Shown here: one piece after another, positions 1-34,221 of the stretch | Layout of the letters: every line of letters starts with the position of its first letter | How positions within the stretch are numbered: the stretch's first letter is position 1 | IMG/VR virus record: IMGVR_UViG_3300022689_000473 | Span: 1-34,221 of that record | DNA length: 34,221 nt | From: a virus | Direction: 5' to 3' (one strand) | Notes under the pieces: model-generated | What the model was told of the DNA's origin: nothing | The model's database searches: none | What the model saw: only the letters and a program-made list of their open reading frames with translations | Translations under genes and position numbers: made by a program

Positions 1-1032
1 CTAGTTTTTCCTTTTATTGTCAATTGCTTGCAGGTCAGCCCGCGTAGAGCGTGACCGATTTCGTGACAAAAACGGCGATTGAGCAACTTTTTCATGCGCA
101 CTTTGAACGTAATTTGGCGACACATGGGCATAACGCATAGTCGTGCTAATGTCGGAGTGGTTCATGGCTTCTTTCAGATCCAAAATATCCACGCCAGACA
201 TGCGCGCCCATGATGCAAAAGTGTGCCGCAGATCGTGAAAGCGCAAATCAGATATCTCAGCTTCTATAAGCGCCGCACGCCACCGCTTTTCAAAGTTAGT
301 GAAATCAAAGATACGTCCCTGCCTATCAGATCGCGCGGCTAACAACGCCATTGCAGCAGATGACAGGTCGATAATCTGGCGCTTGTTTCCCTTAGTCAGC
401 AACCGTGCCCGCTGCGCTGCCATGTCGATCTGTGGGCGCACAAGCGTTTTGATATTGTCTTTGCGCATGCCGGTATAGACCGCCCATGCACTGATATCGG
501 CAATTTCTTGATCTTTGATCGCCATCAGCCGGTCAAATTCGTCTGCGCTCAAAAACCGTTCCCGCCGGGGCGGTTCCTTGAGCTTAAGCCGTTTCCAGCT
601 AATGCAAGGGATCACCTGATTGTGAATGTCTTCGCAGTACATCATGACTGCACGCGCCAACTGCAGTTCACGGTTTACAGTGGAATTGCTGACCACGGCC
701 CGGCGCTTTTGAATGTAGCGCGTGAATACAGCGTTGGTTAGGTTATCCACATAAGAGTTTGGTCCGATATGGTCGCTTAGATATTCAAGCTGTGTTTGCA
801 TCGTTTTTTTGTTTTGGCAGTGTTGGCCGTGTTCAAACCAATAGGCCCCGGCAAACTCTCGCCACTTCCACTTTTTGACCCTTGCGCTGTTACCGTGTTC
901 GGTCTTCGCGCGCTCAAATATCTTTAGCGCTTCCGCTTTGTCTTCTGTTTCCGTGCTGCCTCGAAATCGAACACCCGCCCGCGTGAATGAGTACCACCAG
1001 ACCGGCGAGTCTTTTCTTTTGTACAGTCCCAC
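1..1032 (-). CDS. int: Tyrosine-recombinase phage integrase
   Basis: Site-specific recombinase expected to integrate and, with the excisionase, excise the prophage. The 343-residue protein has an N-terminal arm-binding region, a SAM-like core-binding region (about 60-150) and a catalytic domain. The catalytic set is visible: R190 in YTGMRK, K214 in LTKGNK, H266 and R269 in FHDLRH, H292 in MNHSD and the nucleophile Y301 in MRYAHV. Length is normal for the family. The start at 1032 lies inside the upstream HTH gene (about 109 bp overlap), and the gene is last in a minus-strand operon of overlapping genes. Its stop codon is the first three bases of the window, so attL must lie to the left. The family assignment is secure; the exact start is less so. 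Confidence 0.96.
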   Translation of the reverse strand: MGLYKRKDSPVWWYSFTRAGVRFRGSTETEDKAEALKIFERAKTEHGNSARVKKWKWREFAGAYWFEHGQHCQNKKTMQTQLEYLSDHIGPNSYVDNLTNAVFTRYIQKRRAVVSNSTVNRELQLARAVMMYCEDIHNQVIPCISWKRLKLKEPPRRERFLSADEFDRLMAIKDQEIADISAWAVYTGMRKDNIKTLVRPQIDMAAQRARLLTKGNKRQIIDLSSAAMALLAARSDRQGRIFDFTNFEKRWRAALIEAEISDLRFHDLRHTFASWARMSGVDILDLKEAMNHSDISTTMRYAHVSPNYVQSAHEKVAQSPFLSRNRSRSTRADLQAIDNKRKN

Positions 1033-1229
1033 TGCTCTGTCTGCCTTTCAAGATAATCAAGAAGATCATCCAAGCGATATTTTCGGCGCTTGCCAATCAA
1101 AACAAAAGGCAGCCGTCCACTTTCCACTTCCTTAGACAGCGTTTTAACGTCAATGCACAAATGCGCCGCCGCCTGTTTTTGCGTCAACAGTTTGGGGAAA
1201 TTGGCTATAGCGGATGCGTGACCAGTCAT
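924..1229 (-). CDS. Excisionase-like helix-turn-helix protein
   Basis: A 101-residue protein with a MerR/excisionase-type HTH near residues 15-62 (LLTQKQAAAHLCIDVKTLSK, then GRLPFVLIGKRRKYRLDDL), followed by a basic tail. The pattern 'helix, turn, then a wing ending in a DLLDYLE helix' is typical of HTH_17 DNA-binding domains in phage excisionases. Its place directly before the integrase supports a directionality-factor (Xis) role: bending DNA at att sites. The start ATG overlaps the stop of the 32-residue ORF upstream (ATGA), and the 3' end runs deep into the integrase reading frame. That long overlap suggests coupled translation of both proteins. It could instead be a simple regulator of the operon. 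Confidence 0.75.
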   Translation of the reverse strand: MTGHASAIANFPKLLTQKQAAAHLCIDVKTLSKEVESGRLPFVLIGKRRKYRLDDLLDYLERQTEQWDCTKEKTRRSGGTHSRGRVFDFEAARKQKTKRKR

Positions 1230-1324
1230 TTGATAGCCACCAAAATTGCACCAACACCAAAGACGAGCGCCTTGTCATTATCTTTCGGCGCGGTGTCAAT
1301 CGGTTGCCACTTTGACTTAGGCAT
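1226..1324 (-). CDS. 32-residue DUF551-like peptide
   Basis: A very short ORF between two real genes, joined to both by overlaps: its ATG shares a base with the TAA of the upstream gene, and its TGA overlaps the ATG of the excisionase-like gene. The peptide begins MPKSKWQPIDTAPKDNDK, which resembles the 'W.PIDTAP.D' start of DUF551-type phage proteins. Those are normally longer, so this is either a truncated relative or a mini-protein kept for translational coupling. No function can be assigned. Confidence 0.55.
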   Translation of the reverse strand: MPKSKWQPIDTAPKDNDKALVFGVGAILVAIK

Positions 1325-1542
1325 TAATCCGCCTCCTCCGGGCTATCGTCATTACCACCCAAGGTGGCAAAGCTTAGCCGCCGGGCGCGCATGAAAGCGT
1401 TAATCTGCTCCCGCGTAAGCGTTGATAGGTCGAGCGATGCAGCAAATATAGACCAGGCTATCAGGGCCTGCTGGCTGCGCACTATGCGGCTTTGAAGATC
1501 GAGCACATCGCTCAAAGGGTCAAAAGCAGGCTGTTCGGTCAT
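1324..1542 (-). CDS. Small hypothetical protein of the integration operon
   Basis: Unrecognised 72-residue acidic protein, mostly helical in appearance, with no membrane segment or clear motif. The middle (about 12-55) reads as two amphipathic helices and the C-terminus is acidic (DDSPEEAD). It belongs to the minus-strand int operon: its ATG overlaps the stop of the 55-residue membrane protein upstream (ATGA), and its stop overlaps the start of the 32-residue peptide. The coupling on both sides is the main evidence that it is expressed. Confidence 0.65.
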   Translation of the reverse strand: MTEQPAFDPLSDVLDLQSRIVRSQQALIAWSIFAASLDLSTLTREQINAFMRARRLSFATLGGNDDSPEEAD

Positions 1543-1706
1543 GCCGCCAATACCCGCAGCGCCTTCACGATATGCAGGACCAGCAAGACGGCCAGAACCA
1601 ACAGCAGCATAGCGAAAGCCGCCTTCATGCGGTCAAAAGCCGTGTGCGGGGCCTGATGCGGCGGCGGATCGCCAGCAAACCGCAGTGCTTTGATAATGGG
1701 TTTCAC
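1539..1706 (-). CDS. Small single-pass membrane protein, first gene of int operon
   Basis: A 55-residue protein starting with GTG at 1706. The start is chosen because a strong ribosome-binding site (GGAGG) lies 7 bases upstream and no other in-frame start fits. The N-terminal half is polar and contains a PPPHQAP stretch; residues about 32-50 form a leucine/valine-rich transmembrane helix, followed by a short basic tail. It is the first gene after the CI-controlled promoter at 1738-1786 and overlaps the next gene by ATGA. Function unknown; a role at the membrane, such as superinfection exclusion, is only a guess. Confidence 0.6.
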   Translation of the reverse strand: MKPIIKALRFAGDPPPHQAPHTAFDRMKAAFAMLLLVLAVLLVLHIVKALRVLAA

Positions 1707-1737
1707 GTCTTTTCCTCCAACGGTGTCGGAGGGACAG

Positions 1738-1786
1738 TCTCATTATAGTGAGGTTATGTCAATAACAAAATCTCATAAAAATGAGA
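1738..1786 (-). promoter_or_regulatory. Promoter of the int operon with two repressor operators
   Basis: Two sites with the same 6-4-6 architecture lie here: TCTCAT-AAAA-ATGAGA (1771-1786, a perfect palindrome) and TCTCAT-TATA-GTGAGG (1738-1753, partial), centres 33 bp apart. The same motif occurs at the repressor/cro divergence. On the minus strand a perfect TATAAT (1742-1747) lies inside the second site, so a bound repressor would cover the -10 element; the matching -35 is weak. The strong RBS and GTG of the first gene follow. Inference: the CI repressor also silences the integration operon. Confidence 0.7.
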
Positions 1787-1830
1787 TATCGGCTCCTCAC
1801 AATGGTGTCTTTGCGGACTGGATATGAGAT

Positions 1831-2613
1831 TTATTCTGTGTCTAGTTCGACCTTCATTTCTTGCAACAACTCATATTCTTCTGGCTTAATTATGCCATCC
1901 GCTTCGACCAACCGCACCGCTTTGGCGGTAAGTAGCTTTATATGGTCCGTGCTATCTTCTTCGATAATCGAGTCTATTGCTTCGTAAAAAATGTCGTCGA
2001 AAGGCCTGAGGCGATCAGCGAAGCGCATGATTGGCGCCATGTCAAATTCCAGAGAAAAATAACCGCAGCGGGCTTCGACATACTCGGCAATAACTTCACG
2101 CTCTAAGGTGTGATATTCGCCGTCACATCGGGATAGAAAAACAAGAATCCGAATGCCATCGGCGCATTTCTCTAACGCCGTGTCTTGCGCGCCTTCCAAC
2201 CATCGCTCTTTTTCGACCGCAAAGGTTTCCGCCATATAATTAAAGAAATCCTCGCGCACTTCGCCTGTTTCGGGGTCTACGCAGTGGATGATGCGGTCAC
2301 ACCTAAATGACCGGTAAGCGTTCCGCTCATGACAATAGGCACTCAGGTAGTATCGACCTTTTTTGCATTGTATGGAGAAGAATGTAAGCCGCCGTTCGCT
2401 TATATCGCCTGCCGCATCCTCATACTGCACGACGTTAGCCATGCCGCCGCAATCAGCAACGGGAAATTCAAGAGATTGCGCCTGTTTTTTAAAGGCAGCT
2501 GGGTCAATGACCGTCATGTCCGGCGCATCCTCAGCATTCACTTTTATCTTTGAATTATGCACCGGCGGCGGGGTCTTGGTATTTCGGCCAAATTTCTTAA
2601 AAAAATCGAGCAT
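1831..2613 (-). CDS. WYL-domain protein with C-terminal TerB-like domain
   Basis: A 260-residue soluble protein. Residues about 60-125 resemble a WYL domain: paired strands (RRLTFFSIQCKKGRYYLSAY) followed by an FRCDRI segment, the arrangement seen in ligand- or nucleic-acid-sensing WYL proteins. Residues about 145-258 resemble a TerB-like all-helical domain, with the repeated acidic pattern 'LSRCDGEYHTLEREVIAEYV' and 'VEADGIIKPEEYELLQEM'. It starts 9 bp after the repressor stop and is almost certainly co-transcribed with it, so it is probably made in the lysogen. Known WYL proteins often regulate defence or damage responses. Here a role in lysogeny control, superinfection immunity or host defence is inference. 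No N-terminal HTH is present. Confidence 0.7.
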   Translation of the reverse strand: MLDFFKKFGRNTKTPPPVHNSKIKVNAEDAPDMTVIDPAAFKKQAQSLEFPVADCGGMANVVQYEDAAGDISERRLTFFSIQCKKGRYYLSAYCHERNAYRSFRCDRIIHCVDPETGEVREDFFNYMAETFAVEKERWLEGAQDTALEKCADGIRILVFLSRCDGEYHTLEREVIAEYVEARCGYFSLEFDMAPIMRFADRLRPFDDIFYEAIDSIIEEDSTDHIKLLTAKAVRLVEADGIIKPEEYELLQEMKVELDTE

Positions 2614-2622
2614 AATATGAGC

Positions 2623-3303
2623 CTACAGTTTCCGTGCGTACCAAACGACACGGCCAATAATGTTGCACTCTTCTGCCAGCATTTCGTAGTCGCTGGACAT
2701 TTCATTGAACGACTTAAATCGAAGCCGGGGCGGGGTAGAGCTTGGAACGCGCTCAACCCATTTAGTGACGATGGTTTCTCCGTCAAAAGCTGTGAAAATA
2801 CCCTCACTGCCGATCATCTTGTCCGACGTATCGATCAGAACGCGATCACCACTTTCAAGCACGGGCGACATGGATTGCCCCCGTACCTCCAAGGCCATAA
2901 GGTCGCCGGGGTCTCGGCGAATTTCATTGATGATATCGGCAGTCACATAGGTGACGCTTTTTAAATTTTCAAAATCGGTCAGATCACTGCCGTAGCCCAT
3001 ACCTGCCGTGACAGGCATCTCGCGGACCTCAACCAGCTGATCTGGAAGGTTTTGCATAGGCAGATGCATATCTGCTTGCGGACGGTCTGGGCCCGCAAAG
3101 AGATCCGCAAGCGTCATGCCTCGAACATCGGCCAGCGCTTTGATCTTCTCAAGCGTCATGCTTTTTGTTGCGCCACTAAGATAGTTGGCGAGGGTATTGG
3201 CGCCTAGTCCGGCTTCAAGCGACCACTTGTTTTTGTTTAATCCTTTATCAGCGGCCATGTGAGCCTGAAACGCACGCCGCAGATCGTTATCAGAATTAAT
3301 CAT
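2623..3303 (-). CDS. CI-type repressor with S24 (LexA-like) self-cleavage domain
   Basis: Lysogeny repressor of 226 residues. The N-terminal 70 residues contain the DNA-binding helices (NKWSLEAGLGANTLANYLSG). The C-terminal domain is a peptidase S24 fold with nucleophile S144 in RGQSMSP, general base K181 in IVTKWV, and a plausible Ala-Gly self-cleavage site at A100-G101 (VTAGMGYG). SOS-induced RecA-stimulated cleavage is the expected induction route. A longer frame reaches 3372, but that start would lie within an operator, so the ATG at 3303 is preferred although its RBS is weak. It is divergent from the cro-like gene, with three operators between or overlapping them. Confidence 0.9.
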   Translation of the reverse strand: MINSDNDLRRAFQAHMAADKGLNKNKWSLEAGLGANTLANYLSGATKSMTLEKIKALADVRGMTLADLFAGPDRPQADMHLPMQNLPDQLVEVREMPVTAGMGYGSDLTDFENLKSVTYVTADIINEIRRDPGDLMALEVRGQSMSPVLESGDRVLIDTSDKMIGSEGIFTAFDGETIVTKWVERVPSSTPPRLRFKSFNEMSSDYEMLAEECNIIGRVVWYARKL

Positions 3304-3338
3304 GATACCAATTTGCATGCATCGCATTGCATTGGCAT

Positions 3339-3414
3339 CCGCATTATTATGAGATATTGCTTGATGTCTCATTTTTATGAGGTATATTTTGCCGTATGTC
3401 TCATATTGATGAAA
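3339..3414. promoter_or_regulatory. Three repressor operators and cro promoter
   Basis: Three 6-4-6 sites are visible: CCGCAT-TATT-ATGAGA (3339-3354, weaker), TCTCAT-TTTT-ATGAGG (3367-3382) and TCTCAT-ATTG-ATGAAA (3399-3414). Centres are 28 and 32 bp apart. A plus-strand promoter fits exactly round the middle site: -35 TTGATG at 3361-3366, a 16-bp spacer that is the operator itself, and -10 TATATT at 3383-3388. The predicted start of transcription falls at or next to the cro ATG (3396), so cro may be leaderless. The third site overlaps the first codons of cro. The tripartite layout parallels lambda OR. Confidence 0.75.
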
Positions 3415-3605
3415 TAATCACTTTGATCCGAACGCGCCGCGAAGCGCTTGGTTGGGGCCCATATGAGCTTGCTCGAAAGGCGGGCCTTCACCCTGGCACC
3501 GCGCGCGATATTGACAAGGCGGACTGGAATCCGACGGCGGCAACATTAAGAGCGCTGGAAGCGGTTCTCTTTTCATCAAGCGTTGAACGCGAGCCCGCAC
3601 AATGA
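3396..3605 (+). CDS. Cro-like HTH repressor
   Basis: A 69-residue DNA-binding protein with an XRE/Cro-type HTH at about residues 18-55 (WGPYELARKAGLHPGTARDI). It is divergent from CI and is the first gene of the early plus-strand operon, the position of Cro. Expected role: turn down CI synthesis and early transcription after induction by competing for the TCTCAT-N4-ATGAGA sites. No ribosome-binding site lies at normal distance; the promoter geometry predicts a leaderless transcript. One operator covers codons 2-7, so binding could also block RNA polymerase escape. Its stop overlaps the next small ORF (ATGA). Confidence 0.8.
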   Translation: MSHIDEIITLIRTRREALGWGPYELARKAGLHPGTARDIDKADWNPTAATLRALEAVLFSSSVEREPAQ

Positions 3606-3682
3606 GGACAGAGGTGGCTATCTTTTCGTTTGTCTGTTTCGTCGCTGGCGTCATGCTTGCGCGGGGACTGACTCTGCTATGA
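3602..3682 (+). CDS. 26-residue hydrophobic peptide
   Basis: A short ORF linked to its neighbours by ATGA overlaps at both ends (cro upstream, a 39-residue membrane peptide downstream). The peptide starts MRTEVAIF and is almost entirely one hydrophobic helix. The chain of overlaps argues it is translated; the function, if any beyond coupling, is unknown. Confidence 0.45.
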   Translation: MRTEVAIFSFVCFVAGVMLARGLTLL

Positions 3683-3798
3683 CCCCGACAGAGTCCATCA
3701 TCCTGACCTTTTTGCTGGGCTGTGCGCTGGTGTGCATCAGTGCCGCTGGCCGTGCGGCCTGGCGCGATGTCATGCGCTGGGCGCGGGGAGGGCGGTAG
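3679..3798 (+). CDS. 39-residue membrane peptide
   Basis: Begins MTPTESIILTFLLGCALV: one transmembrane helix (about residues 6-22) followed by a basic, tryptophan-containing tail (RAAWRDVMRWARGGR) expected to stay in the cytoplasm. The ATG overlaps the preceding stop, and the next gene starts directly after its TAG. Unrecognised; small early membrane proteins of this kind are common in prophages, where some act in exclusion, but nothing here shows that. Confidence 0.5.
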   Translation: MTPTESIILTFLLGCALVCISAAGRAAWRDVMRWARGGR

Positions 3799-4062
3799 AT
3801 GCGTGACCTTCCCTTTTCCATGAAGCGGGTCTTGGCCTGGCTCTGGCTTGCCTTGGTGTTTGCCTATGGCCTGGCTTCGATCGGGTTTTTGGTGTTTGTG
3901 TTTGGGCGGATCATCGCCACCAATCCCGCACACGCCGCGATTGAGGTCGTCTCGTTCATACTGCTTTTTCTGACGGTGTCGCTGGCGATCGGCGCCGCGA
4001 TCCGGCTGACCCACACCGCCATCGATATCGTGAAAATCAATCGCAACCAGGGAGGGCGCTAG
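3799..4062 (+). CDS. Early two-helix membrane protein
   Basis: Unrecognised 87-residue protein with two transmembrane helices (about residues 10-35 and 45-70) joined by a short ATNPAHAA loop, and a positively charged C-terminus (KINRNQGGR). Both termini are therefore likely cytoplasmic. It begins immediately after the stop of the 39-residue membrane peptide and is followed 3 bp later by the next gene, so it is part of the early operon. The stacked row of small membrane proteins straight after cro is the only functional clue. Confidence 0.7.
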   Translation: MRDLPFSMKRVLAWLWLALVFAYGLASIGFLVFVFGRIIATNPAHAAIEVVSFILLFLTVSLAIGAAIRLTHTAIDIVKINRNQGGR

Positions 4063-4065
4063 ACC

Positions 4066-4476
4066 ATGGCGCTGAACCTGGCCGGTGTGGAGCCGACGAT
4101 TACCGACAGCACGGTCTTTACGCATGTGACGGAGAGCTTTGATGCGTCTAAGCGCTCGCAAGCGTCGCTGGGGGCGGTGTGTGAGTATCACCCAAAGCTG
4201 GCGGAGTATTATGCGCAGATCGCTGGTGCGGGTGACCCGCTGATGCAATCGGCGCTGGTGCGCTATGAGACGGACCCCGATACACTGGTCTTTGCGCTGG
4301 TGCCGTCCATGGCGATGGCAATGCTGTTTGACCTGATCCGCGCTGGCCAGTTTGCCGGCGTCTATCTGGAAGACGATGACGGTGGTCGGGACTGCTGGCC
4401 GCTCGTGCGCATCTTTTCTCAAATGAAGCGTAAGCCGCTGGTCAGCGCGCATGACGACGCGATCGAAGGGCGGTAG
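4066..4476 (+). CDS. Early hypothetical protein, paralogue of next gene
   Basis: A 136-residue soluble protein of unknown function. Its C-terminal half contains LVPSMAMAMLFDLIRAGQF followed by AGVYLEDDDG. The same spaced pattern (PS-A---LF--IR-G-F-GV-L) occurs in the downstream gene at 4478, as does a GDPL motif preceding it, so the two look like diverged copies. It sits between membrane peptides and a CII-like regulator in the early operon and is separated from the next gene by one base. Confidence 0.65.
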   Translation: MALNLAGVEPTITDSTVFTHVTESFDASKRSQASLGAVCEYHPKLAEYYAQIAGAGDPLMQSALVRYETDPDTLVFALVPSMAMAMLFDLIRAGQFAGVYLEDDDGGRDCWPLVRIFSQMKRKPLVSAHDDAIEGR

Positions 4477-4477
4477 C

Positions 4478-5017
4478 ATGACGAGTGCCTTTGCCAACAT
4501 CGCGCCGCGCGGGGCGGATACGCCTGGCAAGTCCTGGCGCGCCTTCACGCTGGCGCGCGGCCATTTGATCGAAGCGAGCAAGTATAGTGACGCGCTATGG
4601 CGCGCGGTCGCTGCAATCCGCGACTGGCGCCGATTTACCGCGGCTGTGCATCCGATGCCGGGCGATCCGCTGGGCCGGGGCAGATTAGGGCAGGGGCTAT
4701 ACCTGCCGAGCGCCGTCGCATGCCGCCTGTTCTGCCATATCCGGCTTGGACACTTTGACGGTGTCACGCTGGGCCATGGCCTGATGCCTGATTGGCCGCT
4801 GGCGCAGCACAGTGCCGGCACAGCCGCCGTCTCTTCTGGCGCTACCGGAGAGGCGCTGTCGGGATCGCCGGGCACAGTCATGGTTGATGAGCATGGTTTT
4901 GATCCTGGCATTTTAACTGACTCTGATACGCAACTCGCACTTGATGGTGATGATGGTGCCAATATGCAGCGCGGGGCGCCATCCCCCGTCTTTCACAAAA
5001 GCGGGGGTGCCTTGTGA
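4478..5017 (+). CDS. Early hypothetical protein, paralogue of preceding gene
   Basis: A 179-residue protein of unknown function. The ATG at 4478 is chosen because it directly follows the previous stop; an upstream in-frame ATG at 4451 would overlap that gene. Residues about 12-100 share the pattern of the preceding gene (GDPL, then LPSAVACRLFCHIRLGHFDG), indicating duplication and divergence. The C-terminal 80 residues are low-complexity, rich in Gly, Ala, Ser and Asp, and probably disordered. The stop overlaps the start of the CII-like gene. Confidence 0.65.
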   Translation: MTSAFANIAPRGADTPGKSWRAFTLARGHLIEASKYSDALWRAVAAIRDWRRFTAAVHPMPGDPLGRGRLGQGLYLPSAVACRLFCHIRLGHFDGVTLGHGLMPDWPLAQHSAGTAAVSSGATGEALSGSPGTVMVDEHGFDPGILTDSDTQLALDGDDGANMQRGAPSPVFHKSGGAL

Positions 5018-5505
5018 CCGTTGATATTCCGCGTCCAACAACGCTGGCAGAGCGCAAACGGCAAAAGACAGTCTTTCGTCAGCTGCAGATCGCCTGCGGC
5101 GGGCAAGAAGCGTGCGCGGCGATGACCCGCGGCTGCGCCAAAACCCATAGCGATTGGGCCCATCCCGATAAGATGCATTATTTCGCGGGCATTGACGTGG
5201 TTGCCGATTATGAGGCTATAGCCCCGTTTCCGCTGGTGACGGCGCATCTTGCTGAAATGCGGGGCTATGTGCTGGTGAAAGCCGATGATATCGGCAAAGA
5301 CCCGCTGGAAAGCGAAACTGGGCCATGGACGGCCAGCCTCATGAAGGAGGTGGGCGAGGTTTTGCAGGCCTCATCACACCGGATCACGGAAGGCACGAAC
5401 GCCGATACGCTGGCAAAGGTGCGCAGCGAAATAGCCGATGCCATCCGTGTACTGGTTACCGCTGATCGCCAGCTCAAGGCGCTGCAGGGAGGGGTGGATG
5501 GCTAA
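5014..5505 (+). CDS. CII-like phage regulator
   Basis: A 163-residue protein whose N-terminal 90 residues match the layout of alphaproteobacterial phage 'CII family' regulators: a basic helix (TLAERKRQKTVFRQLQIACG), a GGQEACAAMTRGCAK-type HTH region, then DVVADYEAI and 'PLVTAHLAEMRGYVLV'. The C-terminal half is helical and may oligomerise. In lambda, CII activates repressor and integrase promoters; a comparable role is plausible given its position downstream of cro, but no target site was identified. The first codon overlaps the preceding stop (GTGA), and the end overlaps the next ORF by 8 bp. Confidence 0.68.
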   Translation: MTVDIPRPTTLAERKRQKTVFRQLQIACGGQEACAAMTRGCAKTHSDWAHPDKMHYFAGIDVVADYEAIAPFPLVTAHLAEMRGYVLVKADDIGKDPLESETGPWTASLMKEVGEVLQASSHRITEGTNADTLAKVRSEIADAIRVLVTADRQLKALQGGVDG

Positions 5506-5671
5506 GACAGACACTCGCAACACGGATGCGGAAAACCCACGCGACTTCTACGTTGAGCCGGATTGGGTTTGGCCGGCTATCTTTGCGCACGAAGCTATTG
5601 TTGGGACCTTACTGGACCCGTGCTGCGTGACAGAAACCTATTGGCTTAGAAAGGATAAGACGTTGGTATGA
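5498..5671 (+). pseudogene. Truncated SAM-dependent DNA methyltransferase remnant
   Basis: A 57-residue ORF that reads like the first quarter of a phage DNA methyltransferase: RDFYVEPDWVWPAIF followed by LLDPCC. In intact relatives, DPCC is followed by the glycine-rich SAM-binding motif GTGT. Here the four residues are VTET, so both glycines are replaced, and the protein then ends after 13 more unrelated residues. No continuation was seen in the other frames before the GapR gene, whose ATG overlaps this stop. I read it as a decayed, inactive gene; a kept short peptide is the alternative. Confidence 0.6.
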
Positions 5672-5976
5672 CCCAAATCGGCGATAACCGTACAGGCGGG
5701 GTCTCTGGCCAGATCCTGCGATCGTTCATTGAACGGGTGGAAAACCTGGAGGAACGCAAAAAAGAACTTGGCGACGATATTCGCGAGGTCTTTGCAGAAG
5801 CCAAGAGCGCTGGGTTTGATCCCAAAATCATGCGGCAGGTGCTGAAACTGCGCAAGATGAATGCCAACGACCGGGAGGAACAGGAATACCTGATCGAGAC
5901 CTATTGGCGCGCCATTGAGTATCAGCCGGACATGCTGGATGACACCGCGCCCGATGGGGAGGGGCAGGGCGCATGA
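5668..5976 (+). CDS. GapR family nucleoid-associated protein (DUF2312)
   Basis: A 102-residue protein clearly of the GapR/DUF2312 family: a long N-terminal helix (ILRSFIERVENLEERKKEL), then IREVFAEAKSAGFDPKIMR and QVLKLRKMNANDREEQ. Host GapR of alphaproteobacteria is a tetrameric DNA clamp that binds overtwisted AT-rich DNA ahead of replication and helps gyrase and topoisomerase IV. A phage copy in the replication region may help replication of phage DNA or mark it. The family also occurs widely in alphaproteobacterial prophages. The start overlaps the methyltransferase remnant's stop (ATGA), and the stop overlaps the next gene. The C-terminus is acidic and unlike the core. Confidence 0.92.
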   Translation: MTQIGDNRTGGVSGQILRSFIERVENLEERKKELGDDIREVFAEAKSAGFDPKIMRQVLKLRKMNANDREEQEYLIETYWRAIEYQPDMLDDTAPDGEGQGA

Positions 5977-6392
5977 CCAAAACTATCCCCTTTACACCTA
6001 AAGAATTGCTGGCACTGGAACAGTCGCTTGTAACGCTTATGCGTGCAGATGTGCGGACATCAGATTTGCAGCCCATGACGCTGGCGCGGGCCCTAGGCCT
6101 GACCCTCGATAAGACGATGTTGCTGCTACATGCCTGCCATGAGCGCGGCACGATAGAGATGATCGGTAGCGGCCCTGCGCGACAGATGCGCTTGCCGGGC
6201 GGCGAATGGCACCGCAGCACGGCGATGATCAAACGCGGGCAACAGATTGAAAAGATACGCGGCCTGAAAGAGGTTGTGCCGGACTTTCGCGGGCAGGACG
6301 TTGCCCTTAAGACCAGTCGGAGGCGGCCAATTCAAGCACCGACAGCCGAACCCGCACTGACACCGCGTCTCAGCAGCCTAGGGGATATCTGA
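5973..6392 (+). CDS. Hypothetical protein, possible DNA-binding
   Basis: Unrecognised 139-residue protein. Residues about 34-70 (PMTLARALGLTLDKTMLLLH, then GTIEMIGSGPARQMRL) read like a winged helix: an HTH followed by a hairpin. The C-terminal 60 residues are basic, proline-rich and probably disordered. It lies between GapR and a DUF1064 nuclease in the early operon with overlaps on both sides, so a role in replication or recombination is reasonable but not shown. Confidence 0.6.
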   Translation: MTKTIPFTPKELLALEQSLVTLMRADVRTSDLQPMTLARALGLTLDKTMLLLHACHERGTIEMIGSGPARQMRLPGGEWHRSTAMIKRGQQIEKIRGLKEVVPDFRGQDVALKTSRRRPIQAPTAEPALTPRLSSLGDI

Positions 6393-6841
6393 TGGTGATG
6401 CCGAAAGCAGAGCGCCAAGCGCTGGTGACCCAGGCCTTTAACAAGGCCGCGGGCAATAAGTTTAAAGCACAACGGTTCTTTGATGCTGACAGCGGAGAAT
6501 GGTTTGACAGCAAGGGTGAATTCGCCCGCTGGAAGCAGCTGGTCTTGTTGCAGCGTGCCGGTGCGATCAAAGGCCTGGAAAGGCAGGTGCGCATCGATCT
6601 CTTTGCCGCTGGCCAGGGTGTGCCGGCCATGCCGGTAAAAATCCGGTCTGAAGGTGTGCCGCAAGGCCGCCAGGCGTTCTACAAGGCCGACTTTGTCTAC
6701 ACCGAGTGCAAGACCGGGCGGCGGATCGTCGAAGACTTTAAAGGCAAGGACACCGCCATGAGCCGGTTAAAGCGCGCCATCGTTGAAAACATCATCGGCA
6801 CCCCTGTGCTGATCACCAAGGCAGGAGGGCGGCGGGTATGA
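6392..6841 (+). CDS. DUF1064 family putative nuclease
   Basis: A 149-residue protein with the DUF1064 pattern: a start rich in basic residues, 'FDSKGEFARWKQLVLLQRAG' (Glu in a helix), then RQAFYKADFVY and RIVEDFKGKDT. The last two carry the D...E-x-K residues of a restriction-endonuclease-like (PD-(D/E)XK) site. Phage members of this family are predicted structure-specific endonucleases and often lie beside replication genes, where they may resolve recombination intermediates. The start could be 6392 or the ATG at 6398. It overlaps the initiator gene by 4 bp. The biochemical role is a family prediction. Confidence 0.8.
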   Translation: MVMPKAERQALVTQAFNKAAGNKFKAQRFFDADSGEWFDSKGEFARWKQLVLLQRAGAIKGLERQVRIDLFAAGQGVPAMPVKIRSEGVPQGRQAFYKADFVYTECKTGRRIVEDFKGKDTAMSRLKRAIVENIIGTPVLITKAGGRRV

Positions 6842-7872
6842 CGCTGGGCTTAGTCGATAAATGGAAGTGCGTTGAAGCCATGTTGGCCGACGACCGTCTG
6901 TCTAAAGCGGATGTAATGGTTGGGGCGGCTCTTCTGGACCTTGTACGCGCCGATGAAGGCTGTGCCTATCCGGGATTTGGGTATCTGGCCGACCGGCTGT
7001 CGCTGGGCCGCAGTACGATTGTCCGTGCGGTGAAGAAGCTGGAAGCCGCTGGGTATTTTGACATCGAACGCAGCAATGGCGGGCGCCAGAACAGCAACCG
7101 CTATCGTCCGCGTGCCCTCGAACATTCTAGTGCCACCGCTAGCAACAGTGTCAGAGATGACACCATTGAGGCCGATGCCGACCAGAATGAAACCGAAACA
7201 GTATCAGGCGTGACACCATTACAACGCGCCGAGGACGCGGCACTAGTGTCAGAGATGACACCGTTAGGGCCGGAAACGGGCGCTATCCAAAAAAAAAGGG
7301 TGTCACAGATGGCACCATTAGACGCTGCGGAACCACAAAAAGAGGGGTTAACGGTGTCAATCCAGTCCTCTAACGGTGTCAAAATGGTGCGCCCAACAGT
7401 GTCACCTATGACACCCGATCCTAGTTATATAAATATTATAACCCATTTACGCGCAGGCGCGCGCGAGGACGCATCCCCCGCGGGTGGGGAAACAGCGCTG
7501 GCTGCGGAGCAAACATCTGCGCCAGCGACATCCAAGACTTCTGGCTGTCGCAGGAGGAAGCCGAAACGGCCAGACCCGCGCCAGCCTGAGATGCTGCTAC
7601 CGATCGCTGGTGGACACGCCAGACAGGCGAAAGGAGGTGAGACACGGAACCGATCGGTGCGCAGCCCTCAAACACCCTTGCAGTGGGGGCAGATGGTGCA
7701 ATTGCTTGGCAAGGCAGGTCTTAGAGCGGACATGGCCAATCAGGTCCTGATGCGGTTAAGCCAAGCCCAATATGATCATTTTTCCATTCACTGGATTGGC
7801 AAGGCGCCGGAAACAGCCCTTAGGGCGCTGCATCGCGCAATCACCCAACCTAATCTGCGAAAGGTGGCGTAG
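6838..7872 (+). CDS. O-like replication initiator with winged-helix domain
   Basis: A 344-residue protein. Residues about 20-90 form a winged-helix DNA-binding domain (FGYLADRLSLGRSTIVRAVK, then LEAAGYFDIERS). The central third is low-complexity and contains repeats such as VSEMTPL, VSQMAPL and VSPMTP, because the DNA there carries iterons. The C-terminal 70 residues (TPLQWGQMVQLLGKAGLR onward) form a small helical domain, possibly for helicase or loader contact. The layout (N-terminal DNA binding, origin inside the gene, C-terminal protein-binding domain) parallels lambda O. No phage helicase or loader gene follows, so the host DnaB system is probably recruited. Confidence 0.8.
   Translation: MTLGLVDKWKCVEAMLADDRLSKADVMVGAALLDLVRADEGCAYPGFGYLADRLSLGRSTIVRAVKKLEAAGYFDIERSNGGRQNSNRYRPRALEHSSATASNSVRDDTIEADADQNETETVSGVTPLQRAEDAALVSEMTPLGPETGAIQKKRVSQMAPLDAAEPQKEGLTVSIQSSNGVKMVRPTVSPMTPDPSYINIITHLRAGAREDASPAGGETALAAEQTSAPATSKTSGCRRRKPKRPDPRQPEMLLPIAGGHARQAKGGETRNRSVRSPQTPLQWGQMVQLLGKAGLRADMANQVLMRLSQAQYDHFSIHWIGKAPETALRALHRAITQPNLRKVA
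7148..7449. other. Replication origin: iterons plus AT-rich region inside initiator gene
   Basis: Five copies of a palindromic iteron of form GTGTCA-N4-TGACAC-CATT start at 7148, 7201, 7246, 7300 and 7399; two further GTGTCA half-sites start at 7354 and 7376. The copies at 7148 and 7246 share GTGTCAGAGATGACAC exactly; those at 7201 and 7300 differ by a few bases. Directly downstream (7422-7449) is a strongly AT-rich tract, TTATATAAATATTATAA, the only one in the area, which fits a DNA-unwinding element. The arrangement within an initiator gene is that of lambdoid origins. Function is inferred from architecture. Confidence 0.75.
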
Positions 7873-8076
7873 ATGCGTCCAGCAACAGAAACCACCGAAC
7901 TGAGCATGGTGCTACACCACAAGACTGCACGCGCTGTGCTGGTCAGTGATACCGGCGAAAAAGACGATGCGGTGTGGTTGCCGCTGTCTCAAATCTCTGT
8001 CGGGCAAGATAGCGTCGACGACATCCTGCAAATCACCATGCCGGAATGGCTGGCCAAGGATAAGGGGCTGATCTGA
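7873..8076 (+). CDS. Conserved small phage protein
   Basis: A 67-residue protein following the initiator gene directly. It contains DDAVWLPLSQISVG and, at the C-terminus, ITMPEWLAKDKGLI. This 'WLP.SQI ... MPEWLA...KGL' pattern is familiar from small proteins in phage replication regions, whose function is not established. The predicted fold is a small beta barrel-like domain with a final helix. The last base of its stop is the first base of the next ATG. Confidence 0.7.
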   Translation: MRPATETTELSMVLHHKTARAVLVSDTGEKDDAVWLPLSQISVGQDSVDDILQITMPEWLAKDKGLI

Positions 8077-8315
8077 TGCCAGCGAACCGGGGATATCGAC
8101 GGCAGACCATTACGCATCGCGTCAAGACCACGCACGGCACGATGTATGCGCATGTGGAGTGTTCTAACACCGGTGCGGTCACGAATGTGGAATTGGCGCA
8201 GCCAGGAAAGGTTCAAGAAAGTGAACTGGGCAATGTGCTGGACCGGATTGTTGAAGCCTTTAACGCTGGGATTGCCGACATCAATGGCCAAAGTGCGGAG
8301 GAAAGCGACGTATGA
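8076..8315 (+). CDS. Small hypothetical protein (TSCPD-like pattern)
   Basis: A 79-residue protein: a basic start (RGYRRQTITHRVKTTHG), beta strands (TMYAHVECSNTGAVTNVEL), a GKVQESELGN turn and a helix (LDRIVEAFNAGI). This strand-strand-turn-helix layout is reminiscent of small TSCPD-type phage proteins, but I would not insist on it. It is the last gene of the early operon before the oppositely oriented toxin-antitoxin pair; only 7 bp separate its stop from the antitoxin's stop. Confidence 0.6.
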   Translation: MPANRGYRRQTITHRVKTTHGTMYAHVECSNTGAVTNVELAQPGKVQESELGNVLDRIVEAFNAGIADINGQSAEESDV

Positions 8316-8322
8316 GGCACCA

Positions 8323-8613
8323 TCACGCCGCAACGACCTTCGCAACCCGGCTTGGACTATCCAGGATCACCCGTAGATATGCCGCTGATGTTTCGGTCGG
8401 CACGTTTCGGCCTTGTTCCCAATCGCGCAGGGTGCCAACGGGGATTTTATACGCTTGTGCAAAGGCGGCCTGGCTCAATTTCAGCTCCTTACGCAGCAAG
8501 CGCAGATCACGTACCAGGGCCGCCGTCCGCGTCATATCCGCCGTCACGTCAAAATCATCAACGTCGCTGGGGTCTGCTTTACAGACTGTGGTAGAGCTTG
8601 ATTTCTGTGTCAT
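8323..8613 (-). CDS. XRE-type antitoxin paired with BrnT
   Basis: A 96-residue protein. The first about 28 residues are polar and acidic, likely the toxin-wrapping segment; residues about 33-80 form an XRE-type HTH (LRKELKLSQAAFAQAYKIPVG, then TLRDWEQGRN), ending in a helix with the pattern 'YLRVI'. Such proteins replace the ribbon-helix-helix BrnA antitoxin in many BrnT modules. It overlaps the toxin gene by 35 bp, downstream of it, the usual order for BrnT systems. Expected role: neutralise BrnT and repress the shared promoter. Confidence 0.85.
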   Translation of the reverse strand: MTQKSSSTTVCKADPSDVDDFDVTADMTRTAALVRDLRLLRKELKLSQAAFAQAYKIPVGTLRDWEQGRNVPTETSAAYLRVILDSPSRVAKVVAA

Positions 8614-8848
8614 TGGATTTCCTAAAACTAATGATCCGAAAGGTAGTACCGCGCATGGTGTAGATCACGGTGTGCAAGCGATCCCCAATCATGCCCAGTG
8701 CTTTAAACCGGTCTTCCTGGTCAACCGCGCGCGTGTGTTTAAACACGAGCATATGGTCATCAAGCCAAACCTGCGGTGCATCCTTAAACGCCAGACCGTG
8801 CTTGGCTGTGTTGGCGTCGTTCTTTGCTGGGTCAAACTCAATATCCAT
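8579..8848 (-). CDS. brnT: BrnT family toxin (RelE-like ribonuclease)
   Basis: An 89-residue protein with the BrnT signature: start MDIEFDPAKNDANTAKHGL, then FKDAPQVWLDD, an 'EDRFKALGMIGDRLHTVIYT' core and the ending RIISFRKSNDTEIKLY. BrnT toxins are RelE-fold ribonucleases that block translation when free. The start at 8848 is chosen over a longer frame to 8944 because the family begins with this sequence and a strong promoter lies immediately before it. The gene opposes the surrounding phage operon, so it is probably expressed from the prophage as an accessory (moron) module. Confidence 0.9.
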   Translation of the reverse strand: MDIEFDPAKNDANTAKHGLAFKDAPQVWLDDHMLVFKHTRAVDQEDRFKALGMIGDRLHTVIYTMRGTTFRIISFRKSNDTEIKLYHSL

Positions 8849-8854
8849 GCTGTA

Positions 8855-8883
8855 AATATACGGTTCACCCGTAGTTATGTCAA
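8855..8883 (-). promoter_or_regulatory. Promoter of the brnT-antitoxin operon
   Basis: On the minus strand, TTGACA (8878-8883), a 17-bp spacer and TATATT (8855-8860) form a near-consensus sigma-70 promoter. Only six bases lie between the -10 and the toxin ATG at 8848, so transcription would start at or very near the start codon, suggesting a leaderless message. This geometry also supports the chosen BrnT start. Confidence 0.8.
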
Positions 8884-8907
8884 TCAAAAACGGCAGGTTT
8901 TGGCGGC

Positions 8908-9540
8908 ATGAAGGCATCAGAAAACCAAGAATGCAAGCAGACACGCCGCCAAGCCATAGAGCAAGGCGCCAAGCGCTCGAACCGAGCCGCCCGCACGGAC
9001 ATGATGAAGCCGGATATCCGCTGGTATGCGGTGCTTGTCCGGTCCGGCAAAGAGTTTATCGCGCAAAAGATGCTGCGGCGGTACGGCTGTGCGGTCTATG
9101 TACCGATGTCGCGCAAATGGCGGCGCCTTAATCGCTACAAGCAGGAGAAAACCAAGATTGCCTATGCGGCCCTGCCTGGCATGGTGTTTGTGGGATACGC
9201 CGAGGGCGAGGAACGCTGGTTTGATATATTTTCTAACATCACCTGCGCCTATGGGGTGCTTGGCGTTGCTGGTAAGTTGATCGCCTTCAACGGGCCGACG
9301 CTGGCGGATTTTGTGACGCGAAACAGATCGACGCTGGATGTGGCAGACGAAGAAAAATGGATGCGGACACACCGGGAATTTAAAATCGGTGACCGGGTGC
9401 AAATTGTTGCCGGGCCGCTGGATGGCCATATCGTGGATGTGCGCGACATCAAGGGCAATGCTGCTATTGTGTTGATGGAGTTTTTCGGCGGGATTAAGCA
9501 GATTGAAATATCGCTTGAAAAGCTTGAAAAGGCGGCGTAA
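8908..9540 (+). CDS. Phage NusG paralogue, putative antiterminator
   Basis: A 210-residue protein with a NusG N-terminal (NGN) domain at about 35-135 (DIRWYAVLVRSGKEFIAQKM, then AALPGMVFVGY) and a C-terminal KOW domain at about 155-205 (KIGDRVQIVAGPLDGHIVDV). NusG paralogues such as RfaH bind RNA polymerase and stop it from pausing or terminating in chosen operons. Position is telling: last gene before a 321-bp non-coding stretch and then the whole late operon. A Q-like late-gene antiterminator is the best inference. The N-terminal 30 residues are basic and phage-specific, unless translation starts at the ATG at 9001; the RBS for 8908 is weak. Confidence 0.88.
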   Translation: MKASENQECKQTRRQAIEQGAKRSNRAARTDMMKPDIRWYAVLVRSGKEFIAQKMLRRYGCAVYVPMSRKWRRLNRYKQEKTKIAYAALPGMVFVGYAEGEERWFDIFSNITCAYGVLGVAGKLIAFNGPTLADFVTRNRSTLDVADEEKWMRTHREFKIGDRVQIVAGPLDGHIVDVRDIKGNAAIVLMEFFGGIKQIEISLEKLEKAA

Positions 9541-9861
9541 TTTAGCGCGTGTAATGACGTGTTAGGGATCAGTGTTAGTCGGCAGAGCGGCACCCAACCC
9601 GCCCCCGCAGAACGCAACTGACACGCCCCAGGTGCCCCGAGGTGCTTTTGGTTAAGACTGTTCCGGGCAAGGCGCGCGGTGCAGTCGTTAGGTTGTCTAA
9701 AATCGACATAAGTTTAACAAGGCTGGCGCTGACTGCAGCATAGGCCCGCCCGGACTGTTTATCTGGTTTTGCAAGCGACGACTGCGCCCGCGGCGTCCGC
9801 AGGTCGTTCCTATAGGTTCCCAAACCCGCCTGCGGGCGTTTTCTTATTTTCAGGAGGGCGT
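9541..9861 (+). promoter_or_regulatory. Early/late intergenic region with hairpins and possible terminator
   Basis: 321 bp without a convincing gene, between the NusG paralogue and the late genes. It contains two GTGTTAG direct repeats near 9560 and 9573; a 9-bp hairpin with one bulged A at 9778-9807 (outer stem ACGAC/GTCGT, inner GCG/CGC); and a short GC hairpin followed by a T-rich run at 9824-9848 (CCCGCCTGCGGGCGTTTTCT), a plausible weak terminator. A good RBS (AGGAGG) then precedes the GTG at 9862. No clear -35/-10 pair was found. It is the natural place for a late promoter, leader and antiterminated stop. Confidence 0.5.
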
Positions 9862-10170
9862 GTGAAAGCGGTTTTTGTTCTTCTGTCGCGGACGTTAAAC
9901 GTTTTAAGCGGCGGAGATTGGCGGCTGACATTAAGTGCGGATACGGGGCTGAACACCATTCGCCGCGGCTATCCTAGCCTCTTTCACACTGTGTTTGACG
10001 CGCTTTTTTTGGCGACGATTGGACAATATCAGCACTGCATTGCGTCCGTCACAGACGACGAGATCGATGACTTTTTCCCAATAGACAGGCGGTCCAGCGC
10101 AAAAGCATACCGTGATGGCCTGTTGGATGCCTTGACCTTTAGAGGCTTTAAAACGGAGTTCAGACTATGA
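9862..10170 (+). CDS. Small phage protein, first of the late region
   Basis: A 102-residue protein. The GTG at 9862 is preferred because AGGAGG lies just upstream; the longer open frame to 9769 would read through the terminator-like hairpin. It begins VKAVFVLLSRTLNVLSGGDW, and the 'R.LNVLSGGD...T.SA..G' pattern resembles a family of small phage proteins with an NVLTGG motif whose function is unknown. The C-terminal part (DDEIDDFFPIDRR) is acidic. The stop overlaps the next ATG. Confidence 0.6.
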   Translation: MKAVFVLLSRTLNVLSGGDWRLTLSADTGLNTIRRGYPSLFHTVFDALFLATIGQYQHCIASVTDDEIDDFFPIDRRSSAKAYRDGLLDALTFRGFKTEFRL

Positions 10171-10529
10171 CAGCCCTAAGTGATTACACCGCCGATGACC
10201 TGGCAAGCCCGGTCACATACCGTGCCGCAAGTCAAGAGTGGAACGAAAAGATGCGGGTCGCTGCAGCGCAGTTTAATAGCGGCATTCAAAACGCTATCGC
10301 GTCCATGAATGCCATCCTGGCGGCAAACCTCGTCGTCGATGAATTTGGCCAGCCCGTTTTAGACGGTAGTAACAATCCAACATTTACCCCGCTAAATGTC
10401 GCGATTGGCACAGAAGACCCGACACTTTTTGCCAAATATCGCACAGAACTTGAAAGCGCTGCTAACGGACCGCTGGCACAGATGAATGCTGTAGCGCAAC
10501 AGCTGCTGTCCATATTCCCGGCGGCTTAG
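10167..10529 (+). CDS. Hypothetical late protein before the adhesin
   Basis: An unrecognised 120-residue, alanine-rich protein, mostly helical at both ends (EWNEKMRVAAAQFNSGIQNA and AKYRTELESAANGPLAQM), with a Pro/Asn-rich loop between. No membrane segment, no cysteines. It overlaps the preceding gene by ATGA and ends 5 bp before the adhesin gene, so it may be an assembly partner or structural companion of that large protein. Confidence 0.6.
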   Translation: MTALSDYTADDLASPVTYRAASQEWNEKMRVAAAQFNSGIQNAIASMNAILAANLVVDEFGQPVLDGSNNPTFTPLNVAIGTEDPTLFAKYRTELESAANGPLAQMNAVAQQLLSIFPAA

Positions 10530-10534
10530 CCTAA

Positions 10535-13500
10535 GTGGCATTAACGGACTCCCACAGCCACTTTCTCGCGTTCACCATAGCAGCCGCGCAGGTTGCTGGG
10601 GCTTCGCACTCAAATATACCGGTTCTTCTAACCGAGCAGATGCTAACCGCCGCGCAGCGGACGGCTTTATTCAATGCGGCACGTCCCGACGGGTTTGATG
10701 TTCGGTTCGCGTCATCTGCCGCTGGAGACAGCGAATACGCCTTTGAGCTTATTGCATGGAATGCAGCGGCTCAGACCTTTATCATCTGGGTAAAGATACC
10801 GACGGTCTCAGGTGTCGCTGATACGGACTTTTTTATGTTCGTCGGCGATGCGGACGCTGCGTTGCCCTTGCCCGGTGCTGCCAATGGCCGCGCTGCTGTT
10901 TGGTCGGACTATGTCGCCGTTTACCACGGTAATTCGTTAGTCAATGCGGCGTCTGCCACGGGTATTGGTGACCTAACGGCTGTTGGGTCCCCCAGCCTAA
11001 ACCAATCGCCTGGTGTAACGGGTGGGCGCTTTCAGACGTCCGGCAACAACTACTATGAAGCGGTAGGGTTTAATCCCTTACTCGGACCGGGTGATAAAAC
11101 TCTGTCCGCGGCTTATCAAAATCAAAACCCAAATACGTCCGGCAGGGCTGGCCTATTACATACGGGCACCAATTCCACGGGTAAAAGACTGTCGGTCGAG
11201 TTTCGATACGACACCGATACTGTGCTATTCGGGGTCGCTAATGGCAGTATCCAAACGCCGTTGGTTGCCGATATAGGACGTGTCGCCTTCACCTACGATG
11301 CTAGTGAAGCGACAAACGCCCTGGCATTTGTTGATGGTGCACAGGTTGCAGCGGACGTCCTACCAACCATTGATGTGCTGGCCGGCGATAATCTAAGAAT
11401 AGGCCGCGATCGCGGCACCCAAGACTTTGTAGGGTTCTTAAGCGAGATTAGACTCCGGGCGAGCACATTATCGCCTGACTGGATTGCAACTGAACATGCG
11501 AACGTGTCGAACCCAGGCACATTTGCAGCTGCTAGTGATTTGCAGGCAGTGGGTGGCACCCCAACACCCAGCCCAACCCCAACACCAACCCCTACCGAAC
11601 ATTGGTTTGACTTAACCGTTGGCAATTTGGTTGTTGGTGGGCCGCATACAGATTTTGCGGTCTTGGTGACTGAGGAATGGCTGACACCTGCACAGCGCGC
11701 CGATCTGTTTGCGACGGCTAGGTCTGATGGCGCAAATATTCGGTTTTCATCCGACAATACTGGAAACACGGAATACCCATTTGAACTTATTGCCTGGGAC
11801 GCTGTCGGAGAGACGTTTGCGGCGCGGGTGAAGCCGCCAGCTGTTGCAATTGGCACCCAATTCACTTTGCGCATTGTGGACGGCGTTACGGCGCTTCCAG
11901 CCCCTGGCGATGCCAATGGCCGCATCGCTGTTTGGCCGGATTATGATGCGGTTTACCACGGTAATTCGTTAATCAACTCGGCATCTGCGACCGGGGTTGG
12001 GGACCTAACGGCTGTTGGAAGCCCGCTGCTTGATCAATCCCCTGTTGCAAGCATTGGGCGGTTCAGGCCGTCGCCTGGCGCCGATAACGGGAACTATTTT
12101 GAAGCGGCGGGCTTTTACCCTCTTTTGGGGGCGGGTGATAAAACCGTTCTTGCAACGCTGGATATCGAAGCGGGGACTGACCAGGGCGTTATGCACTGGG
12201 GCAGGAACGTTGCAACCGGCAGTCGTTTTACGTTCATTACTGACGGTGCCAACGCGCCCATCATTGGCTTCAATGGCGGTGCGGTCTCGGGCACTTCTGC
12301 CCTGGGTACTGGCGTTGTATCCGCAGCTTTTGTGCATGACGCATCAGAAGCGCCAAACGCGGTGATATATCTAAATGGCGTGTCTGATGGCACCGCAACA
12401 GTCACAATAGACACAATTGCGGACGGTGATGGTCTACGTATTGGCCGCGATAATGCCGCAGATAACTTTGATGGCTTTTTAAGCGATATTCGCTTTAGAA
12501 ATGTAGCTGTTTCAGCAGACTGGCTGGCGACTGAACACGCCAATAGGGCCAATATCGCGGCGTTCGGGTCATCTGGCGATATGCAGTCATCCGCCGCCGG
12601 TGCTGTCAACGTCATTGCAGAAGACCTTGCGTCGGCGGCGGTATTAGATGCCGCAACGTTGTCTGGCATTTATGTTTTAGATCCAGCGCCGCTGGTGTCT
12701 GCCGCCGCGCTGGATGATGTGGTCATCGGGCAAACAGATGTCTTCTTGGTTATTGGCCAGTCAAACGCCATCGGTCGCGCGCCTTTTGATAATTTGGGCG
12801 CGCATCCATCCGGCACGCAGCAATACTCAAATAACGCTGCAACGCAAGACACGGTGATTGCCGCGACTGTGCCTCTAGAACATGCAGGCCGCGTGCCGGG
12901 GGATATGGGGCCGGACGTTAGTTTTGCCGAAGACTATGCGGCGCTTAACACGGGAAACACGCTGCTATTCATGCCTAATGCGGTGGGCGGCACGGGCCTG
13001 GGTGATCCAAATGCGCGGTGGGCTGTCGCCAGTGCCGATTTGTATAGCGAAACAGTGACGCGAGCGAATGAGCTACTGGCTCTTGATCCAAGGTATGTCC
13101 TGCGCGGCATCATTATTCAGATCGGCGAGCGCGACACAAACCAGAACACAGCGGCAGCGACGTTTGAGGCGCTGCTTGATGAACTTATAACGGCGCTGCG
13201 GGCCAACATTACAGGTGCCGCGGATGTACGGGTCAGTGTGGGCCCAATGTTGCCCGCCTATGTGTCGGCACAGCCCAACGGCCCGGCGATTGAGGCTGTG
13301 CTGGCGGATACGCCGAACAGACTTGCAAATACGGTTTATGTTTCGCCTGCGGGCTTAAACCTACAGGGCGTCGACAGCGTGCATTTTGATGCGCCTTCGC
13401 TTCGCGCGCTGGGCTCAGCGCATCTGGATAATTTTGAGGCATTATTGAGCGCGCCTGGCGATGACCCCATTAATGTCATCGCGCAAGACCTGATATCCGC

Positions 13501-13645
13501 TGCAGCACTTGACCAGGCGTCGTTGTCTGTCGAAGGCCTATTGGATCTAGCCTCGCTGGAGACCGCAGCAGCGTTAGACGACGTCACCGTCGTGTTTGAT
13601 TCCGTGTTGAACTCCACGTTTAGAATTCTCGAAGTTAGCAAATAA
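10535..13645 (+). CDS. Large modular adhesin/esterase virion protein (DUF2341, LamG-like, SASA)
   Basis: A 1036-residue protein starting at GTG 10535. Two tandem units, each a DUF2341-like domain plus a LamG/concanavalin-like domain, span about 20-335 and 358-685; both carry AVYHGNSL and GFLS-(E/D)-IR motifs. They are joined by a Pro/Thr linker (PTPSPTPTPTPT, about 342-355). Residues about 735-970 form an SGNH/SASA-type esterase with block I VIGQSNAIGR, an IQIGERD block (normally QGE-D) and DSVHFD with the likely catalytic His. A 42-residue repeat (N-VIA-DL-SAA-LD) flanks the esterase at about 690 and 978. Probable receptor-binding protein that removes acyl groups from surface polysaccharide. 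Unusually it precedes the packaging genes. Confidence 0.78.
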   Translation: MALTDSHSHFLAFTIAAAQVAGASHSNIPVLLTEQMLTAAQRTALFNAARPDGFDVRFASSAAGDSEYAFELIAWNAAAQTFIIWVKIPTVSGVADTDFFMFVGDADAALPLPGAANGRAAVWSDYVAVYHGNSLVNAASATGIGDLTAVGSPSLNQSPGVTGGRFQTSGNNYYEAVGFNPLLGPGDKTLSAAYQNQNPNTSGRAGLLHTGTNSTGKRLSVEFRYDTDTVLFGVANGSIQTPLVADIGRVAFTYDASEATNALAFVDGAQVAADVLPTIDVLAGDNLRIGRDRGTQDFVGFLSEIRLRASTLSPDWIATEHANVSNPGTFAAASDLQAVGGTPTPSPTPTPTPTEHWFDLTVGNLVVGGPHTDFAVLVTEEWLTPAQRADLFATARSDGANIRFSSDNTGNTEYPFELIAWDAVGETFAARVKPPAVAIGTQFTLRIVDGVTALPAPGDANGRIAVWPDYDAVYHGNSLINSASATGVGDLTAVGSPLLDQSPVASIGRFRPSPGADNGNYFEAAGFYPLLGAGDKTVLATLDIEAGTDQGVMHWGRNVATGSRFTFITDGANAPIIGFNGGAVSGTSALGTGVVSAAFVHDASEAPNAVIYLNGVSDGTATVTIDTIADGDGLRIGRDNAADNFDGFLSDIRFRNVAVSADWLATEHANRANIAAFGSSGDMQSSAAGAVNVIAEDLASAAVLDAATLSGIYVLDPAPLVSAAALDDVVIGQTDVFLVIGQSNAIGRAPFDNLGAHPSGTQQYSNNAATQDTVIAATVPLEHAGRVPGDMGPDVSFAEDYAALNTGNTLLFMPNAVGGTGLGDPNARWAVASADLYSETVTRANELLALDPRYVLRGIIIQIGERDTNQNTAAATFEALLDELITALRANITGAADVRVSVGPMLPAYVSAQPNGPAIEAVLADTPNRLANTVYVSPAGLNLQGVDSVHFDAPSLRALGSAHLDNFEALLSAPGDDPINVIAQDLISAAALDQASLSVEGLLDLASLETAAALDDVTVVFDSVLNSTFRILEVSK

Positions 13646-13655
13646 AGGTTATATT

Positions 13656-14018
13656 ATGCCAAAGTCTATCGCAGATAGCGCTCTTGATGCTGCGCTGAAT
13701 GTCGTTGCCGGGGCAACCGTTCTACATTTTTGTAGTGCCGCGCCGGCGTCCTTTGGCGCCGTTGCTGGCGTAAGCCTGGCCAGTGTCGCCATGACGGGCA
13801 GTGATTTCACCTTAGCGAACGGAGACACGTCGGGTCGCAAGGTCACCGTTGCAGGTAAGGCTGGTGTTAGTGTCACGGCGGATGGCACGGTTAACCATGC
13901 TGTTTTGGTCACGGGCTCTGAACTGTTGCTGGTCACTGAAATCACCGCGCAGGCCGTGACATCGGGCAACACGATCACCAGCAACGCGTTTGACTACGAG
14001 CTCTCCGATCCGGCCTAA
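13656..14018 (+). CDS. Conserved small virion-type protein
   Basis: A 120-residue protein beginning MPKSIADSALDAALNVVAG, with FCSAAP, NGDTSGRKVTVAG, and a C-terminal 'QAVTSGNTITSNAFDYEL'. The same spaced motifs occur in small proteins next to fibre genes of many alphaproteobacterial phages; the all-beta profile suggests a virion decoration or fibre-associated protein. Function not established. Its stop overlaps the ATG of the next gene, and it starts 10 bp after the adhesin stop. Confidence 0.68.
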   Translation: MPKSIADSALDAALNVVAGATVLHFCSAAPASFGAVAGVSLASVAMTGSDFTLANGDTSGRKVTVAGKAGVSVTADGTVNHAVLVTGSELLLVTEITAQAVTSGNTITSNAFDYELSDPA

Positions 14019-14284
14019 TGGCACTGTACCACCAAGAGCCTGGTGCGAAGCATCGCTACGGCTGGGATTTCGAGAACATTGTTACGCCGGGCACGGACCT
14101 AAGCGCCGCAACCTTTGCGTCTGAACCCGCAGGCTTGGTGATAGATAGCTTGATTGTGGAAGGGTCGATCGTCACGGCTATGGTGTCCAGCAATGGTGCA
14201 ACTGGACTGTACAAAGCCATATGCTTGGTGACGTTGCCGGATGGACGTGTGCGTAATCCTGCGCATGTTATTAGGTTTCAGTGA
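14018..14284 (+). CDS. Small beta-sandwich phage protein
   Basis: An 88-residue protein with Ig-like/beta-sandwich character: YGWDFENIVTPGTDLSAATF, a GLVIDSLIVEGSIVTAMVSS strand pair, and a final VTLPDGRVRNPAHVIRF strand. It resembles small 'phage fibre/attachment' proteins whose C-terminus reads '...RVTN.....GR....I.I.V'. Paired with the preceding small protein by an overlap and followed by the HNH gene, also overlapping. Likely a minor virion component; specific role unknown. Confidence 0.6.
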   Translation: MALYHQEPGAKHRYGWDFENIVTPGTDLSAATFASEPAGLVIDSLIVEGSIVTAMVSSNGATGLYKAICLVTLPDGRVRNPAHVIRFQ

Positions 14285-14559
14285 GTAGCTGGCCATATAA
14301 CACGGCACGCTGGCAGGACCTGAGAGCCTATGTCCTAGAGCGTGACAAGCATGTTTGCAGGCTTTGCGGCAAGGTGATTACGCATAAAGCCAACGTCGAT
14401 CACATCCTTCCAATAAGCCAAGGCGGCGATCCTTGGGACCCGGAAAACTGTCAGTCATTGCACCATGACTGTCACAGCAAGAAGACAAACACACTGGATG
14501 TGGGACGCAGACTGAAGGGTTGCCGACCAGACGGCACACCACTGCAACGAATGCAATAG
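14281..14559 (+). CDS. HNH endonuclease, packaging-associated
   Basis: A 92-residue HNH nuclease starting at GTG 14281 (GTGA overlap with the preceding stop). Visible motifs: zinc knuckle CRLCGK, then VDHILPISQGGD (catalytic His), DPENCQSLHHDCHSKKT (Asn and metal-binding His) with the second Cys pair. In HK97-like phages a small HNH protein next to the terminase genes stimulates terminase cleavage at cos sites, and its presence correlates with cohesive-end packaging. The location immediately before terS fits that role. Confidence 0.9.
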   Translation: MSSWPYNTARWQDLRAYVLERDKHVCRLCGKVITHKANVDHILPISQGGDPWDPENCQSLHHDCHSKKTNTLDVGRRLKGCRPDGTPLQRMQ

Positions 14560-14685
14560 TTCATCAGTTGCGAACAATGGGGCAGGGGGTACCTAAGAAA
14601 CTAGAATCTTTTGCCAATAGGATCGCGTGTGATCCTTTCTTTTCACATCCGCAAAACTACATAGTTCACCTTCGGGAAACAGTAA
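14560..14685 (+). other. Non-coding gap between HNH and terS: possible cos region
   Basis: 126 bp with no gene. It includes a purine-rich stretch GGGGCAGGGGGTACC near 14579-14593 and a perfect 6-bp hairpin AGGATC/GATCCT (14619-14636, loop GCGTGT) followed by TTCTTTTC, a weak terminator or protein-binding palindrome. In phages with this HNH-terS-terL order, cos usually lies just here, so this is the best candidate region. The exact cut positions cannot be read from sequence. Confidence 0.4.
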
Positions 14686-15078
14686 ATGCCGGGCGGTAGA
14701 CCACGCACACCAACGCTAAAAGCACAAATTACTGGCGCTGCGGAAAAGGACCCGCAGCGCTATAAGGACCGAAAGAGTTCAAAAAAAGCGCGGGGAATCG
14801 GTAAGCCGTATCAGAGTATGACCGAAGAAGAATGTGCGGTTTGGAAAGAATTTGTTGCCGAGCTTCCTTGGCTAAATTCAACGCATCGCAAAATACTTCG
14901 TTTGACATGCAAGCTGCACGTCGACCTATATATGAGGGATGCGCCACCGGTCGCGATGTACAATGCTTATGCAACGCGATTGGGACAGCTTGGCGCCACA
15001 CCCGTTGATGATAGTCGCATAACGCTTACAGAGGATGATGCCGAAGACCCGGCCGACCGCTTCTTTACCACGCATTGA
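14686..15078 (+). CDS. terS: Terminase small subunit, P27 family
   Basis: A 130-residue protein of the P27-type small terminase family: MPGGRPRTPTLKAQITGA at the N-terminus, a basic region, then EEECAVWKEFVAELPWLN and 'RLGQLGATPVDDSRI' near the end, ordering as in HK97 gp1-like proteins. It recognises the packaging site and guides the large subunit. It overlaps terL by 44 bp, indicating coupled expression, and follows the HNH gene after the non-coding gap. Confidence 0.88.
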   Translation: MPGGRPRTPTLKAQITGAAEKDPQRYKDRKSSKKARGIGKPYQSMTEEECAVWKEFVAELPWLNSTHRKILRLTCKLHVDLYMRDAPPVAMYNAYATRLGQLGATPVDDSRITLTEDDAEDPADRFFTTH

Positions 15079-16840
15079 CGATTATGCGGAGGCGGTACTA
15101 ACCGGAGATATCGTTGCGGGCCCGTGGGTTCGCCATGCTGCCCGTCGGCATTTTGACGACCTTAAGGTCGGCCATGAGCGGGGTCTCTGGTTTGACAAAG
15201 AAGCGGCTCAAAAGTCTATCGACTTTTTTGAAGAGCTTCTGTTTCTCAGTGAGGGGCAGTTTGAAGGCAAGCCCTTTATCTTAGATCCGTCGCAGGTTTT
15301 TAAAGTTGGCTCACTGTTTGGATGGAAAAGAGAAGACGGCGCGCGCCGATTCCGTCGGGCGTATGTTGAAGAGGGAAAGGGAAACGGCAAGTCACCCTTG
15401 GCAGGCGGCATTGGGTTGATAGGGCTGTGCGCCGATGGAGAGCAAGGCGCACAGGTCTATGCGGCCGCCGCAAAACGTGAACAAGCAGAGATATTGTTTC
15501 GCGACGCGGTCAAAATGCGGGATGGCTCGCGAGAACTGAAGAAGCGTCTCGGCACTTATGGTGGTGTTGGTCGAGAAACACGCATCTATCACCAGCCGAG
15601 CGGCAGCTTTTTTGCGCCAGTATCAAGGGAAGCCGGAAAAACCGGCTCTGGACCAAGGCCCTCGCACGTCCTTGCCGACGAAATTCACGAGTTACCCGAT
15701 CGTGGAATTCTAGAAATGCTGGAACGGGGTTTTAAATTTAGGCGCAACCCGCTTCTGTTCATGATCACAAACAGTGGTTTTGACCGAACGTCTGTCTGCT
15801 GGGAAGAGCATGTTTTGGCGTGCAAAGTTGTTTCAGGCAACGTGGCGGCACCCAAGAGCGAAAAATATGTCGGCGAGATCATTGACGACAGCATGTTTTG
15901 TTATGTCTGCTCTCTCGATAAAGGCGACGATCCACTAAACGATCCATCCTGTTGGGCAAAAGCGAACCCCTTATTAGGGGTGACTATAACGGAGGATTAC
16001 CTTGCTGATGTCGTGCGCCAGGCGAAAAATACACCTGGTCGCATGAATAGCATCAAGCGCTTGCATTTCTGCGAGTGGACCACGTCAGACGCTGATTGGC
16101 TTTCGGACAAGCTTGTTGATGCAGTTTTAAAGCCAATCGACCGAGAAGCGGCAAAAGGTTGCCCGCTATATGTTGGTTTGGATCTGTCGCAACGCGACGA
16201 TTTCAATGCAGTTGCCTGCATCGCCGACACCCCAGACGGATTGGTCGCATGGGCCGATAGTTGGGCGTGTCTTGATGGGCTGCAGGAGCGGGCCGATAGA
16301 GATAACGTCCCTTATCTGGAGTGGCTTTCACAAGGCGTCATCAAGGCCACAGACGGCCCGATCATAGACATGCTGGCCATAGCGCGGCACCTGCAAGAGC
16401 TGTCGCAGGACTATGACTTAAGAATAGTGGCTTACGACAACTACAAAATGCGCGATCTGCGCTCTGCTTGTGATGAAATTGGCTTGGAGCTGCCATTTGT
16501 GCAGCATCCTCAGGCGGGAACAAAGGTCAAGGGCACTAAAAGCGACTTGCTAACAGAGCAGCTTTGGATGCCCCGGTCGATGAAGGTTTTAGAAAACCTG
16601 ATCGTCAAAAACGAAATCGAAATTGAAGCCAACGCAGCGACGCAAATGGCGCTGATGTCCCCGGCTATACGTGAAGACGCAATCGGTAATCAATGGATGG
16701 AAAAGGGCAAATCGTTGAACAAAATTGATGCACTTATTGCTCTATGTATGGCCGCCGGCGCGATGGATGCGTTTGGCAGCGCCGCGCCATCCAAGTCCCC
16801 GTGGGATGATCCCAATTTTAGGTTAGCCGCTAATGGGTGA
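15035..16840 (+). CDS. terL: Terminase large subunit (HK97 gp2 type)
   Basis: A 601-residue packaging motor. The ATPase domain shows Walker A EEGKGNGKSPLAG (about 111-123) and Walker B VLADEIHE (about 211-218). The nuclease domain follows from about 380, with the first catalytic Asp in YVGLDLSQRDDF and later acidic residues such as those near LNKIDALIA. Length and motif order match the phage terminase family of HK97. It pumps DNA into the prohead and cuts it. The start overlaps terS; two adjacent ATG codons are possible. The end overlaps the portal by 8 bp. Confidence 0.95.
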   Translation: MMPKTRPTASLPRIDDYAEAVLTGDIVAGPWVRHAARRHFDDLKVGHERGLWFDKEAAQKSIDFFEELLFLSEGQFEGKPFILDPSQVFKVGSLFGWKREDGARRFRRAYVEEGKGNGKSPLAGGIGLIGLCADGEQGAQVYAAAAKREQAEILFRDAVKMRDGSRELKKRLGTYGGVGRETRIYHQPSGSFFAPVSREAGKTGSGPRPSHVLADEIHELPDRGILEMLERGFKFRRNPLLFMITNSGFDRTSVCWEEHVLACKVVSGNVAAPKSEKYVGEIIDDSMFCYVCSLDKGDDPLNDPSCWAKANPLLGVTITEDYLADVVRQAKNTPGRMNSIKRLHFCEWTTSDADWLSDKLVDAVLKPIDREAAKGCPLYVGLDLSQRDDFNAVACIADTPDGLVAWADSWACLDGLQERADRDNVPYLEWLSQGVIKATDGPIIDMLAIARHLQELSQDYDLRIVAYDNYKMRDLRSACDEIGLELPFVQHPQAGTKVKGTKSDLLTEQLWMPRSMKVLENLIVKNEIEIEANAATQMALMSPAIREDAIGNQWMEKGKSLNKIDALIALCMAAGAMDAFGSAAPSKSPWDDPNFRLAANG

Positions 16841-18011
16841 GGTTCGCCAATTGCAGATCACTCAAAATCCGACTGCTGAGCAGCTAGTCGCGTTCTATGG
16901 TCTCCACAATCTCAGCAACTTGCCCCATGTTACTATTGACCGTGCCCTCACAGTGCCCTCGGTCTTTGCTGCCGTTGCTTTTTTGCAGCGCACGCTCGCA
17001 AACCTAGACCTTTTTGCTTTTCGCAGGACCGACAATGGCGATCAGCGTCTTGGCGGGCGTCTTGGCCAGATTGTGTCGGAAGCACCTAACAATGAGTGGA
17101 ATGCGGTCGCCATGCGCAAGTATTTCTGGGGCCAGGTGTTTAAGCGCGGACGCGGCTTGCTGTTTATAGAACGCGTCAACGGCCAGCCGCGTGCTCTCTA
17201 CCCCATGGACGCGTCCAACACGAGTGTCCGCATCGACAGTTTGGGCCGCAAAACCTACGTTTTTGGACAAGTCAGCCATCCTGCGCGCGATATTATTGAT
17301 GTGCCTTTCATGTTGAAAGACGATCAGTGCAGTACCTATTCCCCGATTTCGAGGGGCTCAAAAGCGATACAGCTCGCCATAGCGATGAATGACTATGGCA
17401 GTCATTTCTTTGCAGGCGGCGGCATCCCGCCGATGGCGCTGCAAGGCCCTATGCCAACTGGCCAGGACGCCATGAACCGCGCTATGCAAGACATGCATGC
17501 CTCGATTGACACCGCCAAGAACAGTGAAAAACCCGTTTTTATGATCCCGCCAGGCTATGAGCTTAAGCAAGTCGGCTTTGATCCGGACAAGGGTCAAATG
17601 ACAGAAGCCAAGCGCTTGCAAAATGAGGAAATAGCGCGCTTGTTTCAGCTGCCTCCGCTGTTTTTGCAAGACCTGACACACGGCACTTACAGCAACACTG
17701 AGCAGCAAGACCTGCACCTGACGAAACACCTCATTGCCCAATGGGCTGGCGAGTTTGAACAGGAAATGAACCTCAAACTGTTTGGGCCCACAAACAGTAA
17801 GCGTTTTGTTCGCCATGACCTGCAAAGTTTAATGCGTGGTGATCTCAAGTCGCTGATGGAGGGTCTCGCTACAGGCGTTCAGAACTCTCTGATGAAGCCA
17901 AACGAAGGCCGCAAGCGCTTAAGCCTGCCGGATGATCCAGATGGAGACAAACTCATGATCCAAGGTGCGACGGTGCCAGTTGGTAGCCAGGGCGGTCAAA
18001 ATGAAAACTGA
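16833..18011 (+). CDS. Portal protein, HK97 gp3 family
   Basis: A 392-residue portal. Typical features: VPSVFAAVAFLQRTLANL near residue 40, 'NEWNAVAMRKYFWGQVFKRG', then DDQCSTYSPISRGSKAIQLA, and the conserved 'EEIARLFQLPPLFLQD' with a following GTYSNTEQQDLHL. Twelve copies form the vertex through which DNA enters and the tail attaches. It lies between terL and the protease, as in HK97, and overlaps the protease gene by 11 bp. Length is normal for the family. Confidence 0.95.
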   Translation: MGEVRQLQITQNPTAEQLVAFYGLHNLSNLPHVTIDRALTVPSVFAAVAFLQRTLANLDLFAFRRTDNGDQRLGGRLGQIVSEAPNNEWNAVAMRKYFWGQVFKRGRGLLFIERVNGQPRALYPMDASNTSVRIDSLGRKTYVFGQVSHPARDIIDVPFMLKDDQCSTYSPISRGSKAIQLAIAMNDYGSHFFAGGGIPPMALQGPMPTGQDAMNRAMQDMHASIDTAKNSEKPVFMIPPGYELKQVGFDPDKGQMTEAKRLQNEEIARLFQLPPLFLQDLTHGTYSNTEQQDLHLTKHLIAQWAGEFEQEMNLKLFGPTNSKRFVRHDLQSLMRGDLKSLMEGLATGVQNSLMKPNEGRKRLSLPDDPDGDKLMIQGATVPVGSQGGQNEN

Positions 18012-18621
18012 GTTCAGAGATTTAATATCTCCGGTCGAGCTGCGCGATAGCGATAAAAAGAAAACCGCGCAAGGCTACGCGGCTTTATTTAATGCAAAAA
18101 CCGATATCGCGGGCGCTTTTGACGAACAAATTGCACCAGGCGCATTTGCTGATTTTGGTGATGTGCGCGCCCTTATTGATCACGATACTGGACGCGTTAT
18201 TGGGCGTACCAAATCAGGCACTTTAAGGCTGACAGAGGACGAAAAAGGCCTGCGCGCCGAAATAGATTTGCCAGACACGCAAGATGGCCGCGATTTAGCA
18301 GTCCAACTTACCCGCGGCGATATATCAGGCATGTCGTTTGGGTTTCGTGTCACACACGATGAGTGGGATGAGACGGGGGAAAAACCGCTGCGCACTATCC
18401 GGGCAGTTGAATTGTTCGAAGTAAGCGTAGTGGCTTTTCCAGCTTATGATCAGACAGAAATTGCAATGCGGTCATTGGAAAATCATCGCAAGCAAAAGCG
18501 CAACCATGCGCGCGGGGGCCTACGTAGGCTGAAGCAAAAGATGGACCTCGATTTGAAGTCGAGAGGGTGTCAGGCACGGCCTAAACGCGCGCCACAATCC
18601 AAAAAGGAGACTTCAAAATGA
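18001..18621 (+). CDS. Prohead maturation protease, HK97 gp4 family (S78)
   Basis: A 206-residue protease. The ATG at 18001 is chosen over an in-frame upstream ATG at 17965, which would lie inside the portal gene. Motifs: GYAALFN and PGAFADF at the start, catalytic His (about 61) in LIDHDTGRVIGRT, catalytic Ser in SGMSFGF (about 112) and FEVSVVAFPAY. It is packaged inside the prohead and removes the capsid delta domain and then itself. The C-terminal 45 residues are very basic. The stop overlaps the capsid ATG. Confidence 0.94.
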   Translation: MKTEFRDLISPVELRDSDKKKTAQGYAALFNAKTDIAGAFDEQIAPGAFADFGDVRALIDHDTGRVIGRTKSGTLRLTEDEKGLRAEIDLPDTQDGRDLAVQLTRGDISGMSFGFRVTHDEWDETGEKPLRTIRAVELFEVSVVAFPAYDQTEIAMRSLENHRKQKRNHARGGLRRLKQKMDLDLKSRGCQARPKRAPQSKKETSK

Positions 18622-19910
18622 CCTTAAAAGACCTGCAGGAAAAGCGTGAACAGCTTGTATCAGAAGCGCGTGAACGCTTGAATCAGATCAATGCCAACAC
18701 GGATGAAAGCCGTGAGGCTGAGCTGGAAAGCCAGCACGATGCGGCCATGGCTGAGCTCGATAAACTTGATGTCAAAATTGAGCGCGAGCTAAAACTTGCT
18801 GAAATAGAAAAACGCGCGGAACAGCTTGAGCTGCGCGCACGGGAAGCAAAGCGTCCGGTGAACGGGGCCCAAAGCCATGAAGACAAGCCAGAGGGAGCTG
18901 ATGTTTCTTATCGCACGGCGTTTCATGCGTATTTGCGCTCAAAAGCATTTGATACTCCGCTAGAGGAAAAATATCGCTCGGTATTACAGGCAGGGTATCG
19001 CGACGTAGAGCACAAAGACGAAAAACGGGCACAGACCTCTGGTACGGACACGGCAGGCGGCTTCACAGTGCCAACTGAGCTGCAGAACATCCTTATCCGC
19101 TCAATGCTGGCATGGGGTCCGATGTACGATGAAGATGTCGCGACCACACTTACCACAACGGGCGGCGGGCCTATTCCAATGCCAACCGTAAACGATACTA
19201 ACGTGTCGGCTGAAGCGCACACGGAAGGCGCAACGCTTACCGATGATGGCGGCAAAGATGCTACCTTTGGACAACGCCAGCTCGATGCGTTTGCGTACAA
19301 CACTGAGTGGTTGCGGGTATCTAAGGAACTTACCGACGACAGTATCTTCGCAATGGAAACGTTGTTGGGTGATCTACTCGGTGAACGCCTTGGCCGGATC
19401 GCCAACCTTCAATTGACGGTCGGTACAGGGTCTAGTGCGCCAAACGGCATTGTCACGGCGTCCACAGCCGGCGTAACAGCGGCCGCCACGGGTGCGATTA
19501 CATATGATGAAATTATAGACCTAGAACACTCTGTTGATCCGGCTTATCGCCAGGCACCAAAAGTGCGGTTTATGTTTAACGACAGCACCTTACAGGCCAT
19601 CCGCAAACTCAAAGACGGCGACGGCAACTATCTGTGGCAAATGGGCAATGTGCAGCAAGGCGTGCCCGGCACAATCAACGGGCGCCCATACAGCATAAAT
19701 CAGGCTATGGCGTCTCTTGGCGCCGGGAACCGCACGATGTTGTTTGGTGATTTTGGTAAATATTTTGTGCGTAAAGTCGGAGCGCCGCTGATCGGCGCTA
19801 TCCAAGACAAAGACTTCTGGCCTGGATTTGGTATTGCCGGCTATATCCGTTTTGATGGCGAGCTTGGCGACACCGCTGCGGTCAAGCATCTTGTCCAAGC
19901 CGCCGCCTAA
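18618..19910 (+). CDS. Major capsid protein, HK97 gp5 fold
   Basis: A 430-residue coat protein. Residues 1-100 are a charged coiled coil (KDLQEKREQLVSEARERLNQ, then more heptads), the scaffold-like delta domain normally removed by the protease; cleavage is likely near RAQTSGTDTAGGFTVP (about 137-152). The mature part shows standard elements such as GGGPIPMPTVND, EWLRVSKELTDDS, LGERLGRIANLQLTVGTG and, at the end, 'DFWPGFGIAGYIRFDGEL'. Immediately followed by a strong intrinsic terminator. The most abundant virion protein. Confidence 0.95.
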   Translation: MTLKDLQEKREQLVSEARERLNQINANTDESREAELESQHDAAMAELDKLDVKIERELKLAEIEKRAEQLELRAREAKRPVNGAQSHEDKPEGADVSYRTAFHAYLRSKAFDTPLEEKYRSVLQAGYRDVEHKDEKRAQTSGTDTAGGFTVPTELQNILIRSMLAWGPMYDEDVATTLTTTGGGPIPMPTVNDTNVSAEAHTEGATLTDDGGKDATFGQRQLDAFAYNTEWLRVSKELTDDSIFAMETLLGDLLGERLGRIANLQLTVGTGSSAPNGIVTASTAGVTAAATGAITYDEIIDLEHSVDPAYRQAPKVRFMFNDSTLQAIRKLKDGDGNYLWQMGNVQQGVPGTINGRPYSINQAMASLGAGNRTMLFGDFGKYFVRKVGAPLIGAIQDKDFWPGFGIAGYIRFDGELGDTAAVKHLVQAAA

Positions 19911-19922
19911 AAACTGAAAGGG

Positions 19923-19948
19923 CCGGGGCGGTCGCGCCCCGGTTTTTT
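19923..19948 (+). terminator. Intrinsic terminator after capsid gene
   Basis: A perfect 8-bp stem CCGGGGCG/CGCCCCGG with a GTCG loop followed by six T. It lies 12 bp after the capsid stop and before the connector genes, so it would cut transcription of downstream tail genes relative to capsid unless read through or antiterminated. Confidence 0.88.
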
Positions 19949-19951
19949 GCT

Positions 19952-20122
19952 ATGAAAATAAAACTCCTCACCTCTATTGCGGGCAACGGTTTTGCCTACT
20001 CACCTGGAGACGAAATCGATATTGAGGATGCTGAAGCGCAGCGCTGGATCAAAAGCGGGATAGCTACACCAACAAAAGTAAAGCGCACCGCGACGAAAAA
20101 GCCAGTAAAAGAAACGCGATGA
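19952..20122 (+). CDS. Small basic protein between capsid and connector
   Basis: A 56-residue protein: MKIKLLTSIAGNGFAYSPGD, EIDIEDAEAQRWIKSGIA, then a lysine/arginine-rich tail (KVKRTATKKPVKETR). The first 40 residues match a very common small phage protein (DUF7302-like) found after the capsid gene, with 'PG..VE....A..WI..G.A'. Function unknown. The ATG begins 3 bases after the T-run of the terminator, so its RBS region lies within the hairpin; the TGA overlaps the next ATG. Confidence 0.75.
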   Translation: MKIKLLTSIAGNGFAYSPGDEIDIEDAEAQRWIKSGIATPTKVKRTATKKPVKETR

Positions 20123-20643
20123 ATTTCGACGCGGTCTATTCCTCAATCGGCAACAGCCCCATCGGCGTGACAGAGATCAAGGAGCACACGCGCATTGATA
20201 TTGATGCTGATGATGGCTTGCTGGCCGGGTATATTGAGGCGGCTATAGACGTTGCGGAGCGCACTACGCTTTACAAAATGAAGCCGCAGACCGCCGCGCT
20301 GACCTTTGATACTTTTCCAAGCGTTTTGCCTGTTGCTCCGGTCCGCTCTGTCACTTCAATTGCCTACACCGACACAGACGAAGCACAGGCGGCGTTTACA
20401 GACTACACAACCCAACAATCGCTAGGCCGGACACGATTAGTCCCAAACAATACATGGCCATCTAAGGCAAGTAAAACTCAGGTGACAGTGACGTGCGTGG
20501 TTGGGCCCGCAGATCTGAATGATGTGCCTGAAGGGCTGCGCAATTGGGTCTACCGGTGCGTCGCGATGATGTACAGCGACCGCGCCTTTGCGCCTGAAGC
20601 GATGGCTGATCAGCTCTCTCCTTATGTCATCACGTCCGTTTAA
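20119..20643 (+). CDS. Head-tail connector, gp6-like
   Basis: A 174-residue protein of the HK97 gp6/YqbG-like connector family: VTEIKEHTRIDIDADDGLLAGYIEA (helices at the N-terminus with the typical 'DD.L...I..A' pattern), then VERTTLYKM-type helix, a beta region with PVAPVRSVTSIAYTD and a final helix NWVYRCVAMMYSDR. It forms a ring beneath the portal. Position directly after the capsid module and overlap with the next connector gene fit the family. Confidence 0.85.
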   Translation: MNFDAVYSSIGNSPIGVTEIKEHTRIDIDADDGLLAGYIEAAIDVAERTTLYKMKPQTAALTFDTFPSVLPVAPVRSVTSIAYTDTDEAQAAFTDYTTQQSLGRTRLVPNNTWPSKASKTQVTVTCVVGPADLNDVPEGLRNWVYRCVAMMYSDRAFAPEAMADQLSPYVITSV

Positions 20644-21040
20644 GCCTGGTGCCAACAGCCGCCGGCCAAAGTCGTTTGATTATAGCGAATGGGGCAAAGA
20701 CAGGCCTCCTGTTGACGCCGGCAAGCTCGATCGCCTGATCGAACTACAGCGCAAGACCGAAACAAAAAACAGTTTAGGGCAGCCGACAGAAACCTGGTCG
20801 ACATACGTCAAGGTCAGCGCCCAAAAGATGGAGCGGTCTGTTCGCAGCGTCTTTGCAAGCGATCAAATGCAGGCCAATCGAACGGTTATCTTTCGCATTC
20901 GCTACCGTAGCGGTGTGACTGACACAGACGCCGTCTTTTTTGAGGGGCAGCGGTTTGAAATTCGCGGCATCAGTGAAGTTGGCCGCCGCGTCGGATTAGA
21001 CTTGGAATGTGAGGTCTACGGTGCCCGCAGCACGGTCTAG
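20624..21040 (+). CDS. Head closure / head-tail adaptor protein (gp16-SPP1 type)
   Basis: A 138-residue protein. Residues about 33-135 show the head-closure pattern: AGKLDRLIELQRKTETKNSL, GQPTETWSTYVKVSA, then 'RTVIFRIRYRSGVTDTDAVF' and FEIRGISEVGRR. This beta-barrel protein caps the portal-connector channel. The ATG at 20624 inside the end of the connector gene is used; an earlier frame start at 20588 is less likely. The N-terminal 30 residues (basic, RPFKPGANSRRPKSF) are an extension beyond the usual family start. Confidence 0.82.
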   Translation: MSSRPFKPGANSRRPKSFDYSEWGKDRPPVDAGKLDRLIELQRKTETKNSLGQPTETWSTYVKVSAQKMERSVRSVFASDQMQANRTVIFRIRYRSGVTDTDAVFFEGQRFEIRGISEVGRRVGLDLECEVYGARSTV

Positions 21041-21521
21041 GGTGCTGGGACTGCATGAAACGGAAAAAGCTCTTCGGCTATTTCCGGTTCGCATTGCCGA
21101 ACGCATTTTGGAACAATCATTAATGGCGGGTGCCCGTATTCTGGTGAAAGGCGGTCGCATGCGCGCACCCCGCGGTACTGGTCCCGCTCCAAAAGGTGGC
21201 ATCCGCCTACGCGAAAGCATTGTCGCGCGCGCCAATCTTAGAACCGACAAGAGGCCAAATGCCGTTCACGTTGGTCATCGCGGGCCAAGGCGTAGACTGG
21301 CTCATATTATTCATTTTGGTCGCATGTCTGGCACTTCGGATAGTGGGCGGAAAATTACGAACATGCCGGCGCGCCCATATTTGGCAGATGCTCTTAAAGC
21401 AGACGGGCAAGCCGCTATTCGAAAAACTGCAGAGACCCTGCGCCGCAAAATACCGCGCATCGCCAGTGAGTTGGCGGGCCCATATAGTCGCATCAAAAAA
21501 GTAAATAGGCGGAGATTATGA
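21021..21521 (+). CDS. HK97 gp10-like tail-completion/connector protein
   Basis: A 166-residue basic protein with gp10 family features: LGLHETEKALRLFPVRIAER at the N-terminus, a central PRGTGPAPKGGIRLRESI, VHVGHRGPRRRLAHIIHFGR (the 'H.HL.EFG' position of the family) and MPARPYLADAL. It probably joins the head connector to the tail. GTG at 21021 is preferred since GAGG lies 6 bases upstream; GTG at 21009 in frame is possible. The stop overlaps the next ATG. Confidence 0.82.
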   Translation: MPAARSRVLGLHETEKALRLFPVRIAERILEQSLMAGARILVKGGRMRAPRGTGPAPKGGIRLRESIVARANLRTDKRPNAVHVGHRGPRRRLAHIIHFGRMSGTSDSGRKITNMPARPYLADALKADGQAAIRKTAETLRRKIPRIASELAGPYSRIKKVNRRRL

Positions 21522-21904
21522 CGGCGCGCGCAGCGATTTACACACGCCTTACAGAAATCACAGACCTCGCCGCTATCGTAGGCACTAAAATCTATCCCAT
21601 GGCAGCAAGTGAAAAAGTTGTCGCACCTTGGTGCCTCTATCGGCTGGTGACACAGTCGCCGCGTCATACGCTCCAGGCTTATAGCAATAGCGAATATCAA
21701 TTTGAAATTGCATTATATGGGCCGGATTACGACGCTCTTGACGCCGCGTCGTCAGCTATCGATGTGGCTTTAGGGGCCAATCAATTCACCTATTCTGGCA
21801 ACACATATACATCGCGCTTGGCGGCGCAGCGCGACGACTATGAACCGGAAGAACAGAACTACGTCATCATCATCGACTTAACAATCACGGAGACACGCTC
21901 ATGA
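21518..21904 (+). CDS. Tail-completion protein, DUF3168 family
   Basis: A 128-residue protein matching DUF3168 tail-completion proteins: TARAAIYTRLTEITDLAAIVG, a KIYPMAASEKVVAPWCLYRL segment ('P...PY..Y'), SEYQFEIALYGPDYDALDAA and a strand ending in YVIIIDLTIT. It sits at the tail's head-proximal end. Overlaps with both neighbours by ATGA keep it in the connector operon, in the expected order: gp10-like, DUF3168, tail tube. Confidence 0.86.
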   Translation: MTARAAIYTRLTEITDLAAIVGTKIYPMAASEKVVAPWCLYRLVTQSPRHTLQAYSNSEYQFEIALYGPDYDALDAASSAIDVALGANQFTYSGNTYTSRLAAQRDDYEPEEQNYVIIIDLTITETRS

Positions 21905-22320
21905 GTGGTGCATTTTCTAGCTATGGTTCAAAGCTCAGTATTGGTAATGGTGACGGACCACCAGAGACTTTTACAGATATTGGCGAGATTATTTCGATTG
22001 ATGGCCCCGGCGGCGAAAATGGGGAAATCGAAGTCACCAGCCTAGATTCCACGGCAAAGGAATTTATTGCGGACTTAATCGATTACGGCCAGGTCACAGC
22101 GGCGGCCAACTTCTTGCCTGGCGACACCCAGCACGATCAGCTGCTAGCCGACGTTGCGGCGCGCACCATTCGAAATTATCAGGTGTCGTGGCCCACATCA
22201 CCGGCAAGCACAGCAACCTTTGCGGCCTATGTCCAATCATATCGTCCCAATGTCGCGGCTGGACAGCAAGGCCAAGCAAACTTAACGCTTCGTGTTACGG
22301 GGGATGTGACCTTTGCTTAA
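21901..22320 (+). CDS. Major tail tube protein
   Basis: A 139-residue protein with the fold pattern of siphophage tail tube proteins: SYGSKLSIGNGDGPPETFTD, IGEIISIDGPGGENGEIEVT, SLDSTAKEFIADLIDYGQV, and a C-terminal strand ANLTLRVTGDVTF. 'Si..pg....EIDVT.l.S..kefi.gl.d.G' is the classical motif set. Hexameric rings of it stack into the tail. It lies just before the gpG/gpGT chaperone genes, as in lambda (gpV) and HK97. Confidence 0.9.
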   Translation: MSGAFSSYGSKLSIGNGDGPPETFTDIGEIISIDGPGGENGEIEVTSLDSTAKEFIADLIDYGQVTAAANFLPGDTQHDQLLADVAARTIRNYQVSWPTSPASTATFAAYVQSYRPNVAAGQQGQANLTLRVTGDVTFA

Positions 22321-22618
22321 GGACAAAATTCTAGAGGCGGGCAAGGTTGAGATTAAAAAGGTCAAAGTCAAAGGCGTTGAAGTCCATGTAAAACAACTAA
22401 CTTATGGCGCCCGCATGGAATTGGAAAAGGTTGTTTTATCGTCTGGCAACGGCGAAGATTTAAGGCAGCAAGCCATTCTGCACTGCACTTGCGATGCAGA
22501 CGGTAACCCAGTCTTTTCCGCAGAAGACCTGCCAGACCTGATGAGCATGCGGCACGACTTCATCGATGCCATCTTTGTTGAAATAGACAAAGTAAACGGC
22601 TTAACGGCAAAAAACTAA
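22313..22618 (+). CDS. Tail assembly chaperone (gpG-like, 0-frame product)
   Basis: A 101-residue chaperone: MLKDKILEAGKVEIKKVKVKG, a central helix region (YGARMELEKVVLSSGNGEDL) and LPDLMSMRHDFIDAIFVEID. Tail chaperones of this type bind the tape measure and tail tube subunits during assembly and are not in the finished virion. The gene ends in the slippery sequence A-AAA-AAC-TAA, so a fraction of ribosomes should shift to make the gpGT fusion. Start overlaps the tail tube stop. Confidence 0.88.
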   Translation: MLKDKILEAGKVEIKKVKVKGVEVHVKQLTYGARMELEKVVLSSGNGEDLRQQAILHCTCDADGNPVFSAEDLPDLMSMRHDFIDAIFVEIDKVNGLTAKN

Positions 22619-22657
22619 CCCCGGGCAAGGCTGACCGCTTTGCGTTTCGCCTTGCCC
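22609..22657 (+). promoter_or_regulatory. Programmed -1 frameshift signal
   Basis: Slippery heptamer A-AAA-AAC (22609-22615) in the correct 0-frame phase, directly before the gpG stop codon TAA (22616-22618). Seven bases downstream begins a perfect 9-bp stem: GGGCAAGGC (22623-22631) with GCCTTGCCC (22649-22657), loop 17 bases. Slippery site, spacer and stimulatory hairpin are thus all visible, and the -1 frame carries the gpT homologue. Confidence 0.93.
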
Positions 22658-22911
22658 TAGCTCTCGGCAAACATCTTCATGAAATTAGAGCCCTGCCATC
22701 GCGCGAGGTGATGGAATGGGCGGCTTATGACGCTATAGAGCCGATCGGTGATTGGCGCGGCGACCTACGTATGGCGCGTATCGCACAAGCGCTTACAGGC
22801 CATAAAGAGCCGTTAGATTTCGTTTTTTTTCTGACAGAAGAAGACCGCAGAAACATGAAAATGGAGAAAGAAATGGCTGCTCTCCAAGCGATGGCGAAAC
22901 GTGACAACTAG
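22615..22911 (+). CDS. gpT-like extension made by -1 frameshift (gpGT)
   Basis: This frame has no start of its own near the beginning: it opens in the -1 frame exactly at the gpG slippery site, with C22615 read twice. About 98 residues follow: 'FAFRLALALGKHLHEIRALP', SREVMEWAAYDAIEPIGDW and RGDLRMARIAQALTG, the standard gpT pattern (P..E..EW.A.....P.GD.R.DLR...). The fusion of about 200 residues is the expected gpGT chaperone that recruits tail tube subunits to the tape measure. The end overlaps the tape-measure start by 11 bp. Confidence 0.88.
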   Translation, partial: LTPGKADRFAFRLALALGKHLHEIRALPSREVMEWAAYDAIEPIGDWRGDLRMARIAQALTGHKEPLDFVFFLTEEDRRNMKMEKEMAALQAMAKRDN

Positions 22912-24634
22912 TATAGGCGGCTTACTGCTGGATATGGTCGCCAATACGGCAACCATGCGCACCGACTTAGATCGAGCGGCCCAAAACCTCAATTCCAATG
23001 CAGCCAAGATGAATAAGTCTCTGGCGCGCATTGATCGCAGTTTTCAGAAGTCACGGAGGGCCGCCGCGCGCTTCGCTAAGGGTCTGGCTGCGGGGGCCTT
23101 TGCGGCAGCGACGGCGGGGCTAACGCTGGTTGGGCGCAGTTCGGTTAGGGCAGCAGACGGGCTTGCCAAGGCCGCGCGCACAGCCGACATTTCAGGTGAA
23201 CGCTTTCAGACGCTGACGTTTGCTTTTAGTCAAATGGGTATTGAAGCCAGGCAGACAGAAGAAGGACTTCGCCGCTTCGGTCGCCGTATGGGTGAATTTG
23301 TCAACAGTGGTGCAGGTCCGGCGCAGAAGGCCATTGAAGCGCTGAATATTGGCATCAGAGATATGAATGGCGACCTGCTACCCACAGAGCAGGTGTTAGA
23401 CCAGACGCTTCGCGCCCTGGCCGCGATCGACGAACCGACACGCCGCGCAGCGTTCGCCGCACAGCTTTTCGGTGACGATGCAGGCCCGCGCCTGGCATTA
23501 GCAGTAAGCCAGGGCACTGGCGCGATTGCAGACCTTGAAAAACAAGCCCGAGACCTGGGCTTGGTGCTTTCAAATGATACGTTGTCCAATGCTGAAAAGC
23601 TGAATGATCAGTTTTCCATCCTATCGCAAACCATACGAGCTAAATTCACGGCGGCCTTGCTTGAGAACGCCCCGGCAATTAACACCCTGACCAATGGCTT
23701 GATCAAGCTTATCGAGGTGTCTGGCAAAGGCGTAAACGCTTTATCTAATTTCTTTGCCCTCGACGAAACAAAGACCCTTACGGACCGCGCAAAGGAACTG
23801 GAACGAGACCTCAAGCTTTATCGCAGAAACTTAGAAGACGCGAAAAAACAGTCAGAAGGCTTTTGGGGTTTTCTTGCCCCAGGTCAAGAGTGGCTGGAAA
23901 AGACCAGAGCCAAAGCGCAAGCCGCGCGCGATGAACTTTTTGAAGTGCGCAAACGGTTAACGGAGCTAAACCAGACCGCCCCCCCAATTCCCTCTACAGA
24001 AAGCGCGCCTGACATAGAAGATATCAGCGTGCGCGCCCGAAACCAGTATCAAAGTTTAAAAATCGATATCGACGATGCGTTCAATCCAGGCCCGCTCCAA
24101 AACTTTCGCGCAGCGCTTGATGATGTTGGCTTGCAGATGGAGCTGGGCGTCATTTCTGCGGCACAGCAGATTGAGGATTCTTTCGTTCAGTTGGCCACTA
24201 CGGGCAAGCTTAGTTTTAAAGAAATGTCGAACTTCATCATCTCTGAAATTGTTCGCATCGCCGTGCGGTCAGTTATTTTAAAACCGCTCCTAAATTTCCT
24301 TGGTGGTGGCGATGGTGGCGATGGCGGCGGGTTATTTGGCGGCGCAAGGGCTGCAGGCGGGCCCGTAGAGAAGGGTAAGACCTATCTTGTTGGCGAGAAA
24401 GGTCCCGAACTTTTTGTTGCTGGCCAGAGCGGCACGATATACCCAAACAGCGGCGCGCCCCAGCCAACCAATAATGCCATGGGCGGACGCAACGTCACCG
24501 TCAATATTGATGCCCGCGGCGCGCAGGATGGCCTTGTCGATCGCCTGCGCGCAACCGTTGTATCCGATGTTGTGCCGCTAATTACGGCAACCGTTGACGG
24601 CCGCATTGGCGGCTTAAGCAGGCCGACAGCATGA
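22901..24634 (+). CDS. Tail tape measure protein
   Basis: A 577-residue protein starting at GTG 22901, immediately after the gpGT end. The N-terminal 80 residues are helical and basic (TMRTDLDRAAQNLNSNAAKM), followed by a hydrophobic Ala/Gly segment and a long helical region with 'LARALKAA'-like repeats (DGLAKAARTADISGERFQTL). The C-terminal part has the hallmark AGGPVEKGKTYLVGEKGPEL of lambda-like tape measures. The central hydrophobic stretch probably enters the host membrane at DNA injection. Its length sets a short-to-medium tail (about 85 nm by the usual 1.5 A per residue rule). Confidence 0.93.
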   Translation: MTTSIGGLLLDMVANTATMRTDLDRAAQNLNSNAAKMNKSLARIDRSFQKSRRAAARFAKGLAAGAFAAATAGLTLVGRSSVRAADGLAKAARTADISGERFQTLTFAFSQMGIEARQTEEGLRRFGRRMGEFVNSGAGPAQKAIEALNIGIRDMNGDLLPTEQVLDQTLRALAAIDEPTRRAAFAAQLFGDDAGPRLALAVSQGTGAIADLEKQARDLGLVLSNDTLSNAEKLNDQFSILSQTIRAKFTAALLENAPAINTLTNGLIKLIEVSGKGVNALSNFFALDETKTLTDRAKELERDLKLYRRNLEDAKKQSEGFWGFLAPGQEWLEKTRAKAQAARDELFEVRKRLTELNQTAPPIPSTESAPDIEDISVRARNQYQSLKIDIDDAFNPGPLQNFRAALDDVGLQMELGVISAAQQIEDSFVQLATTGKLSFKEMSNFIISEIVRIAVRSVILKPLLNFLGGGDGGDGGGLFGGARAAGGPVEKGKTYLVGEKGPELFVAGQSGTIYPNSGAPQPTNNAMGGRNVTVNIDARGAQDGLVDRLRATVVSDVVPLITATVDGRIGGLSRPTA

Positions 24635-25197
24635 CGATCGCATTTCCCACAGCCAAAATAGCGCGGGCAGAGCTGATAGCAACGCGATTTCAAAGCCGTG
24701 TTGTGTCTCCTTATGGCGGGCACACACAATCGAGCGATAAGGGTGCCACGCTGGCCTTTCAACTGGCTTTCGTGCCGACGCAGGGTGATGAAGCGCTGGA
24801 ACTAGAAGCATGGCTGGAGAGCCCGAAAGAATTCTATATGGGCCCGCCCGGTTACACTGGACCTTCCGGGTTGGGCTCACCACTGATTAACGGCGCTGGA
24901 CAAGCAGGCACGGCGATCAACACCAATGGCTGGACTGGGTCCACCACAGTTTTAAAAACCGGCCAATGGGTGCAGATCGGTGATGCGCTGCATCGTGTTG
25001 CCGGTCCGGCTGTGACCAATGCGGGCGGCGCGGTGACCCTTACTCTTACCAGGCCGCTACGCACCGCTACGATAGATAATGACCCAATTAATTACACACA
25101 CCCGCGCGGGCTGTTTCGGATTGCGGCGGCTAGCCGCCCGTCATCAAAGGTGCCGCTGTTTACCACCGTAAGCGTGACTGTTGAGGCGGTGCTGTGA
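24631..25197 (+). CDS. Distal-tail-like tail-tip protein
   Basis: A 188-residue beta-rich protein: ATRFQSRVVSPYGGHTQSSD, then LAFQLAFVPTQGDEALELEA, with a central FYMGPPGYTGPSG stretch. The pattern 'f.s..t...qt....g..w...l..pp.....a..l.afl..l.G' is that of tail-tip proteins following the tape measure in alphaproteobacterial siphophages, in the position of lambda gpM/distal tail protein. The C-terminus holds a strand 'PRGLFRIAAASRPSS'. Start overlaps the tape measure stop. Confidence 0.7.
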   Translation: MTIAFPTAKIARAELIATRFQSRVVSPYGGHTQSSDKGATLAFQLAFVPTQGDEALELEAWLESPKEFYMGPPGYTGPSGLGSPLINGAGQAGTAINTNGWTGSTTVLKTGQWVQIGDALHRVAGPAVTNAGGAVTLTLTRPLRTATIDNDPINYTHPRGLFRIAAASRPSSKVPLFTTVSVTVEAVL

Positions 25198-25823
25198 CCT
25201 TCGACACCCGCGCGCAAGACACCACCCTGCGCGTTGCCTGGGCGGTGCATCTCGACATTGATCAAGACCCAATCTCCGTCTGGACCGGTCCAGGCGTCTT
25301 TGCGCCTTCAGGCACCGCAGACAGCGCGCTAAACGGCAAAGTGTTTGAGAGTATTGGCAGTGCCGCCATTGTGACCATAGGTCCGGTGACGGATGACGAT
25401 AAAGGCGTGTCCCCGCTCACCATGGCACTAGGCGGTGCAGATATAGATGCCGATGGCGCCCGCCAATTCATTCGCGATCGCCGCGCCTATCAGGGGCGGG
25501 ACGCCTATGTCTGGTTCTGCCTGCTCAATGAGCAATATACCGGCGCGGAAGCAGAGCGCTATTACACCGGCAGCATGTCGGTGGTGGCGTTTCAGGATGG
25601 TGAAGAGCCGGTTTTATCGCTCACCATCGATCGCGATCTACGCCTTGTACGAACTCCTCCGCGCAAGCTATCCCGCCAAAAAGATATATGGCCGGGTGAC
25701 ACCTTCGCTGATTGGATTGTCGATGCAGCCAATGGGGATTCGGAGCGTGAAAGTCCAATCCAGGATCGTGCCGGCATTCAAGGCACAGTCGGCTGGCAAA
25801 ATTACTGGCGCAGCGTGATCTGA
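25194..25823 (+). CDS. Tail-tip/hub protein (gpL-position)
   Basis: A 209-residue protein: VAWAVHLDIDQDPISVWTGP, then 'IGPVTDDDKGVSPLTMALGG' and YVWFCLLNEQYTGAEAERYY-TGSM. The motif set 'w.G.g.l..ig.v.e......g....l.gvd....a......y.GR...v......' is known from tail-tip proteins lying before the NlpC/P60-like gene. The C-terminus (GIQGTVGWQNYW) may bind the next component. In lambda the gpL that occupies this place binds an iron-sulfur cluster; no matching cysteine cluster is seen here. Confidence 0.7.
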   Translation: MTFDTRAQDTTLRVAWAVHLDIDQDPISVWTGPGVFAPSGTADSALNGKVFESIGSAAIVTIGPVTDDDKGVSPLTMALGGADIDADGARQFIRDRRAYQGRDAYVWFCLLNEQYTGAEAERYYTGSMSVVAFQDGEEPVLSLTIDRDLRLVRTPPRKLSRQKDIWPGDTFADWIVDAANGDSERESPIQDRAGIQGTVGWQNYWRSVI

Positions 25824-26224
25824 TGCGAAACAAAACTTGGGAAAACGACCTTAATCAGTACATGGTTGAGGCCCGCACCCGTGCCTGGGGCGCTTTTGAA
25901 TGCGGGCATTTTGTGGCGGGTGCCGTCGAGGCTATGACCGGTCAAAACCTGAAAGCCATAGAATACACCGATCCAGACACGCTGAAACAGGCGCTGGCTG
26001 ACCATGGATCAAAGACCCTCTATAATTACATGCGTGGACTGTTCGGTGCGCCCGTACCTGTCGCCCTGGCGCGGCGTGGTGACATCATCTACCGCAAAGA
26101 CGGCGATCAACCCTGCCTGGGCATTCTATTTAGCCGAAACAAGGCGTTTTTCTTAGGCGATGAGGGGCTAATGGCGGTCAATGTCTTAGACTGTATCCGC
26201 GCCTGGCACGTCCCTTATGAGTAG
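25823..26224 (+). CDS. DUF6950/NlpC-P60-like tail protein
   Basis: A 133-residue protein. FECGHFVAGAVEAMTGQNL (C27 at the helix start) corresponds to the catalytic-cysteine helix of the cysteine peptidases of the DUF6950/NlpC-P60 type; later GDIIYRKDG and 'CLGILFSRNKAFFLGDEG' strands match the family core, but the catalytic His is not clear. These are peptidoglycan-hydrolase-like components in the tail tip (lambda gpK position) that help DNA cross the cell wall. The ATG overlaps the preceding TGA (TGATG), and the end overlaps the gpJ-like gene. Confidence 0.8.
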   Translation: MRNKTWENDLNQYMVEARTRAWGAFECGHFVAGAVEAMTGQNLKAIEYTDPDTLKQALADHGSKTLYNYMRGLFGAPVPVALARRGDIIYRKDGDQPCLGILFSRNKAFFLGDEGLMAVNVLDCIRAWHVPYE

Positions 26225-29200
26225 AGTTCTAAAAGGCGTTGGCATTGCTGTTGGCGTAGTGGTGGCAGCTGTTGCCGTTGCCGCGACGGGAGGCGCAGCC
26301 GTAGGGGCTTTTCTCGCCAACACGGGGATAGGCGGCTTCTTTTCGTCAGCGGGCGCAATAGGCAGCGCGGTAGGTCTAACGGGGGCTGCGGCTGTCTTTG
26401 GCGGCGCTGCGATTATTGGGGGCGGGCTGGGTGCATTATCATACCTGACACCATCCGCGCCAGACACCGCCGCAACTGGCGCCGCAGCGGCGCTAGGTGG
26501 AGCGACAAACCCTGATCCCGATGATTACTACGTCTTTGGCGAATGCTTTTTTCCGATGCAACGCGTCTATCTCGAGACGCACGGCAGTGACGATCAATCG
26601 CTATTAATGATCTATCACCACGCTAGCCATGAAGTGCAATCCATTGACGAAGTGTACCACAACGCCGAACTGTTGGTTTCGCGCTCCGGAGGCAATTGGG
26701 AGGATTATCCGGACGGCTCTTTGCGCATCCTGCACCAATTGGGAGCCACAAACCCCGCTGTTTCAATGTCCTTCGCCACGGCGCAATGGGATAGCGCTGG
26801 TTTTGGTTTAACGGCAACCGGCTTTCAATTTACGCAAAACGAAGACAAGCCAGACCTGATTAGCACCAACAGCCGTGTCTATGGTCGCGGCGCGAAGGTT
26901 TATGACCCACGCCAGGATAGCACGCGGGGCGGCTTTGGTGGTCAACGCGCGGATGATCCCACCACCTGGAACTATTCTACTGCCGATCCGACGCCTGGCT
27001 CGAATTTAGCGCTGATAGTGCTGCGCTATATTCTCGGCGAAACGCAGAACGGCACACTGCGTTGGGGCGTCGGCGCAAATCCAGATAATATTGATTATGC
27101 CGGGTTTATTGCGGCGGCGAACCTGTGTGATGAATTGGTGGGCGGAAAACCGCGTCACCACATTGGCGGGTCAATCAATTGTTCGGCACCAGCAGAAGAC
27201 GCGCTTAGAACGCTTATGGGGCATTGCGGTGGTTGGGCGGGGCGCAATGCCGCTGGCCTTTGGACCATCTATATTCCGCATAATGATCTTGCTGCACCGG
27301 ACTGGACCATCACGGCGCAAGATTGTGTGCAGCCCATTAGCATCAGCGATCAGCCCTTGTCGGAACAAATCAACACGATGCAAGGCCGGTGCGCGCCGAA
27401 AAACGGGCTTGGCCAGTTGGTCGCTTACCCCGTCGTGAAAGAGGCGGCGCTGGTTACGCAAGACGGCGGGGAATATTCAGCGTCCGTCGATTTTCCCTTT
27501 ACCGCTGATTTTGAGCGCGCGCAGTACCAGGCCCGGCAACGCATTCGCCGAGCCCGTTTTGATCGTCGCTATGAGACCGTGTTGTCCTGGGCCTATTTTA
27601 GGATCCAAAAGAACGACACCGTCGAAGTTAATGCGCCGGAATTTGGATTACTCAACGAGGTGATGCGCGTTGTCGCCCGCACCATTGTGCCGGATGGCGG
27701 TATTGCCGTTGTCCTTGGTGAGGAAAGCACGTCAATTTATGACCAGACAGAGCCGGTCAGCCCAAACCCGACAATCGCGCAGATTTTGCGCTTCGACCCG
27801 GCGACCAAAATAGCTGTGACCAGCCTAAGTGCTGGAGCCTGGAATATCACAGGCCAGGATGGCGGTGGCCTTGATGGGTTTTCCGTATCGTTCTCCGTCT
27901 CAAACCGGTTTATCGAGCGCACGGAATTGCAATATCGCAAGACCGGCGATGCAGATTGGATACCATGGCCGTCGCTGGAGCGCTCTTTAGGGCTGATCAC
28001 TGTGCCGGGCCTACCGTCTCTGACCCCCTTTGATGTGCGCGTCCGCCATATTTCTACCTTTGGCGTACCTGGGGACTGGGCCAGCACCACCGTGACGACG
28101 GGCGGCAATGCGTCGCTTAATTTCGACCGCATCACCGGCGCCAATAAGCCGGAGGATGGCGCCACGCGAAACGTCAATCGCGGCGCGTGGGCGTCCGGCA
28201 CAGAATACAAACTCGGCGACATCGTCTTTGATGAAGCCACAGCAAGCAGCTACCAGTACGTCAATAGTACGCCCAGCACCGGCAACGCTGTCACAAACGG
28301 CACCTATTGGCAGGTGCTGGCTTCCGGCGGCGGCGGATCGCCAGGCGCGCCGGGGGCAAGCGCACAGATTCAGTATGGACCGAGTGCGTCGGGGCCGTGG
28401 GATGAGGCTTTTGACGCTGGCGACACGCATTTGCGGACACGCGTAGGTGCAGATGCATGGCAAGGGCCTTTCCGTGTGCAAGGTATTGACGGCGCGCCAG
28501 GCCAAGATGGCGCTGATGGCGCAGACGCCGGTATCATTCCGCTGGATTTGGACGGCCATCTGGAGCAGCGGGGCGGGACACTCGCAAAAGTCAGTGGCTC
28601 TGATACATGGGCCACCGGACGCGCGCGCAGTCAGACGCCAATCTTCGGGCCGTTTGAGATAAGCTTCACCGTGGCAAACGCGGGCTCTAATATATTAGGT
28701 ATGATCGGCGTATCGGACGAAAAAAACGCACTGACGACGGATTGGACGGTGATTGATCACGTTTATCTTTTCCGAGAAGTGGACCTGGCTTCCCAAATTG
28801 AGTACCGCACTGACGGCAGCGGCGGCATATTTACTGGCCTTCAATTTTCTGCCGGTGATAAAATTGTTATTCGTGGCCGCAGCAATGAATTTACAGTTTT
28901 TATAAACGGCACAGACAGTTTTACCCAAGCAATCCCCAGCACCACCGCTGCGTGGTACGTTGAAATCGCCATGTTTGGTGTCGGGTGGCAAATTTCAGAC
29001 TTTCGCGCCGTCGGGATTGGTGGTGCAGTTGCTCAGCTGGACGAAATCAGCGCAACCCATTTAAGCGCGGATACAAAGCAGGAGATTGTTGCCGCGTCTG
29101 TACCAGGCCCGGTAACGCCAGCAGAAGGCGCTGCGCTGATCACCGCAACGGGTGTAACCGTTAAGCCGTCGCAGGGGGGCTTTGTGATTTTAACGGCGGA

Positions 29201-29549
29201 TGGCCTAATATCAGGCACCCCGCTCGCGTCTCCGTCTAGCGTGGCGCGGTGTTTTGCCTGGTTTGAACGGCGCGCGGTTGGCGGCGCATGGGCACAGATC
29301 GGCACGGAAAGGGCAATTTATGTTTTGGGCTCTATTCAATATTCTAACGGCGCAATCACAGAGTCCACTACTGTATCGCTCAAAACAAACTTTTCTTTAA
29401 TTTACACAGATACCCCGCCTAGTGATGGGGATTACGATTACCGCCTGGTCGTCGATAAAGACCCCCCCGGCGCGTCGTCTTCAAACCGTTTTGCCAACAA
29501 TTTTGAAAGCGTCGTTTTAGAAGCCAACTCCGTCAAGGTTGGCGCATAG
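26217..29549 (+). CDS. gpJ-like tail tip attachment protein
   Basis: An 1110-residue host-range protein. Residues about 5-75 are Gly/Ala/Val-rich and hydrophobic (gpI-like region), 90-520 the hub-like core (with DNIDYAGFIAAANLCDELVG, and 'RYETVLSWAYFRIQKNDTVE'), about 535-630 a fibronectin-III-like domain, 650-700 a chitin-binding-like strand set (GAWASGTEYKLGDIVFDEAT), 706-765 a collagen-like Gly-X-Y stretch (GAPGQDGADGADAG), and from 780 a LamG-like and further beta domains. It probably forms the central tip and binds the cell surface. Fusion of gpI-like and gpJ-like parts in one chain is common in alphaproteobacterial phages. Confidence 0.85.
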   Translation: MSRVLKGVGIAVGVVVAAVAVAATGGAAVGAFLANTGIGGFFSSAGAIGSAVGLTGAAAVFGGAAIIGGGLGALSYLTPSAPDTAATGAAAALGGATNPDPDDYYVFGECFFPMQRVYLETHGSDDQSLLMIYHHASHEVQSIDEVYHNAELLVSRSGGNWEDYPDGSLRILHQLGATNPAVSMSFATAQWDSAGFGLTATGFQFTQNEDKPDLISTNSRVYGRGAKVYDPRQDSTRGGFGGQRADDPTTWNYSTADPTPGSNLALIVLRYILGETQNGTLRWGVGANPDNIDYAGFIAAANLCDELVGGKPRHHIGGSINCSAPAEDALRTLMGHCGGWAGRNAAGLWTIYIPHNDLAAPDWTITAQDCVQPISISDQPLSEQINTMQGRCAPKNGLGQLVAYPVVKEAALVTQDGGEYSASVDFPFTADFERAQYQARQRIRRARFDRRYETVLSWAYFRIQKNDTVEVNAPEFGLLNEVMRVVARTIVPDGGIAVVLGEESTSIYDQTEPVSPNPTIAQILRFDPATKIAVTSLSAGAWNITGQDGGGLDGFSVSFSVSNRFIERTELQYRKTGDADWIPWPSLERSLGLITVPGLPSLTPFDVRVRHISTFGVPGDWASTTVTTGGNASLNFDRITGANKPEDGATRNVNRGAWASGTEYKLGDIVFDEATASSYQYVNSTPSTGNAVTNGTYWQVLASGGGGSPGAPGASAQIQYGPSASGPWDEAFDAGDTHLRTRVGADAWQGPFRVQGIDGAPGQDGADGADAGIIPLDLDGHLEQRGGTLAKVSGSDTWATGRARSQTPIFGPFEISFTVANAGSNILGMIGVSDEKNALTTDWTVIDHVYLFREVDLASQIEYRTDGSGGIFTGLQFSAGDKIVIRGRSNEFTVFINGTDSFTQAIPSTTAAWYVEIAMFGVGWQISDFRAVGIGGAVAQLDEISATHLSADTKQEIVAASVPGPVTPAEGAALITATGVTVKPSQGGFVILTADGLISGTPLASPSSVARCFAWFERRAVGGAWAQIGTERAIYVLGSIQYSNGAITESTTVSLKTNFSLIYTDTPPSDGDYDYRLVVDKDPPGASSSNRFANNFESVVLEANSVKVGA

Positions 29550-29558
29550 GAGACCATC

Positions 29559-29666
29559 ATGGTTAAAGCCTTATTCTGTGTAATCACCATCATCATGCTT
29601 GCCGGGTGTGCCACATCCGCGCCCAGCATGAAGCGCAATCATGAGCTGGAGCGGATACCGCTGTAA
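29559..29666 (+). CDS. 35-residue lipoprotein peptide
   Basis: A tiny ORF with a clear lipoprotein signal: hydrophobic helix then lipobox LAGC (Cys17). The mature part would have only 19 residues, ending ELERIPL. An AGGAG RBS precedes the ATG, and the next ATG starts right after its TAA. Size and signal recall Rz1-type outer-membrane spanins, but a second, better placed lipoprotein occurs downstream at 30941, so the role is unclear (possibly virion-associated or superinfection exclusion). Confidence 0.65.
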   Translation: MVKALFCVITIIMLAGCATSAPSMKRNHELERIPL

Positions 29667-30077
29667 ATGACAGACCCGTGTGCAGATGCGCGCCTGCGCA
29701 TTGCAGAACAAACCCTTGCCAAGACCGTCACCATCGTTGATCGGATCGAAAAACGCTTGGAAGCGTCGGAGGCGCGGGCAAGCAGGCCTGTCTGGCAAAA
29801 CCTGATCGCTTTAGGCGGGCTTGCTGTTGTGCTGATCAGCATGGAAATCGCATCTAAGCGGGACATGCGCGCCAATTTCGACGCGGCTTTAGAGTCCGTC
29901 GAGAAACGTATGGTTGAGAAAATAGACGGCGTCGAAGATCGGGCATTGGCGGAGCTTCGCGCCAGAACAGGTGAACGATATCCGATGTCGATCGCCAATG
30001 AACGCTGGCGTCCGCAATGGGCGCTCAACGAAAAAACAGAAAAGCGCCTTGCGGCTCTTGAGGCCCGGCAGAAGTAG
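29667..30077 (+). CDS. Coiled-coil protein with one membrane segment
   Basis: An unrecognised 136-residue protein: an N-terminal coiled coil (RLRIAEQTLAKTVTIVDRIE), a transmembrane helix about residues 45-60 (NLIALGGLAVVLISM), and a second coiled coil (ANFDAALESVEKRMVEKIDG). It lies between the tail tip gene and the endolysin, where holin-like or XhlA-like membrane proteins are often found. A lysis-timing role is plausible, though no family could be named. Confidence 0.6.
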   Translation: MTDPCADARLRIAEQTLAKTVTIVDRIEKRLEASEARASRPVWQNLIALGGLAVVLISMEIASKRDMRANFDAALESVEKRMVEKIDGVEDRALAELRARTGERYPMSIANERWRPQWALNEKTEKRLAALEARQK

Positions 30078-30120
30078 AGGCCAGGGACTTTTACCCTAAC
30101 GGCGATCTGGTCAAGCATAA

Positions 30121-30138
30121 TACGTATATAAATACGTA
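30121..30138. promoter_or_regulatory. Perfect inverted repeat upstream of endolysin
   Basis: TACGTAT-ATAA-ATACGTA: seven-base arms, four-base centre, in the short gap (30078-30163) before the endolysin. The centre reads TATAAA, so it could be part of a -10 region with the palindrome as an operator. No matching -35 was found. It does not resemble the CI operators. Confidence 0.45.
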
Positions 30139-30163
30139 CAATATCAACATAGAGGAAGCAGTT

Positions 30164-30484
30164 ATGCTGTACACGAAAGAGGGTATGTGCGTTGCCGGCC
30201 TGCGCCCAGAAAACCTATTCGCCATTATGGTCGCGACAGAGGTGTTCGCGTCGTTCGGCTATGATTGTATTTTAACTTCGGTCACCGATGGCAAGCACAT
30301 GCCGGGCTCGCTTCATTATGTCGGCTTGGCATCAGATTATCGTATCAAACAAATCTGTGTTGAAGAGCATAAAAAACAGATTGCCGATGCGATCCGAAAG
30401 GCTCTGACAGCGGAATATGATGTGCTGCTGAAAGCGACCCATATTCATGTAGAGTTTCAACCAAAACGCCCCCTGAACCAATAA
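30164..30484 (+). CDS. Endolysin, M15 D-Ala-D-Ala peptidase type
   Basis: A 106-residue single-domain zinc peptidase. The M15 zinc motif is visible: H51 and D58 in SLHYVGLASDY (His-x6-Asp) and H95 in THIHVEF, with E97 as a probable acid. Members cleave peptidoglycan cross-link peptides, as does T5 endolysin. No signal peptide or SAR helix is present, so a holin is needed for its release. An AGAGGA RBS lies 7 bases upstream. A terminator follows it. Confidence 0.87.
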   Translation: MLYTKEGMCVAGLRPENLFAIMVATEVFASFGYDCILTSVTDGKHMPGSLHYVGLASDYRIKQICVEEHKKQIADAIRKALTAEYDVLLKATHIHVEFQPKRPLNQ

Positions 30485-30507
30485 CAGAGCCTAATGGCCG
30501 CTGATCT

Positions 30508-30546
30508 GCCCGCCTCTCAACAGTGAGTTTGGCGGGCTTTTTTATT
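30508..30546 (+). terminator. Intrinsic terminator between endolysin and holin
   Basis: Perfect 7-bp stem GCCCGCC/GGCGGGC (30508-30514 and 30531-30537); the 16-base loop holds a small inner stem (CTC/GAG), and it is followed by a run of seven T. Strong rho-independent terminator placed inside the lysis cassette, separating endolysin from holin genes. Confidence 0.88.
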
Positions 30547-30562
30547 TATGAAAGGACAGACT

Positions 30563-30811
30563 ATGACTGAATTTCGCTTTGACAAATATTGGAAACTATG
30601 GAGCGGTGGAATTGGTGCCATTATCGGCTCTATCCTAAGCATCCTCACTGTGTTTTTTGCACTGCCAGATGGTGTAACTGCGACCAGCATTGTTGATGCG
30701 ATTACAAAGCTTGCAGAAGCAGGCGATGCCGTAATTGTTGCCGCTGGCGCATTGTTCACGACGGTTTCTGCGCTCGTGGGTGTCGTCTTTGGCCCAAAGA
30801 ACAGCGAATGA
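30563..30811 (+). CDS. Holin-like membrane protein
   Basis: An 82-residue protein with two transmembrane helices (about residues 10-33 and 53-76) joined by a polar loop (TSIVDAITKLAEAGDA), as in class II holins. The ATG at 30563 is preferred over that at 30548, since AAAGGA lies about 7 bases before it. It starts just after the terminator that follows the endolysin and overlaps the spanin-like gene by 4 bp. Expected role: open the inner membrane to release the endolysin at the end of the lytic cycle. Confidence 0.75.
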   Translation: MTEFRFDKYWKLWSGGIGAIIGSILSILTVFFALPDGVTATSIVDAITKLAEAGDAVIVAAGALFTTVSALVGVVFGPKNSE

Positions 30812-31002
30812 GTGAACTAATTTTTGGGGCGGTGGCTATTGGTGTCGCCGTCCTTGCATACTTTGCCGGACGCAGAACCGGTAAGGCGAAATCCGAAAAA
30901 ACAGCGCTGGAACGCCAGGCTAAGACAAGGGAAAAGCAAGATGCAGTACCTCGCTCTAGTAGTAGCGATGTGCATGACAGGATGCGCAGCGGTCGTATCT
31001 GA
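30808..31002 (+). CDS. Possible inner-membrane spanin
   Basis: A 64-residue protein with an N-terminal transmembrane helix (about 3-21) and a basic, probably helical tail (RRTGKAKSEKTALERQAKTR). It precedes and overlaps (out of frame) a lipoprotein gene, the arrangement of Rz/Rz1-type spanins, which fuse inner and outer membranes at lysis. It is shorter than most i-spanins (Rz is about 150 residues), so the tail may not reach the outer membrane; a different membrane peptide is possible. Confidence 0.5.
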   Translation: MSELIFGAVAIGVAVLAYFAGRRTGKAKSEKTALERQAKTREKQDAVPRSSSSDVHDRMRSGRI

Positions 31003-31195
31003 AGCCCCGCCGCTGGAGCAGTATACGCCCGCCTTTTTAAATGCAGCCGCAGACGAAATCTTTCCGAAATGCGACAACCGACCGTGTTTTAAGCCCGCTT
31101 GCCCGGTGAATGACGCGCATGAAGGCTGCTCAGCCATGCGGACGCTGATCATCGACTATGTCCAGCTGCGCGACAAAATCAAAGCCAGTGAATGA
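30941..31195 (+). CDS. Possible outer-membrane spanin lipoprotein
   Basis: An 84-residue lipoprotein: signal helix MQYLALVVAMCMTGC with lipobox MTGC (Cys15), then APPLEQYTPAFLNAAADEIF and a C-terminal domain with four cysteines (KCDNRPCFKPACPV and HEGC), suggesting disulfides in the periplasm. The start lies within the upstream membrane protein gene in another frame (AGGGA RBS), as with Rz1. It ends in a helix YVQLRDKIKASE. The cysteine-rich part is unusual for spanins; it may have another envelope role. Confidence 0.55.
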   Translation: MQYLALVVAMCMTGCAAVVSEAPPLEQYTPAFLNAAADEIFPKCDNRPCFKPACPVNDAHEGCSAMRTLIIDYVQLRDKIKASE

Positions 31196-31565
31196 CTATG
31201 TCGCGGATCTGGAAACGGAGGTAGAGCGGCTCAGGCAAGAAAACGAACGCCTTAAGAGTTTTATCAAAGGCGATGACATTGTCTTTGCCTGGGCCCTTCA
31301 TTCTAAACTTACGCCAGTGCGGCTAGCGCTGCTCAAGGCGCTTTATAGGCGGGACTATCTCGACCGCCGTACAGCCTTAAACCTGTTTCCCGATTGGACG
31401 GACGCAGGCGCAAACCTCAGAGTGCATATCAATAAAATGCGTGCCACCCTTTGTAAGCATGGCGTATTCATCGAAACGGCGCATAAGCGTGGTTACAGGC
31501 TTACGCCTCATGGCCGCGAAAACCTGTCAAAGCTTATTATACCACGGGCATCGCATACAGAGTGA
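31188..31565 (+). CDS. OmpR-type winged-helix protein with coiled-coil N-terminus
   Basis: A 125-residue protein starting at GTG 31188, overlapping the lipoprotein stop. Residues 4-30 form a leucine-zipper-like helix (DLETEVERLRQENERLKSF); residues about 48-115 match the Trans_reg_C (OmpR/PhoB) winged helix: PVRLALLKALYRRDYLDRR, LRVHINKMRATL and IETAHKRGYRLT. No receiver domain is present, so it probably dimerises through the zipper and binds DNA. It is the last gene of the late operon, an odd place for a regulator. Its stop codon lies in the IS target duplication, but the reading frame is unchanged by the insertion. Confidence 0.75.
   Translation: MNDYVADLETEVERLRQENERLKSFIKGDDIVFAWALHSKLTPVRLALLKALYRRDYLDRRTALNLFPDWTDAGANLRVHINKMRATLCKHGVFIETAHKRGYRLTPHGRENLSKLIIPRASHTE
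31558..31565 (+). repeat. Target-site duplication, left copy
   Basis: CAGAGTGA directly before the left IS end; the same 8 bases follow the right IS end at 33452-33459. It includes the TGA stop of the winged-helix gene. Confidence 0.93.
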
Positions 31566-31578
31566 GGGGTGTATCCCA

Positions 31579-31611
31579 TTGACATACGGTAGCGCATTCC
31601 GTATCTATAAT
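31579..31611 (+). promoter_or_regulatory. Transposase promoter in the left IS end
   Basis: TTGACA (31579-31584, inside the terminal repeat), 17 bp, then TATCTATAAT (31602-31611) and the transposase ATG 3 bases later. An inverted repeat ATACGG/CCGTAT lies in the spacer. The very short leader suggests a nearly leaderless message. Confidence 0.6.
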
Positions 31612-31613
31612 GC

Positions 31614-32349
31614 ATGAAACAGACAAACGTACGCCAGTTCTTCAAACAGTTTCCAGACGACGAAACATGCCTCGTACGTCTATTCAATGTCCGCTTTGGC
31701 CAAGGCCATGAATGCCCCAAGTGTCAGCGCGCTGCGAAATGGTATCGCCTGCAGTCAGAACTGGCTTTCTCTTGCCAATGGTGCGGCCATCACATTCACC
31801 CGATGGTTGGCAGCATCTTTGAGAAAAGCCGTACTCCTTTGCAGCTTTGGTTCTACGCGATTTTCCTTTTCACCACGTCCAAGCATGGTGTTAGCGGGAA
31901 AGAGTTAGAGCGCCAGCTTGGCGTCACATATAAGACTGCATGGCGCATGGCTAAATTGATCCGCGAGCATATGGCTGAAATCGACGGCGAAGCCCCTCTA
32001 GGCGGTGCTGGAAAAGTCGTTGAAGTCGATGAAACCTACATTGGCGGCAAAACCTCTGGCATGGACTGGCGCAGCCGCAAGAGCGTTGTCATGGGCATGA
32101 TGGAGCGCGACGGCGACGTTATGCTTAAGGTTGTTCCAGATCAGCGCCACGCTTGATGGCACGACAACAAACTCAATTGAGAATTTCTTTGGCCACCTCA
32201 AAAGGTCACTGCGGGGCACACACAACAACGTGTCGGCTAAGTATCTACAGACCTACGTCAAAGAGTTTGAGTACCGCTTCAATCGTCGGATGACACCTCA
32301 CGTGATGCTGGATGAGTTGCTTTCCCGCTTCCCTGAGCTGGGCGCTTAA
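31614..32349 (+). pseudogene. IS1595-type (ISXO2-like) transposase, internally deleted
   Basis: The first 178 or so codons are intact: zinc ribbon HECPKCQRAAK with CQWCGHHIHP, an HTH region (SGKELERQLGVTYKTAWRM), and the first catalytic Asp in VEVDETYIGGK. The frame breaks after VVPDQR and stops at 32154-32156. In another frame (about 32150-32349) the C-terminal part resumes: TNSIENFFGHLKRSLRGTHN, then EFEYRFNRR. The segment normally between them (about 45-50 residues, with the second catalytic Asp of the DDE/N triad) is missing. This is therefore an inactive transposase by deletion plus frameshift. Confidence 0.9.
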
Positions 32350-32449
32350 TCACAGCGTCCAACTTGTCCAAATCGCCGTCTGGGTCAGACTCGTGCTCTT
32401 TGATGAATGCCTCAAGGTCTTTTTTCCTAGCATCTTTGAGATTAGTCAT
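32279..32449 (-). CDS. IS passenger gene 3: small charged protein
   Basis: A 56-residue protein starting at ATG 32449 (MTNLKDARKKDLEAFIKEHE), strongly acidic/basic and helical, C-terminus Ser/Pro-rich. The start lies 8 bp inside the preceding gene, so translation is coupled; a longer TTG frame to 32464 is possible. The 3' end is antisense to the end of the transposase remnant. Unrecognised. It might be a small partner or antitoxin-like protein, but nothing in the sequence proves that. Confidence 0.5.
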   Translation of the reverse strand: MTNLKDARKKDLEAFIKEHESDPDGDLDKLDAVIKRPAQGSGKATHPASREVSSDD

Positions 32450-32627
32450 GAGTTGGGCCCTCAAACGACAGAAGATGAATTCTCTTAGGCTTTAGGCTGC
32501 CATCGCTTTCGCGGTTACATTCGATAGCCAAATTTGCCGTGACTTGTTGGTGCTTTGCCAACTCTTCTGGGTTTACCGTAGGGTATAAATCCATAGGCAT
32601 GCGTCTTGGAAACCTGTCATCGTTCAA
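32442..32627 (-). CDS. IS passenger gene 2: small hypothetical protein
   Basis: A 61-residue protein, start TTG 32627 overlapping the TGA of passenger gene 1 (an ATG at codon 10 is an alternative). Sequence includes MPMDLYPTVNPEELAKHQQV and a beta-like end (KPKRIHLLSFEG). No membrane segment. Codon-level overlaps with both neighbours point to one polycistronic unit. Not recognised. Confidence 0.5.
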   Translation of the reverse strand: MNDDRFPRRMPMDLYPTVNPEELAKHQQVTANLAIECNRESDGSLKPKRIHLLSFEGPTHD

Positions 32628-33373
32628 AATGACAGCGCCCCAGCCAGAGCTAGTTTTATCCCGGTCAATCCTCTAATATCAACAGACGCGTTCTCCACAT
32701 TGATTGTAGTGCTGCCATCCACGGCAGCCAAATCCGCATCATTTGGAAATTCAGAAAGCATCGCAGAGCCGATATCAGGGGCGTTGCTAAGCTCTATCTT
32801 TGATTGGCTTTGTTTTTTTGCAGGCCTTAAAAAATCAGCAACCTTCGGTATGAGCTTTTTTCTTTTTGACGGAGGTAGGCTGCGCTCAAGCGCCTTTTCA
32901 ATGACGTCAGTGTCTTGATTTATAACACTGGAAATTTGCTGAATAACGACATTATTGTCACCTGTGATAGACGGTGCAGCACTTGATCTATCACCTTTGG
33001 CGCGCGCCACCCTATCATAGGCATAGCGCGCCACGACATAAGTCACTGCTAAAGCGCCCAGAGTGACGATGCCTTCGTATTCGGCTGGTATGTCCGTACC
33101 TAACATTTCTTCAAGACCACCAACAACTTTCTGTTCGATCTGAGTTTGATATTCGGCATAAATTTCAACAAGCAGGTCCCATGACAAAGACCCTGTTTGC
33201 AAAGAATCGACTTTTACGGTGATTTTGTCGACGGTTAAATCAGAGTCCAGTTGAGCTAAAAAACTCACACCTTCTTCGAGCAAGACTTTCTGCGCAGATA
33301 AGGACGCGATCACCTCATCAATAGTGAAGGCATCCGAAGTGTATTTGCCAGCGTGCTTGAAAGTCGTTTTCAA
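32624..33373 (-). CDS. IS passenger gene 1: hypothetical membrane-anchored protein
   Basis: A 249-residue protein with start TTG 33373 (GAGAGG just before; start uncertain). N-terminal about 95 residues: alpha/beta domain with VDKITVKVDSLQTGSLSWDL; a transmembrane helix about 105-121 (GIVTLGALAVTYVVARYAY); then an ITGDNNVVIQQ motif and a C-terminal soluble region with a basic helix (SKRKKLIPKVADFLRPAKKQ). The 'V.V.SL..GSL..DL' pattern recurs in poorly known bacterial proteins, some linked with accessory islands. No function can be assigned. It opens the passenger operon, reading from the right IS end toward the transposase. Confidence 0.65.
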   Translation of the reverse strand: MKTTFKHAGKYTSDAFTIDEVIASLSAQKVLLEEGVSFLAQLDSDLTVDKITVKVDSLQTGSLSWDLLVEIYAEYQTQIEQKVVGGLEEMLGTDIPAEYEGIVTLGALAVTYVVARYAYDRVARAKGDRSSAAPSITGDNNVVIQQISSVINQDTDVIEKALERSLPPSKRKKLIPKVADFLRPAKKQSQSKIELSNAPDIGSAMLSEFPNDADLAAVDGSTTINVENASVDIRGLTGIKLALAGALSF

Positions 33374-33451
33374 AGACCTCTCCCAGAGCCGAGACCTTTG
33401 AATCTTTGAATGAAAGAGTCAACTTAAACGTATGCAAAGGGGATACACCCC

Positions 33452-33459
33452 CAGAGTGA
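33452..33459 (+). repeat. Target-site duplication, right copy
   Basis: CAGAGTGA directly after the right IS end, identical to 31558-31565. Removing the IS and one copy restores the original phage sequence. Confidence 0.93.
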
Positions 33460-33473
33460 TCTACCTGACGCGC

Positions 33474-33566
33474 CTAGTTGATCTCCATCCCTTCCACCGC
33501 ATCGATGCGCTCGCCTATCCAGGTCATCACATTCACCGCCATCGAATTGCCGCGCGGGAGAAACGC
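33474..33566 (-). pseudogene. C-terminal remnant of a C5 cytosine DNA methyltransferase
   Basis: Reading from the last in-frame stop, about 30 codons encode GNSMAVNVMTWIGERIDAVE and then the end at TAG 33474-33476. 'GNSMAV.VM.WIG.RI' is the conserved motif X and final helix of phage Dcm-type methyltransferases. Nothing of the preceding catalytic motifs is present between here and the ASCH-like gene, so only the tail of the gene remains. It lies 14 bp beyond the right target duplication of the IS, on the minus strand like its neighbour. Confidence 0.7.
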
Positions 33567-33645
33567 TCAATTTCAGAATAGCCTGCACAATTCCAGCTAA
33601 GCGGGCAAGCAGGCCTGCGTGCTAGCCGATATCCCTGCGCAGACG

Positions 33646-34221
33646 TCAAGATAGCGCATCAGCTATTTCCATGACATTGCACGTGTGCAGCACGTCGAAG
33701 CTATAGGCAGCGACCCAGGGGTTGGCGACCCAGCACTTGGCAGGGTCTTTACTGTTGATGCTGTCCCAAAGCTTGGCGAAATCATGCTTAGGCACTTGGT
33801 CAGATGCCAAGTAGCGGCTACCTGTTTCCGCCGCCCAAAAGCATGCGCCCTCGGCAACAGCATCTTTTTCGCTAATATCCTGCAGCCGCTCGACCTTTAC
33901 GGTCGTCACTTTGAGTGCAATCCGCGACATCCACCGGGGCATAAACATGGAAGACCTGTAGCGGCTATCCCACTTGCTCAAAGGCCGGTCAGCGACGTAT
34001 TGCAAATTGCTGCCTTGCGGGATGTCGCGCGGAGGCAGGTGATCAAACTCTGCGTGCGCCCGATAGGCCTCTTTCACCCACAGCAGATCGCCAACGGCGT
34101 ATTTGGGCTTTTGCCCTATACGCCTAGTCTGCGTCTTTTGCCCTGCCAGCAGCGCGCGGACCATAGGCGCGCGGAACAGCATAGGAAAGGCACGCAAAGC
34201 CGTGGCTGCTTGCTGGGTCAC
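33646..34221 (-). CDS. ASCH-like phage protein, reaching window edge
   Basis: 191 residues visible. It contains PMLFRAPMVRALLAGQKTQT with the following RR, VGDLLWVKEAYRAHAEFDHL, MFMPRWMSRIALKVTTVKVE, 'RLQDISEKDAVAEGA' and FAKLWDSINSKDPA plus NPWVAAYSFDVL. This is the pattern of phage ASCH-related proteins, thought to bind RNA or modified nucleotides; function not established. The GTG at the window edge begins the visible frame and agrees with typical lengths, but an upstream start cannot be excluded. The last 15 residues (after SFDVL) differ from usual endings. Confidence 0.8.
   Translation of the reverse strand: MTQQAATALRAFPMLFRAPMVRALLAGQKTQTRRIGQKPKYAVGDLLWVKEAYRAHAEFDHLPPRDIPQGSNLQYVADRPLSKWDSRYRSSMFMPRWMSRIALKVTTVKVERLQDISEKDAVAEGACFWAAETGSRYLASDQVPKHDFAKLWDSINSKDPAKCWVANPWVAAYSFDVLHTCNVMEIADALS

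Follow-up and report, generated by a model that had tools for sequence, protein, structure and literature searches.

In phage lambda, the antiterminator Q is encoded by the last early gene, which is followed by the late promoter pR', a pause and loading region and the terminator tR' before the late operon; Q itself binds a promoter-proximal DNA site. For RfaH, a NusG paralogue of enterobacteria, the available part of the structural account of the RfaH:ops complex describes a four-base loop of the non-template strand closed by a C3:G8 pair, and pausing caused by the TG at positions 11-12 (PMC5995543). The NusG paralogue LoaP of Bacillus velezensis works on dfn, where, according to the accessible sections of the report, a leader hairpin and an intrinsic terminator precede the first gene (PMC12691694). 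In an alphaproteobacterium, GafZ is described in part of a study as responsible for antitermination of a phage-type late cluster, that of the Caulobacter gene transfer agent (PMC11150451), and the accessible text on the phiLM21-like prophages places an antiterminator at the end of the early region in all of them (PMC12429752). The available text of the LM21 phage paper (PMC5537653) contains neither NusG nor antiterminat as words. An evolutionary study of NusG paralogues mentions rfaH-like genes on prophages (PMC7593976), and neither the accessible part of this study nor that of a review of the paralogues (PMC7819879) describes a phage late switch. In the open-access literature, with most subscription papers not covered, we found no account of a NusG-based late switch in phages.

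The DNA analysed here, hereafter the window, is an IMG/VR virus record of 34,221 bases from an HK97-type tailed phage, the capsid protein of which shares 57-59% identity with its counterparts in Rhizobium phage 16-3, further Rhizobium phages and one Labrenzia phage. A sequence-only reading had proposed that a NusG-like protein, encoded directly before a 321-bp gap, and a structured leader together form a late-gene switch. This proposal is well supported by comparison in related phages, and the window shares with them the gene order and the terminator, but not the loading site. We put at roughly 0.6 the probability that the window gene encodes a phage NusG paralogue acting as a late-gene antiterminator, like lambda Q in function but built from NusG, in the manner of RfaH and LoaP. 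The reading is built on the NusG fold, the position of the gene, the terminator and the unit of leader, ops-like element and terminator in the relatives.

The identity of the gene and its place directly before the gap were confirmed by Pfam, PHROGs, a structure model and the coordinates (Table 1). Specifically, the protein matched Pfam NusG with 38 bits (cut-off, 22.2) and phrog_6386, 'transcription antiterminator', in PHROGs (E = 6e-23). An AlphaFold model with 32 phage NusG sequences as input (mean pLDDT, 79) predicted an N-terminal domain of NGN type and, with confidence, a KOW beta-barrel; Foldseek matched this model to structures of NusG, Spt5 and RfaH. With both NGN and KOW found, the protein is a true member of the NusG/Spt5 family. 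It scored far under the curated cut-off with each subfamily model tried, namely those of housekeeping NusG (TIGR00922, 25.4 bits against 135.7), RfaH (TIGR01955, 24.9 against 144.5), LoaP (NF033641, 41.6 against 125) and UpxY (NF033644, 49.2 against 100). Nor was membership in a Q protein family indicated, Pfam giving NusG only and PHROGs phrog_6386 only. The C-terminal domain is modelled as a beta-barrel with high confidence, a prediction that cannot exclude RfaH-type fold switching.

Table 1. Features of the window around the NusG paralogue gene and within the late region
Feature	Positions	Strand	Details
HTH_36 gene, probable replication protein	6838-7872	+	Pfam; the same gene type precedes nusG in related phages
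NusG paralogue, 210 aa	8908-9540	+	Pfam NusG; phrog_6386; AlphaFold/Foldseek; predicted NGN-type N-terminal domain and KOW beta-barrel
Non-coding gap, presumed late leader	9541-9861	+	321 nt, from the nusG stop (9540) to GTG 9862
9-bp inverted repeat of the sequence-only reading	9778-9807	+	Competes with the terminator for 9798-9803; folds no better than shuffles
Intrinsic terminator	9794-9851	+	Arms 9794-9803/9829-9838; U-tract 9839-9851, TTTTCTTATTTTC; abuts the Shine-Dalgarno sequence of the first late gene
Opening gene of the late operon, next after the terminator	9862-10170	+	phrog_3342 (E = 9e-5)
Intrinsic terminator behind the capsid gene, within the late operon	19923-19942	+	-18.0 kcal/mol, 6-T tail
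Intrinsic terminator within the late region	30508-30537	+	-18.1 kcal/mol, 6-T tail

In the window, no other gene separates nusG from the late operon, which is on the same strand; the first late gene starts with GTG behind an AGGAGG Shine-Dalgarno sequence. Between the early genes and nusG, a BrnT toxin gene (Pfam) and an HTH-type partner ORF (by eye) occupy 8323-8944 on the minus strand, and a TTGACA-17-TATATT promoter there points away from nusG. A 1036-aa protein with LamG-like and SASA esterase domains is encoded at 10535-13645 (+) between nusG and the terminase genes, and because of it TerL lies 5.5 kb from nusG. Near the right end, transposase-like ORFs in two frames at 31614-32349 (+), IS1595/ISXO2-like by eye, may represent a broken insertion sequence.

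The gap matched neither a tRNA nor an Rfam family, and folding over its whole length gave no significant structure (z = -1.5). The stretch 9794-9838, picked for the shuffle test after the inverted repeat was seen, folded at -21.9 kcal/mol (z = -5.8) with none of 200 shuffles as good, and the terminator ranked second among the 206 scored T-tailed sites on the plus strand of the window. A stricter consensus scan of 9500-9900, with loops limited to at most 8, returned no terminator. Two separate elements had been described here, a 9-bp hairpin, proposed as a possible ops- or put-like loading site for NusG, and a terminator-like element at 9824-9848. The repeat of the first is present, but 9779-9810 folded no better than shuffled sequence (84 of 200 as good); the second is weak alone (-7.3 kcal/mol, z = -1.4) and belongs to the larger terminator, the 5' arm of which overlaps the 3' arm of the repeat. 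Both are pieces of one terminator. Since the hairpin is part of the terminator and folds like shuffled sequence, we rejected it as a separate loading site; moreover, the hairpin P5 and the TGC-NNNN-GC-TATG element of the relatives do not occur in the gap, and the idea of a loading hairpin is most likely wrong. Because 9798-9803 is used by both folds, the short hairpin and the terminator are mutually exclusive, as would suit a protein-independent attenuator in which the two alternate, switched by translation, a ligand or polymerase speed, with NusG incidental. We consider such an attenuator very improbable, since the short hairpin has no more than the stability of shuffles, overlaps of this kind are common in G+C-rich sequence and the same pair of folds occurs in no relative.

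The sequence-only reading had also pointed to two further strong terminators, and both are present in the late region with 6-T tails. Comparable hairpins, however, follow the capsid gene in relatives without NusG as well, so the internal terminators are weak evidence for a role of the paralogue, and we set them aside as such.

NusG was found in none of 42 IMG/VR records related to the window by TerL (44 in total, L002 and L017 being left out) and, among the 80 loci related by the capsid protein (MCP), in four of the 24 with at least 6 kb upstream (L216, L248, L251 and L253). The late module therefore has no general need of NusG. L248, the nearest late-module relative among these four (TerL 49%, MCP 61% and TerS 33% identity), carries its NusG gene upstream of TerL, and NusG, where present in the capsid clade of the window, occupies the same place. 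The pairwise search did not match the window NusG to that of L248, and L251 is the only one of the four to carry the core. Neither viral_contigs nor genome_contigs yielded a relative when scanned with the window NusG, nor did viral_contigs when scanned with that of Leisingera, and a profile search of the available stretch of L267, a relative of the upstream HTH gene, found no NusG. In 385 alphaproteobacterial genomes, 24 had matches to the window NusG, all distant (at most 32% identity); downstream of those examined, a part of the 24, some had an ops-like GCGGTAGC and none resembled a phage late operon.

Searches with tblastn identified NusG genes in Nostoc phage Nsp-JY10, an Agrobacterium plasmid-prophage and a Leisingera phage-plasmid; each of these closes the early genes and is followed by the packaging region. 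A Mesorhizobium plasmid copy lies upstream of a polysaccharide operon. Further scans yielded 48 viral loci and 21 Rhizobiales genome loci, and five more named phages were found to carry nusG: phi2LM21, phi3LM21, vB_MseS-P1, Rivra and PPF1, each with an HTH or replication-initiation gene immediately 5' of nusG and terminase genes 3'. In total, nusG is the last gene before the packaging genes in six named phages (including Nsp-JY10) and two plasmid-borne prophages. The NusG gene and leader of Nsp-JY10 (L051) are of the Rhizobiales type, and hence its recorded host, Nostoc, may be wrong. At two other loci (L098 and L099), NusG-like viral genes run directly into a ParB-like ORF (by eye) with no leader.

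For comparison of the sequences 3' of nusG, we assembled 61 distinct phage NusG loci, including the window, after removal of repeats and cut loci. Those dropped were L087, L102 and L119 on account of contig ends, L098 and L099 for want of a leader, L146 for being at the same place as L104, and loci duplicating the first 180 gap bases of another; L216, L248, L251 and L253, found later via the capsid gene, stand outside the set. In Rhizobiales loci, nusG is followed in order by a leader, the hairpin P5, 2-4 nt, the element TGC-NNNN-GC-TATG at about 100-210 nt after the nusG stop, in most cases an intrinsic terminator, and lastly the opening gene of the late operon. The ops-like element is present in 60 of the 61 loci, the window being the sole exception (in L090 and L145 only with A allowed in place of T at the start of the pattern); its loop varies (GAAA, GCAA, TACA, GATA and GTAA), the GC stem hardly. 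Under a strict T-tail rule, which overlooks terminators whose tail is TTTC, a terminator of at least -8 kcal/mol strength was found within 90 nt in 47 of the 61 loci but in only 52 of 600 random windows from the same loci. In eight loci (L064, L065, L069, L070, L101, L107, L113 and L115), the ops-like element and the late genes seem to have been separated by an insertion of extra sequence, which replaces the usual adjacent terminator. Most of the 61 loci were gathered by NusG similarity within one branch and so are not independent; generality is carried by the distant members, namely Leisingera, the Agrobacterium plasmid, phi2LM21, phi3LM21, PPF1, Rivra and vB_MseS-P1. Within 5 kb downstream of nusG, TerL is present in 53 of the loci, at 1.0-2.3 kb, and in seven it was not found on the available stretch. 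The TerL proteins form two groups, neither similar to the other at E ≤ 1e-3, and conservation of the non-coding unit across both indicates that it remains associated with NusG when the late genes differ. Among cellular NusG loci, the Mesorhizobium one has GCGGTAGCTGTG at the same place, after a hairpin, and L050 (8560-8780), L128, L138 and L141 have a hairpin-like stretch containing TTTCACCC or TTCACCC, followed by an ops-like GCGGTAGC or GCGGCAGC.

The leader RNA of the Rhizobiales branch, about 140 nt long and without an Rfam match, had 97.5% of cells paired in an alignment of 29 sequences. Ten of its 30 pairs were altered on both sides, compared with a mean of 3.3 in shuffles, none of 500 reaching as high, and with at most 4 in slid controls. 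The leader model gave one strong match in each of nine genomes out of nine, and a tenth match in this search adjoins a second NusG gene. In 397 genomes of the order, the two strong matches were to the source genome and to a new genome with its own NusG 5' of the match, and two weak matches had no NusG nearby; the strong matches are thus confined to the 3' side of NusG genes. For the core alignment, covariation was mixed: its score was reached by none of 500 shuffles, its both-side pair changes by 78 of 500. Weak matches of the core model R2, present in 48 of 385 genomes, look like chance and were discarded; among 30 loci examined, only the strongest adjoins NusG.

We found TTGC exactly 20 nt upstream of the nusG stop in 57 of the 61 loci. 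Where the residue at this site is Leu, the codon is CTT in 54 of 54 cases, whereas at other places in the same genes 104 of 707 Leu codons are CTT; TTGC is also kept where the residue is Ile or Val, and the fourfold site of the codon is T in 50 of 50 (51 distinct genes; mean major-base share, 0.60). Because TTGC and CTT are kept beyond coding need, the site is likely to be a DNA element such as a -35 hexamer, suggesting a late promoter that overlaps the end of nusG in the relatives, an arrangement that may recall lambda Q-pR'. In L248, TTGCGC-N17-TATATT stands immediately after the nusG stop. A sigma-70 candidate in the window, TTGAAA-17-TAATTT, was rejected, its 8 of 12 matches being equalled by 151 of 525 stretches.

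Like its relatives, the window has nusG last before the late operon and a terminator directly before the first late gene. It is outside the 57 loci with TTGC 20 nt before the stop, and it lacks both P5 with the ops-like core and the Rhizobiales leader RNA: the leader model R1 and the core model R2, both built from the relatives, had no match in the gap, and no ops-like element was found there when one mismatch to the pattern of the relatives, or two to the ops pattern, were allowed. An exact ops-type word, GGCGGTAGCATG, in the early region of the window (4469-4480, +) is probably a chance occurrence and may stem from Gly-Gly-Ser codons. The window is a member of the proposed phage NusG late-switch group through gene, order and terminator only.

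Two other explanations were weighed. In the first, the locus is an ordinary boundary: the terminator does no more than close the early transcript, the late genes are driven by an activated promoter of their own, and the paralogue is either cargo or a factor for other genes, of the host or of the early region. The many late-module relatives without NusG, the failure of the R1, R2 and ops-pattern searches to recognise a loading site in the window and the BrnTA pair beside nusG, which shows that cargo has been inserted here, are all in keeping with it; yet the terminator sits between nusG and the Shine-Dalgarno sequence of the first late gene, and the unit of gene, leader and terminator recurs before unrelated late modules, and we judge an ordinary boundary unlikely. 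In the second, the paralogue and host NusG compete for RNA polymerase, and phage transcription is thereby freed from Rho in general, with no specific loading site. The presence of both NGN and KOW in the predicted structure would fit such a competitor, as would the lack of a recognised loading site in the window, but a general factor would not need the conserved cis element that the relatives keep at a fixed place 3' of the gene, making general competition with host NusG improbable. A late switch built on the NusG paralogue appears largely right for the family and is, for the window, the best though unproven explanation.

Set beside RfaH and ops, as described in the available part of the structural account, the relatives likewise combine a NusG paralogue with a pause-like element ahead of the target operon, and its C-NNNN-G mini-hairpin geometry resembles that of C3:G8. 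They differ in that the phage NusG gene adjoins its target, the loops are mostly GAAA, GCAA and TACA instead of GGTA, and TG lies one position later; in the window, the KOW domain is modelled as a beta-barrel and the gap has no ops-like element. Like LoaP, the phage paralogue is encoded beside its target, with a hairpin and a terminator in the leader, but the targets here are phage late genes, and an ops-like element such as that of the relatives is not described for LoaP in the accessible sections (PMC12691694). With ops-like geometry and a leader hairpin and terminator both present, the phage system looks like a mixture of RfaH and LoaP, and we infer that the ops-like element may be read by the same mechanism. 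The order of last early gene, promoter, loading region, terminator and late operon would be that of lambda Q, whereas the protein family is unrelated and the candidate site, the ops-like element, lies far into the leader. GafZ differs in having NusA, host NusG and NusE as partners and, in the part of the study available, is not described as a NusG paralogue (PMC11150451). The account of the phiLM21-like antiterminator, as far as accessible, names neither NusG, a leader RNA, an ops-like element nor a mechanism (PMC12429752).

In the mechanism that we favour, the NusG paralogue would be made as the last early protein. It would then bind RNA polymerase as this transcribes the leader that follows the paralogue's own gene, and the loaded polymerase would pass the intrinsic terminator, which would otherwise block the way to the late operon. 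In the relatives, loading would occur at polymerase paused on TGC-NNNN-GC-TATG, placed after an RNA hairpin and a few tens of nucleotides before the terminator, and the leader would probably be transcribed from a promoter overlapping the end of nusG; the window may work in the same way. More broadly, we think it rather probable that alphaproteobacterial tailed phages possess a portable NusG late switch, a counterpart of lambda Q, in which the gene, a promoter at its end, a leader RNA of a new family, an ops-like mini-hairpin of the non-template strand and a terminator are placed as one unit before unrelated late modules, and that the window represents a diverged form of it, with a loading signal of its own.

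Were this so, phages would have arrived independently, by way of a NusG paralogue, at the function that Q serves in lambdoid phages, and antitermination of the RfaH/LoaP type would be a recurrent late switch of phages, beyond capsule and antibiotic operons. The variable ops-like loops on a steady GC stem would also offer a natural series on how NusG paralogues read the non-template strand.

Follow-up and report, generated by a model that had tools for sequence, protein, structure and literature searches.

IS1595 elements that carry passenger genes form an established class of mobile element, as stated in PMC3004938 with reference to Siguier et al. 2009, and the features of the IS1595 family are described in PMC8101967. 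We analysed an element of this family located in a 34,221-nucleotide stretch of viral DNA (hereafter, the window), which is a temperate-phage contig. On the basis of its inverted repeats, its 8-bp duplication and a layout matching that of sister elements, the whole transposon occupies 1,886 bp at positions 31566..33451. The transposase-side terminal inverted repeat lies at 31566..31588 on the plus strand. The cargo-side repeat, which also forms the outer border of the cargo slot, lies at 33429..33451 on the minus strand. The two repeats are 23 nt long and 87% complementary, and both ends begin with GGGGTGTATCCC, that is, with GG. The 8-bp target-site duplication CAGAGTGA is perfect at both flanks (left copy, 31558..31565; right copy, 33452..33459). 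Because the duplications flank it on the outside, the whole unit, including its cargo, has transposed. A phage gene at 31158-31565 has its stop codon within the left copy; insertion occurred directly 3′ of this codon and left the gene undamaged. No relative of the flanking phage genes showing an empty insertion site was found. As for these neighbours, the product of gene 31158-31565 has a coiled coil at its N terminus, and its C-terminal part weakly matches a winged-helix domain (Trans_reg_C). On the right-hand side, gene 33646-34221 encodes a phrog_874 protein (6e-50, function unknown) with a weak, below cut-off match to the ASCH domain.

The plus-strand gene encodes an IS1595-family transposase (Zn_ribbon_IS1595, DDE_Tnp_IS1595, NF033547), with Pfam and NCBIfam matches in both of the fragments into which it is split. 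An intact 292-aa Sulfitobacter transposase was used as a reference. Residues 1-177, corresponding to the zinc ribbon and the start of the DDE domain, are encoded at 31614..32144 and are 88% identical to this reference. Residues 229-292 are encoded at 32155..32349, also on the plus strand, with 86% identity and in a different frame. Residues 178-228, kept in the sister copies, have been deleted (about 150 bp). The deleted stretch contains a TDE motif, retained in the intact copies, that probably supplies one of the catalytic acidic residues. Overall, the zinc ribbon, the IS1595 DDE domain, the GG-starting repeats and the 8-bp duplication are all found in the window, and the complete DDE catalytic set is missing from this copy; an intact sister transposase scores 205 bits. 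Since its transposase lacks residues 178-228 and has its two parts in different frames, the window copy is unable to move itself. The original prediction had described a passenger gene within an insertion sequence whose transposase had decayed, and the deletion and the frame break bear this out. Among the sisters, the transposase of L017/L023 is intact except for an inserted glycine run GGGGGGGGG, probably a low-complexity expansion.

Nine complete elements, the window's own and eight sisters, were compared together with partial ones. They came from Rhodobacterales and from one other alphaproteobacterial genome. Each of the nine is complete at both ends and flanked by a perfect 8-bp duplication, with a length of 1,670-2,264 bp. 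Their layout is the same throughout: cargo-side repeat, cargo, a small gene (ORF3), the transposase on the opposite strand and the transposase-side repeat. In blastn comparisons, the elements are similar over the first 24-28 bp (up to about 60 bp in the three elements that have a leader in common). Similarity is then absent until about the ORF3 start codon, from which it is continuous to the far end. L018 and L024, the sole pair sharing a cargo, are the exception to this gap. The clearest case of a change is L020 compared with L021. Identity in this pair is 88% downstream of ORF3 and 42% over the first 36 nt of that gene; the two cargos are unrelated. Judging from the aligned sequences, one cargo has been replaced by another here, the inner junction lying within the first 12 codons of ORF3. 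It is the one clear pair on which replacement rests, and the other differences could be old divergence. One genome, G107, harbours two elements with different cargos. In eight of ten cases, the stop codon of the cargo overlaps the start of ORF3, by 4-41 nt.

The slot contents were varied. We observed a 196-aa membrane/coiled-coil protein in L007, a 129-aa protein together with a polytopic 167-aa membrane protein in L011 (=L019), a membrane protein followed by an M78 peptidase in L012 (=L020), and different membrane proteins in L013 (=L021) and L014 (=L022). L010 (=L018) and L015 (=L024) share a protein with a weak LAPAL match (3.2e-9, below cut-off). A DUF7946-DUF7947 protein occupies the slot of L030 (PF25678, 1.9e-23; PF25679, 6.6e-20), and a polytopic membrane protein that of L066, a degenerate copy. 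The cargo of L017 (=L023) matches the PADLOC model PDC-S42 (9.5e-16), LAPAL_fam (NF053583, 4.2e-38) and phrog_3243 (9.4e-20). The PADLOC name PDC stands for phage-defence candidate (PMC11514479), and NCBIfam labels this PDC-S42-like family a putative phage structural protein. A literature search returned no paper on DUF7946 or PDC-S42. The peptidase of L012/L020 is of the CapP / ImmA-IrrE type (PF06114, 3.7e-21; capP, 1e-32). Taken together, the cargos examined lean towards small proteins that are membrane-associated, phage-linked or defence candidates, and they include neither metabolic nor drug-resistance genes.

Three further observations were made in these loci. In L012/L020, the product of the first cargo gene has 127 aa and a single TM segment and weakly resembles Rz-type spanins (phrog_1026, 1.3e-5); with the CapP/ImmA-like M78 peptidase that follows, it possibly forms a functional pair. 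At about 2273-5811 of L030, the element, with GGGGTCTATCCCC repeats, appears to interrupt a leucine-rich-repeat gene that can be read on either side. The degenerate copy L066 (1-1300, genome G055) has an ORF3-like frame and a transposase remnant (residues 225-284).

The cargo of the window belongs to phrog_4506, a temperate-phage accessory gene family. In L004, a Celeribacter MAG, the homologue is part of a Mu-like prophage, with head genes around it (Portal_Mu, Phage_Mu_F, virion morphogenesis). In L029 its neighbour is an Arc-like regulator, and the surrounding prophage region contains genes for an integrase and a capsid protein. In Pseudomonas phages it is found downstream of the CI repressor (L034 included) or between antiterminator Q and terminase. 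A scan of viral contigs yielded sixteen places for the family, some on contigs already found. Among 397 genomes of one family, two carry it, neither copy within an insertion sequence, and ORF3 is adjacent in none of the IS-free cases examined. Single-sequence searches of phages, plasmids and viral contigs gave no close relative of the window cargo. Two neighbouring genes were recorded in passing. One, in L004 (2587-4053), encodes a Mu F-like head protein with a C-terminal PBECR2 nuclease-like domain (1.2e-27). The other, on the Pseudomonas phage contig L034 (8896-10164), lies near the cargo homologue, a few genes away, and encodes a 422-aa protein with many near-identical ASNTGYQSA/ASNTGDYSA repeats.

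By analogy with these contexts, the likeliest function of the cargo would be to protect lysogens, by superinfection exclusion or by a membrane-based phage defence. We put it forward tentatively; the defence or exclusion function suggested in the original prediction is plausible. This role is suggested by the positions of the family in temperate phages (CI; Q-terminase) and by the other cargos. A defence reading of the cargos is likewise favored by the PDC match and the CapP-like peptidase in sister slots, by the phage accessory-gene context and by membrane association. It is weakened by two observations: the PADLOC search matched neither the proteins of the window nor the L004 homologue to any known defence model, and NCBI gives the PDC-S42-like family its structural label.

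This label, the diversity of the cargo families, most of which have no defence-model match, and the broken state of the window's own cargo also suit another account. In this account the transposon is the same and the cargos are neutral hitch-hikers, picked up randomly beside the repeat and sharing no function. The observed skew in cargo content goes against this account, as do purifying selection on the cargo family and the overlap of the majority of cargos with ORF3. We regard neutral hitch-hiking as a serious contender that nonetheless falls somewhat short of probable. The reading that we prefer, which is likely to be correct, is that the window holds an IS1595-family transposon that has been inactivated and whose one cargo slot is exchangeable.

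Within this slot, the original prediction had placed a three-gene operon. Its minus-strand ORFs are all present (ORF1, 32624-33373, 249 aa; ORF2, 32442-32627, 61 aa; ORF3, 32279-32464, 61 aa), and so are the TTG/TGA junction and the 8-bp overlap that it described. ORF1 and ORF2 are, however, one gene in two frames, and ORF3 is part of the transposon backbone. ORF1 starts with TTG, preceded by a GGGAGAGG ribosome-binding site. Most of it (32669..33373, minus strand) is the 5′ part of the cargo gene, with 161 of 231 residues identical to L004 and a match to phrog_4506 positions 6-195. The 3′ part, made of ORF2 and same-frame codons upstream of it (32442..32666, minus strand), encodes the C-terminal beta domain and matches phrog_4506 positions 231-294. 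In a codon alignment, the ORF2 frame read downwards from 32684 is identical to L004 residues 237-305 at 53 of 69 residues (77%). The frame changes at 32667..32669 (minus strand), inside the conserved C-terminal motif of the cargo family, DIRxLDRDKxxSGW. As called, ORF1 therefore has its last 14 residues out of frame, and the TTG "start" of ORF2 is internal to the cargo gene, downstream of the break. Intact homologues in two rhodobacterial prophages, L004 and L029, are single ORFs with 68-77% identity. That of L004 is one open frame of about 307 codons and matches phrog_4506 with 8e-25 over positions 17-294 of 300. Because the phrog_4506 family (300 positions, function unknown) matches ORF1 and then the ORF2 frame collinearly, and because the homologues are single ORFs, ORF1 and ORF2 are the halves of one gene of about 310 aa. 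Thus, two of the three supposed undescribed genes are pieces of a single phage gene. A programmed frameshift was also considered and rejected, since the break has no standard slippery heptamer and all relatives are single-ORF.

The break might instead be an assembly or sequencing error, the cargo gene being intact in the real genome. The record is a metagenome-type virus, and the 77% identity still seen downstream implies that the break is either recent or unreal. The rest of the element nevertheless points to decay, with the ~150-bp deletion and the transposase frame break, and no long homopolymer is found at the break. An error at this site is in our view unlikely. Comparison of the ORF1 part of the cargo with the Celeribacter homologue gave a dN of 0.23 for a saturated dS of 2.75, which supports purifying selection on the cargo in the past. 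Intact passengers beside a decayed transposase had been taken as a sign of selection for their function. This argument does not hold here, because the large passenger gene itself carries a frameshift near 32668.

Some features of the cargo protein were confirmed. The GDNN motif is real and sits within the conserved P-x-I-x-x-x-N-x-V block of the family, and no named Pfam or NCBIfam family is matched. The single transmembrane segment is marginal, with a mean Kyte-Doolittle value of 1.34 around residues 101-119. An AlphaFold2 model built with 13 sequences (mean pLDDT 64, pTM 0.48) predicts a strand, a long helix, two strands, helices including the weakly hydrophobic segment, three helices and a C-terminal beta domain. 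This last domain (residues ~221-307), which the frameshift cuts, is predicted more confidently (pLDDT ~80). Fold searches of the model gave no significant PDB match; the C-terminal domain gave only weak matches, to single-stranded-DNA-binding OB folds, and a search from a poor model retrieved one uncharacterised phage protein (E 1.2e-4). Four cargo types resemble each other in layout: around residue 60 they have a GS[L/F]-like motif, at ~80-120 a hydrophobic helix, and after it a C-terminal domain. They may be of remote common descent. This is only a lead, because the profile comparisons, including those of the window cargo with the PDC-S42-like and LAPAL-like cargos, are below significance.

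ORF3 belongs to the transposon backbone and not to the cargo. Comparison with relatives indicates that its true start is the ATG at 32449 rather than the TTG at 32464, giving a 56-aa gene at 32279..32449 (minus strand), with an 8-nt overlap between its start and the stop of the cargo gene. The protein begins with MTNLKDARKKDLEAFIKEHESDPDGDLDKLDAVIKRP. A 77% identical copy is located on a Sulfitobacter plasmid, within an intact IS1595 element. With the intact transposase as query, eight copies were found in seven of 397 genomes. In the same genomes, seven of the eight matches to the ORF3 profile coincided with a transposase, the eighth lying beside a transposase remnant. One further match was obtained among 385 genomes of the class, and every good match to ORF3 was located at an IS1595 copy or the remnant of one. 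Single-sequence searches of phages and viral contigs gave no close relative of ORF3.

A functional three-gene defence, exclusion or toxin operon, retained by selection after the death of the transposase, might be read from three adjacent overlapping minus-strand ORFs, a broken transposase and past purifying selection on the cargo; it is very improbable, given that ORF1 and ORF2 are fragments of a single gene and that co-occurrence elsewhere, the lack of which would refute the original prediction on its own terms, was not observed for the cargo and ORF3, the cargo being found without ORF3 in prophages and ORF3 without a phrog_4506 cargo in sister elements. A toxin-antitoxin module formed by the cargo and ORF3 was rejected as well, there being no fixed pair: the two genes do not co-occur. 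That ORF3 is no protein gene, its frame being open only because of antisense constraint from the transposase, can be practically dismissed: its last 71 nt (32279..32349) are indeed antisense to the 3′ end of the transposase, an overlap kept in sister elements, but over its first 30 codons, which lie outside this overlap, dN is well below dS in all pairs for which dS is computable, and the protein can be aligned across nine elements with 24 invariant positions.

A transposon with an exchangeable cargo slot probably operates as follows. The backbone consists of the transposase-side repeat, the transposase and the convergent 56-aa ORF3, overlapping the transposase 3′ end. The slot is bounded by the ORF3 start codon and the 24-bp cargo-side repeat and takes a single cargo unit, made up of one gene or two. 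As the flanks of the nine elements show, the transposase mobilises all of this and creates the 8-bp target duplications. Transcription of the cargo runs towards ORF3, with the cargo usually ending within the ORF3 start region. Since the end of the cargo overlaps the start of ORF3, translation of ORF3 is probably coupled to that of the cargo. Cargos could be swapped by homologous recombination anchored in the repeat/leader and in the 5′ end of ORF3. The inner junction would fall in the first ~12 codons of ORF3, as in the one sister pair, and the outer one in or near the repeat. Through the convergent overlap, cargo-ORF3 transcription may affect the transposase, and ORF3 itself may act in transposition or its control. 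In the window copy, a phrog_4506 cargo once under purifying selection is now frameshifted, and the transposase is broken too.

A bolder proposal, which we consider rather doubtful at present, is that the minimal IS1595 lineage (about 1.7-2.3 kb) is a single-slot carrier of phage-defence/exclusion genes, in which cargo is added by recombination next to a fixed docking/coupling site formed by the ORF3 protein together with the 5′ end of its coding sequence. If this is true, surveying the slot across genomes would offer a route to undescribed anti-phage genes. Should slot contents differ in nearly every copy, these elements would be simple natural cassette carriers, and the slot would list small genes, membrane-associated or defence candidates, that defence-island searches would miss.

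The locus can finally be compared with known systems. The CapP / ImmA-IrrE (M78) peptidases are unrelated to the window cargo, and the L012/L020 element that carries one contains neither a CapH partner nor CBASS genes. DUF7946-DUF7947 aligns in order with the window's cargo family over 181 columns, but the hhalign score is not significant (E 0.19, probability 0.3%). PDC-S42/LAPAL proteins have the GS[L/F] motif, the hydrophobic helix and the C-terminal domain in a layout similar to that of the window cargo, though profile similarity is not significant. Within phrog_4506, a family of phage proteins, the window cargo is a member that differs in being frameshifted and transposon-borne, and in not being part of the phage genome itself. 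A changing cargo slot with a conserved companion gene in IS1595 elements was undescribed in the literature searched, which did not extend to ISfinder or Siguier et al. 2009. The window element resembles the IS1595 family in its transposase domains, GG-starting repeats, 8-bp duplications and passenger genes, and its lineage is set apart by a conserved companion gene of 56 aa and by a cargo slot with sharp borders and changing contents.
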